Of a DNA stretch of 64,000 bases, positions 1 through 64,000 are shown piece after piece. Below the pieces are notes generated by a model. That model made no database searches. It was not told where the DNA came from and saw only the letters and a program-made list of their open reading frames with translations. The position numbers were made by a program, and so were the translations under genes. Within the stretch, counting starts at the first letter, position 1; each line of letters opens with the position of its first letter. Source of the DNA: Arthrobacter bussei (lineage in GTDB: Bacteria > Actinomycetota > Actinomycetes > Actinomycetales > Micrococcaceae); NCBI RefSeq assembly GCF_009377195.2, contig NZ_VJXX01000001.1:1302001-1366000 (forward strand), written 5' to 3'.

Positions 1-137
1 ATCCGGAAAGAGCAGCCGGGTACCGATGATCTCCCACCATCCGAGCCGTCCATCAGGAAGCGGACCCGGCAGGAACCCGCAGCACGCACCACCGCAGGGC
101 CTCAACCGAGCAGTACCGAGCGTCAGGAGCACATCCC

Positions 138-539
138 ATGGCTGCACCCCTCGTCTACCTCAGCTTCCCGGGCACGGCACGGGAAGCCCTCGGCTTCTAC
201 CGGGACACCTTCGGAGGTGATCTGACCCTGCACACGTACGAGGAGTTCGGCAGGACCGACGGCCCGCCGGACGCCGTGGCGCACGGGGTGCTCGACGGAG
301 CGGTCGCCCTGGGCGGATCGGACGCTCCCGACGGCGGCACCGCCGTCCGGCTGGAGGGCGTCCTGCTGTCGCTCCTCGGCACCGCCGGACCCGCGGTGCT
401 GCACAGGTGGTTCGACGCCCTCGCCGACGGCGGGTCCGTGACCGACCCCCTGGCGAGGAAGCCGTGGGGAGCCACGGACGGCCAGGTGACCGACCGCCAC
501 GGCCTGCACTGGCTGATCGGCTACGAGCCCGAGGAGTAG
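138..539 (+). CDS. VOC family (PhnB-like) protein
   Basis: A 133-residue protein of the vicinal-oxygen-chelate fold, PhnB-like branch. It opens with the typical pattern of this branch, a beta strand followed by ...A-REALGFYRDTFGG (about residues 12-26), and ends with the usual GLHWLIGYE strand (about 123-131). Family members are small soluble homodimers used as metalloenzymes or antibiotic-binding proteins; no substrate can be read from this copy. The start is supported by an AGGAGC ribosome site 7 bases before the ATG. It converges with the peroxiredoxin-like gene. The 137 bases upstream of it hold no other gene I can support. Confidence 0.85.
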   Translation: MAAPLVYLSFPGTAREALGFYRDTFGGDLTLHTYEEFGRTDGPPDAVAHGVLDGAVALGGSDAPDGGTAVRLEGVLLSLLGTAGPAVLHRWFDALADGGSVTDPLARKPWGATDGQVTDRHGLHWLIGYEPEE

Positions 540-603
540 CCCACCGGGCGGTGCGACCCGACGGCGCGACCCAGCGGCGGTAGGACGGGCCGCCGGCGCG
601 GAC

Positions 604-1275
604 CTACAGCGCCACGAGCGCGTCGATGATCTCGTAGGTCTCCGTCCGCGTGGTGTAGTCCACCCGCACGTCGATCAGCCGGATGGTGCCGGTGGCGTCG
701 GCCACGACCACCGTGGGGAACGGGATGGCTGCAGTGCTGTCCATGTTGCTCCCCGCCACGTCGATACCGAGGGCCTCCCGGGCCAGCAGCGACTCCGCGC
801 TGGGGGTCGTCACGATGCCGAGGTGCGCTGCGAGCGCGTTGCCATCGTCGGAGTACAGCTCGAAATGCAATCCGGCCTGGCGCCCTCCTCGCGCGGCCAC
901 GTCCGGCGCCTGCGGGCTGACCGCGATCAGTCGGGTCCCGAAAGCCTCGACCACGGGCCGCAGCTCCCGCTGGTAGGTCTTGAGCGCGATACTGCAGTAC
1001 GGACACCAGGACCCGCGGTAGAAGACGATGATCGCGGCGGCGGCATCGAGCACCGTGGACAGGGTCACGGCCCGGCCGGCGGCGTCATGCAGGACCGCAT
1101 CCGGGAGCCGATCACCCACGCGGGCGATCCCTGCCGGCAGTCCTGCGCGGCGGAGGTCCTCCTGCTCGCGGGCGAAGACCGCGGCGAGTTCCGGCCCCAC
1201 CCGTGCCTCGAACTCCGGCCTGTATCCGTCGACCTGAGACGCGATGGTGCGCGTGAACGCCGGTATCTGCTTCAT
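604..1275 (-). CDS. peroxiredoxin-like (AhpC/TSA, thioredoxin-fold) protein
   Basis: A 223-residue cytosolic thioredoxin-fold protein of the AhpC/TSA-like peroxiredoxin group. Residues about 50-200 form the fold, with FYRGSWCPYC placing a CxxC redox pair at Cys91 and Cys94, instead of the single peroxidatic cysteine of classical peroxiredoxins. The N-terminal 45 residues are a helical extension common in this subgroup. The open frame extends far upstream, but the ATG at 1275 is preceded by GGAGGGAACC and matches family length, so I take that start. It is divergent from the riboswitch-controlled glycosidase. A role in thiol or peroxide metabolism is inferred from family only. Confidence 0.85.
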   Translation of the reverse strand: MKQIPAFTRTIASQVDGYRPEFEARVGPELAAVFAREQEDLRRAGLPAGIARVGDRLPDAVLHDAAGRAVTLSTVLDAAAAIIVFYRGSWCPYCSIALKTYQRELRPVVEAFGTRLIAVSPQAPDVAARGGRQAGLHFELYSDDGNALAAHLGIVTTPSAESLLAREALGIDVAGSNMDSTAAIPFPTVVVADATGTIRLIDVRVDYTTRTETYEIIDALVAL

Positions 1276-1500
1276 GGTTCCCTCCAGCACAACCCGTCGC
1301 GGGTGCCTCCAACCGCGACAGGACCATTGTGGGCCAGGACACACCAAAAGCACAGCGGTACCGGGCCTCACCGCGCCGTGCCGGTGCTGCGCGCTGCAGG
1401 AGGCACTGCGCCGGACCTGCACCAATCCTTCGGCAGAATTCGGGGTGATCGCACCCCGTGGCGTGTAGGCCGCGGGAGAATGGAAGCAGTCCACGAGGAC
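1276..1500. other. intergenic region between divergent genes, no gene seen
   Basis: This 225-base stretch must carry the promoter of the leftward peroxiredoxin-like gene and the promoter of the rightward riboswitch transcript. I see no convincing coding frame of its own; the long frames crossing it are composition artefacts. Confidence 0.6.
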
Positions 1501-1600
1501 GGACGACCGGCGGTGACCGCCGGGCGACAAAGGCAAACCCGGCGTGAGCCGGGGACGCAAAGCCACGGGACCCACGCGGTCAGCCGGGCTACCGAACCAG
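1501..1600 (+). promoter_or_regulatory. cyclic di-GMP-I (GEMM-I) riboswitch
   Basis: The aptamer is recognisable by its invariant blocks: AGGCAAACC (1531-1539), a hairpin CGGC-GUGA-GCCG with a GNRA tetraloop, GGGACGCAAAGCC (1551-1563), then a second arm ACGGGACC...GGUC with the tetraloop-receptor side CAGCCGGGCUACCGA (1581-1595). Order, spacing and loop type match the class I c-di-GMP aptamer (GEMM). A separate perfect hairpin (7-bp stem, CCGGCGG/CCGCCGG, 1507-1523) precedes it. The 3' end of the aptamer lies only about 20 bases from the ATG at 1615, so it may act on ribosome access; no terminator with a U-run is visible between them. The regulated gene is a secreted glycosidase. Confidence 0.9.
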
Positions 1601-1614
1601 CGAGGTACCCCCCC

Positions 1615-2853
1615 ATGAGCATCCTCCCCGCCCAACCCCTCCCGCCCGGAACGCTCCACGGCGCCACCCGGATCCTCCTGCTCCTCACCGCGATGGCCGT
1701 GCTGATGGTGGGCCTCACGCCTCCTCCGGCCGGCGCCGCGGCGACGATCACGCTGAGTGGCTCCGCCGGGACAGCCGGTGCCGAAGTCACCGTGACGGGT
1801 GCGGGCTTCCCCAAGCGCACGAAGGGGACCGTCGTCGCCGGCACCAGCCGCGTCGCCGTCACGACGACGTCCACAGGCACCCTCCAGGTGTCGATCGTGC
1901 CCGGGGGTTCGGGAACGGTGACCATCAGCGCAGCGGTCGGCAGCACCGCGGCCTCCGCCGGGTACACCGTCCTCGCGGCGGCGCCCGGGACCGACTCCGC
2001 GAAGGGCATCCGCTTCGGCGTCGGCACCGGCGGCGGCCCAGCCGCGGGGAGCGAGCTCGACGAGGTGGCAGCTCTGGCGGGCGAGGCTCCGTCGATCGTC
2101 CTCTCCTACAAGGACTTCAACCAGCCCGCACCCATCGCCGAGCTGGAGACCGTCAGGGCGCGGGGTGCCGAGACGCTGCTGACGTGGGAGCCCTGGACCT
2201 GGGGCGGTGGCACGGAGCAGCCCGCCTACTCGCTCGACCGCATCGCCGCGGGCGACTTCGACGCCTACCTGCGTGAGTGGGGCAGCGCCCTCGGGCAGTG
2301 GGGCCAGCCCGTCTACCTGCGCTTCGGGCACGAGATGAACGGCGACTGGTACCCGTGGTCGGAGGGCGTCAACGGCAACGGTGCGGGGGACTATGTAGCC
2401 GCCTACCGCCATGTGCACGACGTCCTCCGCTCCACGGGAGCCATGAATGTCAGCTGGGTCTGGAACCCGAACGTGCCCTACTGGGGCTCCACCCCACTGG
2501 ACGGCCTGTACCCGGGGCAGGGCTACGCCGACGTCGTCGCCCTCGACGGCTACAACTGGGGTACGTCGCAGTCCTGGAGCAGCTGGCAGGATCCGGCGGC
2601 GCTGTTCGGGGACGGGCTCGCGCAGCTGCGGCGCCTCGCACCCGGAACGCCCATCGTGATCGCCGAGACGTCCTCCTCCGAGCTCGGCGGCTCCAAGGCC
2701 CGCTGGATCACGGACCTGTTCGGATACCTCTCCGCGCAGCCGGACGTGGTCGGCCTGGTCTGGTTCCACATCGCCAAGGAGGCGGACTGGCGGGTCGACA
2801 GCTCGACGGCGTCGGTCGAGGCTTTCGCGACCGCCCTCGACGCGAGGCGCTGA
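1615..2853 (+). CDS. secreted GH26-type glycoside hydrolase with N-terminal Ig-like domain
   Basis: A 412-residue exported enzyme. Residues 1-43 are a signal peptide (hydrophobic run LLLLTAMAVLMVGL, cleavage near AGA-A). Residues about 44-125 form a beta-rich Thr/Gly/Ser domain of IPT/Ig type. Residues about 135-410 are a TIM-barrel like GH26: the acid/base glutamate sits in RFGHEMNGDWYPW (Glu240) and the nucleophile in VIAETSSSE (Glu351). GH26 enzymes cut beta-mannans and related beta-glycans; the true substrate, possibly a self-made or biofilm polysaccharide, is not shown. The start at 1615 is chosen because it gives a clean signal peptide directly after the c-di-GMP riboswitch. Confidence 0.88.
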   Translation: MSILPAQPLPPGTLHGATRILLLLTAMAVLMVGLTPPPAGAAATITLSGSAGTAGAEVTVTGAGFPKRTKGTVVAGTSRVAVTTTSTGTLQVSIVPGGSGTVTISAAVGSTAASAGYTVLAAAPGTDSAKGIRFGVGTGGGPAAGSELDEVAALAGEAPSIVLSYKDFNQPAPIAELETVRARGAETLLTWEPWTWGGGTEQPAYSLDRIAAGDFDAYLREWGSALGQWGQPVYLRFGHEMNGDWYPWSEGVNGNGAGDYVAAYRHVHDVLRSTGAMNVSWVWNPNVPYWGSTPLDGLYPGQGYADVVALDGYNWGTSQSWSSWQDPAALFGDGLAQLRRLAPGTPIVIAETSSSELGGSKARWITDLFGYLSAQPDVVGLVWFHIAKEADWRVDSSTASVEAFATALDARR

Positions 2854-2901
2854 GGTCCTCTCCTCCCTCCCGAGGCCGGCGATGCCCGCACCCCGCCTGC
2901 C

Positions 2902-3699
2902 TCAGCGAAGGGGCTGGCACCGCGGGCACCACCAGGTCCGGCGACGGCCCGGATCGCCGGGCACCTCCGCCCGCACGCGGATGGTGGTGCCGCACCGCAG
3001 GCACGGCTTCCCGGCACGCCCGGCGACCCAGTGCTGCTCCCCCTTCCGCGTCCTGCCGGTGGTGACCTGGTAGGCCCCGGGCTGGGTCGCGGAGAAGCGC
3101 AGGCACCGTGCGCCCAGCGCCACGAGGGCCGGGACGTCGACGTCGGCCATCGCCGTATCAGGATGCACGCCGCGCAGGAAGCAGAGCTCGTTGGCCCACA
3201 GGTTGCCGAAGCCCGCCACGTTGCGCTGGTCGAGCAGGGTCGCCGCAACCCGCTCGCCCGGGTCGCCTCGCAGCCTCCGTACCGCCTCCTCCGCCGACCA
3301 GTCCGGACGGAGGGGGTCCGGTCCGAGATGCCCGACGACGTCGTGTTCAGCGCGCGTGGCCACGAGGCCGACGACGGGCAGGGCCAGGCCGTAGGCCGTC
3401 GGCCCGTCCCTCACCGCCAGGATGACGCGGGCGTCGGGCAGGAGCGCGCGGGGAAGCGACCTGCCCGGCGCCGTCACCGTCCACGAGCCCTGCATGCGCA
3501 GGTGGGTGTGGAGCGTCACGCCGCCGTCGAAGCGGGTCAGCAGGTGCTTGCCGTGGGTGGCGTGTTCCATCAGCCGCATGCCGTCCAGAGCGTCGGTGGC
3601 ATGCGCGGATACGCGCAGGTCGCCGCGCTCGAGCGTGCGGCCGTCGAGGGACCTGCGCAGCCTCGCGGCGAGCCGGAAGACGCTGTCTCCCTCGGGCAT
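2902..3699 (-). CDS. nei: Fpg/Nei family DNA glycosylase (endonuclease VIII-like)
   Basis: A 265-residue base-excision repair glycosylase/AP lyase. It starts MPEGDS, the Nei-type N-terminus with catalytic Pro2 and Glu3; the HGKHLL segment near residue 50 carries the conserved beta-turn lysine. The helix-two-turn-helix region contains NVAGFGNLWANELCF (about 158-173), and the C-terminus has a zinc finger with Cys233, Cys236, Cys258 and Cys261. Length and motif order are normal for the family. It removes oxidised pyrimidines in related enzymes. Which actinobacterial Nei subtype it is cannot be settled by eye. It converges with the GH26-type gene. Confidence 0.92.
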   Translation of the reverse strand: MPEGDSVFRLAARLRRSLDGRTLERGDLRVSAHATDALDGMRLMEHATHGKHLLTRFDGGVTLHTHLRMQGSWTVTAPGRSLPRALLPDARVILAVRDGPTAYGLALPVVGLVATRAEHDVVGHLGPDPLRPDWSAEEAVRRLRGDPGERVAATLLDQRNVAGFGNLWANELCFLRGVHPDTAMADVDVPALVALGARCLRFSATQPGAYQVTTGRTRKGEQHWVAGRAGKPCLRCGTTIRVRAEVPGDPGRRRTWWCPRCQPLR

Positions 3700-3997
3700 G
3701 GGGCCTCCCTGCCGTTGCTCGTCGGGGATGTGCGCGGTGGGCGCGGATGGATCCGGGCTACGGTACCGCCCGCCACCGACAGGCGTGCAGCCCGCCCGAC
3801 GTCAGGCCGTCGCCCGCCTCGGGAACGCCGGGAGGAACGCCCGCCCGCCCCCGTCCCCGAGTCGTCGCTCACCCGCGGATGGCTTCCGTTCTCGACGGGG
3901 GACCGATATCATCAACCTTTGCCGGGCTTCCCGGCATGCGTGGTCCAGAAGCGGGCCCGGTCCCCGTGTCCGCTCCGAACCACCGAACAGGTCCCCC
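3700..3997. other. intergenic region with leader hairpin
   Basis: About 300 bases separate the glycosylase start from the small gene at 3998. A possible -10 box TATCAT lies at 3906-3911, followed by a perfect 17-base hairpin (TGCCGGG-CTT-CCCGGCA, 3920-3936) in what would be the 5' leader. No other gene is supported here. Confidence 0.4.
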
Positions 3998-4249
3998 ATG
4001 AGCACAAGACTCTCGCCCGCCGAGGACTTCCCGGAAGACCTCACCACGCTCGATCTCCCCACGGTCGAGGTGCTGAACAGCAAGATCCACCGTGAACTCG
4101 ACTACGAGTACGCGCACGACGGTGAACCCTCCCTCGAGACGGAGATCCGCCACGAGGAACTGACCGAGGAACTGGACCGGCGCGACCGGCGTCCCGAGTC
4201 CTCGCCCGTCCTGCCCGACGTCGTCGAACCGGCCCGCCGCTCCTCCTGA
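3998..4249 (+). CDS. small FPEDL-domain protein (stand-alone paralogue)
   Basis: An 83-residue acidic protein of unknown function. Residues about 10-62 (FPEDLTTLDLPTVEVLNSKI...HEELTEELDRR) match the N-terminal region of two larger GNAT proteins in this window (at 17876 and 35106): all share FP-D/E-DL, a T/S-x-x-L stretch, an LD/LDY element and an EL/EI-xRR end. Here the domain stands alone, without the acetyltransferase fold. The ATG at 3998 is preceded by GGTCCCCC, a weak ribosome site. It converges with the MFS gene. No known domain name is claimed; the paralogy is what the sequence shows. Confidence 0.7.
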   Translation: MSTRLSPAEDFPEDLTTLDLPTVEVLNSKIHRELDYEYAHDGEPSLETEIRHEELTEELDRRDRRPESSPVLPDVVEPARRSS

Positions 4250-4283
4250 CCGGGCCGGCATCGCGAGGTCCCAGCCCGGATCC

Positions 4284-5552
4284 TCAGGACACCGGGGCTG
4301 CCTCCGACGACGGGCGCGACGACCGCACCGAACCCAGCAGGACCAGGCAGGCCACTCCTGCGCAGCAGAGCATGACGACCGCCGTCGGCACCGGCGACGT
4401 GAGCCCGAAGGCACCGGTCAGCGGTGCGATCACGGCCGCGCCGACCATGTTCGAGGCGCCGAGCAGCGAGGCGGCCGTCCCTGCACGTGACCCGTGGCGC
4501 TCCAGCGCGGTGGCCTGCAGTGCCGGACTGATCAGGCCGAACGCGGCGGTGAACCCCATGACCGGCCCCACCAGGCCCCAGAGTCCGAGCCCCGGCAGCA
4601 GCACCACGCTCAGGACGAGGATCGAGGCCGCCACCACCAGGGCGATCGCCCCGACGCGCACCGTGATCAGGGGCGAGGCGCGGCGCGCGATCAGCGCGCC
4701 CATCTGCGCGCCCACCACCAGGAGCGCCCCCTGCGCGGCGAAGACGAGTGCGTACTCCGTGGGGCTCAGGCCGAACACCTCCTGTACCAGGAAGGCGCTG
4801 CCGGCCATGAAGGCCATCATCGCGGCGAAGAGCAACCCCCCGGCCAGCGCGACGGACCGGAAACGCCCGTCGGTGGCCAGGGCGGCGTAGTCGTCCCGCA
4901 ACCGCGCGCCCTCCCGCAGGCGCCTGCGCTCCTCGGTATGGGTCTCGTTGCGGAGGAGGATGCCACCGGCCACGCAGAGCAGGACCACCCCGTAGGCCAA
5001 CAGGGCCCAGAACAGGCCGCGCCACCCGACGACACCGAGCAGCTGCGCGCCGAGCGCCGGAGACGCCACGACGAACACACCCGAGACGATGGACAGACGG
5101 GCCAGGAACACGAGGAGCCGGCTGCCACTGTAGAGGTCACGGACGATCGCGAGGGCGATGACGGCGCACGCCGCTGAGCCCATGCCCTGGACCGCCCTGC
5201 TCGCGATGAGCCAGCCCAGGCTGGGCGCCAGGGCGCAGGATGCCGTGGCGATGCAGTAGAGCACCATCATCACGGCCAGAGGGCGGGCTCGGCCGATCGC
5301 ATCGGACACCGGCCCGGACGTGAGCTGACCGATGCCCATCCCGATGAAGGCGCCGGTGAGCGTGAGCTGGACCGCCGCCTCGTCCACCCCGAAGTCGCGG
5401 CGGATCGCGGGGAAGGACGGCAGGTAGAGATCCATGGTGAGCGGCCAGATCACCTGCAGCATGGCGAGTGCTGCCAGCACGGGCAGTGCCCGACGCCGGG
5501 AGTCCGACGGCTCGCCGGTGGTGGGACGGATGACGCCGAGCTCCGAGTGCAC
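4284..5552 (-). CDS. Bcr/CflA-type drug efflux MFS transporter
   Basis: A 422-residue inner-membrane transporter with about twelve hydrophobic segments. The first loop reads MDLYLPSFPAIRRDFGV, and the second helix is followed by GQLTSGPVSDAIGRARPL, the Bcr/CflA signature form of MFS motif A. These transporters export drugs such as bicyclomycin or chloramphenicol by proton antiport; the substrate here is unknown. The start is GTG, with AAGGG six bases upstream. Between start and promoter lies a LacI-type palindrome (5567-5584), so sugar- or nucleoside-like effector control is conceivable. Divergent from the YtxH-like gene. Confidence 0.87.
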   Translation of the reverse strand: MHSELGVIRPTTGEPSDSRRRALPVLAALAMLQVIWPLTMDLYLPSFPAIRRDFGVDEAAVQLTLTGAFIGMGIGQLTSGPVSDAIGRARPLAVMMVLYCIATASCALAPSLGWLIASRAVQGMGSAACAVIALAIVRDLYSGSRLLVFLARLSIVSGVFVVASPALGAQLLGVVGWRGLFWALLAYGVVLLCVAGGILLRNETHTEERRRLREGARLRDDYAALATDGRFRSVALAGGLLFAAMMAFMAGSAFLVQEVFGLSPTEYALVFAAQGALLVVGAQMGALIARRASPLITVRVGAIALVVAASILVLSVVLLPGLGLWGLVGPVMGFTAAFGLISPALQATALERHGSRAGTAASLLGASNMVGAAVIAPLTGAFGLTSPVPTAVVMLCCAGVACLVLLGSVRSSRPSSEAAPVS

Positions 5553-5566
5553 TGGTGACCCTTCGA

Positions 5567-5584
5567 TTGGATAGCGCTTTCCAA
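5567..5584. promoter_or_regulatory. LacI-family-type operator palindrome
   Basis: TTGGATAGCGCTTTCCAA is an 18-base palindrome with one mismatched pair around an AGCGCT centre, the classic LacI/GalR half-site arrangement. It ends 15 bases from the GTG of the leftward MFS gene, i.e. in its leader or core promoter. No LacI-family gene is present in the window, so the regulator would be encoded elsewhere. Confidence 0.55.
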
Positions 5585-5606
5585 CCCATTCTCATGCACG
5601 GCACCC

Positions 5607-5629
5607 GTATACGGAACCTGCCCGTATAC
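5607..5629. repeat. paired GTATAC palindromes
   Basis: CCCGTATAC occurs twice (GTATAC at 5607-5612 and 5624-5629, 17 bases apart) in the divergent region between the MFS gene and the YtxH-like gene. The spacing places both on one or two helix faces and could be a repressor site; no regulator can be assigned. Confidence 0.35.
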
Positions 5630-5718
5630 AGCACCGCTGTCAGGGGATCTCTTCTCGCGGCGCACGGGTTCCGTGGTCTAGATTCGGAGGCACTGCAGAC
5701 CGACGACAGGAGAACAGC

Positions 5719-6162
5719 GTGAAGAACAAACTCGTTTTTGCAGCGGGAATGGCTGCCGGGTACGTCCTCGGGACGCGGGCCGGGCGGGAGAGCTACGAGC
5801 AGATCAAGGGCAAGGCGCAGCAGCTCTGGAACAATCCGAAGGTCCAGGACACCGTCAGCTCCACCACGGACACCCTGAAGAGCACGACGCCGAAGGTCCA
5901 GGACACCCTCAAGGGCGTCCTCAAGAAGGACGGATCGGGAGGCTCGGACGGTGCGGAGGCGCCGCAGGATCCGGGCAAGGACGTCGGTGCGAGTGGGGAC
6001 CTCCCCCTGGACGTCCCGCCCACCGTGAGCGCCATGGGCGGTGGTGGATCCGGCAGCGGCGGCGGCACCACGGGCCCGAGTGGCGGTGATCCGCGCACCG
6101 TCGAGGACACCCCCTTCGAGGAGCAGGACGAGTCCACCCGTCCCGACCTCGGCAGGAGCTGA
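5719..6162 (+). CDS. YtxH-like small envelope protein
   Basis: A 147-residue protein starting with GTG after a CAGGAGAAC site. Residues 1-20 form a hydrophobic, glycine-rich anchor (KLVFAAGMAAGYVLGTRAGR), followed by an amphipathic helix with a KVQDTVSSTTDTLKS / KVQDTLKGVL internal repeat (about 41-72) and a long Gly/Pro/Asp-rich disordered tail. This layout is that of YtxH-type general-stress proteins. The exact role is unknown; a membrane- or wall-associated stress function is inference. A strong bidirectional terminator follows. Confidence 0.75.
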   Translation: MKNKLVFAAGMAAGYVLGTRAGRESYEQIKGKAQQLWNNPKVQDTVSSTTDTLKSTTPKVQDTLKGVLKKDGSGGSDGAEAPQDPGKDVGASGDLPLDVPPTVSAMGGGGSGSGGGTTGPSGGDPRTVEDTPFEEQDESTRPDLGRS

Positions 6163-6181
6163 CCCAGCGCCGACGACGGAC

Positions 6182-6208
6182 AGGGCCCCGGCGCCATGCC
6201 GGGGCCCT
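6182..6208. terminator. bidirectional rho-independent-type hairpin
   Basis: An 11-bp perfect stem (AGGGCCCCGGC / GCCGGGGCCCT) with loop GCCAT lies between the convergent YtxH-like and flavoprotein genes. The stop codon of the leftward gene (6207-6209) sits in the right arm. No long U-run follows, as is usual in high-GC actinobacteria. Confidence 0.8.
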
Positions 6209-7166
6209 ATCCGTGGACGGATTCCTCCGGCGCGAGGCACGCCTCGCATTCGTCCCGGACCATGACGGCGTTGATGGCCACCGCGACGCGATAGGCGTCC
6301 CCCGCTGCCGGCAGCAGCTGCGCGGCCGGGTCGGCGGCGTTCCCCACCGCCCAGACCCGCTCCACAGATGTCCGTCCGATCCCGTCCGTGGTCACGCAGC
6401 CGTCGTCCCGCATGGTGCATCCGAACGCCTCGAGCAGCGGCAGGAAGGCGTCCGACCCCGGTTCGCAGAAGACCGCGGAGCACGGGACGGTCGCGCCGCC
6501 GTCGAGCGCGACGCTCCGGACCGCCCGGGGTCCGCCGTCGTCGCCGCCCTGCAGCACGAGCCGGCGCACAGTCCCCTCGACGATCCTGATGCCACGGCAC
6601 CGGAGGCGGCGCTCGTCGTCGTCCGACAGCGCGCCGAGCACATGCGGGAAGAAGGTGACGTCCTCCGACCACTGGCGGACGAGCAGTGCCTGCTGCACTG
6701 ACTCGGAGGAGGACCCGAGCACTCCCAGCGCCTGGTCGCGGACCTCCCAGCCGTGGCAATACGGGCACTGCAGCAGGCCGTGACCCCAGGCCTCCCGCGC
6801 CCCGCCGATCCCGGGCAGCTTGTCGCGGAGCCCCGTGGCGACGACGACGTGCCTGCCGCGCACCGCGGCTCCGTCCGCCGTCCGGACGATCCAGTCCGTC
6901 CCGTCGTCCTGGGCGGCCTCGGCCCTGCCGTCGATGAATGCGACCCCGTAGGGATCGAGGTCCTGCCGGGCGAGATCCACGAGGTCGCCGGGACGGACGC
7001 CGTCCCTCGTGGTGAACCCGAAGGCCGCATGGGCCGGCGCGTTGCGCGGCGAGCCGTCGTCGATCACCGCCACGCGGCGTCGTGCCCGCCCGAGGACGAG
7101 CGCCGCGCTCAGGCCCGCCACTCCTCCGCCGACGATCACGGCGTCGTACGCATCCTGCCTGTCCAT
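6207..7166 (-). CDS. thioredoxin reductase-like FAD/NAD(P)-dependent oxidoreductase
   Basis: A 319-residue flavoprotein of the two-dinucleotide-domain class. The FAD-binding GGGVAGLSAAL lies at about 13-23, a VVATGL strand near 108-113, and the redox CPYC pair at Cys134/Cys137, followed by a second Rossmann region (about 145-250) and a C-terminal FAD motif VWAVGNAAD (about 270). The second Rossmann glycine pattern (GVLGSSSES) is less canonical than in TrxB. The gene is not beside a thioredoxin, so the electron acceptor is unknown; it resembles the stand-alone reductases common in actinobacteria. A GAAGGA ribosome site supports the ATG. Confidence 0.87.
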   Translation of the reverse strand: MDRQDAYDAVIVGGGVAGLSAALVLGRARRRVAVIDDGSPRNAPAHAAFGFTTRDGVRPGDLVDLARQDLDPYGVAFIDGRAEAAQDDGTDWIVRTADGAAVRGRHVVVATGLRDKLPGIGGAREAWGHGLLQCPYCHGWEVRDQALGVLGSSSESVQQALLVRQWSEDVTFFPHVLGALSDDDERRLRCRGIRIVEGTVRRLVLQGGDDGGPRAVRSVALDGGATVPCSAVFCEPGSDAFLPLLEAFGCTMRDDGCVTTDGIGRTSVERVWAVGNAADPAAQLLPAAGDAYRVAVAINAVMVRDECEACLAPEESVHG

Positions 7167-7230
7167 TCCTTCATCCGATCACGCCTGCGACCACCGGGCA
7201 GAACGAAATAATCCTTGCGGTCGGAACGGG

Positions 7231-9390
7231 TCAACCGCGCGACTCGCTGGGAACGGCCGGACCGAGGGCCCGCACCAGCGACGAGAACCGCTCGCTGCCG
7301 GCGAGGTCCTCGACCAGCACCGCCTGCACGTCCGCGTCGGCCAGCGGGATGCGCCAGTTCGGATACTCGTCATTGGTGCCGGGCTGGTTCTGCGTGCGCT
7401 GCTCCCCCACGGCATCCGCGAGGGCCACGCCCAGCAGGACGGAGGGCGTCTCCGCGATGAAGGCGTGCAATGCCTCGACGGTCCGCTGCACCGAGACGTC
7501 CCCTGCGGGCAGCAGACCGCGCGATCGCAGCAGGGAGAGGAACTTCTCCTGCACCGCGCGGTCCTCGGCCTGCTCCTCCTCGACGGGACGGCTGAGCAGG
7601 CCCAGCCGGTCGCGGAGCTTGACGTGCTCACCCGCGAGATAGCCCGCGGTCGGCGGGAGATCGTGCACGGTCACCGTGGTGAGGCACCCCTCCCGGTAGG
7701 ACTCCGGAGGAAGGGGGCCGTCGTCGTCCTGCTCGAACCAGAGGATCGAGGTCCCCAGGATCCCCCGCTCGGCGAGGTATTCCTGGACCCCCGGTTCGAA
7801 GACCCCGAGGTCCTCGCCGACCACGACCGCCCCGGCACGCTCCGCCTCCAGGGCGAGGATCCCGATCAGCGCCCGGTGGTCGTAGTACACGTACGCCCCC
7901 TCGCCCGGCGCCTGGCCCTGCGGGATCCACCACAGCCTGAAGAGCCCCAGGATGTGGTCCACGCGGATACCCCCGGCGTGCCGCAGGATGTTCCGGAGCA
8001 TGTCGCGGAAGGGTGCGTACCCGGCTTCGGCGAGGCGCTCGGGGTGCCACGGCGGCTGGCTCCAGTCCTGCCCGTGCTGGTTGAACATGTCCGGCGGGGC
8101 ACCCACGCTGATGCCCGCCGCCAGCACGTCCTGCAGCGCCCACGCGTCGGCTCCGCTCGGGTGGACGCCGACGGCGAGGTCGTGCACCACGCCGATCGAC
8201 ATGCCCGCCCCGGTCGCCTCGAGTTGCGCCTCCTGCAGCTGCTCGTCGAGGAGCCACTGCAGCCAGGCGTGGAAGCCGATGCGATCCGCGTGCTGCTCGG
8301 CGAACGCTTCCGCGCCCGCCGACCCGGGCCGTCCGACGTCGTCCCATTCCGGAGCTCCGGGCTCGAGAGACTCGGCGAGGGCGGACCACAGTGCGAAGTC
8401 GGCCAGCCCCTGGCCCTGGTGCGCGCGGTAGGCATCGAAGTCGTGCTGGCGCTGCTCTGGGCGCTCCACGCCGTACACGAGCTCCAGCGCTTCCAGCTTC
8501 GCCGTGTAGCTAGGGTCGCGGTCCAGCAGGTCCGCCGTGCGGTTGACCGCCTCGAAACCCGCCGCGAGTTCCTCGATGCGCCGGCGGGCGGCGTCGTCGA
8601 GCCTCGCGTACTCCGGGATGTCCTCGATCCGGAGGTAGATGGGGTGGAAGTAGCGCCGGGTGGTCGGCAGGTAGGGCGACGGCTCCACGGGGGGCTTCGG
8701 CTCGGCCGCGTGCAGGGGGTTCACCAGCACGAAGCCGCCGCCGTGCTCCGCTGCCGCGCGGGCTATCCCGCCCAGGTCCGTGAGGTCTCCGATGCCCCAC
8801 GAACCCGCGGACCGGACGGAGTAGAGCTGCGCCATGATGCCCCAGGTGCGGCGGTCCATCAGGGACGCCGTCGTGCTCAGCCGGTCCGGCGTCACCACGA
8901 GCGTGCAGGAGGACTCGACGCCGTCGACCCTCGCGTGGACGGTGTGCCAGCCGAGCGGCAGGGCGTGCGGGAGGGTGCCCTCGCGCCGTTCGAGGTCCTG
9001 CCCGTCGACGGCGCGCGTGACCGTGGCCCCGCCCACGGTCCCCGTGTAGTGGACGCCGTCCTCGTCGACGGCCCAGAACTCGACATCGGACCCGGCGGGC
9101 ACGTGGAGGTGCAGCGGATCGGTGTCACTGCTGCGCACGACGACGACGGCGGGCAGCACGGAACGCCACGGGCCGGCGTCCACCTCCGCCAGGGACCGGC
9201 TGATCTCCGTCCCCGACGAGGCAGCCACGCCGAGGGCCCCCAGCACGGTCTTCAGGGTCGCCTCGGACACCCGTGCGGATCCACCGTCCCAGCCCTTGAA
9301 GGTGGTGCCGACCCTGTGGGCCTCGGCCAGCTGCTCGAGCGGCGTCGGGGTCGTGGGTTCGGAGTCTTCGTGCAGTGTCGTGTCGGCCAT
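7231..9390 (-). CDS. malQ: 4-alpha-glucanotransferase (amylomaltase)
   Basis: A 719-residue GH77 enzyme that disproportionates maltodextrins by moving alpha-1,4-glucan units; cytosolic, in glycogen and maltodextrin turnover. The N-terminal 170 residues are the beta-rich extension typical of long actinobacterial MalQ. The catalytic barrel shows GGIRVDHILGLFRLWW (nucleophile Asp), VVGEDLGVF (acid/base Glu) and TVHDLPPTAGY (stabilising Asp). Length fits the long subtype. The start is apparently leaderless or nearly so: TAGATT lies six bases before the ATG, and those six bases (GGGAGC) could also serve as a ribosome site. Other glucan enzymes in the window are GH13 (46840) and GH15 (52754). Confidence 0.95.
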   Translation of the reverse strand: MADTTLHEDSEPTTPTPLEQLAEAHRVGTTFKGWDGGSARVSEATLKTVLGALGVAASSGTEISRSLAEVDAGPWRSVLPAVVVVRSSDTDPLHLHVPAGSDVEFWAVDEDGVHYTGTVGGATVTRAVDGQDLERREGTLPHALPLGWHTVHARVDGVESSCTLVVTPDRLSTTASLMDRRTWGIMAQLYSVRSAGSWGIGDLTDLGGIARAAAEHGGGFVLVNPLHAAEPKPPVEPSPYLPTTRRYFHPIYLRIEDIPEYARLDDAARRRIEELAAGFEAVNRTADLLDRDPSYTAKLEALELVYGVERPEQRQHDFDAYRAHQGQGLADFALWSALAESLEPGAPEWDDVGRPGSAGAEAFAEQHADRIGFHAWLQWLLDEQLQEAQLEATGAGMSIGVVHDLAVGVHPSGADAWALQDVLAAGISVGAPPDMFNQHGQDWSQPPWHPERLAEAGYAPFRDMLRNILRHAGGIRVDHILGLFRLWWIPQGQAPGEGAYVYYDHRALIGILALEAERAGAVVVGEDLGVFEPGVQEYLAERGILGTSILWFEQDDDGPLPPESYREGCLTTVTVHDLPPTAGYLAGEHVKLRDRLGLLSRPVEEEQAEDRAVQEKFLSLLRSRGLLPAGDVSVQRTVEALHAFIAETPSVLLGVALADAVGEQRTQNQPGTNDEYPNWRIPLADADVQAVLVEDLAGSERFSSLVRALGPAVPSESRG

Positions 9391-9570
9391 GCTCCCAATC
9401 TAGGCGTGGATCAGCACGCTTCGCATGTTCCCGGCATCCGGGACGGGAATTGACGGGAGGGACGCCGACCCGAGGCCTTCGCCGGATAACAGGCCGGCCG
9501 GCCCAGGGCAAGCTGCTCGCGCACGCCGTCCTGGTCGACCCGCCCGCGGCTCCGGGTGCGACCGTGGAGC

Positions 9571-9870
9571 ATGGCGTACTTCCTCGAATACCTCGTCCCT
9601 GCTGAGCACGACGGCGCGGAGGTGCCCGTGGATGCTCCGACTCCCGACGGCGGCACAGCAGAGCGTGTCATCCACCTCGACGCGCTGCCGGCGCGGAGCC
9701 GGATCTCGGCGGATTCCCTCGGGGACGCCCGGGCGGAGGCCGAGCAGCTGCTCGCGCACAGCAAGGCGGAGTCCGGCGAGCTCTTCGAGGACCCGGACGA
9801 TTCGCTGGAGGCCGGGAGCGGCCGGCGGACCGGCTCCTTCCGCGAGGGTGAGGGGTGGACCGAGGACTGA
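9571..9870 (+). CDS. hypothetical protein, 99 residues
   Basis: A small acidic protein, not recognised. It begins MAYFLEYLVPAEHDG and contains an R-I-S-A-D-S-L-G-DARAEAEQLLAHSKAES segment likely to be helical (about 45-72). No membrane segment or signal peptide. I chose the ATG at 9571 rather than the GTG at 9556 because GGAG precedes it, although at short spacing. It ends three bases from the end of the convergent MarR gene, so the two transcripts overlap. Confidence 0.6.
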   Translation: MAYFLEYLVPAEHDGAEVPVDAPTPDGGTAERVIHLDALPARSRISADSLGDARAEAEQLLAHSKAESGELFEDPDDSLEAGSGRRTGSFREGEGWTED

Positions 9871-9873
9871 CCC

Positions 9874-10335
9874 CTACCAGGTGTCCTTCGTGTAGGTCAG
9901 GTTGAGGCGGGCGATGAGCGAGCCCAGGACCTCCACGTCCTCCGGATCCCAGCTCCGCATGAGGGCGGTGAACGCCGTACGGCGTCCGCTCTGGGCGGCC
10001 GCGAGCTGCTGCTCGCCGAGTGGCGTCAGGAGGACCCGCTGCGAGCGGGCATCCAGCGGGTCGAGGCGGCGGGTCACGAGGCCCAGCCCTTCGAGGGCCC
10101 CGAGCTGGCGGCTCACCGAAGGCTTCCCGACGCCGATGCTCTGGGCTATGTCCGTGGCGCGCAGGGACCCCTCGCGCTGCAGGAGCGTCAGGATCCCGTA
10201 GGCCGCGGGCTCCATGGCCGGATGCACGTTCTTCGCCAGGGCATGGGACGTGGTGCGCTCCCGCCTCCACAGCACGCTGGTCTGCTCCTCGAGCACCTCG
10301 ATGGCACGCTCGAACTCCACGCCGTCGTGCCCCAT
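9874..10335 (-). CDS. MarR family transcriptional regulator
   Basis: A 153-residue winged-helix repressor. The helix-turn-helix reads ATDIAQSIGVGKPSVSRQL (about 66-84), followed by the wing GLGLVTRRLDPLDARSQ with the conserved D-x-R-S family motif. MarR proteins bind as dimers and respond to phenolics or oxidants. I place the start at 10335, where GGAGACAGCG gives a good site, rather than at the in-frame ATG at 10347. The likely target is itself or the MBL hydrolase gene 83 bases upstream on the same strand; no clear palindrome was found between them. Confidence 0.88.
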   Translation of the reverse strand: MGHDGVEFERAIEVLEEQTSVLWRRERTTSHALAKNVHPAMEPAAYGILTLLQREGSLRATDIAQSIGVGKPSVSRQLGALEGLGLVTRRLDPLDARSQRVLLTPLGEQQLAAAQSGRRTAFTALMRSWDPEDVEVLGSLIARLNLTYTKDTW

Positions 10336-10418
10336 CGCTGTCTCCATGGACGAATCGTATAGATGCCCGGAGCAAGCAGGACGGGTTTCACCGGATAAGT
10401 CCGACTGTGTCCGCCGTC

Positions 10419-11432
10419 TCACGCGCCGGTCGTGCCGCCGCCACGGACGAAACCGCGGTGCATCTCCGTCTGGTTCAGGGCCGAGAGGAGCTGGAAGCCG
10501 TGCAGCCCGTCCCAGCCGGCGGTCCAGGCGAGGCGCGACGCGAGCTCCCACACCGTGGGCTCCGGCCCCGCCTCAGCGAGGATCGCGGCGACCTGCCGCG
10601 CCCGGGCCAGCTGGTGCTCCGCGCACGCCGCCGCCCGTTCCCCGAGCCCGGTGAAGCGGAAACCGTGGCCGGGTAGCGCCTCGTAGTCGCTCCACGGCGC
10701 CAGCGCCCCGACGGACGCGACGTAGTCGGCCAGCGGGTTCGTCGCCGTCGGCCCGCCGAGCCCCAGCCCGGGGAACACCGTCGGCAGCACGTGGTCGCCC
10801 GTGAACACCAGCCCTCGGGCGTCGTCACGCAGGCAGACGTGCCCGCCCGTGTGACCGGGGGTGGACATCACGACGAGGCCGAAACCCTGGACCGGCAGCC
10901 GGTCGCCGTCGTGCAGCTCATGGTCGACGGCGAGGACCAGGCCCTCCGGTGACTGGTCCACGTACTGCGCCAGCTCGGTCCGCCGCTCCTCGGGCACACC
11001 CCATCCCCCGAGCCGCCCAAGGGCCGCGTCGAGGTCCAGGAGCCGCGTGCTGTGCTGCCCCAGGGCCGCACGCTCGGCCGCGTGCATCCCCAGCGGGGCG
11101 CCGGATGCGCGTCGCAGCCGCGCCGACATGCCCACGTGGTCGGGGTGGAGGTGGGTGCCCGTGATGCCCGAGACCGCTCCGGCGCCGGTCGAGCCGGGTG
11201 CGACGACGGTGAGCGCGGCGAGCAGGCGCTCCCAGTTCCCGTCGGAGTCCCACCCGGGATCGACGACGTGGACGCCGCCGTCATCCGCTGTCAGCAGGTA
11301 GGTGAAGGAGTACGCGAGGTGGCCGCCGGGCATGGGCTGGGCGAGGGCCCAGACGTCGTCGCGCACCCGGTCGAGCGGCGGGAGCTCCCCGCGGGCCAGG
11401 GCATCGGACTGGGCGCTGCTGGTGCTTCGCAT
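10419..11432 (-). CDS. MBL-fold metallo-hydrolase
   Basis: A 337-residue metallo-beta-lactamase-fold hydrolase. The metal motif is GTHLHPDHVG (HxHxDH, about residues 97-105), with further ligands in MSTPGHTGGHVCL, FTGDHVLP and the late LPGHG. The C-terminal 75 residues form the helical extension seen in the RNase Z/hydroxyacylglutathione-hydrolase-like subgroup linked to thioester or lactone hydrolysis. The start at 11432 follows GGAAGGAATC; an upstream in-frame ATG at 11459 is less well placed. Substrate unknown. It is transcribed with the MarR gene downstream. Confidence 0.87.
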   Translation of the reverse strand: MRSTSSAQSDALARGELPPLDRVRDDVWALAQPMPGGHLAYSFTYLLTADDGGVHVVDPGWDSDGNWERLLAALTVVAPGSTGAGAVSGITGTHLHPDHVGMSARLRRASGAPLGMHAAERAALGQHSTRLLDLDAALGRLGGWGVPEERRTELAQYVDQSPEGLVLAVDHELHDGDRLPVQGFGLVVMSTPGHTGGHVCLRDDARGLVFTGDHVLPTVFPGLGLGGPTATNPLADYVASVGALAPWSDYEALPGHGFRFTGLGERAAACAEHQLARARQVAAILAEAGPEPTVWELASRLAWTAGWDGLHGFQLLSALNQTEMHRGFVRGGGTTGA

Positions 11433-11538
11433 GATTCCTTCCGGGCGTCCTGTCCCCATTCAAGCAGGATGGCGAGCCGGCTCGGACGGTCGTGTCGGCG
11501 AGGGGGGTCATGCCGGGCCCGCCACTCCCGCTCGGCGC

Positions 11539-11868
11539 ACCACCCCCGGAGAGCGGCGACCAGCGGATCAGCGCGGCGAGGTCGGCGGCGAGGGCCAGGG
11601 TCCGGGCTTCGAGCAGCGCCACCGTGTTCGTGTAGATGAGCCGGCGGTAGCCGAGGTCCCGGTAGTTGGACCGCACTGCGGCGAGGTTGCGCTCCGCGAG
11701 CCCGTGCTCCCAGGGTGCCGGGTGGGCGGGATCCAGCAGGTCACCCTCGATGACGGCGTGCCGGACGTCCCGCTCGGCGAGCAGGCGGTGCAGTGCGTGG
11801 GCCACCGTCGTCGTGCCCACGCCGGAACGCCCGCCGATGAACAGGACGGCACTGCCGTCGGTGTTCAG
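11539..11868 (-). pseudogene. decayed P-loop nucleotide kinase-like gene
   Basis: The frame encodes a recognisable N-terminal half of a small actinobacterial P-loop ATPase/kinase: VLFIGGRSGVG, then VIEGDLLDPAHPAPWEHGLAERNLA and NYRDLGYRRLIYTNTVALLEA. Three things argue for decay. No ATG, GTG or TTG precedes the P-loop (only a CTG at 11868). The P-loop lysine is replaced: GVGTTT where GVGKSS/T is expected. Homology fades after about residue 100 and the open frame then runs without a stop 150 bases into the MBL gene. The remaining bases of this gap (11433-11538) show nothing else. Confidence 0.6.
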
Positions 11869-11893
11869 GGGCGGGCGTCCGGAGTGCTCGACG

Positions 11894-11998
11894 TCAGCCG
11901 CCGAAGAGTGCCGCGACGCGCGTCAGGGTCTGGAAGATCCCGTAGGCGAGCGGCAGTCCGACGAGTGCCCAGACGACGGCGATGCGTGCTCCGGTCAT
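11894..11998 (-). CDS. 34-residue MFS transporter partner protein
   Basis: A microprotein of one hydrophobic helix: MTGARIAVVWALVGLPLAYG then IFQTLTRVAALFGG. Its ATG lies one base after the stop codon of the OFA-type transporter (TGA-C-ATG), so it is almost certainly translationally coupled to it. Very small one-helix proteins are found directly behind OFA-family transporters in actinobacteria and have been annotated as a small transporter subunit; that is recalled family knowledge, not visible here. A single-pass membrane protein assisting the transporter is the best reading. Confidence 0.75.
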   Translation of the reverse strand: MTGARIAVVWALVGLPLAYGIFQTLTRVAALFGG

Positions 11999-11999
11999 G

Positions 12000-13388
12000 T
12001 CAGGCCTCCCTTACAGATTCGCGCTGTGAACCCTTGACCGGTTCGTGGAAGCGGGGGTCGACGGGCTTGATGAGCAGGTTGGCGATGAAGCCGACGATCA
12101 GCAGCCCCACCATGGTGAGCAGTGCCGGCTGGTAGGCACCGGCGGTGAGCTCGCCCGGCGTGCCCTGGGCGTCGAGGAACGCGTTGACGATCAGCGGTCC
12201 GGCGATGCCCGCAGCGGACCAGGCCGTCAGCAGGCGGCCGTGGATGGCACCGACCTGGTAGGTGCCGAACAGGTCCCGGAGGTAGGCCGGGACGGTGGCG
12301 AACCCGCCGCCGTAGAAGGAGATGATGACGAAGGCGAGGGCCACGAAGAGGAGCGTGGTCGAGCTGCCTGCGAGCGCCAGCACCAGGTACAGGACGGCGC
12401 CCACGCCGAGGTACACCATGTAGATGCGCTTGCGGCCGATGATGTCGGACGTGGACGACCACACGAAGCGGCCACCCATGTTGCCGATCGAGAGCAGTCC
12501 CACGAATCCGCCGGCCACGGCGACGGTGACCGCCGTCGTGCCGTCCGCCGCGCGGAAGAAGTCCTGGATCATCGGGGACGCCTGCTCGAGGATGCCGATG
12601 CCGGCCGTCACGTTGCAGAACAGCACGATCCAGACGAGCCAGAACTGGCGCGTCTTGATGGCGTTGGCCGCGGAGACGTTGTCCGTGGTGACGAGTGGCT
12701 TGGACTTGAGCTGGGAGGGATCGAAGCCGTCGGGCTTCCAGCCGTCCGCCGGCACCTTGATGGTGAAGGCCCCGAACATCATGTAGACGAGGTAGACGAC
12801 GGCGAGGGTCAGGAAGAGCTTGCCGACGGCGTCACCGCTGGCGACCCAGCCCTCGGCACCGGAGTTCGGGTCGTACATGCGCAGCAGCTGCGTTGACAGC
12901 GGGCTCGCGATGAGCGCACCGCCGCCGAAGCCCATGATGGCCATGCCGGTGGCGAGTCCCGGCCGGTCGGGGAACCATTTGATCAGGGTGGAGACCGGCG
13001 AGATGTAACCGATGCCGAGGCCGATGCCCCCGATCACGCCGTAACCGAGGTAGACGAGCCACAGCTGGTTCGTGAAGATGCCGAGCGCCCCGACGAGGAA
13101 GCCTGAGGTCCAGAACAGCGCCGAGGTGAACATGGCCTTGCGGGGACCGTTGCGGTCCACCCAGGTGCCGAGGACTGCGGCGGACAGGCCGAGCATCACG
13201 ATCGCGATCGAGAAGATGATGCCGATCTGCGTCAGGGTCGCGTCGAAGTGGTTGACGAGCGCGGTCTTGTACACGCTCGTCGCATAGGCCTGGCCGATGC
13301 ACAGGTGGACGGCGAGAGCCGCGGGTGGAATGAGCCATCGGTTGAATCCCGGTGGCGCGATGGTGTGGTCACGGTCGAGCCAACTCAT
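12000..13388 (-). CDS. OFA-family (oxalate/formate antiporter-like) MFS transporter
   Basis: A 462-residue inner-membrane transporter with twelve predicted segments. Near the N-terminus it reads FNRWLIPPAALAVHLCIGQAYATSVYK, the start pattern of the OFA group, followed by WVDRNGPRKAMF (MFS motif A) and a central loop of about 60 residues. OFA members exchange small carboxylates such as oxalate and formate; the substrate here is not determined. The ATG has AGAGAGG upstream. It is translationally coupled to the 34-residue protein and divergent from an APC permease across 180 bases. Confidence 0.87.
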   Translation of the reverse strand: MSWLDRDHTIAPPGFNRWLIPPAALAVHLCIGQAYATSVYKTALVNHFDATLTQIGIIFSIAIVMLGLSAAVLGTWVDRNGPRKAMFTSALFWTSGFLVGALGIFTNQLWLVYLGYGVIGGIGLGIGYISPVSTLIKWFPDRPGLATGMAIMGFGGGALIASPLSTQLLRMYDPNSGAEGWVASGDAVGKLFLTLAVVYLVYMMFGAFTIKVPADGWKPDGFDPSQLKSKPLVTTDNVSAANAIKTRQFWLVWIVLFCNVTAGIGILEQASPMIQDFFRAADGTTAVTVAVAGGFVGLLSIGNMGGRFVWSSTSDIIGRKRIYMVYLGVGAVLYLVLALAGSSTTLLFVALAFVIISFYGGGFATVPAYLRDLFGTYQVGAIHGRLLTAWSAAGIAGPLIVNAFLDAQGTPGELTAGAYQPALLTMVGLLIVGFIANLLIKPVDPRFHEPVKGSQRESVREA

Positions 13389-13526
13389 CGATAACCTCTC
13401 TGTCAGAATGAGTGGCCGCCCCCCGGCCATCGTTGATGAAGGCAATTATGCTGTGCGTCACACCGAACTGGCGAATGCGCGACGATCGGCGGTATCCCTG
13501 GCGCGCCGGGCGGTACCCTCCACCGA

Positions 13527-13545
13527 AAAGTACCCAGCACGCTTA
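13527..13545 (+). promoter_or_regulatory. degenerate copy of recurrent AAAGTA...TAAG-N4-CTTA motif
   Basis: AAAGTACCCAGCACGCTTA matches the site at 21120-21138 in 16 of 19 positions, but the left half-site is CCAG instead of TAAG. It lies 24 bases before the APC permease ATG, just upstream of a TACACT -10 box (13556-13561). Confidence 0.4.
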
Positions 13546-13568
13546 GCACTTCCCCTACACTGGCGCTC

Positions 13569-14897
13569 ATGGCCATCACGGAACAGACCACCGACACCCG
13601 GCTCTCGCGGGGGATCTCGGGCCCCCTGCTGTACCTCTTCATCCTCGGGGACGTCCTCGGCGCCGGGGTGTACGCACTGGTGGGCGTGATCTCCGCGGAA
13701 GTGGGCGGTGCCATCTGGATGCCTCTCATGGTGGCGCTCGCGCTCGCCCTGCTGACCGCGGGCTCCTACGCGGAACTGGTGACGAAGTATCCGAAGGCGG
13801 GCGGGGCCGCGGTCTTCGCCGAGCGGGCCTTCAGGAAGCCGTTCATCTCGTTCCTCGTGGGATTCTGCATGCTGGCGGCCGGTGTGACCAGCGCGGCAGG
13901 CCTGGCCCAGGCCTTCGCCGGCGGGTACCTCACCACCTTCATCGATGTGCCCGCCGTTCCAGCGGCCCTCGTGTTCCTCGTCCTGCTGGCCCTGCTGAAC
14001 ATGCGCGGCATCAAGGAGTCCGTCCGCAGCAACGTGGTGATGACCGTGATCGAGGTCTCCGGGCTCGTCCTGGTCATCGTCGTGGTCGGCATCTTCCTCG
14101 CCGGCGGCAACGGCGACCTCTCGCGGGTCAACGACTTCCCGCCGGGAGTCAGCGCGGCTTCCGCCGTCCTCGCGGCGTCGCTGATCGCCTACTACTCCTT
14201 CGTGGGATTCGAGGTGTCCGCGAATGTCGCGGAGGAGGTCCGGGACGTCAGCCGCGTCTACCCGAAGGCCATCTTCGGCGCCCTGCTCACGGCCGGCGTC
14301 GTCTATCTCCTGATCGGACTCGCCTCCTCGGCAGCACTCGCCCCGGAGGAACTCGCCGGATCGAGTTCGCCGCTGCTCGACGTCGTCGCCGCGACCGGCG
14401 CGGGCATCCCGACCTGGCTGTTCAGCCTCGTGGCCCTGATCGCCGTCGCGAACGGCGCGCTGCTCACCATGATCATGTCCAGCCGACTCACGTACGGGAT
14501 GGCGGAGCAGGGACTCTTCCCCTCCGTGTTCAGCCGGGTCCTCCCCCGTCGCCGCACACCCTGGGTCGCCATCGTCGCCACGACCCTCGTCGCCATGGTC
14601 CTGAGCCTGACCGGCGGACTCGAGTCACTCGCCTCGACGGTCGTCCTCCTGCTGCTCTTCGTCTTCCTCAGCACGAACATCGCCGTGATCGTGCTGCGGA
14701 AGGATCGGGTCGAGCACCAGCACTTCCGCATCCCGGCGATCTTCCCGTATCTGGCCATCGCCTCCTGCATCCTGCTCCTCACGCAGCAGACCGGCGAGAT
14801 CTGGCTCCGCACCGCCGTGCTCCTCGCCGTGGGGCTCGCCCTCTACGGCGTCCAGAAGCTCGTGCGCGGGCGAACCGGGGCCCACACCGGATCCTAG
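13569..14897 (+). CDS. APC family amino acid/polyamine permease
   Basis: A 442-residue membrane permease with about twelve hydrophobic segments. The N-terminal helix carries FILGDVLGAGVYALVG, the glycine-rich unwound TM1 of APC transporters, and IAYYSFVGFEVSANVAEEVRD marks TM6 and its following loop. The C-terminal tail is short. The substrate is unknown; amino acids are usual. A TACACT box lies seven bases before the ATG, so the gene is probably leaderless. It is divergent from the OFA transporter and convergent with the thioesterase gene. Confidence 0.87.
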   Translation: MAITEQTTDTRLSRGISGPLLYLFILGDVLGAGVYALVGVISAEVGGAIWMPLMVALALALLTAGSYAELVTKYPKAGGAAVFAERAFRKPFISFLVGFCMLAAGVTSAAGLAQAFAGGYLTTFIDVPAVPAALVFLVLLALLNMRGIKESVRSNVVMTVIEVSGLVLVIVVVGIFLAGGNGDLSRVNDFPPGVSAASAVLAASLIAYYSFVGFEVSANVAEEVRDVSRVYPKAIFGALLTAGVVYLLIGLASSAALAPEELAGSSSPLLDVVAATGAGIPTWLFSLVALIAVANGALLTMIMSSRLTYGMAEQGLFPSVFSRVLPRRRTPWVAIVATTLVAMVLSLTGGLESLASTVVLLLLFVFLSTNIAVIVLRKDRVEHQHFRIPAIFPYLAIASCILLLTQQTGEIWLRTAVLLAVGLALYGVQKLVRGRTGAHTGS

Positions 14898-14923
14898 GCG
14901 GGCCCGGGGACGACGCGGGCCGG

Positions 14924-15493
14924 TCACCACACGTGCGGTGCAGGCTTCCGGGTGCTCGGCAGGGCGTTGCTGAGGCGCCACGCATGGATCCACTCGGGCA
15001 GGACGAGCTCCACCGGTGGTGCACCGAAAGCCGCGATGATCTCCTCGTTCGGCACCGGTCCGGTCGGCGACACGAGGCGCGTGGCGATGACGGCCCGGGC
15101 GTAGATCTCGCCGTCGGCCACTGCGCGCTGCTCGAAGTAGATCGCGCGCTCGTCCAGGCCGATGATCCTTGTCTCGATCGTGTACCGCTGGCCCAGCTGC
15201 AGCGACTTGCGGAAACTGATGGTCTCGCCCGCCGCGACCGGACTCCAGCCCCGCCGGCGCATCCGGCGCCAGACCCCGCAGCGCACCATGAGGTCGAACC
15301 TCCCCAGGTCGAAGACCGAGAAGTACATGCCGTTGTTCATGTGCATCGCGATGTCGATGTCCGTGGGCAGCACCCGGAGGCCGATGGTGCCGGGCTGCCA
15401 GATCCCGAGGGGCGATCGTCGGCGGGACATCACCAGCAGCAGCAGTGTACGGAGGATCAGGTGCATGCCGGTCATATTACTAGCCAGTAACAT
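14924..15493 (-). CDS. hotdog-fold (4HBT) thioesterase
   Basis: A 189-residue acyl-CoA thioesterase-like protein. The hotdog signature is VLPTDIDIAMHMNNGMYFSVFDLGRFDLM (about 41-69), where the D-x-x-x-H/N-x-x-N pattern supplies the catalytic Asp/Asn region. The first 25 residues include a hydrophobic stretch (LILRTLLLLVM) that could contact membrane. Three in-frame ATGs exist (15493, 15475, 15466); I chose the first because GCGAGG precedes it. A TTACT-N4-AGTAA inverted repeat covers the start region, which may mean that translation actually begins further inside. Confidence 0.85.
   Translation of the reverse strand: MLLASNMTGMHLILRTLLLLVMSRRRSPLGIWQPGTIGLRVLPTDIDIAMHMNNGMYFSVFDLGRFDLMVRCGVWRRMRRRGWSPVAAGETISFRKSLQLGQRYTIETRIIGLDERAIYFEQRAVADGEIYARAVIATRLVSPTGPVPNEEIIAAFGAPPVELVLPEWIHAWRLSNALPSTRKPAPHVW
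15477..15490. promoter_or_regulatory. TTACT-N4-AGTAA inverted repeat
   Basis: TTACTAGCCAGTAA is a perfect 5-bp inverted repeat with a 4-base centre at the very start of the thioesterase gene and 38 bases from the divergent DinB-like gene. The form fits a TetR-type operator, but no regulator is adjacent. Confidence 0.35.
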
Positions 15494-15527
15494 AGCCTCG
15501 CCCCGGCGGCGAGCCTAGACTCGGTTG

Positions 15528-16268
15528 ATGACGCACCCTTCTCCCCATGCCCTGTCCTTCGGCCGGTATCGGGAGCTGCTGGACCGCGAGTACCGCATGC
15601 TCGCGGACCTCGTCCACACCACCCTGGACCGGCCGGTCCCGGCCTGCCCGGGCTGGACCGGAGAGGACCTCGCGAGGCATACCGCGATCGTCTTCCTGCA
15701 CAAGGCCGAGACCATCCGGATGGGTGAACGGCCGAGTCACGGGTGGCCTCCGGTGAGCGTGGGCAGCCTCCCTCCGGCAGCCCTGCTCGCCCACTGCTAC
15801 GACCGGCTCATCGAACAGTTCGACGGACACGAGGCCGGTGATCGAGCCGAGACGTGGGTTGCGGAGGACCAGACCGTGGGGTTCTGGATCCGGCGCCTGA
15901 CGCACGAGACGGCCATCCACCGCTTCGATCTCGAGGAGGCCGCAGGAGCCGACACCTCGCCCATGGACGAGGAGCTGGCGATGGACGGGATCGACGAGGT
16001 GCTCACCGTGATGCTGGGGCGTGGCCGTCCCGACCCGACGGCGTCCGGCTCGACGGTGCGGCTCGAGGCCGGCGGGCACTCCTGGGACGTGCACCTCGCC
16101 CCCGCGCAGGCCGTGGTGGATCGGGACGCCGCGGCTGACGGGCAGGAGGCGGTGAGGACCGACGCCGAGGGGATGCTCCTGTGGCTGTGGGGGCGCACGG
16201 CAGGAACGGCACTGGAGGCGCAGCCGGCGGCCGGAGAGCTCCGGGCTCGGCTGGCTCGTGCACTCTAA
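15528..16268 (+). CDS. DinB-like / maleylpyruvate isomerase N-terminal domain protein
   Basis: A 246-residue protein of the TIGR03083 type, a mycothiol-dependent DinB-like group. A four-helix bundle occupies about residues 8-150, with the typical VPACPGWTGEDLARHTA (conserved His after the Trp) and later WIRRLTHETAIHRFDLE, which provides the other metal-binding histidines. The C-terminal 90 residues are the SCP2-like beta domain often found with it. TAGACT lies six bases before the ATG, so it is likely leaderless. Thiol-transfer or detoxification function is inferred from family. Confidence 0.85.
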   Translation: MTHPSPHALSFGRYRELLDREYRMLADLVHTTLDRPVPACPGWTGEDLARHTAIVFLHKAETIRMGERPSHGWPPVSVGSLPPAALLAHCYDRLIEQFDGHEAGDRAETWVAEDQTVGFWIRRLTHETAIHRFDLEEAAGADTSPMDEELAMDGIDEVLTVMLGRGRPDPTASGSTVRLEAGGHSWDVHLAPAQAVVDRDAAADGQEAVRTDAEGMLLWLWGRTAGTALEAQPAAGELRARLARAL

Positions 16269-16334
16269 GCGGAATAAATCCTCCGGATAACTGTTCAAGC
16301 AGAGTAGAGACATCGCCGATTCGAAGGACCAGTC

Positions 16335-17336
16335 ATGACCGTCAGCACCCAGATCCAGCTCGCCTCCCGCCCCGTCGGCACTCCCGGCCCGGAGAACTTC
16401 TCGACGGCATCGGTCGAACTTCCCGATCTGGCTCCCGGGGAGGTGCGCGTCCGGAACGACTTCGTCTCCGTGGACCCCTACATGCGCGGCCGCATGAACG
16501 ATGCGAAGTCCTACGTCCCGCCGTTCGGCCTCGGCGAGACGATGAGCGGCGGGGCCGTGGGGCGTGTCATCGAGTCGAGGTCCGACACCCTTCCGGTAGG
16601 GACCGGCGTGCTCCATGGGCTCGGCTGGCGGGATGTCGCCCAGGCTCCGGACACGCAGTTCTCGCCACTGCCGGAGACCGGTCTGCCCCTGTCCGTGTTC
16701 CTGGGTGCGGCCGGCATGACAGGACTTACGGCCTACGCCGGACTCAAGCGCGTCGCAGCGCTGACGGAAGGCGACGTCGTCTTCATCTCGGGTGCCGCAG
16801 GCGCCGTCGGATCCATCGCCGGGCAGGTGGCCCGCAAGCTCGGCGCATCCCGCGTCATCGGTTCGGCCGGGTCGGCGGAGAAGGTGGCGCTGCTCAGGGA
16901 CAGGTACGGCTACGACGACGCCTTCAACTACAAGGACGCCCCCGTGCGGGAGCAGCTGCGCGCGCTCACGCCCGACGGCATCGACGTCTACTTCGACAAC
17001 GTCGGCGGGGACCACCTCGAGGCGGCACTCGATCGCCTCAACACCGGCGGCCGCGCGGCCCTCTGCGGCGCCATCTCCCAGTACAACAGCACCGAGCGCT
17101 CGCCGGGACCGGACAACATGGCCAACCTCGTGACGCGCTCACTGAAGCTCGAGGGCTTCATCGTCGGCCGGCACCAGGACCTGCAGCCGGAGTTCGCGGA
17201 GAAGATGACGGGCTGGCTGGCGGACGGCAGCGTGGTCTTCGACGAGACGGTGGTGGACGGCATCGAGAACGCCGCCGGGGCGTTCCTCGCCATGATGCGC
17301 GGCGCCAACACGGGAAAGATGCTCGTCCGCGTCTGA
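16335..17336 (+). CDS. NADP-dependent zinc-less alcohol dehydrogenase (CurA/PTGR-like)
   Basis: A 333-residue medium-chain reductase. Residues 1-130 form the GroES-like domain with VSVDPYMRGRMND, characteristic of the leukotriene B4 12-hydroxydehydrogenase/CurA group and lacking zinc cysteines. The nucleotide-binding domain has GAAGAVGSIAGQVA (about 154-167) and FDNVGGDHLEAAL (about 218-230). It reduces enone double bonds or quinones in relatives. The ATG follows GAAGGACCAGTC. It sits between two unrelated genes of the same strand, so a shared transcript is not assured. Confidence 0.9.
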   Translation: MTVSTQIQLASRPVGTPGPENFSTASVELPDLAPGEVRVRNDFVSVDPYMRGRMNDAKSYVPPFGLGETMSGGAVGRVIESRSDTLPVGTGVLHGLGWRDVAQAPDTQFSPLPETGLPLSVFLGAAGMTGLTAYAGLKRVAALTEGDVVFISGAAGAVGSIAGQVARKLGASRVIGSAGSAEKVALLRDRYGYDDAFNYKDAPVREQLRALTPDGIDVYFDNVGGDHLEAALDRLNTGGRAALCGAISQYNSTERSPGPDNMANLVTRSLKLEGFIVGRHQDLQPEFAEKMTGWLADGSVVFDETVVDGIENAAGAFLAMMRGANTGKMLVRV

Positions 17337-17396
17337 GTCGCGATTCCGTAGCGGTGCGGGTGGGCGGCGGGTCCGCCGGACTGGAATACTGGCGCC

Positions 17397-17879
17397 ATGA
17401 CCGTCGGATTCACCAGTGTCACCGTCACCGCGATGGACCAGGCGGAACTGTTCGACCGCTCCCGGGACATCGGCGCCCACACCTCGTCCATGCGGTTCTC
17501 CCGGGAGCGGGCCGTGGCGGGCGTGACGAGCGGCCTGATCGGGCCGGGCGAACAGGTCACCTGGCGCGCCTGGCACGGAGGGATGCCCATCCGGATGACG
17601 AGCATCATCACGGAGTTCGACGCCCCTCACCGCTTCGTCTTCGACGCCCCTCACCGCTTCGTCGACGAGCAACTGCGCGGACCGTTCCGAGCCTTCCGGC
17701 ACGTGCACGAGTTCTCGTCCGCGGACGGCTCGACGACCATGATCGACAGGATCACCTTCTCGGCGCCCTTCGGCGTGATCGGGTCGGTGGCGGAGCGCAT
17801 ACTGCTCCGACCGTACCTGCGCCACCTCATCCGGAAGCGCAACCTGTACCTGGTCTCCGCGTCGTCCGGCCTGCCCTAG
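17397..17879 (+). CDS. SRPBCC family protein with internal duplication
   Basis: A 160-residue START/Bet v1-like (SRPBCC) ligand-binding protein: VDPGEQVTW-like start is replaced by LIGPGEQVTWRAWHG, then EFDAPHRFV and DRITFSAPFG, the usual strand pattern of the cyclase/dehydrase branch. An eight-residue block FDAPHRFV occurs twice in tandem (about residues 74-89), from an exact 24-base duplication, and may lengthen a loop. The AATACT box six bases before the ATG suggests a leaderless start. It converges with the GNAT gene; their stop codons overlap. Function unknown. Confidence 0.8.
   Translation: MTVGFTSVTVTAMDQAELFDRSRDIGAHTSSMRFSRERAVAGVTSGLIGPGEQVTWRAWHGGMPIRMTSIITEFDAPHRFVFDAPHRFVDEQLRGPFRAFRHVHEFSSADGSTTMIDRITFSAPFGVIGSVAERILLRPYLRHLIRKRNLYLVSASSGLP
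17616..17663 (+). repeat. exact 24-base tandem duplication in coding sequence
   Basis: Two identical 24-base units (17616-17639 and 17640-17663) encode FDAPHRFV twice in frame. Absence of any third-position change suggests a recent event or an assembly artefact. Confidence 0.9.
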
Positions 17880-18508
17880 TCCTCGCCGCGGGAGCGCAGC
17901 GACGCTTCGAGCCGCCGGCGCTGATCGGCCGGGAGGAGCAGCCTGTACTGGGGGAACTCCACGAGGAACTCGCGCACACGGGGGCAATAGGGCACGACGG
18001 CGATGCGTCGCCGGTGTGCGCTCAGGAACACCTGCCGGATGAGTGCGGGCTCCACGTCCACGGCGTCGAAACGCGGATCGACGACGGCCTGGATGAGCAC
18101 CGCGTGCGACCCCTTCATCTCGTACTTCACGTGACCCACCATGGTGCCGTCGCTGAAGAGCTCGAAGCGGGAGAACAGGGAGTTGTCGCGGAACCCGCTG
18201 CGCGTGCGCGCGGGCTCTGCGCGTGACTCGGCCTGGACCTCTCGCCGCTCGATCTCCTCGACCAGCAACTCGTACTGGTGCAGGGCGTCCATCGGAGGGA
18301 AGTCCCGGTCCAGGAGGCGGTACGTCTGGTTGCAGAGCACCCGCAGCTGCCGGGTCGACACGACGGTCAGGTCGTCCGGGAAGTCCGCTTCATCGGCCCG
18401 GGGGGAAGGGACGGTCGTGATCTCCGGCGCCGCACCCCACCCGAGCTGGTCATGCTCGGTCGGCTGCATCGACTGCGGACGGTATTCGACGAACGGGGAA
18501 GTTTCCAT
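17876..18508 (-). CDS. GNAT-like protein with N-terminal FPEDL domain (paralogue 1)
   Basis: A 210-residue protein. Residues about 42-90 (FPDDLTVVSTRQLRVLCNQT...YELLVEEIERR) are the domain shared with the proteins at 3998 and 35106. Residues about 108-190 resemble the small GCN5-related acetyltransferase fold: SRFELFSDGTMVGHVKYE, an IQAVVDPRF strand, then VVPYCPRVREFLVEFPQYRLLL, the end signature of the YjdJ-like group. The acetyl-CoA loop lacks an obvious G-x-G/A. The ATG at 18508 has GGAG seven bases upstream; the leader GTGGAGCTGACCATGGA is identical in the paralogue at 35747. A TATAGT -10 lies near 18560. Confidence 0.8.
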   Translation of the reverse strand: METSPFVEYRPQSMQPTEHDQLGWGAAPEITTVPSPRADEADFPDDLTVVSTRQLRVLCNQTYRLLDRDFPPMDALHQYELLVEEIERREVQAESRAEPARTRSGFRDNSLFSRFELFSDGTMVGHVKYEMKGSHAVLIQAVVDPRFDAVDVEPALIRQVFLSAHRRRIAVVPYCPRVREFLVEFPQYRLLLPADQRRRLEASLRSRGED

Positions 18509-18589
18509 GGTCAGCTCCACGATGGTGGTTCGATGGCCCGCTGCTAGGCCCTGGTGAGACTATAGGCCGATTCTTTCCCGATGTGAAAT

Positions 18590-18608
18590 TAAGTACCCTT
18601 ACTACTTT
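18590..18608 (-). promoter_or_regulatory. recurrent AAAGTA...TAAG-N4-CTTA motif
   Basis: On the minus strand the sequence reads AAAGTAGTAAGGGTACTTA, with inverted half-sites TAAG and CTTA. It lies about 80-100 bases upstream of the GNAT start and about 25 bases upstream of its TATAGT box. Confidence 0.5.
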
Positions 18609-18749
18609 CGACGCCGCCGCCCGGGCCGGCCGGTCCCACTTGAACCAATCTTGAGGGTCCACGCGGGAGGGCTTGAAGCGCGGAGCGCTACGGTGACGGA
18701 GCAGACGGGTCCTGCCGCACCCGTGCAGTCATGGCCGAAGGAGCCCCCC

Positions 18750-19061
18750 GTGCAGTTCAAGACCGCCCACTCGGCCATGACGATGTCACTGCTCGCACTC
18801 GACGAGGTCCACCGGCACTACCTTAACTCCGGTGGCTCCTTCGACCGCATCGAGATCGACGCCTACCTTCACGGTCTCGCCCCGCTGCCGCGCGAGGAGC
18901 GGGACTGTCTCGCTCAGGCCGTCAACGAACTGGTCGACGACCTGGCCGCGGCAGGCCTCGCCGTCCGGTCCTCGCGCGCGACCTACAGCGAGACCCGCAG
19001 TACTCGCCGGGTGTCGCCGGTCCTCGGGCCGGGTATCGCCACGCGCAGGATGATCGCCTGA
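18750..19061 (+). CDS. hypothetical protein, 103 residues
   Basis: Not recognised. The predicted product has a helical N-terminal half (MSLLALDEVHRHYLNSGG...REERDCLAQAVNELVDDLAAAGLAV, about 12-72) that resembles small winged-helix-like or dimerisation folds, and a basic, unstructured tail ending RRMIA. The GTG at 18750 has AAGGAG six bases upstream and is clearly the best start; the frame extends further up without a ribosome site. Divergent from the GNAT gene. Its end overlaps a 7-base tandem repeat that repeats the stop codon. Confidence 0.6.
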   Translation: MQFKTAHSAMTMSLLALDEVHRHYLNSGGSFDRIEIDAYLHGLAPLPREERDCLAQAVNELVDDLAAAGLAVRSSRATYSETRSTRRVSPVLGPGIATRRMIA

Positions 19062-19082
19062 CCCCTGACCCCTGACCCCTGA
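19059..19082 (+). repeat. TGACCCC tandem repeat giving stops in all frames
   Basis: Three copies of TGACCCC followed by TGA begin with the stop codon of the gene at 18750. Because the period is seven, TGA falls in all three frames (19059, 19066, 19073, then 19080). Confidence 0.8.
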
Positions 19083-19160
19083 TCACCGGTCCTCACGTCG
19101 TGCGAGGATCCCGGCCGCGCTGGACGGAGTGCGCGGCATGCATCCGGCCACGGCCCATCC

Positions 19161-20087
19161 TCACAACGACTCGATGAACGCCAGCGTCGCCTCGATGATG
19201 TCCGCCTGCACGGCGTCCCTCCCGGCCGTCGCGACGCCGTCGCCGGGTTGGTGGCCGTAGTCGCCGAAGAAGGCATGGACACCGCCGGGAACCTCAGTGA
19301 AGCGGGCACCAGCGGGCAGCAGTTCCCGTGACGCCGTGATGTCGGCACGCGTGGACAGGCCGTCCTCGGACCCGCTCACGGACAGTACCTCGAGGCTGCT
19401 CCCCGAGAGATCGTCGAGGGGGTAGGAGGCCCACAGCAGCAGGCCGCTGACATCCGCATCGCCGGCCGCGAAGATCGAGGCCGAGACGCCTCCGAGTGAG
19501 TGTCCGCCCACGGCCCAGGTCACCACCTCGGGGTGCGCCTCCATCACCGGCCCCGCCTGCGCAGAATCGACCAGGGAGATACCGAGCGGTTCCTTGAGCA
19601 CGACGACGAGCGTCCCCTCCCTCGCCACCTCCGCGAGCAGCGGGACGTAGGCGAGGGCCTCGACCCGTGCCCCCGGGTAGAACACCAGACCACGCGTCAC
19701 AGCCTCCGATGCATTCCCGGTCGGCTCGAGGGTGATCGACGTGGCGTCCTCCACGAGGCCCACGTCCGCGAGCGCCACCCCTTCCCCGAGCCGTCCGGCA
19801 TCGTCGCGGAACGGGAACGGTGCGAGCCACGTCAGGGCCGCCATCACACCGATCACCAGGAGGGCCGCGAGCCCCTGGAGCACCGCCCTGCGCCGACCGA
19901 CCCGCACGTCCCGCCGCCGGGACCGGAGCAGCAGCGCCACGACGAGGAGTCCCGAGAGCAGGGACACGGCCAGGAGTGACGGCAGCAGCGGATGCGACCG
20001 CGGGACGGCAGGATTCGTGACGATGAGCCACGCCGGGGTCAGGATCAGGGCGACGGCGGTGCAGATGGCGGGGATGCGCGAGGGCAT
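19161..20087 (-). CDS. membrane-anchored alpha/beta hydrolase
   Basis: A 308-residue protein. Three hydrophobic segments occupy residues about 5-25, 36-55 and 70-90, followed by an extracytoplasmic alpha/beta-hydrolase domain. The nucleophile elbow is WAVGGHSLGGVSAS, with Ser at about 197; HAFFGDYGHQPGDG near the C-terminus contains the candidate catalytic histidine. This is the domain layout of dienelactone-hydrolase-like lipases/esterases anchored at the membrane. Substrate unknown. A GGAAGGGGCCC site precedes the ATG. Divergent from the aldo/keto reductase; the shared region contains a 19-base palindrome. Confidence 0.8.
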   Translation of the reverse strand: MPSRIPAICTAVALILTPAWLIVTNPAVPRSHPLLPSLLAVSLLSGLLVVALLLRSRRRDVRVGRRRAVLQGLAALLVIGVMAALTWLAPFPFRDDAGRLGEGVALADVGLVEDATSITLEPTGNASEAVTRGLVFYPGARVEALAYVPLLAEVAREGTLVVVLKEPLGISLVDSAQAGPVMEAHPEVVTWAVGGHSLGGVSASIFAAGDADVSGLLLWASYPLDDLSGSSLEVLSVSGSEDGLSTRADITASRELLPAGARFTEVPGGVHAFFGDYGHQPGDGVATAGRDAVQADIIEATLAFIESL

Positions 20088-20129
20088 GGGGCCCCTTCCC
20101 GGCGCTGCGCGCCATTGATCCGCTCATGA

Positions 20130-20148
20130 TATCTCCACCATGGAGATA
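20130..20148. promoter_or_regulatory. 19-base perfect palindrome, likely operator
   Basis: TATCTCCACCATGGAGATA has two perfect 8-base arms around CCA. It lies in the 136-base divergent region between the hydrolase (starting at 20087) and the aldo/keto reductase (starting at 20224). Such strict symmetry in an intergenic region suggests a repressor-binding site controlling one or both genes. No adjacent regulator is encoded. Confidence 0.6.
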
Positions 20149-20223
20149 CTGTCCGGCCCGGTTGACGGCGCGCTCACCGCCGGGACAGGGTTGACCTGCC
20201 CCCACCCCAGATCAGGAGATCCC

Positions 20224-21052
20224 ATGGCACTCGCTCCCACCTTCCAACTGCGCAGCGGCGCACGCCTGCCCCTCCTCGGCCTCGGCACGTGGCCCCTGAA
20301 CGACGACGAAGCGGCCGCGACCGTCGAGCGGGCGATCAGCGCGGGATACCGACTGATCGACACCGCCGAGAACTATCGCAACGAGAAGGGCGTGGGTGAG
20401 GGTGTCCGCCGGTCGGGGATCCCCCGCGAGGAGCTGTTCATCACGACGAAATTCAACCGCGAGCACCACAGCGTCGACGGCGTCCGTCGGGCCTTCGAGA
20501 CGAGCGCGCGCCTGCTCGGCGTCGATTACGTGGACCTCCTGCTCGTCCACTGGCCGAACGCGGGGCAGGGCCGCCACGTCGAGGCCGTCCAGGGCATCGC
20601 CGCACTCATGGACGAGGGCCTGGTCAGGGCGATCGGCACCTCCAACTACAAGCCCTCCCACCTGCAGGACGTCATCGACGCCGGGATCGTGCCCGACGTC
20701 AACCAGATCCAGCTCGACCCGCAGCGTCCGCGCATCGTGGACCGCGCCTTCCACGACGAGCACGGCATCGTGACGGAGTCGTGGAGCCCGCTCGGGCAGG
20801 GCAGCGGACTGCTCGACGAGCCGGCGGTCCGGGGGCATCGCGGAAGCCCATGGGATGACTCCCGCCCAGGTGGTGCTGCGCTGGCACGTGCAGCAGGGCC
20901 TCGTCGCCATCCCGAAGTCCTCGCATCCCGAGCGCCTCGCGCAGAACCTCGACGTCTTCGGCTTCGAGCTCTCGGGGGAGGACGTGGCAAGCCTCTACCT
21001 GCTGGAGAGCCAGGAGGCCGAGATCGTCGATTCGGACGAGTTCGGCCACTGA
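20224..21052 (+). pseudogene. aldo/keto reductase interrupted by +1 frameshift
   Basis: Read through one extra base, the gene encodes a normal-length AKR of 275 residues: LPLLGLGTWPL at the start, GYRLIDTAENYRNE (catalytic Asp/Tyr), the active-site lysine in ITTKFN, LLLVHWPN with catalytic His, VRAIGTSNY, QIQLDPQRP, and the cofactor end [16 protein letters not shown]. The frame breaks at 20831-20835, where GTCCGGGGGCATC has five Gs; four would restore [18 protein letters not shown]. As written, the first frame ends in unrelated sequence and the second begins at 20855. AKRs reduce carbonyls with NADPH. The break could be a true inactivating mutation or a homopolymer error. Confidence 0.85.
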
Positions 21053-21095
21053 CCGGCGTCGCCGGTGCAACCCGCGCCTGCTGCCCTCCGCCTCC

Positions 21096-21138
21096 TTGAC
21101 AGCGCCCCTGGCCCCCGGAAAAGTAGTAAGCACGCTTA
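21096..21138 (+). promoter_or_regulatory. TTGACA box plus recurrent TAAG-N4-CTTA motif
   Basis: A consensus -35 TTGACA (21096-21101) is followed 18 bases later by AAAGTAGTAAGCACGCTTA (21120-21138). The core extends to a perfect palindrome AGTAAGC-AC-GCTTACT (21125-21140). Its position around the expected -10 suggests control of the gene at 21189. Confidence 0.55.
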
Positions 21139-21188
21139 CTCCGATCCCGGGCACCACCGGTGGAGCATCGACCGGAAGGAAGATCAGC

Positions 21189-21860
21189 ATGGCGGACGAA
21201 CCAGGGAACCAGACGCCCGACACCCCCGATGTCAGCGAGACGGAACTCCGCGGCATGAAGGTGGACCAGCTGCGCAGGGAGGCCAAGGAGGAAGGCCTGA
21301 GCGGCACCTCGGGCATGAGGAAGGGTGAACTCGTCGACGCGGTCGCCGAGGTGAGGCAGGAGCACGCCTCGGGCAGTGAGGCGGGCGACGGCGGCGCCGA
21401 CGGCACGAACAACGGCACGAACAACGGCACGAACAACGCCAAGAACGAGGGCAAGGACGACGCCGATGACCTCGGCGCGGGTCCTGATGGTGGCAGTATC
21501 CGCACGGGCGAGAAGACATCGGCCTCGCTGAAATACGCCCAGGAGATCACGTCGACGGACGATGATCCCGAACGCGAGGGCCGCAGCCTCGCGACCACCC
21601 ACCACGAGGTCATCCGCCAGTGGGCCGAGGCCCGCGGTGGACGCCCGGCCACGGTGGACGGGACGGAGCACGGCGACCACCTCGGGGTCCTGCGGATCGA
21701 TTTCCAGGGGGACACCGACAAGCTGCGGCACGTCAGCTGGGAGGAGTGGTTCCGGACCTTCGACGACCGTCGGCTGAACTTCGTCTACCAGGAGCAGCGC
21801 AAGGACGGGAACCAGTCCACCTTCTTCATCCTCGAGAGCCCCGACCGCGAGGATGCCTGA
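21189..21860 (+). CDS. SAP/Rho-N-like domain protein of unknown function
   Basis: A 223-residue acidic protein. Residues about 15-55 (VSETELRGMKVDQLRREAKEEGLSGTSGMRKGELVDAV) form a SAP/Rho N-terminal-like helix-extended-loop-helix that binds nucleic acid in other proteins. A low-complexity TNNG repeat linker follows (about 72-85). Residues about 135-220 are a second domain of small uncharacterised actinobacterial proteins: THHEVIRQWAEARGGRPATVDGTEHG, then VLRIDF...WEEWFRTFDDRRLNFVYQE. GGAAGGA precedes the ATG. The upstream region carries the recurrent palindrome. A stress-associated, DNA-related role is a guess. Confidence 0.75.
   Translation: MADEPGNQTPDTPDVSETELRGMKVDQLRREAKEEGLSGTSGMRKGELVDAVAEVRQEHASGSEAGDGGADGTNNGTNNGTNNAKNEGKDDADDLGAGPDGGSIRTGEKTSASLKYAQEITSTDDDPEREGRSLATTHHEVIRQWAEARGGRPATVDGTEHGDHLGVLRIDFQGDTDKLRHVSWEEWFRTFDDRRLNFVYQEQRKDGNQSTFFILESPDREDA
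21402..21437 (+). repeat. 12-base in-frame tandem repeat (GTNN linker)
   Basis: Three exact copies of GGCACGAACAAC encode GTNN three times in the linker between the two domains of the SAP-like protein. Length variation would change the linker by four residues. Confidence 0.85.
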
Positions 21861-22011
21861 GGCACACGGGCGTCACGGCGGCCCGCCACCTCGGCATATC
21901 CTTGTCGAGGTGCTTCCCCGCCCGGCAGCCCGAGCGTCCTGACCGGCGCACCGCGGCCGTCGCCGGGCCCGACCGGAACCCACGGACCGATGCCGGGAGG
22001 ATGGTGGGCGC

Positions 22012-22788
22012 GTGCTCGAGATCGCCGTGATCCTTGTCGCCGGTTTCTGGGCGGGCATGATCAACGTCGTGGTCGGTTCGGGCACCCTGGTGACCTTCCC
22101 CACCCTCCTGCTCTTCGGCTACCCGCCGATCGTCGCGAACATCTCGAACAACATCGGGCTGGTGGGGGGAGGCCTGTCGGGGTCCTGGGGGTACCGACGC
22201 GAGATCAGGGCCAACAGGGGGTTGCTCCTGCGGCTGCTCCCGCTGTCCGTCCTGGGCGGACTGGGTGGCGCCCTCCTGTTGCTGGTCCTTCCGCCCGAGG
22301 CCTTCCAGGCGATCGTCCCGATCCTGATCATCGCCGGACTCGCGATGGTCGCTCTGGCACCACGTGTGCAGCGGGCAGCGGCGGCGAAGGCCGGCGAGAC
22401 CGCCCCGGACACCCGCCCCTCCCGGCGTCGTTCACTGCTCCTGCTCGCCGGCATCGCCATCCTGGGCGTCTACGGCGGCTACTTCGGAGCGGCGCAGGGC
22501 ATCCTGATCGTCGGCCTGATGAGCATGGTCACCATCGAGAGCCTGCAGCGCATCAACGCGATCAAGAACGTGCTCACGACGGCGGTCAACGCGGTCGCCG
22601 CCATCACCTTCATGCTGTTCGCCTGGGATTCGATCGACTGGGCCGTCGTCCTCATCATCGCCGTCGGCGCCACGCTCGGCGGCCTCCTCGGCGCGAGGGT
22701 GGGGCGGCGGCTCTCCCCGCTCGCCCTGCGCGCCACCATCCTCGTCATCGGCACTGCCGCCCTGATCCGGCTCGTCTTCTTCGGCTGA
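22012..22788 (+). CDS. TSUP family (TauE/SafE-like) membrane exporter
   Basis: A 258-residue inner-membrane protein with about eight hydrophobic segments arranged as two TSUP repeats: AGFWAGMINVVVGSGTLVTFPTLLLFG (first repeat) and GVYGGYFGAAQGILIVGLM (second repeat) are the diagnostic glycine-rich stretches. Family members export sulfite, sulfoacetate or other organosulfur anions. The start is GTG with GGAGGATGG upstream. The downstream metallopeptidase gene begins 34 bases after its stop, so the two may be cotranscribed. Specific substrate unknown. Confidence 0.88.
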   Translation: MLEIAVILVAGFWAGMINVVVGSGTLVTFPTLLLFGYPPIVANISNNIGLVGGGLSGSWGYRREIRANRGLLLRLLPLSVLGGLGGALLLLVLPPEAFQAIVPILIIAGLAMVALAPRVQRAAAAKAGETAPDTRPSRRRSLLLLAGIAILGVYGGYFGAAQGILIVGLMSMVTIESLQRINAIKNVLTTAVNAVAAITFMLFAWDSIDWAVVLIIAVGATLGGLLGARVGRRLSPLALRATILVIGTAALIRLVFFG

Positions 22789-22822
22789 CCGTCCCTCCGC
22801 CCCCGTCTCCCCCCAGGACCCC

Positions 22823-23863
22823 ATGCAACGCTTCACCTGCACCGTGTGCATCTCCCCGCTGTTCTTCGAGAACTCCCGCTGCCTCGCCTGCGGCACGCAA
22901 CTCGGCTTCCATCGCGGCGAGCGGAGCATCACCGCTCTCGACGACGACGGCCGCTATGTCGATCGCGCGGGCCAGTCCCTCGTGCGGTGCGTCAACCTGA
23001 CACTGTCCGGCTGCACCTGGCTGGTCCGCGAGGAAGGGGACGAATGCTTCAGCTGCACCCTCACGCGCACCCGCCCGGACGACCACGACACCACCGGGCT
23101 GGCGCAGTTCCTGGACGCGGAGCGGTCCAAGCGGCACCTCATCTACGAACTCGACACCCTCGGCCTGCCGATCGAGGACAGGATCAGGAACCCGGAGCGG
23201 GGGCTGGCCTTCGACCTCCTCTCCAGCGTCGAGGAGAAAGTGGTGATCGGCCACCAGAACGGTCTCATCACCATCGACCTCGCGGAGACGGTCGATTCCC
23301 ACCGGGAGAAGATGCGCGCGAAACTGGACGAGCCGTACCGCACCATGCTGGGGCACTTCCGGCACGAGACCGGACACTACGTCGAGGGGACCCTCGTGTT
23401 CTCGGACCCCGAGATGACCGAACGTGCGCGCGCCATCTTCGGCGACGACCGCGACAGCTACCAGGATGCATTGAAGCGGCACTACGACCAGGGCCCACCG
23501 GAGGGCTGGGAGAAGAACCACATCTCGCAGTACGCGACCATGCATCCTTACGAGGACTTCGCCGAGACCTTCGCCCACTACCTGCACATCTGTGACACCG
23601 TTGATACAGCGCTGCAGTACGGCTTGGCGGGCGGACCCGGACCCGCGACGACGGCCGATTTCGGCGAGGTGGTGCGCGAGACGTGGATCCCGCTGTCGGT
23701 GGCCCTCAACCAGGTGAACCGCAGCATGGGCGCGAACGATCTCTACCCGTTCGTGCTGCCGCCGGCGGTCATCGCCAAGCTCGAGTTCGTCCACCGACTG
23801 CGCGCGGGCACTGCCCGTGCGCAGTCCCGGACCTCCACCACAGGACCGTCAGCCGCAGGCTAG
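22823..23863 (+). CDS. zinc-binding metallopeptidase-like protein with N-terminal zinc ribbon
   Basis: A 346-residue cytosolic protein of the putative zinc-binding metallopeptidase family (Peptidase_Mx type). The N-terminus is a zinc ribbon: CTVC and CLAC-G at about 6-23, with further Cys pairs near 58-77. The active-site motif HFRHETGHYVEG (HExxH, about 178-189) is followed by a distal MHPYEDFAETFAHYLH, which supplies the extra glutamate/histidine ligands. Length and motif order match the family. Its substrate is unknown. It converges with the pdxH-like gene three bases away. Confidence 0.85.
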   Translation: MQRFTCTVCISPLFFENSRCLACGTQLGFHRGERSITALDDDGRYVDRAGQSLVRCVNLTLSGCTWLVREEGDECFSCTLTRTRPDDHDTTGLAQFLDAERSKRHLIYELDTLGLPIEDRIRNPERGLAFDLLSSVEEKVVIGHQNGLITIDLAETVDSHREKMRAKLDEPYRTMLGHFRHETGHYVEGTLVFSDPEMTERARAIFGDDRDSYQDALKRHYDQGPPEGWEKNHISQYATMHPYEDFAETFAHYLHICDTVDTALQYGLAGGPGPATTADFGEVVRETWIPLSVALNQVNRSMGANDLYPFVLPPAVIAKLEFVHRLRAGTARAQSRTSTTGPSAAG

Positions 23864-23866
23864 GCG

Positions 23867-24529
23867 CTACGGCCAGAGCAACTCGCGCCGCCAGCCCTCC
23901 CCGAAGCGGGTGTAGAGCAGCCGGGCATGGCGACGCTCCTGGTCTGCCTGCCAGAACTCGACGGCGTCAGGTGCCACGGTGAACACTGTCCAGGTGGTGG
24001 ACGCGAGTCCTTCGGTCGCCTCGATGCGCTCCACCTGGCTCTCGACGGCGGCGTCCAGCTCCGCCCTGTCCTGCAGGGGTGAGCTCTGGCTGCCGGCCAG
24101 CACCAGCGCACGGGCCACGGGGTGGCGGCGCTGGAAGTCCGCGTCGTTCTCCTCCGTGGTGCCCGTGGACACTCCGCCCCGGATGCGCACCTGGCGGCCT
24201 GCCGCGGGCCAGAAGAAGGTGAGGGCAGCCTTCGGGGTGGCCGTGAGCTGGCGGCCCTTGGGGCTGTCCTTGCTCGAGGCGACCTGGAACCCGTCCTCCG
24301 TCAGGTCCTTGAGGATCACCACGCGGGCGTCCGGCGCGCCGTCCTCGTCGACGGTGGCGAGATGGACCGCGTGGGGCGCTGCGACATCGTCCGCCACCGC
24401 CGTGCGCAGCCAGTCGAGGAAGAGGTCGAGCGGCGAGGCGGGCGCCGCGACCGGGTCGAAGGGCGGCATCTCGTCGGGGAACACGGGAACGCCACGGACG
24501 ATATCGCGGATGGGACCTGGATCGCTCAT
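23867..24529 (-). CDS. pdxH: pyridoxamine 5'-phosphate oxidase family protein (PdxH-like)
   Basis: A 220-residue FMN-dependent split-barrel oxidase. HLATVDEDGAPDARVVILKD (about 56-76) and SSKDSPKGRQL are the FMN-phosphate-binding segments; VRIRGGVS and AVEFWQADQERRHARLLYTR form the C-terminal substrate part. PdxH makes pyridoxal phosphate from pyridoxine/pyridoxamine phosphate. The closely related PhzG-type oxidases are the alternative, as the C-terminus ends RELLWP rather than the enteric RLSP. TAGGCT six bases before the ATG suggests a leaderless start. Confidence 0.85.
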   Translation of the reverse strand: MSDPGPIRDIVRGVPVFPDEMPPFDPVAAPASPLDLFLDWLRTAVADDVAAPHAVHLATVDEDGAPDARVVILKDLTEDGFQVASSKDSPKGRQLTATPKAALTFFWPAAGRQVRIRGGVSTGTTEENDADFQRRHPVARALVLAGSQSSPLQDRAELDAAVESQVERIEATEGLASTTWTVFTVAPDAVEFWQADQERRHARLLYTRFGEGWRRELLWP

Positions 24530-24695
24530 GCCGCCAGCCTAGACCCGGGCCTGACGTTCCGGCGCGGCACCGACGGCAGGCGGCCGGCGGTGCCGGCAGA
24601 GGGCGCCCTAGCAGGACCGGCGCCGGATGCACACACCGCGCCTGCAGCTCCCTCAGCCCGGTGCCCCTGCCGGGCAGGGCGCATAGAGTCAGGGG

Positions 24696-25487
24696 ATGCC
24701 AGCCCATCAGGACCAGTACGTCGGCCCCCGCGACCTCACCCGATGGCCCACCCCCGTCGGCCGTTTCCTCGTGCGGTGCGTCCGTCCCCTCGCACGCAGG
24801 CTGGGCCCGCACGCCGCCCTGCTCCTGCTCATCGCCGTCGGCGGCGGGATCGCGGCGCTGCTGACGGCGGCGTCGGCGGAGGTGTACGAGTCGGTCGTCG
24901 AGTCGGACGGCGTCGCGGCACTCGACCGGCCCGCCCTGGACCTCGCCGTCTCGCTCCGCCAGGACCGGCTCGACGCCTTCATCACGGGATACACGAACAT
25001 CGGTGGCCCCATCGGCATGCCGATCCTCGCCCTCGCCGTGATGGTGCTGCTCGCTGTCAGTCGCCGCTCGTGGACTCCCGTGATCCTGATCCCGGCCGCC
25101 GCCTTCGGCTCCCTGCTGATGACCGTCGCGGGCAAGGACGCCATCGGGCGCCTCCGCCCGCCCATGGATCTCGCCGTCCCGCCCTACGAGTCCTCACCCT
25201 CGTTCCCCAGCGGGCACTCGCTCAACGCGCTCGTGATCGCCGGGATCGTCGCCTACCTCCTCGTGCTCCGGCAGCACCGCAAGCGCACCCGGGCCCTGAC
25301 CGTCATACTCGCCGTCCTCTTCGCGGTCACCATGGGCCTCAGCCGCGTGTTCCTCGGCCACCACTGGCTGACGGACGTGCTCGTCGCGTGGACGCTCGGG
25401 ATCGCCTGGCTGGCGGTCGTGATCACCGCCCACCGGCTCTTCCTGACTTTCCGGCTGCACCGTGCGGCACTCCGTGACGCCGCCTGA
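24696..25487 (+). CDS. PAP2 family phosphatase
   Basis: A 263-residue membrane phosphatase with six hydrophobic segments. The three PAP2 motifs are all present: KDAIGRLRP (about 147-155), SPSFPSGHSLNA (about 166-177) and SRVFLGHHWLTDVL (about 212-225), giving the catalytic His pair and Arg. Enzymes of this class dephosphorylate undecaprenyl pyrophosphate or phosphatidic acid at the outer membrane face. TAGAGT lies six bases before the ATG. The TetR gene downstream overlaps its last 26 bases in another frame. Confidence 0.92.
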   Translation: MPAHQDQYVGPRDLTRWPTPVGRFLVRCVRPLARRLGPHAALLLLIAVGGGIAALLTAASAEVYESVVESDGVAALDRPALDLAVSLRQDRLDAFITGYTNIGGPIGMPILALAVMVLLAVSRRSWTPVILIPAAAFGSLLMTVAGKDAIGRLRPPMDLAVPPYESSPSFPSGHSLNALVIAGIVAYLLVLRQHRKRTRALTVILAVLFAVTMGLSRVFLGHHWLTDVLVAWTLGIAWLAVVITAHRLFLTFRLHRAALRDAA

Positions 25488-26196
25488 CACCGGTGCGCGG
25501 TCAGGTCTCCCCGTGGGTCGGGCGACGACGTCCGGGGCGGACGCCGTCGTCCGGCCGCTCCGGCGCGATGCCCGCCGGAACCGCGAGGTGGTCCTCCGCG
25601 CCGCCCGACGCATGTTCGCCGAGCACGGCACCGAGTGCAGCTTCGAGGACATCGCCCGGGAAGCCGGCGTCGGTGTCGGCACCGTGTACCGGCGCTTCCC
25701 GGACCGCCGCACGCTGATCGAGGCGCTCCTCGAGGAGCGCAGGGTGGATGTCGACCGCGCCGCGACGGAAGCCCTCGCCCTCAAGGACCCCCGGGCCGCG
25801 GTCTCGGCCTTCGTGGGTTCCGTGGCCCGCATGCAGGTCGAGGACAGGGGCCTGCGTGACCTGCTCGACGACCACGGTTTCGTGTCCGCCGGGGTCGCAC
25901 TGCTGCGCGAGCGGCTCTCCCCCACCGCGGAGGAGCTCGCGTCTCGGGTGCGGAATGACGGCGCGGCCCGCCCCGACCTGACCGGAGCGGACCTCCTGGT
26001 CCTGATCCGCATGCTCGGTTCCCTGACGCGCGAGCAGGCCGACGCACCGACGCGGACCGGTGCGCCACAGCCGATGGACGCACCGGAGGAGCGCGACGCT
26101 CCCGACAGCGGATCGAACGGCAGCATGTCGACAGGCTTCGACCGCTACCTCGGGATCCTGCTCGACGGCCTGCGCTGCGCCCCGATCAACAGGTAA
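25462..26196 (+). CDS. TetR/AcrR family regulator
   Basis: A repressor of up to 244 residues. The DNA-binding region is FEDIAREAGVGVGTVYRRFPDRRTLIEALL (about 61-90), with a typical divergent ligand-binding C-terminal domain. The C-terminus has a Pro/Glu/Asp-rich insertion (about 195-222) before the last helix. The start is uncertain: GTG at 25462 overlaps the PAP2 gene, and in-frame GTGs at 25474 and 25513 are alternatives without good ribosome sites. It precedes two amino acid permease genes on the same strand and may control the first of them. Confidence 0.83.
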   Translation: MRHSVTPPDTGARSGLPVGRATTSGADAVVRPLRRDARRNREVVLRAARRMFAEHGTECSFEDIAREAGVGVGTVYRRFPDRRTLIEALLEERRVDVDRAATEALALKDPRAAVSAFVGSVARMQVEDRGLRDLLDDHGFVSAGVALLRERLSPTAEELASRVRNDGAARPDLTGADLLVLIRMLGSLTREQADAPTRTGAPQPMDAPEERDAPDSGSNGSMSTGFDRYLGILLDGLRCAPINR

Positions 26197-26298
26197 GGAG
26201 AACCGACGGATCATCTTCGGTTCTCCTGACTTCCCCCGAAGCATCGACCGCCCCATACTTGCTGGGTGCACGAAGCACCACCCACCTACGGACGGACG

Positions 26299-27762
26299 AT
26301 GATGTCGGAGCATGCAGGCGCACGGGGATCGCAGTCGGTACTGCGGCGGAAACCCATCGACAACGTCGAGGACGAGACCGGCCGTACCGGCCTCTTCAAG
26401 AGCCTGGGGCTGTGGCAGCTGACGGCGATCGGCGTCGGTGGCATCATCGGCGTCGGGATCTTCACCCTCGCCGGACTCGTCGCCAACGGGGGCGAGGACG
26501 GGACCGCCGTCGGGCCCGCCGTCCTCATCTCCTTCCTGGTCGCCGGCCTGGCCAGCGCCGCCGCCGCCCTGTCCTACGCCGAATTCGCCGGGATGATCCC
26601 CCGGGCGGGCTCTGCATACACGTACGGATACGTGGCCCTCGGTGAGATCATCGGCTGGTTCATCGGTTGGGACCTCCTCCTCGAGTACATCGCGATCGTG
26701 GCGGTCGTCGCGATCGGCATCTCCGGCTACTTCACGGAGTTCATGTCCGGCATCGGCGTCACCGTCCCCACCTGGATGCAGGGCACGCCCGACACCATCG
26801 AGGGCGGTCTGATCAACCTCCCCGCGATCGTGGTCTGCCTGCTCATCACGTTCATCCTCAGTCGTGGCACCAAGACGTTCGGCCGGTTCGAGCTCGTGGC
26901 CGTGGGCCTGAAGATCCTCCTCATCCTCGGGATCGTGGGGCTCGGGTTCTTCTACGTGGACGCGGAGAACTACTCCCCGTTCCTGCCCTCGGGCTTCGGC
27001 GCCGTGTTCACCGGCGCAGCCACCGTCTTCTTCGCCGTCTTCGGCTACGACGCCATGAGCACCGCCGCCGAGGAGGCGACCGACGGCAAGAAGCACATGC
27101 CGAAGGCCATCCTCCTGTCACTGCTGATCGCGATGGTGCTGTACGTCCTCGCGACGCTGGTGCTCACCGGCATGCAGAACTACGAGGACATCAGCCCCAC
27201 GGCCGGGTTCGCCTCCGCCTTCCAGTCCGTGGGCCTGCCCGTCGTCGCGACGGTCATCTCCGCCTTCGCCGTGATCTCGATCCTCACCGTCATGCTCACC
27301 TTCCTGCTCGGCGTCACCCGCGTCTGGTTCTCCATGAGCCGTGACGGGCTGCTGCCGGCCTGGTTCTCGACGACGGACCTCAACGGGACCCCGCAGCGCG
27401 TGACCTGGATCGCCGGTATCGCCTCGGCGCTGCTCGCCGGTGTCTTCCCCATCCGGGCCGTCGCGGACCTCACCAACATCGGCATCCTCGCAGCCTTCGT
27501 CGTCGTGTGCGTCGCCGTGATCGTCCTGCGCCGCACGCGGCCCGAGGTGCCCCGCACCTTCAAGCTGCCCCTCATGCCGATCGTCCCGGCGTTCGGTGTC
27601 CTGGCGTCGCTCTTCCTCATGCTCCAGCTGCACTGGGAGACGTGGGTGCGCTTCGGTGTCTGGCTGCTGATCGGCCTGGCCGTGTACTTCTTCTACGGGC
27701 GCCGCAACTCGCTGATGAATCCGGACAGCCCCCGCCACGCCCTCCTCCGGCGCGACTCCTAG
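26299..27762 (+). CDS. amino acid permease (APC superfamily, CAT-like) 1
   Basis: A 487-residue permease with about twelve hydrophobic segments. IGVGGIIGVGIFTLAGL is the TM1 glycine motif; FFAVFGYDAMSTAAEEATDGKKHMPKAI covers TM6 and the following loop, typical of the cationic amino acid transporter branch. The 110-residue C-terminal half ends with VYFFYGRRNS. I selected the ATG at 26299 over an upstream GTG at 26266 because it removes a non-conserved extension. The gene is followed 138 bases later by a second permease of the same family. Confidence 0.87.
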   Translation: MMSEHAGARGSQSVLRRKPIDNVEDETGRTGLFKSLGLWQLTAIGVGGIIGVGIFTLAGLVANGGEDGTAVGPAVLISFLVAGLASAAAALSYAEFAGMIPRAGSAYTYGYVALGEIIGWFIGWDLLLEYIAIVAVVAIGISGYFTEFMSGIGVTVPTWMQGTPDTIEGGLINLPAIVVCLLITFILSRGTKTFGRFELVAVGLKILLILGIVGLGFFYVDAENYSPFLPSGFGAVFTGAATVFFAVFGYDAMSTAAEEATDGKKHMPKAILLSLLIAMVLYVLATLVLTGMQNYEDISPTAGFASAFQSVGLPVVATVISAFAVISILTVMLTFLLGVTRVWFSMSRDGLLPAWFSTTDLNGTPQRVTWIAGIASALLAGVFPIRAVADLTNIGILAAFVVVCVAVIVLRRTRPEVPRTFKLPLMPIVPAFGVLASLFLMLQLHWETWVRFGVWLLIGLAVYFFYGRRNSLMNPDSPRHALLRRDS

Positions 27763-27900
27763 GGTCCGGCCCGCCGTCGGTCCCAGTCCGCCGCGCGTCA
27801 CGATGTGCGGCGGACGGGCCGGCCCTCCTATCCTCGACGGGGACCTCCGCCATGCGGCGGGTTCCTCCTCCACGCCCTACCCTGCGAAGGACCAGCACCC

Positions 27901-29382
27901 ATGGACCTGTTCCGGACGAAGTCGATCGAACAGTCGATCAAGGACTCCGATGAGAAGGGGCACGGCCTGAAACGCTCCCTGACCACCTGGGACCTGATGA
28001 TCATGGGCGTGGCCGTCGCCGTCGGCGCCGGGATCTTCTCGGTCGGGGCCCAGGCCGCGGCGTTCAACGCCGGCCCCGCCGTCACCATCTCCTTCGTCCT
28101 TGCAGCGATCACCTGCGCCCTGGCGATCATGTGCTACGCCGAGTTCGCGACGGCGCTGCCGGTCGCGGGAAGCGCCTACGTCTTCACGTACGCCACCATG
28201 GGGGAACTGCTGGCCTGGATCATCGGATGGAACCTCATCCTCGAACTGCTCATGGCGGCTGCCGTCATCGCGAAGTTCTGGGGCGTCTACCTCTCGGACC
28301 TCTTCAGCGTGCTGGACCTGGACATCCCCTCCGACATCAGTCTGCTGGGCCTGAACCTCACGTGGGGACCGCTGCTGATCGTCGCGATCTTCACCGCCGT
28401 GCTGATCTACGGGACCAAGCTCTCCGCCCGCGTCAACAGCGTCTTCACCGTCATCAAGATCGGCATCGTCCTGTTCGTGATCGTGGTCGGCTTCTTCTAC
28501 GTGAGCCCCGAGAACTACACGCCCTTCGTTCCCGCGTCCGAGCCCGCCGCCGAGGGCGGCACGGGCTGGGCGGACCAGCCCTTCCTCTCCTTCCTCAGCG
28601 GCGCCTCACCGGCGGCCTTCGGCTTCACGGGCATCATCTCCGGAGCGGCCCTCGTCTTCTTCGCCTTCATCGGGTTCGACGTCGTCGCCACCTCCGCGGA
28701 GGAGGTCAAGAACCCGAGCCGCACGCTCCCCCGCGGTATCTTCGCCGGCCTGGCCGTCGTCAGCGTCCTCTACATCCTCGTCACCCTCGTGGTCACGGGC
28801 ATGGTGCCCTACACGGAGCTCGGCGCTTCCGGAGCGCCCTCGCTCGCCACCGCCTTCCAGCTCGTGGGTGCCGACTGGGCCGCCGGTGTCATCTCCCTCG
28901 GCAGCCTGATCGGCCTGACCACCGTGATCATGGTGCTGCTCATGGGCCTGGCCCGCGTCATCTTCGCCCTCAGTCGCGACGGACTGCTGCCCCGGGGCCT
29001 CAGCCGGACATCGGACAAGCACGCGACGCCCGCCCGGACGCAGATCCTGTGCGGCGTCGTCGTCGGCCTCCTCGCCGGTTTCACGCAGGTGGAGGTGCTG
29101 GCCGAGATGATCAACATCGGCACCCTGTCAGCCTTCATCACGGTGAGCCTCGGCATCATCGTGCTGCGCCGGAAGCGTCCCGATCTGACCCCCGCCTTCC
29201 GGGTCCCCTTCGGCTCGGTCATCCCGATCGCCTCGGCCGCCCTGTGCCTGTACCTCATGTTCAACCTGGCCACCGTCACCTGGCTGTTCTTCGCTGTATG
29301 GCTGATCATCGGCTTCGGTGTGTACTTCGCCTACGGGTACCGCCACTCCCGCCTCCGCGCGCGTGGACCGGTCGACGCCTGA
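27901..29382 (+). CDS. amino acid permease (APC superfamily, CAT-like) 2
   Basis: A 493-residue permease of the same group as the preceding gene: MGVAVAVGAGIFSVGAQ (TM1), FTYATMGELLAWIIGWNLILE, and FFAFIGFDVVATSAEEVKNPSRTLPRGI (TM6 region). The N-terminus MDLFRTKSIEQSIKDSDE is characteristic of actinobacterial CAT-like permeases. The frame extends upstream to a GTG at 27805, but the ATG at 27901 matches family starts. Two tandem, clearly diverged copies suggest different substrates rather than a recent duplication. Confidence 0.88.
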   Translation: MDLFRTKSIEQSIKDSDEKGHGLKRSLTTWDLMIMGVAVAVGAGIFSVGAQAAAFNAGPAVTISFVLAAITCALAIMCYAEFATALPVAGSAYVFTYATMGELLAWIIGWNLILELLMAAAVIAKFWGVYLSDLFSVLDLDIPSDISLLGLNLTWGPLLIVAIFTAVLIYGTKLSARVNSVFTVIKIGIVLFVIVVGFFYVSPENYTPFVPASEPAAEGGTGWADQPFLSFLSGASPAAFGFTGIISGAALVFFAFIGFDVVATSAEEVKNPSRTLPRGIFAGLAVVSVLYILVTLVVTGMVPYTELGASGAPSLATAFQLVGADWAAGVISLGSLIGLTTVIMVLLMGLARVIFALSRDGLLPRGLSRTSDKHATPARTQILCGVVVGLLAGFTQVEVLAEMINIGTLSAFITVSLGIIVLRRKRPDLTPAFRVPFGSVIPIASAALCLYLMFNLATVTWLFFAVWLIIGFGVYFAYGYRHSRLRARGPVDA

Positions 29383-29482
29383 CGCCGTTCCCGGCCGTGC
29401 GTGCGGAGCGGCGCTCCGCACGGGATGATGGTGACCCAGGGGCCGCCGTTCCGCGTCCCACCGTTCGATCAGGAGAAGCGCC

Positions 29483-29944
29483 ATGTCACACGATCCCTAT
29501 CCCGGTGAGCGCCCCCCGGCGGGACGGCCCGAGAACCCGTACGACGACGCCGCCGGCCGCAGCGACCAGCGGCAGGGCACGGCGCCCTACCAGTCCGTCC
29601 CGCCCCACCACCAGCCCTACCAGCAGCCCTACCAGCAGCCTTTTGCCTCCGGCGGCTACCAGCCCGGCTACTACCAGCCGTCCTCCCAGGCGATGGCGGG
29701 GACGAGTGCTGCCCAGCTGTCCCTCATCTTCGGGATCGTGGGTTTCTTCATGGCCGGCTTCGTCCTCGGGCCGCTCGCCATCTGGCAGGCGTCCAAGGCC
29801 GAGAGCATGGGGGTCCCGGCGACCGCCGGCAAGATCCTCGGCTGGATCGTGACCATCCTCAACGTGCTGGCCATCGTCGGCCTCATCGTGTTCTTCGTCG
29901 TCGTCTTCGCCGGATTCGGCGCATCGGCCGGCTACAGCACCTGA
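29483..29944 (+). CDS. DUF4190-type membrane protein
   Basis: A 153-residue protein. The first 65 residues are Pro/Tyr/Gln/Gly-rich with HQPYQQPYQQPF repeats and are probably disordered. Residues about 75-148 form two hydrophobic segments separated by GPLAIWQASKAESMGVPATAGKILGW, the DUF4190 pattern. GGAGAAGCGCC precedes the ATG. Function unknown; similar proteins are small membrane components in actinobacteria. It converges with the GAF gene four bases away. Confidence 0.8.
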   Translation: MSHDPYPGERPPAGRPENPYDDAAGRSDQRQGTAPYQSVPPHHQPYQQPYQQPFASGGYQPGYYQPSSQAMAGTSAAQLSLIFGIVGFFMAGFVLGPLAIWQASKAESMGVPATAGKILGWIVTILNVLAIVGLIVFFVVVFAGFGASAGYST

Positions 29945-29948
29945 CGCC

Positions 29949-30818
29949 TCAGAGGCAGACCTGCATCTGCGCCTGGGCTGCGTAGACCCGCAGCGCGCGC
30001 TCGTCCTCCCGCGCGAAGTGACGGGGTCTCGTGTCGGCGACGCAGAACGTCCCGATGAGCAGCCCGCCGGGACCGCGGAGGGCATGACCGGCGTAGAAGC
30101 GGATCCCCGGCTCGCTCCTGACGAACCGCAGGTTGCGGAAGCGGTCGTCCTGCCGGGCGTCGGGCACGACGAGGGCACGGGTCGTCCGGATGGTCCGGTT
30201 GCACATCACCTCCTGCCGTGGCAGGTACGCCTCCACCCGACCCGCCGCGGATTTCGTCACGTAACGGTCGTGCGTCAGGAAGCCGATGGCGGCGACGCCC
30301 ACCTGGAAGAACTCACGCGCCCGGCGGGTGATGCGGTCGAACCGCTCCTCGGCGCCGGTCTCAAGGAGCCCCGTGCGCTCGAGCGAGGCGACACGCCTGG
30401 ACTCCTGCGCACCAGGATCCTGCACCGGGACGTCCCCGTGCAGCAGCGCGCCGGCGGACGCCGTCGTCGCGACGGCCGGGTCGAAGTCCATCGAAGGCGG
30501 CAGGGCGACCCCGTCGATGCCGGCTGCCGATCCGGGATCTGCTGCTGAAGCTCCTGCGGGACGGCGGGCACCCTTCGCTCCCTGGCCGCCGCACAGCAGC
30601 CCACCGTCGAACAGCACCTCGCTCACGGCGCGGGACACGATGTCACGCTGAAGCGGGGGGATGAGAGCGGAGCCGCGGAGGTAGTCGAGGACGTGGACGG
30701 GGTCCGCGGTACCACCCATGCCGAAGTAGGCGATCCACACCTCGACCGGGTCGAGACCGACGTCCCTGATGGCCTGCAGGGTGAGGCCCTGCTGGATGTA
30801 TCCGTCGCTGAGCGTCAT
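29949..30818 (-). CDS. GAF domain sensor protein
   Basis: A 289-residue protein. Residues about 1-75 form an N-terminal domain I do not recognise (GYIQQGLTLQAIRDVGLDPVEVWIAYFGMGG). A low-complexity Ala/Gly/Pro linker follows. Residues about 150-285 are a GAF domain: ERFDRITRRAREFFQVGVAAIGFLT, then EVMCNRTIRTTRALVVPDARQDDRFRN and YAGHALRGPGGLLIGTFCVAD, the conserved core of GAF sensors that bind small ligands. No output domain follows, so it probably acts with a partner. The ATG at 30818 follows GGGGGAAG; an upstream GTG-type extension is not conserved-looking. Confidence 0.8.
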   Translation of the reverse strand: MTLSDGYIQQGLTLQAIRDVGLDPVEVWIAYFGMGGTADPVHVLDYLRGSALIPPLQRDIVSRAVSEVLFDGGLLCGGQGAKGARRPAGASAADPGSAAGIDGVALPPSMDFDPAVATTASAGALLHGDVPVQDPGAQESRRVASLERTGLLETGAEERFDRITRRAREFFQVGVAAIGFLTHDRYVTKSAAGRVEAYLPRQEVMCNRTIRTTRALVVPDARQDDRFRNLRFVRSEPGIRFYAGHALRGPGGLLIGTFCVADTRPRHFAREDERALRVYAAQAQMQVCL

Positions 30819-31056
30819 GCGGTACCACTTCCCCCGAGACCGTTGCGCGGCCCGTACACCGTCACCGTACTCCGGCGTCGACGTGTGATCCACCCCGGCC
30901 GGCTTCCCTGATCCCGAGGACACCGATCGTCGTCGGATCCGGATGCAGCGCCGTGTCCTGGCCCTGACGAGGAGGCCACGGCTGGCAGCATCGGCGGGAA
31001 TGCCGGCCGTGCCCCGCAGGTTCTAGGCGGTGCAGGATCAGACGCACCAGGAGGCC

Positions 31057-31941
31057 ATGATGAGCACCACGACCCGGACCGCAGAGCAACGCTGGTCGGA
31101 CTTCCGGACGGCCCGCGACGCCGCCCTCGCCGAGCCGCACGGCTGGCTGACGATCACGTCCTTCCAGTGGTTGGCGGACTCCCCCGGTGCCCTCGAGGGC
31201 GTGCCCGGTACCTGGACGGGCACCGCGACGCATGCTGCGGTCACCGCGGAGAGCGCGGACGGCCTGACGGACCTGACGAGCGGCCGGCCCGTCACCGGCA
31301 CCATCACGGCGACCCTCGGCGACGAGGAGTCCCTCAGTTGGGTGGCCTTCGGTGGCACGGAGGGGCGCCGCGTGGTCGTGGAGCTCGCCCGCCGGGCCGG
31401 GCGCTACGCCGTCCGGACCCGGGACGCCGAGGCACCCACCCTGACGCACTTCACGGGCGTCCCCGTCTTCGGCTACCGGCCGGATCTCGTGGTCGAGGGG
31501 CGCTTCGAACCGTTCACTGCGCCCCGGGAGGAGATGATCGCGACGGCCCATCCGGACGTCCCCGGGAAGCACCGCACCGTCGGCGAGGTGGTGTTCCGGC
31601 TACCCGGCGAGGACGGCGAGTTCCGGCTCCGCGCCTCGCAGGAGGAAGCAGGATCCCTCGCCATCACCTTCCACGACCGGACCAACGGCGCCTCCACGGC
31701 AGCGTGGCGCAAGGTGGTCACGCGCCGGCCGCGCCCGGACGGGACGGTGCTCCTCGACTTCAACCGGACCATCAACTACCCGAGCGCGTTCTCGCCCTTC
31801 GGCACGTGCCCGGCGCCGGTCGCGGGCAACGTCCTGGCCGCGCCGGTCGAAGCCGGCGAGAAGCGCCCGGAAGACAGACGGGACGGCGACCGGACGGCGG
31901 CTCCCAGGATGCGTCGGGTTCAGTCCCGGGTCTCGGGGTAG
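31057..31941 (+). CDS. DUF1684 domain protein
   Basis: A 294-residue protein of the DUF1684 family, soluble and of unknown activity. Residues about 10-60 contain WSDFRTARDAALAEPHGWLTITSFQWL, and the C-terminal half has LDFNRTINYPSAFSPFGTCPAP and VEAGEKRPE, the family end signature. The usual INY-x-PCA-x-T pattern is slightly changed here. The ATG at 31057 (a second ATG follows at 31060) lies after AGGAGGCC. Its last 22 bases overlap the convergent small membrane gene. Confidence 0.8.
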   Translation: MMSTTTRTAEQRWSDFRTARDAALAEPHGWLTITSFQWLADSPGALEGVPGTWTGTATHAAVTAESADGLTDLTSGRPVTGTITATLGDEESLSWVAFGGTEGRRVVVELARRAGRYAVRTRDAEAPTLTHFTGVPVFGYRPDLVVEGRFEPFTAPREEMIATAHPDVPGKHRTVGEVVFRLPGEDGEFRLRASQEEAGSLAITFHDRTNGASTAAWRKVVTRRPRPDGTVLLDFNRTINYPSAFSPFGTCPAPVAGNVLAAPVEAGEKRPEDRRDGDRTAAPRMRRVQSRVSG

Positions 31942-32150
31942 ATGCTCCTGGTCTCGGTGCGGCGGTTGCGGTTCGTGACCCAGTCCGAGGGGTAGATCTT
32001 CGGCAGCACGTTCGCCAGCGCCAGGGAGGCATAGATGACCGTGTTGATCGCCACGAACGCGGCGAGGACGGCGAACAGGCCGGAGTGCAGCACCGTCTCC
32101 GGGAGGAGGATGCCGGTGGGGACGATGGGACCTACTGAGGTACTGAACAT
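31920..32150 (-). CDS. 76-residue membrane partner of glycosyltransferase
   Basis: A small protein with a single hydrophobic helix (LHSGLFAVLAAFVAINTVIYASLALANVLP, about 21-50) and a basic, Tyr/Arg-containing tail (IYPSDWVTNRNRR). Its ATG lies three bases after the stop codon of the GT2 gene, so it is translationally coupled. Small membrane helper proteins accompany several polysaccharide synthases. Here the role is inferred from position only. It overlaps the end of the DUF1684 gene on the other strand. Confidence 0.72.
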   Translation of the reverse strand: MFSTSVGPIVPTGILLPETVLHSGLFAVLAAFVAINTVIYASLALANVLPKIYPSDWVTNRNRRTETRSIYPETRD

Positions 32151-32153
32151 GGC

Positions 32154-33668
32154 CTAGGCCTCCTGGGATTCGAGTGCGGGCGCCGGGGCGGCGTGGGTGA
32201 GGTGCGTCCAGCTGGCCTTGCGGCCGAAGGAGAGGTCAACGACTCCCTTGACGTAGACGAGGTTGAGGAACATGTCGAAGAACAGCTCGGGGAAGAGCGT
32301 CGCCGCCAGCAGCCGTGCCTTCCAGCCGCCCTTCCACACCGTGATGATCCGTTCGAGGGTGAACAGCAGTCCGAGGCCCAGCCAGAAGGGGAACCAGATC
32401 CACGTCTCGAGGGACACGACGGTGATGAGGATGAGCGCGAGGTATGCGCTGAGCGCGATCACGCCGTACCCGATGCCGAGCTGCTGGGCCCAGTAGCGCA
32501 TGGTCGGGGCCGTCACCCCGTAGGCGCCGATGTTCTCGAGCGCCCCCCGCTGCCAGCGCAGCCGCTGGTTCCACAGGGTGCGCCAGGAGGGCATCAGTTC
32601 GGTGACGACCGTGCAGTCCTGCGGGGAGATCATGAGGCCACCGAGTGACTTGATGGCGATGGTGAGCTCGTTGTCCTCGGTCAGCGCGGCGGTGTCGTAC
32701 ACATCCCCGGGCGTACCCGGGATGGTCCTGCCCCGGCTCGCGGCGATGGTGCGGAGCGCCAACGGGCGGAACAGCGACGCCGTCCCCGTCAGCACGAACA
32801 CGCGCCCGCGGCGACGGCGCATCTGGCGCGAGTAGCGGATGTACTCGTTGCGCTGGAACTGGCCGATCAGTCCGTGGCCGTCCTCGCCGTAGAAGAGCCC
32901 GCCGACCGCCATGAGCGCGCGATCGTCGACGAAGCGCACCACGGCGTTGGCGAGGAAGCCGTCATCGAGCTGCGTGTCGGCGTCCATGATCATGACGACG
33001 TCGTTGTCCCCCTGCTGCGGCAGGACCGTCTTCAGCGCCTGGTTGAGGGCGCCGGCCTTCTTGTGGGTGTTGTCGACGGATTCGATCACCTCGACGCCGG
33101 CCTCGCGGGCCAGGCGCACGGTCGCGTCCGTGCAGTTGTCGGCGACGACGATGATGCGCTCCGGACGGTGCGACTGGCTCTTGAGCGAGGCGATGGTCTG
33201 CGGGAGCGATGCCTCCTCGTTGTGCGCCGGGATGAGCACCGTCACCGTCACCTCGCCGGCGAAGGCGCCGCGGTTGGCCGACATGACGACCTTGGGGGCG
33301 AGGGGCTGGTGTCCCGGGTTCATGGAACGGCGGGCCTTCGTGGCGATGCGCCGCTCCACCAGGGCCAGGCCGGCTCCCGCGAGGAGGGCGAGGGCGATCG
33401 CGGAGAGGATGACGTTCATCTCGGGGGCGTCCGAGTTGTAGAGGACGCTCCAGACGCCCACCACGGCGTCGTGCGACTCGGAGATGGAGGTGTCCGGTCC
33501 GTTCGCGGCGACGGCCAGCCACAGCAGCGCCGCGGCCAGGGTGACGAGCCCGACGATCACGAGGCCGACGATGCGGTCGAGCCTGCCCTTCGTCGCATAG
33601 GGCGCCGGCTGCGCGTCGTCCGGCTCGGGCTCCGGGTCGTTCCGGGGTGCACTGCGGGTCATGGTCAT
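32154..33668 (-). CDS. processive GT2 glycosyltransferase (polysaccharide synthase-like)
   Basis: A 504-residue membrane synthase. Hydrophobic segments lie at about 33-55 and 83-105, with three or four more at the C-terminus (about 385-470). The cytosolic GT-A domain shows VLIPAHNEEASLPQTIASL, a first Asp in VVADNCTDAT, the DAD metal motif in MIMDADTQLDDGF, TEDNELT (acid/base Asp region) and the product-channel signature QRLRW. This combination is that of cellulose/chitin/hyaluronan-type beta-glycan synthases. The product is unknown. The start has AAAGGAAC upstream. A possible partner, conceptually, is the c-di-GMP-controlled glycosidase about 30 kb away. Confidence 0.9.
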   Translation of the reverse strand: MTMTRSAPRNDPEPEPDDAQPAPYATKGRLDRIVGLVIVGLVTLAAALLWLAVAANGPDTSISESHDAVVGVWSVLYNSDAPEMNVILSAIALALLAGAGLALVERRIATKARRSMNPGHQPLAPKVVMSANRGAFAGEVTVTVLIPAHNEEASLPQTIASLKSQSHRPERIIVVADNCTDATVRLAREAGVEVIESVDNTHKKAGALNQALKTVLPQQGDNDVVMIMDADTQLDDGFLANAVVRFVDDRALMAVGGLFYGEDGHGLIGQFQRNEYIRYSRQMRRRRGRVFVLTGTASLFRPLALRTIAASRGRTIPGTPGDVYDTAALTEDNELTIAIKSLGGLMISPQDCTVVTELMPSWRTLWNQRLRWQRGALENIGAYGVTAPTMRYWAQQLGIGYGVIALSAYLALILITVVSLETWIWFPFWLGLGLLFTLERIITVWKGGWKARLLAATLFPELFFDMFLNLVYVKGVVDLSFGRKASWTHLTHAAPAPALESQEA

Positions 33669-33927
33669 GTGGGGTGTTCCTTTCGGGACCGGCACCACGG
33701 GTACGTCGTCCGACGTCCCTGGCATGGGTAGTGCGCCGCCGCCCAGCCGGGCTCCGCGCTTCGGTCTCGAGTCTTCCGTGCCACCCTCGACCCAGCCCGA
33801 CGCTGAAACCGAAGAAAGGGTCAACGAATCCCGTGGCTTTCCGGCACGGGGCGTCCACGCGACGGCGGGCGCGTCGACGCGGCGGGCTCGCGGGAGGATG
33901 ACCCTCCGGTCGGCGGACAATGGGACG

Positions 33928-34608
33928 GTGACCGATCTGCCCGACGCCCTGATCCCCCGGCCGCGCCGCGAGCTGGCACCAGGCGCGGTCCTGGTGCCGG
34001 ACTGGCTGGATCCCGTCCGGCAGCGCGAACTCGTGGCCCTGTGCCGTGCGTGGGCGGTCGGCCCGGTGCGGATGCGCTCACCGCGGATGCCGAACGGCGG
34101 CGTCATGTCCGTGCAGAGCGTCAGCCTCGGCTGGCACTGGCTGCCCTATCGCTACAGCCGGACGGCCGACGACGTCGGAGGTGCCGCCGTCGCGCCCTTC
34201 CCTGACGTCCTGCGCAGGCTCGGTCGTGATGCCGTGGCCGCCGCCTACGGGCGGGACGAGGCCGCGCGGTACGAGCCAGACGCCGCACTCGTCAACTACT
34301 ACGACGACGCCGCGAGGATGGGCATGCACCAGGACCGCGAGGAGCGGACCGATGCACCCGTCGTGTCACTCAGCCTGGGGACCTCGTGCGTCTTCCGGTT
34401 CGGCAACACCGAGAACCGCAACCGGCCCTGGCAGGACGTGGAACTGGCCTCGGGGGACCTCTTCGTCTTCGGCGGCCCCTCGCGCTTCGCGTACCACGGT
34501 GTGGTCCGTACCCTCCCGGGCACGGCTCCCACGGGCATCGGGTTCGAGGGACGGCTCAACATCACCCTGCGCCAGACGGGTCTCTCCGGAACCGGATCAG
34601 CCCGCTGA
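33928..34608 (+). CDS. alkB: alpha-ketoglutarate-dependent DNA dioxygenase AlkB
   Basis: A 226-residue Fe(II)/2-oxoglutarate dioxygenase that removes alkyl groups from DNA bases. Substrate loop LVNYYDDAARMGMHQDRE contains the HxD iron pair; SRFAYHGVVRTLPG carries the distal histidine, and GRLNITLRQTG the 2-oxoglutarate-binding arginines. The N-terminus (RRELAPGAVLVPDWLDP) is normal for actinobacterial AlkB when started at the GTG at 33928. An in-frame ATG at 33898 adds ten residues, but its GGGAGG is immediately adjacent. Its end overlaps the convergent DinB-like gene by 12 bases. Confidence 0.92.
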   Translation: MTDLPDALIPRPRRELAPGAVLVPDWLDPVRQRELVALCRAWAVGPVRMRSPRMPNGGVMSVQSVSLGWHWLPYRYSRTADDVGGAAVAPFPDVLRRLGRDAVAAAYGRDEAARYEPDAALVNYYDDAARMGMHQDREERTDAPVVSLSLGTSCVFRFGNTENRNRPWQDVELASGDLFVFGGPSRFAYHGVVRTLPGTAPTGIGFEGRLNITLRQTGLSGTGSAR

Positions 34609-35109
34609 GAGGATGATGCCGCGCGCGTACGCGGCCTGGCCGGCGTGCTGGACGGCGTCGTCGACCACGCTCACGAGCCTGACCAGCAGCGTCACCGGTG
34701 GGTCCCAGTCCTCGTCCACCACCCGCCCGAGGTCCGCCTCGGTCAGTCCGCCCACCAGGCGTCCGGTCACGCGGTGCACGGCGTCGAAGTAGTCGAGCAG
34801 CTGCCGGCCGGAACGGACCCGGACGGCATCCACCTGTTCGGAGGAGTGTCCGTACCCGGTGTCCGAGTGGTCGAGCGCGAGGTCCCACCGATCGGCGAAC
34901 CCGTCCGAGAGCCAGACGTCGTCATGCCCGAAAGCATCGGCGAGGTGACTGTCCTCCACGCGGGCGAGGTGCCAGACGAGCCAGGCGACGGAGTTGCCGG
35001 ATCCACCCGGGCGAGCGGAGAGCTGTTCGGCGTCGAGACCCTCGACGGCTGCGTGCACCAGGTCAGGCAGGCGGCCCAGGGCCTCGACGAGGACGTCGAC
35101 CGGCCTCAC
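34597..35109 (-). CDS. DinB-like (mycothiol transferase/DUF664) protein
   Basis: A 170-residue four-helix protein. GNSVAWLVWHLARVEDSHLADAFG (about 38-61) and VSVVDDAVQHAGQAAYARG (about 146-164) hold the metal-binding histidines of the DinB/YfiT-like fold; the bundle spans most of the sequence. Relatives use mycothiol or bacillithiol for thiol transfer. It starts with GTG and its GTGA overlaps the stop codon of the upstream GNAT paralogue by four bases, so both are translated from one message. The pairing of thiol enzyme and acetyltransferase-like protein may be functional. Confidence 0.85.
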   Translation of the reverse strand: MRPVDVLVEALGRLPDLVHAAVEGLDAEQLSARPGGSGNSVAWLVWHLARVEDSHLADAFGHDDVWLSDGFADRWDLALDHSDTGYGHSSEQVDAVRVRSGRQLLDYFDAVHRVTGRLVGGLTEADLGRVVDEDWDPPVTLLVRLVSVVDDAVQHAGQAAYARGIILSAG

Positions 35110-35747
35110 GCGCCGTCCCGCGGTGCTGATTCGGCCCGCGAGGCCATCAGCAGGGTGAAGCGGCGGCGCTGCCGGGCAGGGATGAGCGAGAGGAACCGGG
35201 GGTGGGCGGCCAGGAAGTCCTGAGCCTCGGGGCAGTAGGGCATCACGGCGAGGCGTCGGCGGTGCGCGTCGAGCAGTACGGCTTGCATGAGGACCGATTC
35301 GACACCGGTCCGCTGGAACCGCGGGTCGATCACGGAGTGGAGCAGGAGCACATGTCCACCGCGCATGTCGTACTGCACGTAGCCCGCCATGACGCCGTTG
35401 CGGAACAGCTCGAAGCGCGAGAACAGCGCGTTGTCCCGGAAGGTCTCCCGGGCGGAGTCCCCTGTGCCACGCTGCGCAGCCTGGCGTTCACGGCGCTCGA
35501 GCTCCTCGGTGAGGGCGTCGAACTGCTCCCTCGCCTCGAGCGCCGGGTGATCCGAGTCCAGGTGCTGGAAGGTGCGGTTGCAGAGGAGCCGCAGCTCGCG
35601 CGTGGTGACCGTCGCGAGGTCCTCGGGGAACGCGGATCCGGGGATCGCCGGCGGAGCTGCGACGGCGTGCAGCGAAGGCTTCCACGACGGCGCGGAAGAC
35701 TGCTCCGGTGCGGTGGGATGGTCGAGTATCTGCGGCAAGCGTTCCAT
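35106..35747 (-). CDS. GNAT-like protein with N-terminal FPEDL domain (paralogue 2)
   Basis: A 213-residue paralogue of the protein at 17876. Residues about 40-87 (FPEDLATVTTRELRLLCNRT...FDALTEELERR) form the shared domain; residues about 105-190 the small GNAT-like fold: NALFSRFELFRNGVMAGYVQYD, HSVIDPRFQRTGVES, VMPYCPEAQDFLAAHPRFLSLI. The candidate acetyl-CoA loop RTGVES is closer to consensus than in paralogue 1. The ATG at 35747 is in the same leader, GTGGAGCTGACCATGGA, as paralogue 1. It is coupled to the DinB-like gene downstream. Function unknown. Confidence 0.8.
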   Translation of the reverse strand: MERLPQILDHPTAPEQSSAPSWKPSLHAVAAPPAIPGSAFPEDLATVTTRELRLLCNRTFQHLDSDHPALEAREQFDALTEELERRERQAAQRGTGDSARETFRDNALFSRFELFRNGVMAGYVQYDMRGGHVLLLHSVIDPRFQRTGVESVLMQAVLLDAHRRRLAVMPYCPEAQDFLAAHPRFLSLIPARQRRRFTLLMASRAESAPRDGA

Positions 35748-35841
35748 GGTCAGCTCCACGTCCGGTGGGTCCACGGCCATCTGCTCGACCAGTAGGAGCA
35801 GTCTAGGTGAGCTTCCTCATATTGGAAAGGTCAGCAGGCTG

Positions 35842-36552
35842 TCAAGCCTCGGGGTGCTGATCGTGGACACCGGACTCCCGGTAGAACCGCTCGATATGAT
35901 GCCGCACCAGGTCGGCAGCCCTGAGCCCCTCGCCCCCGACGATCGCCGCCAGGATCGCCCGGTGCTCATGCCTCAGCCGGTCGGAGGTGGACCCCCAGTC
36001 GGGGAGGTCGGCGGTGAGTCGCTGCGTGTAGGCAGCGATCGATCCGCGCAGGGACCCCATCATGGCGCCGACGAGCACATTGCCGGCCGCTTCGGCCAGC
36101 GCCACATGGAACAGTGCATCGCGCTCCAGAAAGGCTCCGGGCCCGAGATCGTGCGCATCCGGCCCGTCCATCTCGTCCAGTAGCCGCGCGGCCCGCTCGA
36201 GCGCCGGCGAGTCACGCCACGCATGCTCCGCAGCCCACGCCTCGAGCAGCAGGCGTGTCTCCACGATGTCCTTGACCGGCAGGTGCGCGCTGGCGACGTG
36301 GAGACGGAGCGCGGAATCGAGGGCGAGCGCCGGGTTGCCCGTGATGATCGTCCCCGCCTGCGGACCGGATCCCACACCGGCCCGAACGACGCCGAGTGCC
36401 TCCAGCACGCGGGTACCCTCGCGCACCGACGCCCTGCTGATGCCGAGCTGCTCAGCCATGCTGCGCTCGCCCGGCAACCGCGAACCGATGGCGAGCCTGC
36501 CCGCCGCGAGTTCCTGCTCGAGCCATGCCGAGACAACCTGGTGGGTGCGCAT
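35842..36552 (-). CDS. FadR/GntR family regulator, likely LldR-type
   Basis: A 236-residue repressor. Residues about 1-70 form the GntR winged helix ([32 protein letters not shown]); residues about 90-225 are the FCD domain with [26 protein letters not shown] and [12 protein letters not shown], which supply the metal- and ligand-binding histidines. FCD regulators of this kind sense lactate or other hydroxyacids. TAGGCT lies six bases before the ATG, so it is probably leaderless. It is divergent from lldD, and a strong palindrome lies between them. Confidence 0.9.
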
Positions 36553-36566
36553 GGAGCCAGCCTATC

Positions 36567-36611
36567 TTGTGTGGTCGGACCACACGCCGTAGGATCTGTG
36601 GTCAGACCTCA
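36567..36611. promoter_or_regulatory. FadR/LldR-type operators over the lldD promoter
   Basis: GTGTGGTCGGACCACAC (36569-36585) is a perfect palindrome apart from its centre base and contains TGGTCnGACCA, the FadR-subfamily core. A second, weaker copy GGTCAGACC lies at 36600-36608. A promoter TTGTGT-N17-TAGGAT (36567-36572 and 36590-36595) for lldD overlaps both, so binding would block RNA polymerase. The regulator gene starts 17 bases from the first site. Confidence 0.82.
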
Positions 36612-36660
36612 GCCGCCCCGCGCACCGCCGCGATCCGTCCCTCGAGCAAAGGCACCCCTC

Positions 36661-37962
36661 GTGATCCCCTCCGTGAATCCCGCAGCCCGCACCGCCGTCC
36701 CCCCGGCCCTCCGGCGCCGCGTGCCGAAGGTCGCCGACCTCGCTCCCCTCATGCAGTTCAAGAAGCCGGATTTCGGGTCCGCAGCGCGACTGAAGCGGGC
36801 CAACACCATCTGGGACCTCCGCGACCTGGCCAAGCGCCGCACACCCACCGCGCCCTTCGACTACACCGACGGCGCCGCCGAGGCGGAGATCTCCCTCGGC
36901 CGCGCCCGGGACGCCTTCCTCGACCTCGAGTTCCGGCCGGGCATCCTCCGGGACGTGCAGACGGTCAGCACGGCCACGCCGATCCTCGGCGGGACCTCAG
37001 CCCTCCCGTTCGGCATCGCACCCACCGGTTTCACGCGCATGATGCAGTCGGAGGGTGAATACGCCGGGTCCCAGGCTGCCGAGGCCGCGGGCATCCCCTA
37101 CACGCTCTCGACCATGGGAACCGCCTCGATCGAGGACGTCGCAGCGGCCGCGCCGAACGGCCGCAACTGGTTCCAGCTGTACCTGTGGACGGATCGTGAC
37201 CGCTCCATGGAACTGATCGCCCGCGCGGCAGCGGCCGGCAACGACACCCTCATGGTCACCGTGGACACCGCAGTCGCCGGAGCCCGCCTCCGCGACGTCC
37301 GCAACGGCATGACCATTCCTCCGGCCCTGACGCTGAAGACCGTCCTCGACGCCTCCTACCGCCCCGCCTGGTGGTTCAACTTCCTGACGCACGAGCCCCT
37401 GTCCTTCGCGTCGCTCTCCCGCTACTCGGGCACCGTCGCGGACCTCATCAACTCGATGTTCGACCCCACCCTCACGTTCGAGGACCTCGACTGGCTGCGC
37501 AGCGTGTGGAAGGGGAACCTCGTGGTGAAGGGCATCCAGACCCTCGACGATGCGAAGAAGGCCGTGGACCACGGCGCGGACGGCATCATCCTCTCCAACC
37601 ACGGCGGACGGCAGCTCGACCGCGCCCCGATCCCCCTGCACCTGCTGCCGCGCGTCGCCGCCGACCTCAAGGGCAAGACGGACATCATCCTCGACACCGG
37701 CATCATGAGCGGCGGCGACATCGTCGCCGCCATGGCCCTCGGTGCCGACTTCACCCTGATCGGCCGCGCCTACCTCTACGGCCTCATGGCCGGGGGCCGT
37801 AAGGGCGTCGACCGCACCATCGAGATCCTCGGCACCCAGACGGCCCGCACCATGCAGCTGCTCGGCGTCGACAGGATCGAGGACCTCACCCCGGACCACG
37901 TCCGGCTCCTGGGCGACGCGACCACGGACGTCGATCTCCCGGACGCGGCCATGACCCGCTAG
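36661..37962 (+). CDS. lldD: L-lactate dehydrogenase (FMN, quinone) LldD
   Basis: A 433-residue FMN alpha-hydroxyacid dehydrogenase that oxidises L-lactate to pyruvate at the inner membrane. LMQFKKPDF...[27 protein letters not shown] is the typical LldD N-terminus. FMN and active-site blocks: [36 protein letters not shown], the lysine in LVVKGIQ, and the catalytic [12 protein letters not shown], then [10 protein letters not shown] and [12 protein letters not shown]. The GTG at 36661 is used; the frame runs further up through the promoter and cannot start there. It is controlled by the FadR-type site upstream. Confidence 0.93.
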
Positions 37963-37980
37963 ACCGCCGAGGGTGCGGCC

Positions 37981-39033
37981 TCAGCCGCGGCCCCTCGATC
38001 TGGCCTCGGCCTGCTGCTCCCTGCCCCTCTCGACGAGGTGGTCGTCGTCGGTCCGGTTGCCCTTCAGCTCGACGGCAACCCCCTGCACCTCGTCGGCGAT
38101 CGCCCGGACCGCGTCGACGGGGTCGAGGGAGACCTCCTGGTCCGGCAGCTCCGGGACCACCGTGATGCCGTCGGCCGAGCCCCGCTCCTGCAGCTGATGC
38201 CGGTGGTGCTGTGATGCCGCGTCGCCGGTACCTCCCGTCTCACCGACCGAGGGCTCGCCCAGCGTTCCTGCGGCGTGGCGGACGCAGAGATCCGCCACCT
38301 CCCGCGCGTGCGCGTGCATGACGGAGTGCGCCGCACCCTCGATCTCCACGACCGAAGCCACCCTGGGGAACGCCTCGCTGAGGCGCGTGACCCACGGACG
38401 CGGGCACACGGCGTCGTGCTCGCCGCGGATGATCAGTGTCGACGCCCCCACGCGGGCGGCGGTCCGCTCGATCGGGTAGGACATCATGCGCGGCAGGATC
38501 TTGAAGAACCAGCCGAACCCACAGGTGAGGTAGGCGACGACCGCGAGCAGCTTCACGCGGGAGGGCTCATGGAGGGCTGCCCGGAGGAACCGCACCGCCT
38601 GCGCCGGTGTGGATCTCCTCGATGCGTCGATCACCGGGCTGATGAGCACGAGGGTGGACAGACCCGGCCGGCGGGCTGCCAGATCGGCGCAGATCTGCGT
38701 TCCCATGGAGTGCCCCACCACCACCGGATCCTCCAGGCCGAGCTCGTCGATCGCCGTCCCGACGAGGTCCGCGAACTCGCCGATGGACAGCGCGTGCCGG
38801 GCGTGCGGCACACCACCGAAGCCGGGAAGGTCCAGCGCGTAGACCGGGCCGAACTGCATGAGGTGCGGGGCGAGCTGCTCGAAGTAGTGCGAGGAGACGC
38901 CGATGCCGGAGACCAGCACGAAGGGCCTCTCGCCCGGTTCACCCGCTGAGCTCACGCGGGCCCAGACGCCGTCCCCCCGGACCCTCCGGACCCTGATGTC
39001 CGGGCTCTCGTCGGAGCCCCCGGTTTTCGTCAC
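37981..39033 (-). CDS. alpha/beta hydrolase
   Basis: A 350-residue hydrolase. Residues about 35-270 form the fold: VLVSGIGVSSHYFEQLAPHL (oxyanion region), nucleophile elbow VVGHSMGTQI (Ser about 110), an Asp in IIRGEHDAVCP and His in GAAHSVMHAH. The C-terminal 75 residues are a His/Gln/Glu/Arg-rich extension not part of the fold. It starts with GTG. The substrate is unknown. It converges with lldD with 18 bases between the stops, and no convincing terminator is visible there. Confidence 0.87.
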   Translation of the reverse strand: MTKTGGSDESPDIRVRRVRGDGVWARVSSAGEPGERPFVLVSGIGVSSHYFEQLAPHLMQFGPVYALDLPGFGGVPHARHALSIGEFADLVGTAIDELGLEDPVVVGHSMGTQICADLAARRPGLSTLVLISPVIDASRRSTPAQAVRFLRAALHEPSRVKLLAVVAYLTCGFGWFFKILPRMMSYPIERTAARVGASTLIIRGEHDAVCPRPWVTRLSEAFPRVASVVEIEGAAHSVMHAHAREVADLCVRHAAGTLGEPSVGETGGTGDAASQHHRHQLQERGSADGITVVPELPDQEVSLDPVDAVRAIADEVQGVAVELKGNRTDDDHLVERGREQQAEARSRGRG

Positions 39034-39138
39034 GTCTCATTCTCGTACCGGACGTCGGCAAAGCCTCAATCGAGGTCTATCATTCATCTGTGGACCTGCC
39101 TGGGGCGGGTTCCGGTACATAAGTCTGGGGAGACGAAT

Positions 39139-39456
39139 ATGGAGCGTAGGCGGATGCATTATCCGTTGCGTTACAGGCGCGCACGATCGCTGCTCTACGT
39201 GATCGGCCTGTTCTGGTTGTGGCTGTGGCTCGGCAGCGCCGCGTTGATGGAGGGTCTCTACCATTCGCCGCTGCACGCCGCCCTCGCGATGTACGCGATC
39301 GCCGTCGCCGTCCTGGTCTCGCTGCCCGCCGCCCTCCTCGCGGTGCTCCGCATGGTCCTCACGCATCCGCAGCGGACCGGCGTCGTGGTACCTCTCACCC
39401 GGGCCGCCCGGCCGGTGGAGGACGCCCACTGGTGGTACGGCGAGAAGGTCTCCTGA
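39139..39456 (+). CDS. small membrane protein, 105 residues
   Basis: Not recognised. Two hydrophobic segments (about residues 17-38 LLYVIGLFWLWLWLGSAALM and 46-72) are flanked by basic N-terminal residues (MERRRMHYPLRYRRAR), giving an N-in, two-span topology. The C-terminal tail ends DAHWWYGEKVS. The ATG has GGGGAGA eight bases upstream, which is a strong site. It lies alone between the hydrolase and the anti-sigma factor gene. Confidence 0.65.
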   Translation: MERRRMHYPLRYRRARSLLYVIGLFWLWLWLGSAALMEGLYHSPLHAALAMYAIAVAVLVSLPAALLAVLRMVLTHPQRTGVVVPLTRAARPVEDAHWWYGEKVS

Positions 39457-39686
39457 CCCGCGGCACATCCCGTCCCGCGGGCCGTCCGGGGATCCGCGTG
39501 ATATCCGGTCCGACCTTAAGACCATCCTCCGGCCCCTACCGGACGAACCCTCTGTGAGCCACTGCTCCTTCGACCGGTTCCCGGACCGCCCGCGGGGCGA
39601 CACTGGCACTGCGGAGGTCCGCAGGACCGACCGGATCAGGGTGTTCCCACCCCGCTCCTCGACCGCAGAAGGACAGGAGGGGGATC

Positions 39687-40490
39687 GTGCGCCATGCCGA
39701 CCGCGCCACGATGACCCTCATAGCCCTCGGGGAGGACGTCGGCGACGGCCAGCGCGAGCACGTCCAGTCCTGCCCCGCCTGCATCGACGACATGGCGCGC
39801 GTCCGCAGGCGCCTCCTCTGGACGGATGAGGCCGGCGCTCCGGCCATGGACCTCCCACCACCATCGGTCTGGGCGGCGATCCACCGGGAGCTGGAGCTGG
39901 GCGAGGAGCTCCGCCCCGACCCCCTGGGCGCGCCCGTCAAGGCGCACACCGGGGTCGGGGCCGCTTCGCCCCATGAACCCGCCCGCACCAGCCATGCCGC
40001 TCGGCCCGGCAGGTCCGGCAGGATGAGCGGCCGTCGTCGCGCAGTCGTCGGCGTCCTGACTGCGGCTGCGGCCGCCGGCCTCCTGTGGGCCGCCGTCGCC
40101 GAGGCCCCTGGTCCGTCGCCCGAGGCCGGCGACGCGCGGGGGGACACCGCGGCTCCCCGCACCATGGCCTCGGCCGGACTAACGCCGATGGGAACCTACG
40201 CCGACGCCGGGAGCGCCCGCGTGGACCTCCTGTCCGACGGTGGGCGCATGCTCGTGGTGCACTCCGCTGCCACCGCATCCCGAGGGCACCGCGAGGTGTG
40301 GCTCCTCGCCCCGGACGCGAGCAGCATGGTCAGCCTCGGCGCCATGGAGGGGGTGGACGGCGCGTTCCGGGTGCCCGACGACGTGGACCTCTCGGCGCTG
40401 CCCGTCGTCGACATCTCGAGCGAGCCCGACGACGGCGATCCGGCACACTCGGGCGATTCGATCCTCCGGGGCCGGCTCGACGCGGGCTGA
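39687..40490 (+). CDS. anti-sigma factor (ZAS/RskA-like), no adjacent sigma gene
   Basis: A 267-residue single-pass membrane protein. The N-terminal HVQSCPACIDDMARVRRR is a zinc anti-sigma (ZAS) motif H-x3-C-x2-C (about residues 25-32). A transmembrane helix lies at about 119-135 (AVVGVLTAAAAAGLLWAAVA), and an extracellular anti-sigma-K/RskA-like domain covers about 155-262. Such proteins sequester an ECF sigma factor until cleaved. Start is GTG after AGGAGGGGGATC. Normally the ECF sigma gene lies directly upstream; here the 230 bases before it encode none. Confidence 0.82.
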   Translation: MRHADRATMTLIALGEDVGDGQREHVQSCPACIDDMARVRRRLLWTDEAGAPAMDLPPPSVWAAIHRELELGEELRPDPLGAPVKAHTGVGAASPHEPARTSHAARPGRSGRMSGRRRAVVGVLTAAAAAGLLWAAVAEAPGPSPEAGDARGDTAAPRTMASAGLTPMGTYADAGSARVDLLSDGGRMLVVHSAATASRGHREVWLLAPDASSMVSLGAMEGVDGAFRVPDDVDLSALPVVDISSEPDDGDPAHSGDSILRGRLDAG

Positions 40491-40547
40491 GCCATCCAGG
40501 GGCTGCCGCCGGGAGCGTGTCAGGCCGTGCCCGAGGTCGCCATCGGC

Positions 40548-41489
40548 CTACCGGCGCACGCCGACACTCCGCGACCTACCGGGGCCTGATTCCAGGCCTT
40601 CCGCTAGCAGCTCGGCGGCCATCGGCAGGCCGTGGGCACCCGGCCGGGCATAGGCGTCGAGCTGCGCCACATCCTGGCCCAGGGCGGTCATGGCCTCGGT
40701 GAAGATATCCATGTCGATTGCTTGCAGCACCTCCAGGTGCGCAGCGTTGGCCGCCGTGACCGGACCCGTCAGGGCTTCCACCGCGAAGCTGCGACCGGTA
40801 CCCGAGAGCAGGAGATCGACCAACCGGTCGAGGTCGAGGCCGAGGTTCCGAGCGAGCACCAGGATGTCCTGGATGCTGCGCTGATTCATCATGAGCAGTG
40901 CATTGTTGATCAGCTTCCCGATCTGTCCGGATCCCACGGCACCCATGTAGGCGATCGTCGTCGAGAACGAGTCGAGGACCGGCCGGGCCTTGGCCAGTGC
41001 CGGTTCAGGCCCGCCCACGATGGTTGTCAGGCGTCTCGCCTCGGCGCCGGCCCTGCCTCCGCTGACGGGGGCATCGAGGACGAGAACGCCCGTGCGGGCG
41101 GCGCGGTCGGCAAGGGAGGACGCGTAGCCGGGGAGTCCCGTTCCGTGGTTGATGAGGACGGTCCCCGGCTCCATGGCGGCGAGGAGGCCACCGGCGATCA
41201 GGACCTCCTCGATATCGGAGTCCTCACGCAGGCAGAGCCCCAGGATCTCACTGGCTCCTCCGAGGTCTGCGAGGGATTCGTGTCGGGTATGGGGCAGCCC
41301 CTCGAGCTCGTTCAGGGAAGCCTCTCGACGGACCCACACCTGCAGGTCGAAACCCGCGGTGGCGATGGCTCGTGCCATCGGCGCCCCCTGGTCGCCGAGG
41401 CCCACCCATCCGACCCGCAGCCCGTTCGGTGCGGGTGAGCTGCGGGCGGCGAGCGTGGTGGTCCGGGTGATGCTGGGCACAGTGGTCAT
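40548..41489 (-). CDS. beta-hydroxyacid dehydrogenase family oxidoreductase
   Basis: A 313-residue NAD(P)-dependent enzyme of the 3-hydroxyisobutyrate/6-phosphogluconate-like family. The Rossmann motif is VGWVGLGDQGAPMA (about 25-38; GLGxMG is usual, here GLGDQG). DAPVSGG is the substrate loop and GSGQIGKLINNALLM holds the catalytic lysine. It has a 20-residue N-terminal extension. It is 61 bases downstream of the SDR gene on the same strand and probably in one transcript with it and the HTH regulator gene. Confidence 0.88.
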   Translation of the reverse strand: MTTVPSITRTTTLAARSSPAPNGLRVGWVGLGDQGAPMARAIATAGFDLQVWVRREASLNELEGLPHTRHESLADLGGASEILGLCLREDSDIEEVLIAGGLLAAMEPGTVLINHGTGLPGYASSLADRAARTGVLVLDAPVSGGRAGAEARRLTTIVGGPEPALAKARPVLDSFSTTIAYMGAVGSGQIGKLINNALLMMNQRSIQDILVLARNLGLDLDRLVDLLLSGTGRSFAVEALTGPVTAANAAHLEVLQAIDMDIFTEAMTALGQDVAQLDAYARPGAHGLPMAAELLAEGLESGPGRSRSVGVRR

Positions 41490-41550
41490 GATCGTGATCC
41501 TTCGGTGGTCGGCAGTGCCGTCGGCCGGTACGGGACGGCGGAGGCGGCGG

Positions 41551-42477
41551 TCAGGAGGCGCGCCGGGCGAGGAGGCCCTCGGCCAGGTCCCACAGCCGGT
41601 CGGCGTTCACCGGGTCGAGCGCATAGGCGGCGACGCCGGTGTAGTCGGGTCCGCGGTGGTCCACGGCCGCTGCTTCGTTGACATCCTCGAAGTAGCGGCC
41701 GCCGATCCCGTCGAGGTCGGGGGCCGTCGCCACGTAGAGCGTCGTCGCTGCTCCCTGCTCAGGCGTCTTCCGGCGTTCGACCGGCGTGCGGAGCCCACCG
41801 GTATGGCGTTGGAGGTTCGTCGCGATGGCGCCGGGCATGACGGCGTTCGACGTGATGCCGTCCTTCGCCCATCGCGAGGTGATCGCCACGGCGAACAGGG
41901 CGGTCGCCGTCTTGGACTGCCCGTAGGCGAGAAACGCGTCGTACGGGATGAAGTCGAAGTGCGGGTCGTCGAAGTGGACCGGGGAGAAGAGGTGACCGCT
42001 CGAACTCAATGACACGATGCGGGCATTTCCGGCTGCGGCGAGAGCACTGTGGAGTGCGTGCGCAAGGGCGAAGTGACCGAGGAAGTTGGTGGCGAACTGC
42101 ATCTCCCACCCCTCCGGTGTCCGTTCCAGTTCGGGGAGTGCCATGATCCCGGCGTTGTTGACGAGCACGTGCAGCGGTCCGGTCCATGCGTCGGCGAACT
42201 CCTTGACGGAGGCATGGTCGGCGAGATCCACACGGCCGAGGAAGATGTTCTGATTGCCGGTGGATGCGCGCAGCTCCTCGGCGACAGGAGCTGCTGCTTC
42301 GAGATTGCGGACGGCCAGGGTGACCTCGGCGCCGATGCGGGCGAATGCGCGGGCGGTCTCGATTCCGATACCGGAGGCGCCGCCGGTGATGACGACCCGC
42401 CGACCGGTGAAGTCGATGCTCCGGGTGACATCGGAGGCGGTCGAGGAGGAACCGAAGGGGGTGGTGATGCGGGCCAT
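41551..42477 (-). CDS. SDR family NAD(P)-dependent oxidoreductase
   Basis: A 308-residue short-chain dehydrogenase. Residues about 20-34 contain VVITGGASGIGIETA, LVNNAGIM lies near 105, and the catalytic YGQSK near 180, preceded by SLSSSGH. This layout matches the retinol-dehydrogenase/WW-domain oxidoreductase-like subgroup. The frame runs up to 42570 but MARITTPFG at 42477 is the natural start, with AAAGAAGT upstream. It lies between the HTH regulator and the dehydrogenase gene, a common HTH/SDR pairing in actinobacteria. Substrate unknown. Confidence 0.9.
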   Translation of the reverse strand: MARITTPFGSSSTASDVTRSIDFTGRRVVITGGASGIGIETARAFARIGAEVTLAVRNLEAAAPVAEELRASTGNQNIFLGRVDLADHASVKEFADAWTGPLHVLVNNAGIMALPELERTPEGWEMQFATNFLGHFALAHALHSALAAAGNARIVSLSSSGHLFSPVHFDDPHFDFIPYDAFLAYGQSKTATALFAVAITSRWAKDGITSNAVMPGAIATNLQRHTGGLRTPVERRKTPEQGAATTLYVATAPDLDGIGGRYFEDVNEAAAVDHRGPDYTGVAAYALDPVNADRLWDLAEGLLARRAS

Positions 42478-42663
42478 AGGGGATGACTTCTTTCGTGGAG
42501 GACGGGTGTCATGTGGCAGAGGAGCCCGTGGCGCCGGCAGGACCTGCCCGGAGGGGACTGGGTGCGGCATGGGCGGCTCTGTGCATGAGTCTGCTCGTCG
42601 ACCAGAGCTGCAGGTAGATCCCTGCGTTGCCTAGGAACACCAGGGCCACCCTGGGCAACCGAG

Positions 42664-42679
42664 CCCCTGTCGGCAGGGG
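42664..42679 (-). terminator. possible terminator hairpin
   Basis: A 6-bp stem with a four-base loop (CCCCTG-TCGG-CAGGGG) lies just beyond the stop codon of the HTH gene, in the 223-base gap before the SDR gene. The stem is short and there is no U-run. Confidence 0.4.
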
Positions 42680-42700
42680 ATTTCCGTAGGCGGGTCCGCC

Positions 42701-43547
42701 CTACGCGACCACTGATGGACCGGTGCGCGCGAGGCGCCGCAACGCACCGTCGGAGGGCGAGCCCGGTGAGGCGTGATGCACGACGAGGAGCTGCCCATCA
42801 GTCCCTGCGACGGCGAGCTTCTCATGGAACAGGTCGAGGTCACCGACGATCGGGTGGTGCAGGAGCCGACGGCCGGCGACCTTCGGCCGCACGTCATGTC
42901 GGTTCCACAGGTGCACGAAGTAGGCGCTGCGATCGGACAGGTCCTCGACCAGGCGGCGGACCCGGGGATCGTCGACTCGTTCTCCGACCGAAGCACGCAA
43001 TCCCGCCACGGCTTCGCGCATCACCTGGTCGTAGTCCTCGTACAGGTCCCGCTCCGCCGGATCCAGGAAAGCCTCGCGCAGGATGTTCGTCCCCGGTGCG
43101 TTCCGGGGAGAGAGGGCTATGGCGAGCCGGTTGGCCGCGAGGACCGTCATGAAGCGGTCCTGGACGAAGGCCGGGACATTGCCGATCGTCTCGAGCAGGA
43201 TGCCCAACCCCGGGGCCACCGGCTCGGGAACACCGTCCGTCGATCCCGATCCCGGCACGGGGCGGTCGGCAGGGAGTCGGCCGAGACGGTGCAGGTGAAG
43301 CGTCGACGGTGGGTCGAGCATCAGGGCACGTGCCAGTGCATCCAGGATCTGCGGCGAGGGGTGGTGGTCCCTACCCTGTTCGAGGCGGACGTAGTAGTCG
43401 ACGCTGATGCCCGCCAGCTGCGCGACCTCCTCCCGACGAAGTCCCACGACGCGCCGCCGGCCGTAGGTGCGCAGCTCCACGTCCTCCGGGCGGACCAGCT
43501 TCCCGTCGTGCCTTCAGGTACTCGCTGAACGCAGGGTTCTTCTCCAC
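42701..43547 (-). CDS. MmyB-like HTH regulator, frameshifted near the N-terminus
   Basis: The main frame (from about 43500 down) encodes the usual XRE/HTH domain (VELRTYGRRRVVGLRREEVAQLAGIS) followed by the MmyB ligand-binding domain (LETIGNVPAFVQDRFMTVLAANRLA...). The expected first 20 residues, VEKNPAFSEYLKARREA, are in the preceding frame starting with GTG at 43547. The break falls in GAAGCTGGTCCGC, where one extra base separates REA from VRPEDVEL. A TACATT box six bases before the GTG suggests a leaderless start. Without repair, translation could start at the internal GTG (43480), losing the first helix. It precedes the SDR gene. Confidence 0.78.
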
Positions 43548-43714
43548 AGGGCCAATGTAGTCCGGCGCATCGCCATCCGAGCCGGACCATGACCGTCGGA
43601 GCACGGCGCGGAGGCTCTCGGGGTCGGGGCGGCGCGGACCCGAAAGTGCTGGACGCTCCCCGCGCGGCACTGGCACGCTGACAACGTCCGCACCCTTCGA
43701 CGACGGGGAACACC

Positions 43715-44212
43715 ATCGCTTCGACCACCCGCCCTCCCGCCCAGCCGGGGAACGGTGCGAGCACGCCCCACCTGCATCGGCGGAACGTCCTGGTGGGCAT
43801 CCTGTTCGGGTGCGGCATCATCGCCTTCCTCGATGAGGCCGTGTTCCACCAGCTCCTCCACTGGCACCACTTCTACGACCGCTCCACCCAGGCGGCGGGC
43901 CTCGTGTCCGACGGCCTGTTCCACGCGTTCAGCTGGTTCGCCACGGTCGCCTCGCTCTTCCTGTTCGCGGACCTGAGGAGACGGGGTGCACTGGACACCC
44001 GACGCTGGGCGGGCGGGATCCTGGTCGGCGTCGGCGCCTTCCAGCTGTTCGACGGCCTGGTGCAGCACAGGCTGCTGGGCCTGCACGAGGTCCGGTACGG
44101 GGTGGACCTCCTCCCCTACGACCTCGCGTGGAACGGCGCGGCGCTGGCCTTCCTGGTCGCCGGGGTCCTCGTGCTGCTCGCCGTCCGGCGGGCGGGACGC
44201 CGGCGGGGGTGA
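43715..44212 (+). CDS. DUF2243 membrane protein (start codon ATC or internal GTG)
   Basis: A 165-residue membrane protein with four hydrophobic segments. FLDEAVFHQLLHWHHFYDRSTQ and LFDGLVQHRLLGLHEVRYG are the His-rich DUF2243 signatures, pointing to a metal-linked membrane role. No ATG/GTG/TTG exists before residue 27 of the family-like sequence. A GGGGAA ribosome site lies five bases before an ATC (43715) that would give ASTTRPPAQPGNG...LHRRNVLVG. The alternative GTG at 43793 cuts into the first helix. It is coupled by a GTGA overlap to the CtaG-like gene. Confidence 0.8.
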   Translation: MASTTRPPAQPGNGASTPHLHRRNVLVGILFGCGIIAFLDEAVFHQLLHWHHFYDRSTQAAGLVSDGLFHAFSWFATVASLFLFADLRRRGALDTRRWAGGILVGVGAFQLFDGLVQHRLLGLHEVRYGVDLLPYDLAWNGAALAFLVAGVLVLLAVRRAGRRRG

Positions 44213-45084
44213 GGTTCTCCGCCGTGGTGGGCGACGCCGTGCAGCACCATACAGGTGGTGCCGGGACGGCGGCCGGCGACGGTGACGCCGTCAGCTTCGC
44301 GGTGCGGACCGCCGTCGTCCTCGCCTGGTCGGGACTGGTGGCGGGCTATCTCGTCGCCGACCGCGTCGCGGTGCTGCGGGGTCGCACCTCCTGGCCGTCG
44401 GTGCGCACGGCCTCGTGGCTCTCGGGCGCCCTGCTCGGCCTCGTGGTGTCCGTGGGGCCCGTCGCGTCGGCTGCCGGGAACAGCTTCACGGCCCACATGG
44501 CCGTCCACCTCGTGCTCGGGATGCTCGTGCCGCTCCTGCTCGTCCTCGGCGCGCCCATGACCCTGGTGCTCCGGGCGGTCCCGGTCCATGCCGGTCGGCG
44601 GCTCGCAGGCCTGGCCGGTAGCCCGCCGCTCCGTATCCTCACCCATCCGGTGACCGCACTGGTGCTCTCCATCATGCCGATGGCCCTGCTGTACCGGGAC
44701 GGCTCGGCCCTCGCCCTGCTGCATGATCCCGTGGCCGGCCCGGTCCTCCACGTGCACTTCGTGGCCTCGGGGGCGCTCTTCGCCTACGCCGTCGTCGGGG
44801 TGGATCCCCAGCCCCACCGGGCGTCCGTCACCCTGCGCGCAGGCGCGATCCTCGTCTCCATCGCAGCGCACGGGATGATCGCGAAGCACCTGTACTCGCT
44901 GGCCGGTGCTGCCGGGATGCCGGACGGGACAGCGGGGGCCGCGCAGCTCATGTACTACGGCGGTGACGCCGTGCACGCACTGCTGCTCGTCGTCTTCTGC
45001 CTGCAGGTGTACCGGCGGACCGGACGTGCGGGACGCCGCGCAGGAGCCTCCTTCAGCGGCTCTGCGTCCGGGCGTGTTGTGTAG
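44209..45084 (+). CDS. CtaG/caa3-type cytochrome c oxidase assembly-like protein
   Basis: A 291-residue membrane protein with seven or more hydrophobic segments. SFTAHMAVHLVLGMLVPLLLVLGAPMTLVLRAVP is the diagnostic CtaG_Bsu-type region with the conserved His pair, and VLHVHFVASGALF, AAHGMIAKHLY and YYGGDAVHALLLV carry further conserved histidines, likely copper ligands. The GTG start overlaps the stop of the DUF2243 gene (GTGA), so the two proteins are made together. They plausibly function in copper or heme-copper oxidase biogenesis; no oxidase subunit genes are in the window. Confidence 0.87.
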   Translation: MRFSAVVGDAVQHHTGGAGTAAGDGDAVSFAVRTAVVLAWSGLVAGYLVADRVAVLRGRTSWPSVRTASWLSGALLGLVVSVGPVASAAGNSFTAHMAVHLVLGMLVPLLLVLGAPMTLVLRAVPVHAGRRLAGLAGSPPLRILTHPVTALVLSIMPMALLYRDGSALALLHDPVAGPVLHVHFVASGALFAYAVVGVDPQPHRASVTLRAGAILVSIAAHGMIAKHLYSLAGAAGMPDGTAGAAQLMYYGGDAVHALLLVVFCLQVYRRTGRAGRRAGASFSGSASGRVV

Positions 45085-45132
45085 CCTTGCCGGAGCGGGC
45101 CGAGGGCCCGGCGAACCACCGGAGGATCACGC

Positions 45133-45933
45133 ATGCCACGCTTCGCCCCGATCACGGGACTGTCCTTTGCCGTCCTGGTCGTCCTGACGGCCTGCTCGAC
45201 ATCGACGGATGGGGGCGAGGCGCGTGCGTCCACGCCGGCATCCGTCTCGTCGGCAGAGCCGTCCCCGGAAGTCTCGGCCGACGCGTCCGGGAGCGCGTCC
45301 GACGGCGCGTCTCCCGACGCGGCGGAGGGGACCGGGAGCTACTCGTCGGACGACCTCTCGGCCATCCTCGGATCGGTCACGCAGGCGGACGGCAGTGCCC
45401 TGCAGATGCTCCCCACGGCCCAGATCGAGCAGAGCATGGAGCAGGCGCGCCAGTTCCTGGCCGGCGTGACGGTCAGCCCCGAGGAGTGCGCGGTCTTCGT
45501 GTCGAACAGCCTGGAGGCACCGGAGGGCGCAGGCGTCGCGACGGGCGTCTCCAGCGCGGACGGCGACGCCGTGCAGACCATCCTCTCGGCGGCCTCCGCC
45601 GCCGAGATCGCCTCCGCCGGCGAGGACGAGGCCGCCCGGACCGCGGAAACGCTCGAATCCTGCTCCTCGATCAGTGTCGAGGCCTCGGGAGTGTCGATCG
45701 ACCAGACCGTCGAGGCGGTGGAGGCAACGACGGACGCCGACCGCACGGCCGGGACGCTGGCGGTACAGACCACCCCGGACGTAGCGACGCAGCAGACCAT
45801 GACCATCGTCGGCACCCGTGGTGACCTCGCCGTGACGGCCGTCCGCACGGCCAAGGACACCCTTCCCGAGGGTACGCAGGAAGAGCTGCAGGGCCTCGTC
45901 GACTCCACCCTCGCCGCCGCCGGGCAGGGCTGA
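45133..45933 (+). CDS. lipoprotein of unknown function
   Basis: A 266-residue secreted lipoprotein. The signal peptide ends in a lipobox LTAC, with Cys21 as the lipidated residue. A Ser/Ala/Asp-rich linker (about 25-65) is followed by a single alpha/beta domain (about 70-265) with two cysteines (near 116 and 177) that may form a disulphide. The fold resembles DUF-type lipoproteins of actinobacteria. CGGAGG precedes the ATG. Function unknown; a cell-surface role is implied by the lipobox. Confidence 0.75.
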   Translation: MPRFAPITGLSFAVLVVLTACSTSTDGGEARASTPASVSSAEPSPEVSADASGSASDGASPDAAEGTGSYSSDDLSAILGSVTQADGSALQMLPTAQIEQSMEQARQFLAGVTVSPEECAVFVSNSLEAPEGAGVATGVSSADGDAVQTILSAASAAEIASAGEDEAARTAETLESCSSISVEASGVSIDQTVEAVEATTDADRTAGTLAVQTTPDVATQQTMTIVGTRGDLAVTAVRTAKDTLPEGTQEELQGLVDSTLAAAGQG

Positions 45934-45936
45934 GCC

Positions 45937-46218
45937 GTGCGCCTCGAGGGATGGCACATCATCGTGATCCTCGGATTCCTGCTGGTGGTGGCGGTGATCG
46001 TCGGGGCGGTCCTCCTGACCTCGGCGGCGCGGAGGGGGACTCGACCGCACAGCGGACAGCAGCCGCCGGGCGCACCACTGTCCGGGGCCCGCCCGGACAC
46101 CCTGCACCCACCCCGGACCAAAAAGGACCGCCTCCGCGAGATCGACGACCTCCATCGTCGCGGCGTGGTCAGCGAGCACGAGCATCGCGAGACGCGCAAG
46201 CGGACCCTCGACGACTGA
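45937..46218 (+). CDS. SHOCT-like small membrane protein
   Basis: A 93-residue protein with an N-terminal transmembrane helix (HIIVILGFLLVVAVIVGAVLL, about 7-27) and a C-terminal KKDRLREIDDLHRRGVVSEHEHRETRKRTLDD, the SHOCT-type short C-terminal helix pair. The linker is Pro-rich. It starts with GTG three bases after the lipoprotein stop codon, so the two are cotranscribed. SHOCT domains are found at the ends of many membrane proteins and may mediate oligomerisation; its role here is unknown. Confidence 0.72.
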   Translation: MRLEGWHIIVILGFLLVVAVIVGAVLLTSAARRGTRPHSGQQPPGAPLSGARPDTLHPPRTKKDRLREIDDLHRRGVVSEHEHRETRKRTLDD

Positions 46219-46263
46219 TGCCGTCGTCCATCCGGGTGGACAGGCCTCTGTCAGTCGGCATAT

Positions 46264-46284
46264 AACTAGTTAGCCGAACTAGTT
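46264..46284. promoter_or_regulatory. two AACTAGTT palindromes over a promoter
   Basis: AACTAGTT, a perfect 8-base palindrome, occurs twice (46264-46271 and 46277-46284) with a 13-base period. A promoter TGGACA-N18-TATAAC (46237-46242, 46261-46266) is overlapped by the first copy, and the second covers the likely start of transcription. This is typical of repressor autoregulation. The gene 39 bases downstream has an HTH-like end. Confidence 0.6.
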
Positions 46285-46322
46285 GACAGTACGGTTCGTA
46301 TTCCTGAGCGAAAGGGCGGGCA

Positions 46323-46769
46323 ATGACGCAGACCATCAGTGAAACCATTCCTGGCTCCCTGGGTGCCGGTGACACCGCCGTCGGAGCGCCCCTCCACTGT
46401 GGCGGACCGATGACCCTGCGCGAGACCTCCTGGCACGGCACCTCCTACGGCATGATCGAGCAGCCGACCGGGGGGTTCGACGTCGAACTCGTCTGGGCCT
46501 GCGCCTGCGGCTTCCAGCTCTCCCACGAGGAGCCGAAGGATCTCGCCCTCCCGCTCTCCCCGGCACTCCGGCGGGTCGCAGCCGCAGCCGCCGACCTCGA
46601 GGACGTCCGGTGGCACCTGGACCAGGTCACCGACGAACTCGAGACGGCGGTGCTCGAGGCGGCCGACGGCGGAGCTGCGATCGTCGACATCGCCGAAGCC
46701 GCGCATCTGCAGCCTGCCGACGTCCACCAACTCGCATCCGGCGGACACCTGCTCGGCCACGTAGGCTGA
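46323..46769 (+). CDS. zinc-ribbon-like protein with possible C-terminal HTH
   Basis: A 148-residue protein not assigned to a known family. Residues about 25-65 (LHCGGPM...LVWACACGFQL) contain paired cysteines that resemble a zinc ribbon. Residues about 85-145 are helical and end DGGAAIVDIAEAAHLQPADVHQLASGG, which resembles a helix-turn-helix. If so it may be a small DNA-binding protein acting on the tandem palindromes upstream. AAAGGGCGGGC precedes the ATG. The next gene (GH13) follows 71 bases downstream on the same strand. Confidence 0.6.
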   Translation: MTQTISETIPGSLGAGDTAVGAPLHCGGPMTLRETSWHGTSYGMIEQPTGGFDVELVWACACGFQLSHEEPKDLALPLSPALRRVAAAAADLEDVRWHLDQVTDELETAVLEAADGGAAIVDIAEAAHLQPADVHQLASGGHLLGHVG

Positions 46770-46839
46770 TCGGGCCGGTCCATCGGAGCGGTACGCCGGC
46801 TCTCTCCGTCGGCGCCCACCAGCTGGAAGGCCGTCGCCC

Positions 46840-48159
46840 GTGAAGAGTGCCCCCTGGGTAGAGCACGTCATCTGGTGGCAGGTGTACCCCCTCGGCTTCG
46901 TCGGGGCGGAGAAGACCGCCACCGACCGGCCCGCCGCGCAGCATCGGCTCCTGGATCTCCTTCCCTGGTTGGACTACGCGGTGGAGCTGGGCGCGTCGGG
47001 GCTGACACTCGGCCCGGTGTTCGCCTCGGAGACCCACGGCTACGACACCACCGACTACTTCCGGATCGACGCCCGGCTGGGCACCCTCGAGGACTTCGAC
47101 ACCCTGGTCGCCGAGGCCCACCGGCGCGGGCTGAGGATCCTGCTGGACGGCGTGTTCAACCATGTGGGCCGGTCCTTCCGGCCGTTCCAGGACGTCCTCG
47201 CCGACGGACCGGGAGCGGCAAGCACCCGCTGGTTCGTCCTGGACTGGCCCGACGGCGCAGGCCCGGGGACGGAACCCGGATATCGCGACTTCGAGGGCCA
47301 CCACCACCTCGTCGCCCTCGACCACCGCGAGCCCGCCGTCGCTGATCTCGTGGTCGAGGTCATGCGGTACTGGCTGGACCGCGGAGCGGACGGCTGGCGG
47401 CTCGATGCCGCGTACGCCGTCCCGGCGCCGTTCTGGGCCGACGTCACGGCCCGGGTCCGGGCCGCCCATCCCGATGCCTACCTGATCGGCGAATACATCC
47501 ACAGCGACTACGCGGCCGAGGTCGGCGCGGGCGGTCTCGACTCCGCGACCCAGTACGAACTGTGGAAGGCCATCTGGAGCTCGCTCAACGACGCCAACTT
47601 CTTCGAGCTGTCCGCGGCACTCGAACGGCACAACGCCCTACTGGCGTCCTATGCGCCGCTCACCTTCGTCGGCAACCACGACGTCACGCGCATCGCCAGC
47701 AGACTCACCGATCCCGCCCTCGTGGCGCACGCCGTCGTCCTCCTCATGACGCTCGGCGGGACCCCTTCCGTCTACTACGGCGACGAGCAGGGGTATCGCG
47801 GGGTGAAGGAGGACAGGGCCGGCGGCGACGACGACGTCAGGCCGCTGTTCCCGCCCTCACCCTCGGACCTCTCCTCCATCGGCCAGGGCGTGTTCGCCGT
47901 CCATCAGCAGCTCATCGGGCTGCGACGCCGGCATGCGTGGCTGCACCGCGCGACGACGCAGGTGCTGCAGCTCTCCAACGAGGTGCTGGCCTACCGCGTC
48001 ACGGCCGAGGGACCCGAGGAACTGGTGGTGGCCCTCAATCTCTCGCGCCGACCCGCCCGGGTCGACGTGGGCGGCGCCTCGGATGTCCTTGCGGGGGAAG
48101 CGGCCGTCGACGGCGCCGGAGCGCTGGTGCCCGCACGCGGTTGGGCGGTCCTCGGCTGA
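46840..48159 (+). CDS. GH13 family alpha-amylase-like enzyme
   Basis: A 439-residue alpha-glucan-active enzyme without signal peptide, hence cytosolic. The four GH13 regions are visible: LLDGVFNHVG (region I, about 103-112), DGWRLDAAY (nucleophile Asp, about 184-192), LIGEYIH (acid/base Glu) and FVGNHDVTRI (stabilising Asp). The third region has E-Y where E-x-W/L is common. A small beta C-terminal domain follows. It starts with GTG after GGAAGG. Relatives include trehalose synthase/maltogenic amylase-like proteins; the exact substrate cannot be decided. It may act with malQ and the GH15 enzyme. Confidence 0.87.
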   Translation: MKSAPWVEHVIWWQVYPLGFVGAEKTATDRPAAQHRLLDLLPWLDYAVELGASGLTLGPVFASETHGYDTTDYFRIDARLGTLEDFDTLVAEAHRRGLRILLDGVFNHVGRSFRPFQDVLADGPGAASTRWFVLDWPDGAGPGTEPGYRDFEGHHHLVALDHREPAVADLVVEVMRYWLDRGADGWRLDAAYAVPAPFWADVTARVRAAHPDAYLIGEYIHSDYAAEVGAGGLDSATQYELWKAIWSSLNDANFFELSAALERHNALLASYAPLTFVGNHDVTRIASRLTDPALVAHAVVLLMTLGGTPSVYYGDEQGYRGVKEDRAGGDDDVRPLFPPSPSDLSSIGQGVFAVHQQLIGLRRRHAWLHRATTQVLQLSNEVLAYRVTAEGPEELVVALNLSRRPARVDVGGASDVLAGEAAVDGAGALVPARGWAVLG

Positions 48160-48178
48160 CGGCTCCCCATCGTCGTCC

Positions 48179-48204
48179 GCCCGGCAGCGCGTGCCCTGCC
48201 GGGC
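48179..48204 (+). terminator. hairpin after the GH13 gene
   Basis: A 9-bp perfect stem (GCCCGGCAG / CTGCCGGGC) with an eight-base loop lies 20 bases after the GH13 stop codon. There is no U-run, but stability and position fit a terminator. Confidence 0.55.
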
Positions 48205-48226
48205 CTCCATGGGGATAATGGGAGCA

Positions 48227-48252
48227 CAGGATGCGCAGGATGCGCAGGATGC
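48227..48252 (+). repeat. CAGGATGCG tandem repeat at gene start
   Basis: Two full copies and one nearly full copy of CAGGATGCG place in-frame ATGs at 48231, 48240 and 48249 in front of the gene at 48270. A GATAAT -10 box lies at 48214-48219. Unit loss or gain would change a basic N-terminal extension MRRMRRMQ if translation starts there. Confidence 0.7.
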
Positions 48253-48269
48253 AGAGGAGGGGGGTCACG

Positions 48270-48536
48270 ATGAGTCCGCAGGATGCCCGGGAGACCCAGG
48301 ACCCGGTCGATTTCACGCCCTGGCCCCGTCCCGTCCCGCTCCACATCCTTAACGGGGTGAAGAAGCTCATGCTCGTGGCGGCGATCCTCGTCGGGGTGCA
48401 CCAGCTGCTGCCGTCGACGAGCCTCGGCTCCTCCCTCAGCAGCACCTTCACCCTGCTCGTCGTGATGTCCTGGCTCGCGCCCCTGGCCCGCATCGTGGCG
48501 GCGCGGCCCTGGATCCGCAGGTCCGCCGAGGAGTGA
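48270..48536 (+). CDS. small membrane protein, 88 residues
   Basis: Not recognised. The product has an N-terminal acidic/Pro-rich stretch (DPVDFTPWPRPVPLHIL) and one or two hydrophobic segments (about 28-45 and 50-70), ending ARPWIRRSAEE. The ATG at 48270 has GAGGAGGGGGG upstream; three further ATGs from the tandem repeat (48231, 48240, 48249) are in frame and would add a basic extension. Which start is used is not decidable by eye. It probably forms a small inner-membrane protein of unknown role. Confidence 0.65.
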   Translation: MSPQDARETQDPVDFTPWPRPVPLHILNGVKKLMLVAAILVGVHQLLPSTSLGSSLSSTFTLLVVMSWLAPLARIVAARPWIRRSAEE

Positions 48537-48621
48537 CCTCCGAACCGCTGGCGCGGCGCGCCACGGAACGGCCATCCACAGTTCGTCCCGAATTCATTAA
48601 AACGACGGTACTGTTCGCGAT

Positions 48622-49128
48622 ATGACACTGACTTCCGCCCTTGCCACAGGCATGCTCCCGGCGATGACCTCCACGACCACCACGACCGACCCCGCAGCAG
48701 CCGCCGGCGCTGCCGTCGGTGGCCTCCTCGGCGCCGTGATCGCTCTCGCCATCACCGGCTTCGCACTGATGGGGATCTTCAAGAAAGCCGGACAGCCCGC
48801 GTGGGCCGCCGTCGTCCCCCTCTACAACATCATCGTGCTCCTGAAGATCTCGGGCCTGTCCCCGTGGCTCGTGATCCTGTCCTTCATCCCGGTCGCGAAC
48901 ATCGTGCTGGTCGTCCTGCTCGCCATCAACCTCGCCAAGGTGTTCGGCAAGGGCGCCGGGACAGCAGTGCTCATCTTCTTCTTCAGCCTGATCATGTACT
49001 TCGTCCTGTCCTACGGCGGCGCCCGCTACCTCGGCCCGGACGCGGCGCGCTACCCGCTCGGGCAGGCGCCCCAGCAGGGGCACGGCGCGGCCGGTTCCTA
49101 CCAGCCGGGCCAGTACCAGTCCCGGTGA
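48622..49128 (+). CDS. DUF5684-type membrane protein
   Basis: A 168-residue membrane protein with four hydrophobic segments from about 28 to 135. GIFKKAGQPAWAAVVPLYNIIVLLKI and SFIPVANIVLVVLLAINLAKVFGKG are the family signatures. The C-terminal 30 residues are Gly/Gln/Pro/Tyr-rich and disordered. TACTGT seven bases before the ATG suggests a leaderless start. Family members occur near signal peptidase-like or secretion genes; no such neighbours are here. A strong terminator follows. Confidence 0.82.
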   Translation: MTLTSALATGMLPAMTSTTTTTDPAAAAGAAVGGLLGAVIALAITGFALMGIFKKAGQPAWAAVVPLYNIIVLLKISGLSPWLVILSFIPVANIVLVVLLAINLAKVFGKGAGTAVLIFFFSLIMYFVLSYGGARYLGPDAARYPLGQAPQQGHGAAGSYQPGQYQSR

Positions 49129-49156
49129 CCTGACCACACCGCTCCATCCCACACAA

Positions 49157-49195
49157 AAGAAGCGAGGCCCCTGGTGACCAGGGGCCTCGCTTCTT
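49157..49195. terminator. strong bidirectional terminator, 18-bp stem
   Basis: AAGAAGCGAGGCCCCTGG and its exact complement are separated by TGA. The A-rich left end and T-rich right end give a U-run in both directions, so it can end transcripts from the DUF5684 gene and from the tRNA on the other strand. Confidence 0.92.
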
Positions 49196-49211
49196 CTGTG
49201 GACGGGAACTG

Positions 49212-49284
49212 TGGAGCTTGGGGGAATCGAACCCCCGACCTTTTCATTGCGAACGAAACGCTCTACCAACTGAGCTAAAGCCCC
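49212..49284 (-). tRNA. tRNA-Ala(CGC)
   Basis: On the minus strand a full cloverleaf is visible: acceptor GGGGCTT / AAGCTCC with one G-U pair, D-arm GCTC-AGTTGGTA-GAGC, anticodon loop TTCGCAA (anticodon CGC, reading GCG alanine codons), and T-arm GGGGG-TTCGATT-CCCCC. The discriminator is A. The 3' CCA is not encoded. The stem G31-U39 closes the anticodon loop. It lies alone, followed by a strong terminator. Confidence 0.96.
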
Positions 49285-49398
49285 GGACACCTCTGCCGAA
49301 CACCCATACTGTACCCAGAAGGGCGGCCCGATCCCAAAGCGCCGTCCGCCGGCCGAACGCGCACCGGCCTGTCAGCGGCCGGGAGTAGTCTTCTCCCC

Positions 49399-51000
49399 AT
49401 GTCCAGCAATCCCCGGCAGGAAGCCCCTGCCCAGCTCCAGAACGACGACGTCCGGCCGTGGCCGGCCCTGTGGTCGCTCGTCATCGGGTTCTTCATGATC
49501 CTCGTCGACTCCACGATCGTGTCCGTCGCGACGCCGGCCATCATGGCCGGTCTGGACGCGGGTATCGACAGCGTCATCTGGGTGACCAGTGCCTACCTGC
49601 TGGCCTACGCCGTGCCGCTCCTCGTGACCGGCAGGCTGGGAGACCGCTTCGGGCCGAAGCGCATCTACCTCGTGGGGCTCGTCGTCTTCACGCTCTCCAG
49701 TGCCTGGTGCGGGCTGTCCGGAAGCGTCGAGGCACTCATCCTCGCCCGCGTGCTGCAGGGCCTCGGGGCCGCGCTCATGACACCGCAGACCATGTCCGTG
49801 ATCACCCGGATCTTCCCGCCCGAGCGCCGCGGCGCGGCCATGGGCCTGTGGGGTTCGGTCGCCGGGATCGCCACGCTCGTCGGCCCCGTCCTCGGCGGCG
49901 TCCTGGTCGACTCCGCGGGCTGGGAATGGATCTTCTTCATCAACGTGCCGGTCGGTGTCGTCGGGTTCATCCTCGCCTCACGACTCGTACCCACCCTGCC
50001 CACCACCTCGCACCGCTTCGACATGCTCGGGGTCTTCCTCAGCGCGGCGGGCCTCTTCTGCCTGGTGTTCGGGATCCAGGAGGGGGAGAGCTACGACTGG
50101 GGCACCATCGCCGGCCCCCTGTCGGTGTGGTCGCTCATCATCACGGGAATCGTGCTGCTCGTCGCCTTCGTGGTCTGGCAGCGCATCAACCGTGGTGAAC
50201 CCCTCGTGCCGCTCCGCCTCTTCGGCGACCGCAACTTCTCGCTGGCCAATACCTCGATCACCGCGATGGGCTTCTCCATCACCACCATGACCCTGCCGCT
50301 CATGCTCTACGCGCAGACCGTCCGTGGCCTCTCCCCCACGCAGGCCGCCCTGCTGCTCACGCCGATGGCCGTGATCTCGGGTGTCCTCGCGCCGTTCGTC
50401 GGCAAATTCGTGCAGCGCAACAACCCGAAGTTCATGGCCGTGGCAGGATTCGCGGGGATGTCCGCCGCACTGTTCTGGCTTGGATCGATCCTCACGCCGG
50501 ACGTCGCCCTCTGGCAACTGCTCCTGCCCATCTCCCTGCTCGGCCTCTCGAGCGCGGGGATCTGGGCGCCCGTGTCGCTCACCGCCACCCGCAATCTGGC
50601 CCCGTCACTGGCCGGTGCCGGGTCGGGGGTCTACAACACCACCCGCCAGATGGGTGCGGTCCTCGGCAGCGCCGCCATCGCAGCGATCATGCAGTCACGG
50701 CTCATGACGAACATGGGCGGTGGAGGAATGACTGCGACCCCCGGCGCCGCCCTGCCCGACGAGGCGAAGGCAGGCTACGCCCTGTCCATGGGCCAGTCCC
50801 TCTATCTGCCCGCCGTCGTCGTGCTCATCGGCTTCGCGGCCGCTCTCTTCTTCGCCAAGCCCCAGCAGAACCGGGTCTGGGAGGGCGACGCCGGCGCCGT
50901 CGGAGCTCCCGCGACGGAGGGATCCGCATCCTCCTCACCCGAGCAGGGCGGGGACACCGGATCTGCCGCGCGGCGCGAGGCGACTCCGGCCGACACCTGA
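49399..51000 (+). CDS. DHA2 family (EmrB/QacA-like) drug efflux MFS transporter
   Basis: A 533-residue transporter with 14 hydrophobic segments. The first loop reads ILVDSTIVSVATPAIMAGL, followed by GRLGDRFGPKRIYLVG (motif A) and LILARVLQGLGAALMTPQTMSVI with GLWGSVAGIATLVGPVLGG (motif C), the DHA2 signatures. Such pumps export drugs, dyes or detergents by proton antiport. The C-terminus is a disordered Ala/Gly/Ser-rich tail. TAGTCT lies seven bases before the ATG, a likely leaderless start. It stands alone beside the tRNA. Confidence 0.92.
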   Translation: MSSNPRQEAPAQLQNDDVRPWPALWSLVIGFFMILVDSTIVSVATPAIMAGLDAGIDSVIWVTSAYLLAYAVPLLVTGRLGDRFGPKRIYLVGLVVFTLSSAWCGLSGSVEALILARVLQGLGAALMTPQTMSVITRIFPPERRGAAMGLWGSVAGIATLVGPVLGGVLVDSAGWEWIFFINVPVGVVGFILASRLVPTLPTTSHRFDMLGVFLSAAGLFCLVFGIQEGESYDWGTIAGPLSVWSLIITGIVLLVAFVVWQRINRGEPLVPLRLFGDRNFSLANTSITAMGFSITTMTLPLMLYAQTVRGLSPTQAALLLTPMAVISGVLAPFVGKFVQRNNPKFMAVAGFAGMSAALFWLGSILTPDVALWQLLLPISLLGLSSAGIWAPVSLTATRNLAPSLAGAGSGVYNTTRQMGAVLGSAAIAAIMQSRLMTNMGGGGMTATPGAALPDEAKAGYALSMGQSLYLPAVVVLIGFAAALFFAKPQQNRVWEGDAGAVGAPATEGSASSSPEQGGDTGSAARREATPADT

Positions 51001-51036
51001 GCTGTTGCCTCTGGAAACTACCGGTAGTCTTCTGCC

Positions 51037-52545
51037 ATGGCTGACGAGACGCAGGACACACCAGGGACGACGGCGACCGACGCACAGAAGGGTGCCGGTA
51101 TCGCGGACACGAAGGACGTCACCGACGACTTCGCCGTCCGGGAGCACACTGCACCGTCCGGCCTGAGGTACACCACGACCACCGGCCGCCTGGTGCTGCG
51201 GCGCGAGGAGACGAAGGACGGCAAGGCCGACGGCTTCAAGCCGAAGGCCGAGATCTTCGTCGTCGCGTACACCAAGCAGGACGCCGAACCCGGGCGCCCC
51301 GTCACCTTCGCCTTCAACGGCGGGCCCGGCTCGGCCTCCGTCTGGCTCCACCTGGGCCTCCTCGGCCCCCGCCTGGTGGACTCCGGCGACGTCGGATCCA
51401 TGACGCCCGCCCCCTTCGGACTCGTCGACAACCCGGACAGCCTGCTCGCATCCAGCGACCTGGTGATGATCGATCCGGTGAACACCGGGTTTTCGCGGGT
51501 CGTCGAGGGCGAGAAGGCCGACGAGTTCCACGCCTTCATCCAGGACCGCGACCTGGTGGCCGAGGTGATCCGTCTCTGGACCACGCGCAACAACCGCTGG
51601 CTGTCGCCGAAGTACCTCGTCGGGGAGTCCTACGGGACGCTGCGCGCCGTCGCCGTCGCCGGCCGGCTGTTCGACGCGTACGGCATGGCCGTCAACGGCC
51701 TGGGACTCATCTCGACCGTCCTGAACATGTCGACGCTGCGCTTCTTCCCCGGCAGCGACCTCCCCTACGCCCTGCACCTGCCCACGTATGCCGCGATCGC
51801 GCACTATCACGGCCGCCACGGCGACCGTGAGCTCGCCGACGTCGTCCGCGAGGCGGAGGAGTACGCGGCCCGGGACTTCGGCTTCGCCCTCACACAGGGC
51901 GGCCGGCTCACGCCCGAGGAGTACGAGGAGACGGTGGCGCGACTGGAGGCCATCACGACGCTCGACGCCGGATTCATCCGCCGCTCGAACTTCCGCTGGG
52001 CGTACCACGAGTTCGCGGCGGAGATCCTGCGCTCGGAGGGGCTCGCCGTCGGTCGTATCGACGGCAGGTTCGCCGCCCGTCCGGCCAACCTCCAGGCGTC
52101 CGGCTCCTTCGACGACCCGAGCATCCGTGCGATCACGGGCCCGTACTCGGCAGCCATGAACCACTACGTGCGCGCCGAACTCGGCTACGAGAACGATCTC
52201 CCGTACGAGATCCTCACCGCCCGGGTGCAGCCGTGGAGCTACCGCACGTTCGAGGGCGCCCCCGTGGACGTCTCGGGTGTTCTCGAGCGCCTGCTCGTGC
52301 ACAATCCCGCGCTCCGCGTGCACGTGGACTACGGCTACCACGACGGTGCGACGCCGCACTTCGCCGCCGAGTACGTCTGGGCCCACATGAACCTCGACGA
52401 TGCCGCCCGTGCGCGCTTCACGCACCACTACCACGAGGCCGGCCACATGATGTACCTCAACCCGGTAGCACGACACGCGCAGCTGCAGGCGCTGCGGGAC
52501 TTCGTCACCGAGGGACGGGCTGCAGGGGAACAGTACGTAGACTGA
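51037..52545 (+). CDS. S10 family serine carboxypeptidase-like protein
   Basis: A 502-residue alpha/beta-hydrolase of peptidase family S10, without a signal peptide. The oxyanion region is FAFNGGPGSASVWLHLGLLGPR, the nucleophile is in LVGESYGT (Ser198), the acid in VDYGYHDGATP (about Asp431), and the histidine in YHEAGHMMY (about His470). Bacterial S10-like proteins are common in actinobacteria; the substrate is unknown. TAGTCT lies six bases before the ATG. A 37-residue gene follows 51 bases after. Confidence 0.9.
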   Translation: MADETQDTPGTTATDAQKGAGIADTKDVTDDFAVREHTAPSGLRYTTTTGRLVLRREETKDGKADGFKPKAEIFVVAYTKQDAEPGRPVTFAFNGGPGSASVWLHLGLLGPRLVDSGDVGSMTPAPFGLVDNPDSLLASSDLVMIDPVNTGFSRVVEGEKADEFHAFIQDRDLVAEVIRLWTTRNNRWLSPKYLVGESYGTLRAVAVAGRLFDAYGMAVNGLGLISTVLNMSTLRFFPGSDLPYALHLPTYAAIAHYHGRHGDRELADVVREAEEYAARDFGFALTQGGRLTPEEYEETVARLEAITTLDAGFIRRSNFRWAYHEFAAEILRSEGLAVGRIDGRFAARPANLQASGSFDDPSIRAITGPYSAAMNHYVRAELGYENDLPYEILTARVQPWSYRTFEGAPVDVSGVLERLLVHNPALRVHVDYGYHDGATPHFAAEYVWAHMNLDDAARARFTHHYHEAGHMMYLNPVARHAQLQALRDFVTEGRAAGEQYVD

Positions 52546-52596
52546 TGGAACAGTCCGGCGATCACCGCCGCCGGCTCCCGAGCAGAGGACATCATC

Positions 52597-52710
52597 ATGC
52601 TGAAGAAGATCCTGTGGGCCCTGGTGCCCGTCATCGCCTCCCGCGTCCTGGCCAAGCGCAACAACGGCCAGGCCCCGCGCGCCGACAAGACGCGCTTCAA
52701 GGGAAAGTAG
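52597..52710 (+). CDS. 37-residue membrane-linked microprotein
   Basis: A very short protein with a hydrophobic helix and basic tail: MLKKILWALVPVIASRVLA followed by KRNNGQAPRADKTRFKGK. The ATG is preceded by AGAGGACATCATC, a weak site. It lies between the S10 peptidase and the GH15 gene on the same strand. Being this short it could be chance, but the helix plus basic-tail layout and codon usage are protein-like. Function unknown. Confidence 0.6.
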   Translation: MLKKILWALVPVIASRVLAKRNNGQAPRADKTRFKGK

Positions 52711-52753
52711 CCCGTCAGCCGGCAGGCACGCACAACGGCAGGGAGGAACGGCC

Positions 52754-54523
52754 ATCGCATTCCGTGACGCGGACGGCTTCGCCGATATCCGCTCCTACGC
52801 GGCCATCGGGGACGGCCGCACCGTCGCCCTCGTGGCGATGGACGGCTCCATCGACTGGTACCCCACGCCGGATCTCGACTCGACGCCGTCCTTCGCCCGC
52901 CTGCTCGACGCCGACGAGGGCTTCATGACCCTCGCTCCCACGGCCGGATTCTCGGTGGAGCGCCGATACGCTGACGGGTCGAACGTCCTGGAGACCACGT
53001 ACACCACGGACACCGGGACCGTCCGCGTCACGGACTCCTTGAACACCGGCGTGGCGGGCCGCCTCCCCTGGGGAGAACTCGCCCGCCGCGTCGACGGCCT
53101 CACCGGCTCCGTGGAGATGGCGTGGTCCGTGGCGCCGGGGACCTGCTTCGGCACGGCCTCGCCGTGGGCCGACAGCGGCCCCGGGGGCCCCATCCTCCGC
53201 GTCGATGCCGTCGCACTGGGGATCCGTGGTATCGACCACGGCGTGAAGACTGCCTCCGCTCGGTCCATCGACGGCGCTTTCACCACCTCGGTGGGATCGC
53301 GCCACCTCGTCGCCGTCGTGTCCACGCACGGTGAGCCGTTGCCCCTCCCGGACCCGCAGACCATCGACGACGGCGTGGACCGCACCATCCGCAACTGGCA
53401 GGCGTGGTCCGACAGCTTCGCCTACGACGGCGACTACCGCCACGCGGTGCTGCGCAGTGCCCTCACACTGAAGCTGCTGCTGCACAGCCCGTCCGGGTCG
53501 ATCGCCGCTGCGGCGACCACCTCGCTCCCGGAGAGCGCCGCCGGCGGCAAGAACTGGGACTACCGCTACGCCTGGGTACGGGACACGGCCTATACGCTCC
53601 ATGCGCTCACGCGCGCGGGACTCCGCGAGGAGGTCCACGCCGCGGCGTCCTGGATGCTCAAGAACCTCCGCTCCCAGGGATCCGACCTCGAGGTGTTCAC
53701 GCGCCTGAACGGCGAGGTCCCGGAAGGGACGGACCGCCCGGACCTCACCGGCTGGCGGCACATCGGACCGGTCGTGGACGGCAACCCCGCCGCGGGCCAG
53801 CTGCAGCTCGGTGTCTTCGGCGACGTCTTCGACATCGTGTGGCAGTACGTGCAGGCGGGTCACGTGCTCGACCCCGCGACCATGCGGCAACTCGCGGATC
53901 TCGCGGATCTGACCTGCGACATCTGGCGGCGCCGGGACGCAGGGATGTGGGAGCTGCCCGAGGAACGGCACTACGTCACCTCGAAGCTCGGATGCTGGAA
54001 CGCGCTGCGCTGCGCGGTCCTGCTCGTCGAGCACGGCCAGCTGCAGGGACCGGTGGAGCGGTGGGAGGCCGAGCGGGACCGCATCCGGGACTGGGTGCAG
54101 GAGCAGGGCTGGTCGGAGGAGCGGCAGAGCTACGTCTGGTACCCGGGCTCCACCGACCTCGATGCCTCGATCCTCCTGCACGCCATGAGCGGCTTCGACA
54201 CGGGGCCGCGCATGTCCTCCACCATCGACGCCCTGCGCGCCGAGCTCGGGGCGGGCCCCCTTCTCTACCGGTACAGCGGCATGCAGGAGGAGGAGGCCAC
54301 GTTCGTGGCCTGCGCGTACTGGATGGTGTCGGCGCTCGTCGCCGTCGGCCGGCGCGACGAAGCGGTGGACCTGATGGAGGAGCTCCTCCCGCTCGCCAAC
54401 GACGTCGGGATCATGTCCGAGATGATCGATCCCGACGACCTGGCCTTCATGGGCAATCTGCCGCAGGGGCTCAGCCACTTGGCGCTGATCGTCGCCGCGC
54501 TGGCCATCTCGGGGAAGTCCTGA
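52754..54523 (+). CDS. GH15 glucoamylase/trehalase-like protein (ATC start?)
   Basis: A 589-residue GH15 enzyme. The N-terminal beta domain starts with FADIRSYAAIGDGRTVALVAMDGSIDWYPTP, the exact family opening; the (alpha/alpha)6 barrel has NWDYRYAWVRD, MWELPEERHYVTSKLGCWNAL (acid glutamate region) and MQEEEATFVACAYWM (base glutamate). It hydrolyses alpha-glucans or trehalose in relatives. No ATG, GTG or TTG occurs before the GTG at 52832, which would remove 26 conserved residues. A GGGAGGA site lies seven bases before ATC (52754), matching the expected start. Cytosolic. Confidence 0.88.
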   Translation: MAFRDADGFADIRSYAAIGDGRTVALVAMDGSIDWYPTPDLDSTPSFARLLDADEGFMTLAPTAGFSVERRYADGSNVLETTYTTDTGTVRVTDSLNTGVAGRLPWGELARRVDGLTGSVEMAWSVAPGTCFGTASPWADSGPGGPILRVDAVALGIRGIDHGVKTASARSIDGAFTTSVGSRHLVAVVSTHGEPLPLPDPQTIDDGVDRTIRNWQAWSDSFAYDGDYRHAVLRSALTLKLLLHSPSGSIAAAATTSLPESAAGGKNWDYRYAWVRDTAYTLHALTRAGLREEVHAAASWMLKNLRSQGSDLEVFTRLNGEVPEGTDRPDLTGWRHIGPVVDGNPAAGQLQLGVFGDVFDIVWQYVQAGHVLDPATMRQLADLADLTCDIWRRRDAGMWELPEERHYVTSKLGCWNALRCAVLLVEHGQLQGPVERWEAERDRIRDWVQEQGWSEERQSYVWYPGSTDLDASILLHAMSGFDTGPRMSSTIDALRAELGAGPLLYRYSGMQEEEATFVACAYWMVSALVAVGRRDEAVDLMEELLPLANDVGIMSEMIDPDDLAFMGNLPQGLSHLALIVAALAISGKS

Positions 54524-54614
54524 CCGCGAGCCCCCGCTGTCCCCGCCGCACCGGCGAGCCGAGGGCCGGCCGCACGGGGCCATGTACCGCGAAGGTGCCG
54601 TGTGCAGACCGGCC

Positions 54615-55115
54615 TCAGGCGGTGGCGAAGTAGACCCAGACCCCGATGACCCACGTGGTGCCGGCCAGGCAGGCGAGGGCCAGTTCGGCGAGGATGCCGA
54701 GGCCCGTGGCCTTCAGGGCGTGCAGGCTCGAGGTCAGGGCAGCGCGGGAATCACGCTGCCGCGCGTACTCGCTGGCGAAGAGGCCGACGGCGAAGCCGAC
54801 GAACAGGCCCACGACGGGGATGACGAACATGCCGACGATCCCCAGCAGGACGCCGATGGTCACGGACCTGCCCGGGATCTTCCGCTGCCTGAGGGTCCTG
54901 CCGGTGAGCACGATCCCGGCTGCGAGACCGGCTCCGGCCAGGACGGTGCCGATCGCGAAGACCACCCAGCCCTCGGTACTCGTCACCGTCAGGGCCCAGG
55001 CCAGCAGCGAGACGATGATGAGGATGCTGCCCGGCAGGACCGGCACCACCACTCCCGCGACACCCACCGCGATGAGGGCGCCGCACACGACCGTCATGAA
55101 CACCTGGAGATCCAT
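54615..55115 (-). CDS. DUF456 family membrane protein
   Basis: A 166-residue membrane protein with four hydrophobic segments. GVAGVVVPVLPGSILIIVSLLAWAL and IGVLLGIVGMFVIPVVGLFVGFAVGLFASEY are the family patterns (Pro/Gly-rich hairpins). Family function is unknown; it is often near stress genes. It is divergent from the gene at 55245; its start (55115) is about 80 bases from the recurrent palindrome. It converges with the GH15 gene. Confidence 0.85.
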   Translation of the reverse strand: MDLQVFMTVVCGALIAVGVAGVVVPVLPGSILIIVSLLAWALTVTSTEGWVVFAIGTVLAGAGLAAGIVLTGRTLRQRKIPGRSVTIGVLLGIVGMFVIPVVGLFVGFAVGLFASEYARQRDSRAALTSSLHALKATGLGILAELALACLAGTTWVIGVWVYFATA

Positions 55116-55194
55116 GGTTCAAGTCTCGCATCCGGCTGCGCGACGCGACGCCGCGGAACGGCACCCGCGCGGCACTCCGTGGAATACTGTGACG

Positions 55195-55211
55195 AATACT
55201 AAGCCAACTTA
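55195..55211 (+). promoter_or_regulatory. recurrent TAAG-N4-CTTA motif
   Basis: AATACTAAGCCAACTTA, with half-sites TAAG and CTTA around CCAA, lies 34 bases before the GTG at 55245. It matches the other copies at 9 core positions and in its preceding A-x-TA-x stretch. Confidence 0.5.
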
Positions 55212-55244
55212 GCGAGCCCGAGGGCCCTGAGATCAGGAGGACCA

Positions 55245-56369
55245 GTGAGTACACCAGGAACAGGGAACACCGACCCCGAGCGCCGGGCCACGGACGACGA
55301 CAGCCCCCGTCACGTCGAGACCCCCACCGAGCTGATGGACACCGGCAGGTCCGGTGCGGGTGCGAGCAGTGCCGGGCGGGCCGACACGGGCAGTGGAACC
55401 AGCACCGGAGCACGCAGCGGAACCTGCAGCGATCAGGCGAGCGGAGCCACCCGCGCCGGCAACGACGGCGGCTCCGGCGACTACGTGCCCGGCGGATACT
55501 CCGCCGAGGAGGACACGAGCGGCGACTACGTGCCGGGCATGTACTCCGACCCGTCCCCGGAGGACCGGTCGTCGAAGGTCACGTCCACCCGCGAGCACAC
55601 CCGCCCGACGCCGGTCGCGGCATCACGGGAGTCTGCGTCCGCGCGGGATGCCCAGCCTCCGACGCAGGTCCACACGCAGGTGGCGCCCGTCACCGCGTCC
55701 AAGGCGCACGACGACGACCGCGGGAAGGACCGCCACTTCCCGCGCGCCGCCACCGCCGGGGCCGTCGCGGGGTCCGGGTCCGGGCTGCCGAGCCTCGAGG
55801 ACCGCAAGCTGATCCACCAGCGCGAGAAGGAGCACTTCGGCGGCATGAAGTTCGGCTCCGCCTTCTTCGGGTGGCTCACGGCGACGGGCATGTTCGTGCT
55901 GCTCTCCGCCCTCGTGGGGGCGATCGCCGGGGCGTTCGGCTACGGCGCGAACCTCTCGACGTCGGATCTCGCGAGCGGCTCCACCGAAGCCCAGAGCACG
56001 GGGATCACGGCCGCCGTGGTGCTCGGCGTCATCCTCCTGGTCTCCTACTACGCCGGTGGGTATGTGGCAGGGCGCATGGCCCGCTTCAGCGGCGTCAAGC
56101 AGGGAGTCGCCGTCTGGCTGTGGGCCGTCATCATCGCGATCGTCCTCGCCGTGGTCGGCTTCATCATCGGCAACCAGGCCAACGTGACCGAGCGATTCCA
56201 GGGACTCGGCGTCCCCTCCGCGCAGGACCTGACGGGACCGGGCCTGATCGGCCTGCTCGTCGTCGCAGCCATCGCGCTGGTCGGTGCGATCCTCGGCGGC
56301 CTTGTGGGCATGCGCTACCACCGGAAGATCGACCGTACCGACTTCGATGCACTGGAGGACGCGGGATAG
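55245..56369 (+). CDS. four-span membrane protein with long disordered N-terminus
   Basis: A 374-residue protein. Residues 1-190 are Thr/Ser/Gly/Asp-rich and disordered, with two GDYVPG repeats (about 79-98). Residues about 200-370 contain four hydrophobic segments: FFGWLTATGMFVLLSALVGAIAGAFGYG, GITAAVVLGVILLVSYYAGGYVAGRMAR, VWLWAVIIAIVLAVVGFIIGN and IGLLVVAAIALVGAILGGLVGMRYHRK. This four-helix region resembles YrzE/TIGR04086-like bacterial membrane proteins. The GTG has AGGAGG upstream. The recurrent palindrome lies in its promoter. Function unknown; stress-related by context only. Confidence 0.78.
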   Translation: MSTPGTGNTDPERRATDDDSPRHVETPTELMDTGRSGAGASSAGRADTGSGTSTGARSGTCSDQASGATRAGNDGGSGDYVPGGYSAEEDTSGDYVPGMYSDPSPEDRSSKVTSTREHTRPTPVAASRESASARDAQPPTQVHTQVAPVTASKAHDDDRGKDRHFPRAATAGAVAGSGSGLPSLEDRKLIHQREKEHFGGMKFGSAFFGWLTATGMFVLLSALVGAIAGAFGYGANLSTSDLASGSTEAQSTGITAAVVLGVILLVSYYAGGYVAGRMARFSGVKQGVAVWLWAVIIAIVLAVVGFIIGNQANVTERFQGLGVPSAQDLTGPGLIGLLVVAAIALVGAILGGLVGMRYHRKIDRTDFDALEDAG

Positions 56370-56416
56370 GAGCCTCGAGGACGCGGGGCAACCCCCACCG
56401 GCTTCAGCCACGGCAT

Positions 56417-56454
56417 GGAACAGCCCCGGACCCTGTGGAGTCCGGGGCTGTTCC
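56417..56454. terminator. strong terminator hairpin, 15-bp stem
   Basis: GGAACAGCCCCGGAC pairs exactly with GTCCGGGGCTGTTCC across an eight-base loop, between the convergent genes ending at 56369 and 56472. It can serve both strands. Confidence 0.9.
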
Positions 56455-56471
56455 GTGCAGGCAGGCGGAAC

Positions 56472-57389
56472 TCAGGGCGAGGGCATCCCGCCGTTGACGT
56501 TCAGGGTCTCACCGAGGACGTAGCTCGCCTCGGAGGAGGCCAGGAAGACGTACGCCGGAGCCAGTTCGGTCGGCTGTCCGGCGCGGCCCAGCGGGGTCGA
56601 CTTGCCGAACTCGGGTAACGCCTCTGCGGGCTGTCCGCCCGAGGGCTGCAGCGGCGTCCAGATGGGGCCCGGGGCAACCGCGTTGACGCGGATGCCCTTC
56701 GGCGCCAGCTGCTGTGCGAGCCCCTTCGTGAAGTTGTTGATCGCGGCCTTCGTGCTCGCATAGTCCACGAGCGTCGGTGAGGGCTCGTAGGCCTGGATGG
56801 AGGTCGAATTGATGATCGCCGACCCGGGCTTCAGGTGCTTGAGGGCTTCCCGGGTCACGCGGAAGAACGAGTAGATGTTCGTCTTGTAGGTGTGGTCGAG
56901 CTGCTCGTCGCTCAGCTCCTCGAGCGACTCCACGGCTACCTGCTTGCCCGCGTTGTTCACGAGGATGTCGAGGCCACCCAGTCCGTCGACGGCCTGCTGC
57001 ACCAGCGAGGTGCAGTAAGCGGGGTCCTTCAGGTCCCCCGGGATGCAGACGGCCGTGCGGCCCTCGGCCTCGATGATGCCCTTGACCACCTGGGCGTCCT
57101 CCTCCTCCTCGGGCAGGTAGGACAGGGCGACGTCGGCTCCCTCGCGGGCGTAGGCGATGGCGACGGCCGCACCGATACCGGAGTCGGAGCCCGTGATGAG
57201 CGCCTTGCGTCCCACGAGTCGTCCGGTGCCGCGGTAGGAGGTCTCCCCGCGGTCGGCCTTGATCTCGAGGTCCGACTCGAGGCCCGGTTCAGCCGTGTGC
57301 TCTGCGGGCGGCGAGATGCTCTCGAACCGCGTGACCGGGTTCTGGAAGGTGTACTGGTCGGTCGATCCTGTCGTGCTGTCGGAGGTCAT
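56472..57389 (-). CDS. SDR oxidoreductase (general-stress YhdF/YhxD-like)
   Basis: A 305-residue short-chain dehydrogenase with a 45-residue N-terminal extension (QNPVTRFESISPPAEHTAEPGLESDLEIKADRGE) typical of YhdF/YhxD-like stress SDRs. The cofactor motif is ALITGSDSGIGAAVAIAYAREGADVAL (about 63-88), then LVNNAGKQ and the catalytic YASTKAAINNF. Proteins of this group are induced by general stress in Bacillus. The recurrent TAAG-N4-CTTA motif lies 68 bases upstream of the ATG. It lies between two strong regulatory elements and is apparently monocistronic. Confidence 0.92.
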   Translation of the reverse strand: MTSDSTTGSTDQYTFQNPVTRFESISPPAEHTAEPGLESDLEIKADRGETSYRGTGRLVGRKALITGSDSGIGAAVAIAYAREGADVALSYLPEEEEDAQVVKGIIEAEGRTAVCIPGDLKDPAYCTSLVQQAVDGLGGLDILVNNAGKQVAVESLEELSDEQLDHTYKTNIYSFFRVTREALKHLKPGSAIINSTSIQAYEPSPTLVDYASTKAAINNFTKGLAQQLAPKGIRVNAVAPGPIWTPLQPSGGQPAEALPEFGKSTPLGRAGQPTELAPAYVFLASSEASYVLGETLNVNGGMPSP

Positions 57390-57456
57390 GTGTGTTCTCC
57401 CTGTACAGAATGCGTGTCCCGCGCGGCAGGCGCGGGATGGACTGGCCGCCGGAAGC

Positions 57457-57468
57457 TAAGCCTACTTA
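57457..57468 (-). promoter_or_regulatory. recurrent TAAG-N4-CTTA motif
   Basis: On the minus strand TAAGTAGGCTTA, preceded by AATGTGA, lies 68-79 bases upstream of the SDR start. Confidence 0.5.
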
Positions 57469-57563
57469 TCACATTAGGGGCACAGGACGGCGGCGGACAA
57501 GCCGGTCGGCGCGGTGGGAGCAGGTGGACCTCGGCCGCGGGAGTTGCTACGGGAGGGCTGCCG

Positions 57564-57662
57564 TCAGAAGACGACGGAGAAGAGGCCTGCGCCGATGCTC
57601 AGCACCAGGGCTGCGATGACGAGCCAGATGATCGGGGTGCGGAGCCTGCGCATGAGATCCAT
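57564..57662 (-). CDS. 32-residue one-helix membrane protein
   Basis: A microprotein with a basic start and one hydrophobic helix: MDLMRRLRTPIIWLVIAALV then LSIGAGLFSVVF. A TAGACT -10 box lies nine bases before the ATG, so the message has almost no leader; an in-frame ATG at 57653 is the alternative. It is divergent from the MFS gene at 57782. Short one-span proteins of this shape are common in actinobacteria; function unknown. Confidence 0.55.
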   Translation of the reverse strand: MDLMRRLRTPIIWLVIAALVLSIGAGLFSVVF

Positions 57663-57781
57663 AGTGCGGCCAGTCTAGCCGGAGGGTCCTCGGCGGGATG
57701 CGGACAACGACCGACCGCGTGCTCCGTCGCGTGCAGGCCGGCCCCTTCTGGGCCCGCCGCGCCGGACGTACACTGGGCGCC

Positions 57782-59299
57782 ATGACCGAGCAGGCCCCGG
57801 CCCCTCCGGGGTCCGGCACAGACGCACCCGGAGGAGTCGACCTCTCCGTGCGGTCCCCGGCCGAGCGCTCACGGACCTTCACCGGCATCCTTCTCAACAC
57901 CGGCGTCGCCAACATCACCACGAGCTACCTCTGGTTCGCGCTGACCTTCTGGGCCTATCTGGAGACCCGCAACGTGATCGCCACCGGGGTGATCGGCGGG
58001 GCCTACATGCTCCTGGTGGCGCTCTCGAGCATCAGCTTCGGCACCTTCGTGGACCGCTACCGCAAGGTGTCCGTGATGCGCTTCGCCGGCGCCTTCACGC
58101 TCGGGATGTTCGCCCTGGCCGGGGCCATGTTCCTCGTCACGCCCGAACCGACCCTCCTCGACCTGACACGGCCGTGGTTCTGGGTCTTCACCCTGATCGT
58201 GCTGATCGGGGCCGTCGTCGAGAACATGCGCAACATCGCGCTGTCGACGACGGTGACCATCCTGATCGAGCCGGACCGGAGGGCCAACGCGAACGGGCTC
58301 GTCGGCATGGTCCAGGGCCTGATGTTCATCATCACCTCGGTGCTCTCCGGATTGTCCGTGGGATTGCTCGGCATGGGCTGGACCATCGTCGTCGCGCTCG
58401 CACTCACCGCCCTGGCCTTCGTGCACCTGCTCACCCTGCGCATGCCGGAGGAGGTGCGTGCTGCCGCCACCGACGCCCACGGCGCTTTCGACCTCCGCGG
58501 ATCCTACGCCGCGGTCCTCGCCATCGCGGGCCTCTTCGCCCTGATCCTGTTCTCCACGTTCAACAACTTCGTCGGGGGCGTCTACATGGCGCTGATGGAT
58601 CCGTACGGGCTCGAGCTGTTCTCCGTCGAACTGTGGGGCACGTTCTTCGCCGTCGGGGCCTCCGGGTTCATCGTGGGCGGAGCCCTGATCGCGAAGTTCG
58701 GACTGGGGCGGAACCCCCTGCGCACCATGCTCGTCGCCGTCGTCCTCATGGGCGTCATCGGCGCCCTGTTCACCGTCCGTGAATGGGCCTGGCTGTATGT
58801 CCTCGGGATCTGGCTCTACCTCGTGCTGGTGCCGTTCATCGAGGCGGCCGAGCAGACGGTCATCCAGCGGGTGGTACCCCTCGAACGGCAGGGACGTGTC
58901 TTCGGGTTCGCCATGGCGTTCGAATCCGCAGCAGCTCCGGTCACCGCTTTCCTCATCGCCCCGCTCGCGCAGTTCTGGATCATCCCCTACGCCCGCTCGG
59001 AAGGTGGTGCGGCGCAGCTCGCCCCCCTCCTCGGCAACGGTACGTCCCGCGGGATCGCCCTGGTGTTCCTGGTGGCCGGCATCGTCATCATCGTCGCGGC
59101 CCTCCTCGCCTTCCTCACGCCCGTGTACCGCCGGATCTCGGCGTCCTACCGGGAGGGCACGGCCGACGGTGCGGACGGTGCGGACGGTGCGGACGGTGCG
59201 GACGGTGCGGACGGTGCGGACGGTGCGGACGGTGCGGACGGAGCGGAGGCGGCCGACGCCGAGGGGAGCGACGCCCCGTCCGGGAGCACGACACCCTAG
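57782..59299 (+). CDS. MFS transporter with repeat-expanded C-terminal tail
   Basis: A 505-residue transporter with twelve hydrophobic segments; SFGTFVDRYRKVSVMRFAGAF is the motif-A loop and the second half contains IEAAEQTVIQRVVPLERQGRVFGFAMAFESAAAP, typical of MFS groups related to enterobactin/macrolide exporters. After the last helix a cytosolic tail carries eight DGA triplets made by a 9-base tandem repeat, then AEAADAEG. TACACT lies seven bases before the ATG, so it is leaderless. Substrate unknown. Confidence 0.88.
   Translation: MTEQAPAPPGSGTDAPGGVDLSVRSPAERSRTFTGILLNTGVANITTSYLWFALTFWAYLETRNVIATGVIGGAYMLLVALSSISFGTFVDRYRKVSVMRFAGAFTLGMFALAGAMFLVTPEPTLLDLTRPWFWVFTLIVLIGAVVENMRNIALSTTVTILIEPDRRANANGLVGMVQGLMFIITSVLSGLSVGLLGMGWTIVVALALTALAFVHLLTLRMPEEVRAAATDAHGAFDLRGSYAAVLAIAGLFALILFSTFNNFVGGVYMALMDPYGLELFSVELWGTFFAVGASGFIVGGALIAKFGLGRNPLRTMLVAVVLMGVIGALFTVREWAWLYVLGIWLYLVLVPFIEAAEQTVIQRVVPLERQGRVFGFAMAFESAAAPVTAFLIAPLAQFWIIPYARSEGGAAQLAPLLGNGTSRGIALVFLVAGIVIIVAALLAFLTPVYRRISASYREGTADGADGADGADGADGADGADGADGADGAEAADAEGSDAPSGSTTP
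59165..59236 (+). repeat. 9-base tandem repeat (8 units of GACGGTGCG)
   Basis: Eight perfect copies of GACGGTGCG, followed by one degenerate copy (GACGGAGCG), encode (DGA)8 in the C-terminal tail of the MFS transporter. Perfect identity implies recent slippage. Confidence 0.97.
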
Positions 59300-59407
59300 G
59301 AGGTCCGGAGGCTGCACCGGTCACGCGCGCACCGACGTCGAACACCTGACACGGCCGCGACCGGTCGATCCGCACGGGTGGCCGGAACGCCGGGCTAGGC
59401 TGCCGCC

Positions 59408-60037
59408 ATGCGCAAAGACGTGATCCCCGACCCGGACTCCAGCCGTGCCTTCTACAGATTCCTGACCTCCGTCGTGGTGCCGAGGCCCATCGCGTGGATC
59501 TCCTCGACCTCGGCGGACGGTGTGGACAACCTCGCGCCCCACTCGTTCTTCACCATCGCCTCGGTCGACCCGCCGATCGTGCAGTTCACCTCCGTGGGCC
59601 GCAAGGACTCGGTCCGCAACATCGAGGCGACCGGCGAGTTCGTGGTCGCCTTCACGCCGGAGGATCTCTTCGAGGCCGTCAACGCGACCGGGACGAACTT
59701 CCCCCCGGATGTCAGCGAATTCGACGCAGCGGGGCTCACCCGTGAGCCGAGTGCGACCGTGGGCCCACCGCGCGTCCTCGAATCCCCGGTGGCCCTGGAG
59801 TGCCGGCTGCACCTGATCCAGGACATGGGTGACTGCACGCTCGTCTTCGGCGAGGTGCTGCACGCGGTCGTGTCGGAGGACATGCTCGACGGCGACCTGC
59901 CCTCGGTCCAGGCCCTGAAGCCCCTCTCCCGTCTCGGGAAGAACGAGTGGGGCACGGCCGGGACGGTCCGGGAGATCACGCGCATCCCGGTGCAGGACTG
60001 GCCCGGTCACTACGACGCGGAGAAAGCAACACCGTGA
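59408..60037 (+). CDS. flavin reductase family protein
   Basis: A 209-residue FMN-binding split-barrel protein of the DIM6/NTAB (flavin reductase-like) family. VVPRPIAWISSTSADGVDNLAPHSFFTIASVDPPIVQF (about 18-55) is the FMN-binding core, and KDSVRNIEATGEFVVAF follows. Such proteins reduce flavin or act as oxygenase partners. TAGGCT lies six bases before the ATG, a likely leaderless start. The downstream desaturase gene follows after a 116-base gap; a shared role is not shown. Confidence 0.88.
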   Translation: MRKDVIPDPDSSRAFYRFLTSVVVPRPIAWISSTSADGVDNLAPHSFFTIASVDPPIVQFTSVGRKDSVRNIEATGEFVVAFTPEDLFEAVNATGTNFPPDVSEFDAAGLTREPSATVGPPRVLESPVALECRLHLIQDMGDCTLVFGEVLHAVVSEDMLDGDLPSVQALKPLSRLGKNEWGTAGTVREITRIPVQDWPGHYDAEKATP

Positions 60038-60153
60038 CCTGCTCATGACATACGCTCAGCCACTCCTCAGGGACCTGACATACAGTGAGTGAATCTGCGG
60101 GTTAACACCCCACCCCGGGCTGGGAAGCCTTCCACCGGCCCCAGGGAATCCCA

Positions 60154-61236
60154 TTGAGCATTGCCGCCGCACCGCGTACCGTCCGTATCTCGAAGCCGAA
60201 CGATGTCGTCGCCTCCTACTCGGTCCTGCTCAAGCAGGTACGGAAGGAAGGACTGCTGAACCGCCGACGGCGCTTCTACGTCGCGGTGTTCTCCCTCCTG
60301 GCCCTGGCCATGGGCGCGGCATGGACGGGGTTCGCGCTCCTGGGTGACACGTGGTTCCAGCTGCTCATCGCCGCGGTGCTCGGCGTCGTCCTGACCCAGA
60401 TGGCCTTCCTCGCCCACGAGGCATCCCACCGCCAGATCTTCAGGACCCGCGGCGCCAACGACTGGTCGGGCCGCATCCTCGCCGCCGGCGTCGTCGGCAT
60501 CAGCTACGCCTGGTGGATGGACAAGCACACCCGCCACCACAACGACCCCAACACCAAGGGCAAGGACCCCGACATCGAGGTCGACACCATCTCGTTCCTC
60601 GAGGAGGACGCCGCCAAAGCCACAGGCCTCCAGGCGTGGATCACCCGCCGGCAGGGCTACCTCTTCTTCCCGCTGCTCACCATGGAGGGCATCAACCTCC
60701 ACGCCCGCTCCATCAGCACCCTCTTCGCCCGCCGCACCATCAAGGGCCGCTGGGTCGAACTCGCACTCCTCGGCGCGCGCTTCGGGGCGTACCTCGGCAT
60801 CCTCTTCTGGTTCCTGCCCGTCGGCATGGCGTTCGCGTTCCTCGGCGTCCAACTGGCCGTCTTCGGCGTCTACATGGGAGCGAGCTTCGCCCCGAACCAC
60901 AAAGGCATGCCCGTGGTCCCCAAGGACAGTAAGCTCGACTTCTTCCAGAAGCAGGTCCTGACCTCCCGCAACATCCGCGGCGGCTCCTTCGTGAACAACG
61001 CCTACGGCGGCCTCAACTTCCAGATCGAACACCACCTCTTCCCGGACATGCCACGCCCACACCTGCGCCGAGCGGCCGTGATCGTCCGCGAACACTGCGA
61101 ACGCCTCCGCGTCCCCTACACCGAAGTAGGCGTCGCCGCCTCCTACGGCGCCGTCGTCTCCTACCTCAACCGGGTAGGCCTCGCCGCCCGCGACCCCTTC
61201 GACTGCCCCATGGTCAACCGCTTCCGCCGCCCCTGA
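60154..61236 (+). CDS. membrane fatty acid desaturase
   Basis: A 360-residue membrane desaturase with four hydrophobic segments. The three histidine boxes are HEASH (box 1, about 89-93), HTRHHNDPN (box 2, about 125-133) and QIEHHLFPDMPR (box 3), which bind the diiron centre. It introduces double bonds into fatty acyl chains of membrane lipids. The start is TTG, preceded by CAGGGAATCCCA; no better start gives the full N-terminus. The upstream region has two TGACATAC copies 30 bases apart. Confidence 0.92.
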   Translation: MSIAAAPRTVRISKPNDVVASYSVLLKQVRKEGLLNRRRRFYVAVFSLLALAMGAAWTGFALLGDTWFQLLIAAVLGVVLTQMAFLAHEASHRQIFRTRGANDWSGRILAAGVVGISYAWWMDKHTRHHNDPNTKGKDPDIEVDTISFLEEDAAKATGLQAWITRRQGYLFFPLLTMEGINLHARSISTLFARRTIKGRWVELALLGARFGAYLGILFWFLPVGMAFAFLGVQLAVFGVYMGASFAPNHKGMPVVPKDSKLDFFQKQVLTSRNIRGGSFVNNAYGGLNFQIEHHLFPDMPRPHLRRAAVIVREHCERLRVPYTEVGVAASYGAVVSYLNRVGLAARDPFDCPMVNRFRRP

Positions 61237-61272
61237 CCCCGCGCCGGTAGGACGCCGCGGCGCGGCCCTGCC

Positions 61273-62676
61273 CTACAGGGCGGCCGCCGGATTCCGGAGC
61301 ACATGGGAGAGCACCGGACGCGTCGCGCGGAGCCCCAGCACCACGAGGCCGACACCTGCTGCGAGGCACCCCAGAATCACCGCCACGGACAGCGGTGCGA
61401 CGATCAGGGCCATCCCCGCGAGCGGCAGCACGACCACGACGGCCGTCGCAGCGCTGCCGATGGACACGACGAGCAGCGGGAGGAGGACGGCCCGCGTCCG
61501 GGACGCCTCCATGGTCCCCGTCGGCATACCCAGCCGGTCGAGCCCGACATACAGGTCCCGCCGGTCGAGCAGCAGGGAGGCCTGGGTGATACCCGCGGAG
61601 CAGGCGACCATCAGGAACGAGGCCACGATCGTGATGAGGACTCCCGTCCGGACGTCGTCGCCCAGGAAGCGCTCGCTCCCCTCGAGGGGCCCCGCCGCAT
61701 TCATGAGTGCAGCGCCCGTACCCGCGAACACCGCCACGAAGCACGTCATGGCCACGCCGCTCACCTGACGCCATGCCGCCTTCGGAGAATCGAGGATCTG
61801 CCGGGCAGCGAGGAGCCGCTCCAGGCTCCGCGCCGACCGCGCCTGGCGACGGGCGACGACCCCGATGGCCCACGGACCGATCAGGTTCAACACCCCCAGC
61901 GCCCCGCCGAATCCGACGGCGAGGACCACCACCACGGTCGCGAAGTCCTGGGCGCCACCCAGGTTCCCCATGACCACGGACACGACGGCGATGACGCAGA
62001 CGGCCACCACCGCACGCCACCAGTGCAGCTTCGGGACCTGCTGCCGGGTCCTGACGCCCAGCGGGGAGATCACGATCCTCCGGAGGCCCAGGACAGCACT
62101 CAGGGCGGCGAGCGCCACGATGCCGAGAGCGACCAGCGCGACCGGTCCCGGCCCCATCCACACCGCACCGCCCAGTGCTTCGCCCCGGAAGGGGATGAGC
62201 TGCACCAGCGGCAGGAGCAGGAGATGACCCACGATCCCGGCCAGCGCTCCCACTGCGGCGAGCATCATCGATTCCGCGACGGTCATGACGGCGACGGTCC
62301 CCGACGGAGCCCCGAGCAGCCGCAGGGTCGCGAGGCGTCCGTCCCGGCGTCGGGCGGAGAGCCTCGCTGCAGAGCCGCCGAGCGTCATGAGCGGCACCAC
62401 GAGCAACGAGGTCGCGATGGCGGCGAGCGCGAGGTAGAGCTGCCCTGTCTCGTCCTGCCACTGGAGAAAGGCGAGTCCGCCGGCGACGACGGTGAGCAGG
62501 AGAGCGGTCACGAACGCGAAGGCGGTGACGGGGAGGACGGACGAGGACAGGCCGTTGGCCGACGGCTTCGCGAGCAGCCAGGCGAGGCGGACGGCGACCC
62601 GCAGGGGTACGCCGGCACCTGCGGCCCCACCGATCGCCTCCGCTCGCGGGGACGCAGAACGCAGGGCCGCGCTCAC
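61273..62676 (-). CDS. FtsX-like ABC transporter permease
   Basis: A 467-residue permease of the MacB/FtsX-like class with about ten hydrophobic segments: VTAFAFVTALLLTVVAGGLAFL at the start, LATLRLLGAPSGTVAVMTVAESMM (the coupling helix area), and a second half with LYVGLDRLGMPTGTMEASR. The permease half is fused in one polypeptide, as in Streptomyces-type exporters of lipids or peptides. Its GTG start overlaps the stop codon of the ATPase gene (GTGA), so the two are coupled. A GTG at 62694 is the alternative start. Confidence 0.87.
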   Translation of the reverse strand: MSAALRSASPRAEAIGGAAGAGVPLRVAVRLAWLLAKPSANGLSSSVLPVTAFAFVTALLLTVVAGGLAFLQWQDETGQLYLALAAIATSLLVVPLMTLGGSAARLSARRRDGRLATLRLLGAPSGTVAVMTVAESMMLAAVGALAGIVGHLLLLPLVQLIPFRGEALGGAVWMGPGPVALVALGIVALAALSAVLGLRRIVISPLGVRTRQQVPKLHWWRAVVAVCVIAVVSVVMGNLGGAQDFATVVVVLAVGFGGALGVLNLIGPWAIGVVARRQARSARSLERLLAARQILDSPKAAWRQVSGVAMTCFVAVFAGTGAALMNAAGPLEGSERFLGDDVRTGVLITIVASFLMVACSAGITQASLLLDRRDLYVGLDRLGMPTGTMEASRTRAVLLPLLVVSIGSAATAVVVVLPLAGMALIVAPLSVAVILGCLAAGVGLVVLGLRATRPVLSHVLRNPAAAL

Positions 62677-63425
62677 GCCGCTGTCCCCGGGCACAGCGAG
62701 TCACGGACGATGCGCCCGTCGCGGAGGTGGACCGTCCGCGCGCACCGGCGGGCGACGTCGTCGTCGTGCGTGACGACCACGAGTGTCCGGCCCGTTCCCG
62801 TGGTCGACCGGAGCAGGATGTCCATGACCTCGGCGGACGTGCCGGAGTCGAGGGCGCCGGTAGGCTCGTCCGCGAAGACGACGCTCGCTCCCGACACCTG
62901 CGCGCGGGCGATGGCGACGCGCTGCGCCTGGCCGCCGGACAGCTGGCCGACGCGGCGGTCCTCCATGCCGCCCAGGCCGAGGGCCCCGAGCCATTGCGCC
63001 GCGGAGTGCTCGGCGCCCCGGCGGTCGACGCCCAGCAGCATGAGGGCGACGGCGACGTTCTCGAGAGCCGTGAGCTCGGGGATCAGGAGGCCCTGCTGGA
63101 AGACGAACCCGAAGGTCGAGCGCCGGAGTGCGGACCGGCGGCGGTCGTCGAGGCCCGCGACGTCGGTGGTGGCGCCGTCGAGCTGGAGGAGGACCTGCCC
63201 GGCGTCGGGCGTGACGATCCCCGCGAGGCAGTGCAGGAGGGTCGTCTTCCCGCCGCCCGAGGGACCCATGACGGCGACCGATTCACCGGCGCGGATGTCG
63301 AGGTCGAGCCCGGCGAGGGCCCGCGTGGCCTCGTAGGACTTGACGAGGCCACGGGCACTGAGGACGGCGGGCGGCAGGTGGGCGGGGGCGGCGGGCAGTG
63401 GTCTGCCGTGCTGGAAGGGGGTCAT
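62673..63425 (-). CDS. ABC transporter ATP-binding protein
   Basis: A 250-residue ATPase of the LolD/MacB-like class. Walker A is GPSGGGKT (about 54-61), the signature is LSGGQAQRVAIARAQ and Walker B VVFADEPTGALDS, with the D-loop and THDDDVA switch following. The N-terminal 20 residues are Pro-rich and extra. It pairs with the FtsX-like permease gene through a four-base GTGA overlap, forming a probable efflux or lipoprotein/peptide export system. The ATG at 63425 is taken. Confidence 0.93.
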   Translation of the reverse strand: MTPFQHGRPLPAAPAHLPPAVLSARGLVKSYEATRALAGLDLDIRAGESVAVMGPSGGGKTTLLHCLAGIVTPDAGQVLLQLDGATTDVAGLDDRRRSALRRSTFGFVFQQGLLIPELTALENVAVALMLLGVDRRGAEHSAAQWLGALGLGGMEDRRVGQLSGGQAQRVAIARAQVSGASVVFADEPTGALDSGTSAEVMDILLRSTTGTGRTLVVVTHDDDVARRCARTVHLRDGRIVRDSLCPGTAA

Positions 63426-63599
63426 GCCTCCATGCTTCCGGGGACCGGGTGCCGCCGCGTCGGGCCGGGGGCTGAACCGGACACGCCCACCTCATCCCGT
63501 GGTCGGAGATGACCCTGCACCCCGCGCCGCCGACCGCAAGGGGCTCCGGAAGCGCCCCTGGCCCGCTCACCCGCGGGAGGGACTCGCTACGGTGGAGGG

Positions 63600-63830
63600 A
63601 TGTTCTTCCTCTTCGGCCTCACCACGCGCGAGCAGCTCCGGTTCACCCGATCGGCGTCCTGCCGTTACTGCGGGCAGTTCGCCCCGCAGCAGGTGGTCCA
63701 GCGGAAGACCAAGCTGTCGGTGTTCTTCGTGCCGCTCCTCACGCTGAAGCGGACGCGGCTGCAGGTGTGCACCAACTGTGGCGGCACCTCGCGGATCAGC
63801 GGGTCGGAAGAACACGCACTCGCACGCTGA
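63600..63830 (+). CDS. zinc-ribbon domain protein, 76 residues
   Basis: A small protein built around a zinc ribbon: CRYCG (about residues 21-25) and CTNCGG (about 57-62), separated by KTKLSVFFVPLLTLKRTRLQV, a beta hairpin. The N-terminus (MFFLFGLTTREQL) is hydrophobic and typical of short actinobacterial zinc-ribbon proteins. GGAGGG immediately precedes the ATG, and TACGGT lies six bases upstream. Function unknown. It converges with the partial lyase gene, with three bases between the stop codons. Confidence 0.82.
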   Translation: MFFLFGLTTREQLRFTRSASCRYCGQFAPQQVVQRKTKLSVFFVPLLTLKRTRLQVCTNCGGTSRISGSEEHALAR

Positions 63831-63833
63831 CGG

Positions 63834-64000
63834 TCAGGCGTTCCACAGGCCGTACGAGTCGGCGAGCGAGGAGATCTTCTGTGCGCGGGCCAGGCGCGGC
63901 AGGTACGAACCGTCGCCCACCACGGCCCCCGCCGCGTGCTCACGCAGCAGCTCGGAGGCCCAGCTGATCTCGGACTCGCTCGGGGACAGGCCCCGGTTGA
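63834..64000 (-). CDS. HpcH/HpaI-CitE-like lyase, C-terminal fragment
   Basis: Only the last 54 complete codons of a gene that continues beyond the window are present. NRGLSPSESEISWASELLREHA and then VVGDGSYLPRLARAQKISSLADSYGLWNA resemble the C-terminal helices of HpcH/HpaI aldolase/citrate lyase-like CoA-ester lyases (GLSP-E-E-I-x-WA and D-G-x-x-P-L-A-R pattern). The assignment rests on this short region, so it needs the upstream sequence. Convergent with the zinc-ribbon gene. Confidence 0.6.
   Translation of the reverse strand, partial: NRGLSPSESEISWASELLREHAAGAVVGDGSYLPRLARAQKISSLADSYGLWNA

Follow-up and report, generated by a model that had tools for sequence, protein, structure and literature searches.

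The window, as we call the whole 64,000-nucleotide stretch of Arthrobacter bussei DNA that was analysed, carries a compact RNA leader followed by a gene for an apparently exported glycosidase. The features of this locus are listed below.

1507-1523, + strand: P0 hairpin directly 5' of the aptamer, 7 bp (CCGGCGG with CCGCCGG) and a 3-nt UGA loop, read from the sequence
1523-1597, + strand: aptamer of the c-di-GMP-I riboswitch type with short P1, P2 and P3; 71.8 bits with Rfam RF03167, 65.2 bits with RF01051
1532, + strand: G, the counterpart of Vc2 G20 at model position 10; the base is the same in all 22 aptamers and all 50 leaders
1559, + strand: A, the counterpart of Vc2 A47 at model position 37; the base is the same in all 22 aptamers and in 49 of 50 leaders
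1592, + strand: C, the counterpart of Vc2 C92 at model position 75; the base is the same in all 22 aptamers and all 50 leaders
1602-1605, + strand: ribosome-binding site GAGG, 4 nt past the aptamer, read from the sequence
1615-2853, + strand: gene for a predicted secreted GH26 beta-glucanase-like protein of 412 aa (Pfam, match to solved chains)
1615-1740, + strand: apparent signal peptide of about 42 aa, by eye
1756-1959, + strand: weak TIG/IPT domain (Pfam 21.9 bits, cut-off 20.9)
2005-2844, + strand: catalytic domain of the GH26 family, from the match of aa 131-410 to chain 2bv9
2332-2334, + strand: codon of Glu240, predicted acid/base
2665-2667, + strand: codon of Glu351, predicted nucleophile

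We chose the start codon at 1615 from the ribosome-binding site and the alignment of relatives. The ATG follows the last aptamer base (1597) by 17 nt, and not by the 20 bases given in the initial annotation. The exported glycosidase proposed there agrees with our analysis: the protein has the apparent signal peptide and scores 40 bits with Pfam PF02156 (GH26, cut-off 20.2). The two glutamates named as catalytic, Glu240 and Glu351, indeed fall opposite residues 109 and 222 of chain 2bv9 in the alignment, presumably the catalytic residues of that enzyme.

The nearest solved chains are all Endoglucanase H, the best being 2bv9 (E 1.8e-50 over aa 131-410), which we take to be the Clostridium thermocellum lichenase Lic26A (CtLic26A). 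The best chain of any other name is a GH26 entry at E 1.4e-9, and the best named mannanase stands at E 2.1e-9. Despite this likeness and the two aligned glutamates, the window protein differs from CtLic26A in having no Pfam dockerin match, in its N-terminal TIG domain and in its proposed control by an RNA. The GH26 family has branches that include lichenases, and such enzymes use two catalytic glutamates (PMC6556568). By its sequence, the protein is predicted to belong to the lichenase branch of GH26 and to act as a secreted, retaining beta-glucanase. Because Endoglucanase H is nearest and lichenases are among the branches of the family, its expected substrate would be beta-1,3-1,4-glucan or a similar polymer rather than mannan.

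Class and pocket bases of the aptamer

A cmscan of the whole window left RF03167 (c-di-GMP-I-GGC) as the sole riboswitch match after clan competition, with 71.8 bits (E 4.8e-15) against a gathering cut-off of 59. Searched alone, RF01051 (GEMM-I) gave 65.2 bits, also far over its gathering cut-off of 35. The conserved aptamer blocks that had been described by inspection are all present in order at 1523-1597 on the + strand, together with the GNRA hairpin (a GUGA tetraloop on P2). The identification as a c-di-GMP-I riboswitch therefore stood as to class, with its RF01051 score and canonical pocket, and failed only in that the highest-scoring model is RF03167 and not RF01051.

Since this clan holds variants, we examined the bases of the ligand pocket at model positions 10, 37 and 75, the counterparts of G20, A47 and C92 in the Vc2 aptamer from Vibrio. 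The ligand-contacting trio G1532, A1559 and C1592 is the canonical c-di-GMP set, as expected of RF01051, with which the window aptamer also shares the P2/P3 architecture and the GNRA loop. The consensus of RF03167 carries G at model position 37, from which we derived the signature of the GGC group, whereas the window carries A. Filing the aptamer as a GGC variant by its Rfam name was thus rejected, because the base that is altered in that consensus is unaltered here.

Given this canonical pocket, the aptamer would be expected to bind c-di-GMP. The window's genome has six GGDEF and five EAL matches, so c-di-GMP can be made and degraded and its presence in the cell is plausible. A different ligand, such as cAMP-GMP or that of the c-di-GMP-I-GGC group, is an improbable alternative. 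It would fit RF03167 being the best model for the window aptamer and for the two other copies in the same genome (L003 with 64 bits; L002 with 56.5 bits, below the cut-off of 59), but the base at model position 37 is A in the window as in all 22 aptamers, the RF01051 score is well above its cut-off, and enzymes of c-di-GMP turnover are encoded. Position 10 is G; an A at the equivalent position goes with cAMP-GMP sensing. Judged by its sequence, the window RNA is a genuine and conserved member of the known c-di-GMP-I riboswitch class.

One response-regulator-linked aptamer, at L132:4577-4661 on the - strand (G206:C37), does have G at the A47 equivalent (GACGCGAAGCC), the signature of the GGC model, and is the sole exception among the 50 leaders.

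Leader geometry and mode of control

Compared with RF01051, the window leader stands out by an additional 5' hairpin, a minimal P1 (2-3 bp in the alignment) and an aptamer that abuts the ribosome-binding site, compact features that other members of the family may share. The 5' hairpin covaries across the 50 leaders, with 80.8 % of cells paired compared to 36-47 % in slid controls. Two-sided changes number 23 and touch five of five pairs, a pair count that by itself was equalled in 61 of 500 shuffles of these related sequences. In the window, five of the seven P0 pairs are present in the RNA fold of 1502-1640; its P0 is shifted by a few columns from the common register and is not scored as paired there. 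An extended P1 was also considered and rejected, having no support in the leader test.

In 53 of 54 copies of the RNA an ATG lies 11-19 nt downstream of the aptamer, usually with a purine-rich ribosome site between the two; L015 is the copy with no ATG in this range. From the aptamer to the ATG, the + strand of the window shows no intrinsic terminator; two terminator-like patterns lie on the - strand only. Nor was a sigma-70-like promoter found in 1276-1700. Because the ATG follows at 11-19 nt and no intrinsic terminator intervenes, we infer that control is translational.

A helix sequestering the ribosome site was sought by folding 48 leaders, and the change in accessibility had no consistent sign. 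Mean accessibility of the ribosome site in the unconstrained and the aptamer-constrained fold was 0.40 and 0.33 for the GH26 group (n = 16), 0.40 and 0.48 for the GH16 group (n = 7) and 0.43 and 0.49 for the others (n = 25). Coevolution with the ribosome-site region was sought by permutation for seven leader elements over 50 leaders. None of the seven fitted its own partner better than the partners of other leaders (lowest fraction 0.15), and the P0 loop and the 3' strand of P1 fitted worse than chance. ON and OFF are near even as the direction of the switch.

Conservation and targets of the RNA in the genus

Searched for in the 38 genomes of the genus, the GH26 protein has 29 matches, spread over 23 genomes, and 24 of the matches reach 500 bits or more. 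Conservation of the RNA before orthologous genes in other Micrococcaceae, which the initial annotation had left to be looked for, is borne out: the RNA lies directly upstream of 18 of these 24 main matches and, outside the genus, of one GH26 gene from another genus of the same family (L019, G078). The six main matches without an intact aptamer comprise two with decayed copies, three with none at all (G208:C39, G210 and G079:C11) and one, in G197, whose upstream DNA is masked (masking in the same record, L033). All five weaker paralogues are without the RNA. Among the best 80 of 214 named GH26 loci the aptamer is found in ten (L023-L032), nine strong and one decayed (L025), and no convincing aptamer appears in the 68 more distant loci of this set (L035-L102; best 14.6 bits).

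Eight diverged relatives with an intact aptamer (L024, L026-L032) are 84-95 % identical to the window over the aptamer, compared to 34-52 % at four-fold sites, 67-77 % in the protein and 59-71 % over the 100 nt upstream; outside these ranges are the near-identical L023 (aptamer 97 %) and the decayed L025 (75 %). Because the aptamer is so much better kept than the four-fold sites, this pattern points to selection acting on the aptamer RNA. It also speaks against the RNA being a decaying or non-functional remnant carried along by descent, as does the occurrence of the same aptamer before four gene types in one genus. Two orthologues have visibly decayed copies (G199 at 61.3 bits, L196; G130 at 34.5 bits, L200, the same as L025) and loss of the aptamer therefore does happen, as that explanation would have it; for the window we regard it as very improbable indeed. 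G130 and G199 are natural loss-of-switch lineages in their own right.

The ten aptamer-bearing loci are Arthrobacter by name except L029 (WNZI01000001.1), labelled Vibrio cholerae strain 35D, in which the protein is 75 % identical and preceded by the same aptamer. That record is probably mislabelled or contaminated.

Over the genus as a whole, RF01051 has 48 matches in 32 of the 38 congeneric GTDB genomes. They precede GH26 (18), GH16-like (6) and GH5 (1) glycanases, a response regulator (22) and one masked gene, so that glycanases and the response regulator are 47 of the 48 targets. Three copies belong to the window's genome: besides that of the window there are L002, whose downstream gene encodes a GH16-like secreted protein, and L003, which is followed by a response regulator of the OmpR type. 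Adding six copies from three genomes outside the genus gives the set of 54, for which tblastn over up to 1.7 kb downstream assigned a response regulator to 22 (L120 and L128 included), GH26 to 19, GH16-like to 7 (one of them outside the genus, L142 in G009) and GH5 to 1. The five with no match are L118 (G197, downstream masked), L009, L021 and L022 (G078), and L015 (G038).

The GH16-like protein has no Pfam match, but a few source names label relatives as GH16. Its ExDxxE motif (E144, D146, E149) is invariant in 22 aligned sequences, and an AlphaFold model of middling quality (mean pLDDT 64, pTM 0.48) best matches Bacillus 1,3-1,4-beta-glucanases (1gbg, 2.4e-8). With the GH26 protein nearest to a lichenase and this fold match, two unrelated riboswitch-linked enzymes thus point to lichenases. 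The RNA is lacking at 5 of 11 GH16-like matches.

In 20 of the 22 copies before a response regulator, the first downstream ATG, 11-18 nt past the aptamer, is the start of a short ORF of 13-54 codons (L003:1594-1704 and 19 others); in L006 and L140 it is the regulator's own start. In 12 of the 20, L003 included, the short ORF overlaps the regulator, as located by tblastn, by 8 nt, which suggests translational coupling of the two. The riboswitch may act on the short ORF and, via this coupling, on the regulator.

A probable link to matrix glucan, and the wider set of targets

The initial annotation had connected the switch to remodelling or dispersal of the biofilm matrix. The link to a matrix gains from the co-occurrence and adjacency of GH26 with a cellulose-synthase-like glycosyltransferase (GT2) gene; dispersal would be only one possible outcome. 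In the window's genome this gene is:

L135 7602-9674, - strand (C29:72105-74174 in the genome): GT2 gene, divergent from the GH16-like gene, near bacterial cellulose synthase (E 9.9e-68)

With 342 bits, the GT2 protein falls short of the 699 required by the CelA equivalog model. It carries the motifs QRLRW and FAVTPK; no PilZ match was found in it. It occurs in 25 of the 38 genomes of the genus (E up to 1e-100), namely in all 23 with GH26 versus 2 of the 15 others (Fisher 1.9e-8, uncorrected for kinship, a value that overstates independence because the genomes are related). Co-occurrence of GH16 with GT2 across the 38 genomes is not above chance (p = 1.0).

The two kinds of gene are also neighbours. 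GT2 and GH26 genes lie within 1.2 kb of each other in five genomes (47 bp apart in G213 and 72 bp in G171), two of these five GH26 genes having no RNA (G210 and G079:C11), and GT2 and GH16-like genes lie within 0.5 kb in three. The window's genome has the GH16-like gene and not the GH26 gene beside GT2 (the latter two are on contigs C9 and C29). The flanks of about 3 kb around the best 80 of 214 GH26 loci hold a GT2 homologue in 26 cases, 15 with E below 1e-40; the weaker 11 are 27-33 % identical, come all from Micromonospora or Micromonosporaceae and may be other GT2 enzymes. Loci with GH26 relatives adjoining GT2 homologues include those of Kocuria, Bifidobacterium, Gordonia, Sinomonas and Rathayibacter. 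No GT2 homologue was found in 42 riboswitch loci (118 kb, shorter) or in 103 kb of the window's genome, compared to 546 kb for the 80 GH26 loci.

We propose that the aptamer at 1523-1597 binds c-di-GMP and would control translation initiation of the gene 17 nt downstream. The secreted GH26 enzyme would then act on beta-glucan made by the cell's own GT2, as co-occurrence and adjacency suggest, and with one RNA class preceding three kinds of glycanase (GH26, GH16-like, GH5) as well as a response regulator, c-di-GMP would be coupled to the turnover or shaping of matrix glucan. In short, because the enzyme in relatives often adjoins the machinery for a cellulose-like coat, the switch probably controls the trimming of biofilm glue. 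We put the probability of this reading, in which c-di-GMP acts on translation and so on the turnover of a beta-glucan matrix made by the cell itself, at roughly two in three.

Alternatively, the switch may sense c-di-GMP as a sign of the surface-attached state while the GH26 enzyme serves feeding on plant, lichen or fungal beta-glucan. Such a role would suit the nearest solved relative, a clostridial endoglucanase (Endoglucanase H, to which we ascribe a cellulosomal role), the soil or leaf strains after which several relatives are named, and the GH5 and GH16-like glycanases that share the regulon. It sits poorly with the presence of GT2 in every GH26 genome of the genus, with the GT2 neighbours of GH26 in the five other genera and with the clusters of G206 and G210, where GH26, GT2 and regulators are together, and we consider it unlikely.

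Turnover of the cell's own glucan, the reading we prefer, has parallels in known systems. Cellulose operons pair the synthase with a secreted endoglucanase, BcsZ; the pairing of synthase and secreted glycanase is the same here, with another glycanase family and with riboswitch control. More generally, c-di-GMP is best known for acting on matrix polysaccharides through proteins. The mixed-linkage glucan synthase BgsA of Sinorhizobium meliloti, compared here by its published description (PMC5567048), is likewise a cellulose-synthase-like GT2 without recognisable PilZ in a c-di-GMP-linked polymer system. For the present system the predicted point of action of c-di-GMP is instead the mRNA of a glycanase, and the GT2 is not known to bind it.

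The RNA class is already known; what is new is the regulon, the target set, which we did not meet in the literature searched. A search for c-di-GMP riboswitches together with glycoside hydrolases returned none, which is weak evidence of absence since subscription journals were thinly covered. With the same limited coverage, a search for Arthrobacter, riboswitch and c-di-GMP returned nothing evidently on this system by title or abstract, and little on c-di-GMP in the genus. The proposed circuit, coherent and testable even with an RNA that is not itself new, would place an RNA switch directly on an enzyme predicted to cut a polymer, in a little-studied group. The leader would lend itself to use as a c-di-GMP reporter in these organisms, and the defined set of GT2, GH26, GH16-like protein and response regulator a handle on how matrix synthesis and trimming are coordinated.

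Some of the GH26 clusters hold additional regulatory genes. The order in G206 is RR-SpoIIE, GT2, STAS, HATPase, aptamer and GH26, and G210 has the same gene order without the aptamer (by tblastn, not Pfam). STAS and HATPase genes precede aptamer and GH26 in G171 and G213, with GT2 convergent. The RR-SpoIIE, STAS and HATPase genes flanking GT2 form a partner-switch-like set (L204:614-4433 by Pfam; L205:2570-6350 by tblastn), which hints at a second layer of polymer control. Between the L003 regulator and the RR-SpoIIE protein encoded in the G206 cluster, the receiver domains share 49 % identity.

Beyond the genus, this class of RNA occurs widely among actinobacteria and precedes a variety of genes. 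It matches in 13 of 197 genomes of the family sample (three of them outside the genus), in 31 of 297 of the order sample (29 reaching the cut-off) and in 43 of 394 of the class sample, and is thus not rare. Class-level copies precede varied, often secreted or surface, proteins: by eye, 42 order and class loci have 16 type IV pilin genes (GFTLIELLVV motif) and four BldC-like regulators downstream. Of five loci examined with Pfam, two have PL14 with NPCBM and another has a GH5 domain.

As a more tentative proposal, to which we would give somewhat less than even odds, actinobacteria may have a c-di-GMP RNA circuit dedicated to the turnover of matrix beta-glucan. In it, one compact riboswitch acting on translation would have been recruited both to secreted beta-glucanases of unrelated families (GH26, GH16-like, GH5) and to a response regulator, so that a single messenger would set the cutting of a cellulose-synthase-like polymer and this step would need no protein effector. 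Recruitment of this kind may have occurred more than once, because the same RNA class precedes a PL14-NPCBM protein and a GH5-like enzyme elsewhere in the class.

Among individual loci outside the family, L160, L163 and L175 have aptamers before apparently secreted proteins, PL14-NPCBM in two and GH5-like in one. At order level, aptamers directly precede small MerR/HTH_17 proteins in L155, L159, L161 and L164 (Pfam for L159 only), which we take to resemble BldC. In L009 (G078:C167) the aptamer lies before a short ORF that by eye resembles a Flp-type pilin (GATAVEYALLVG).
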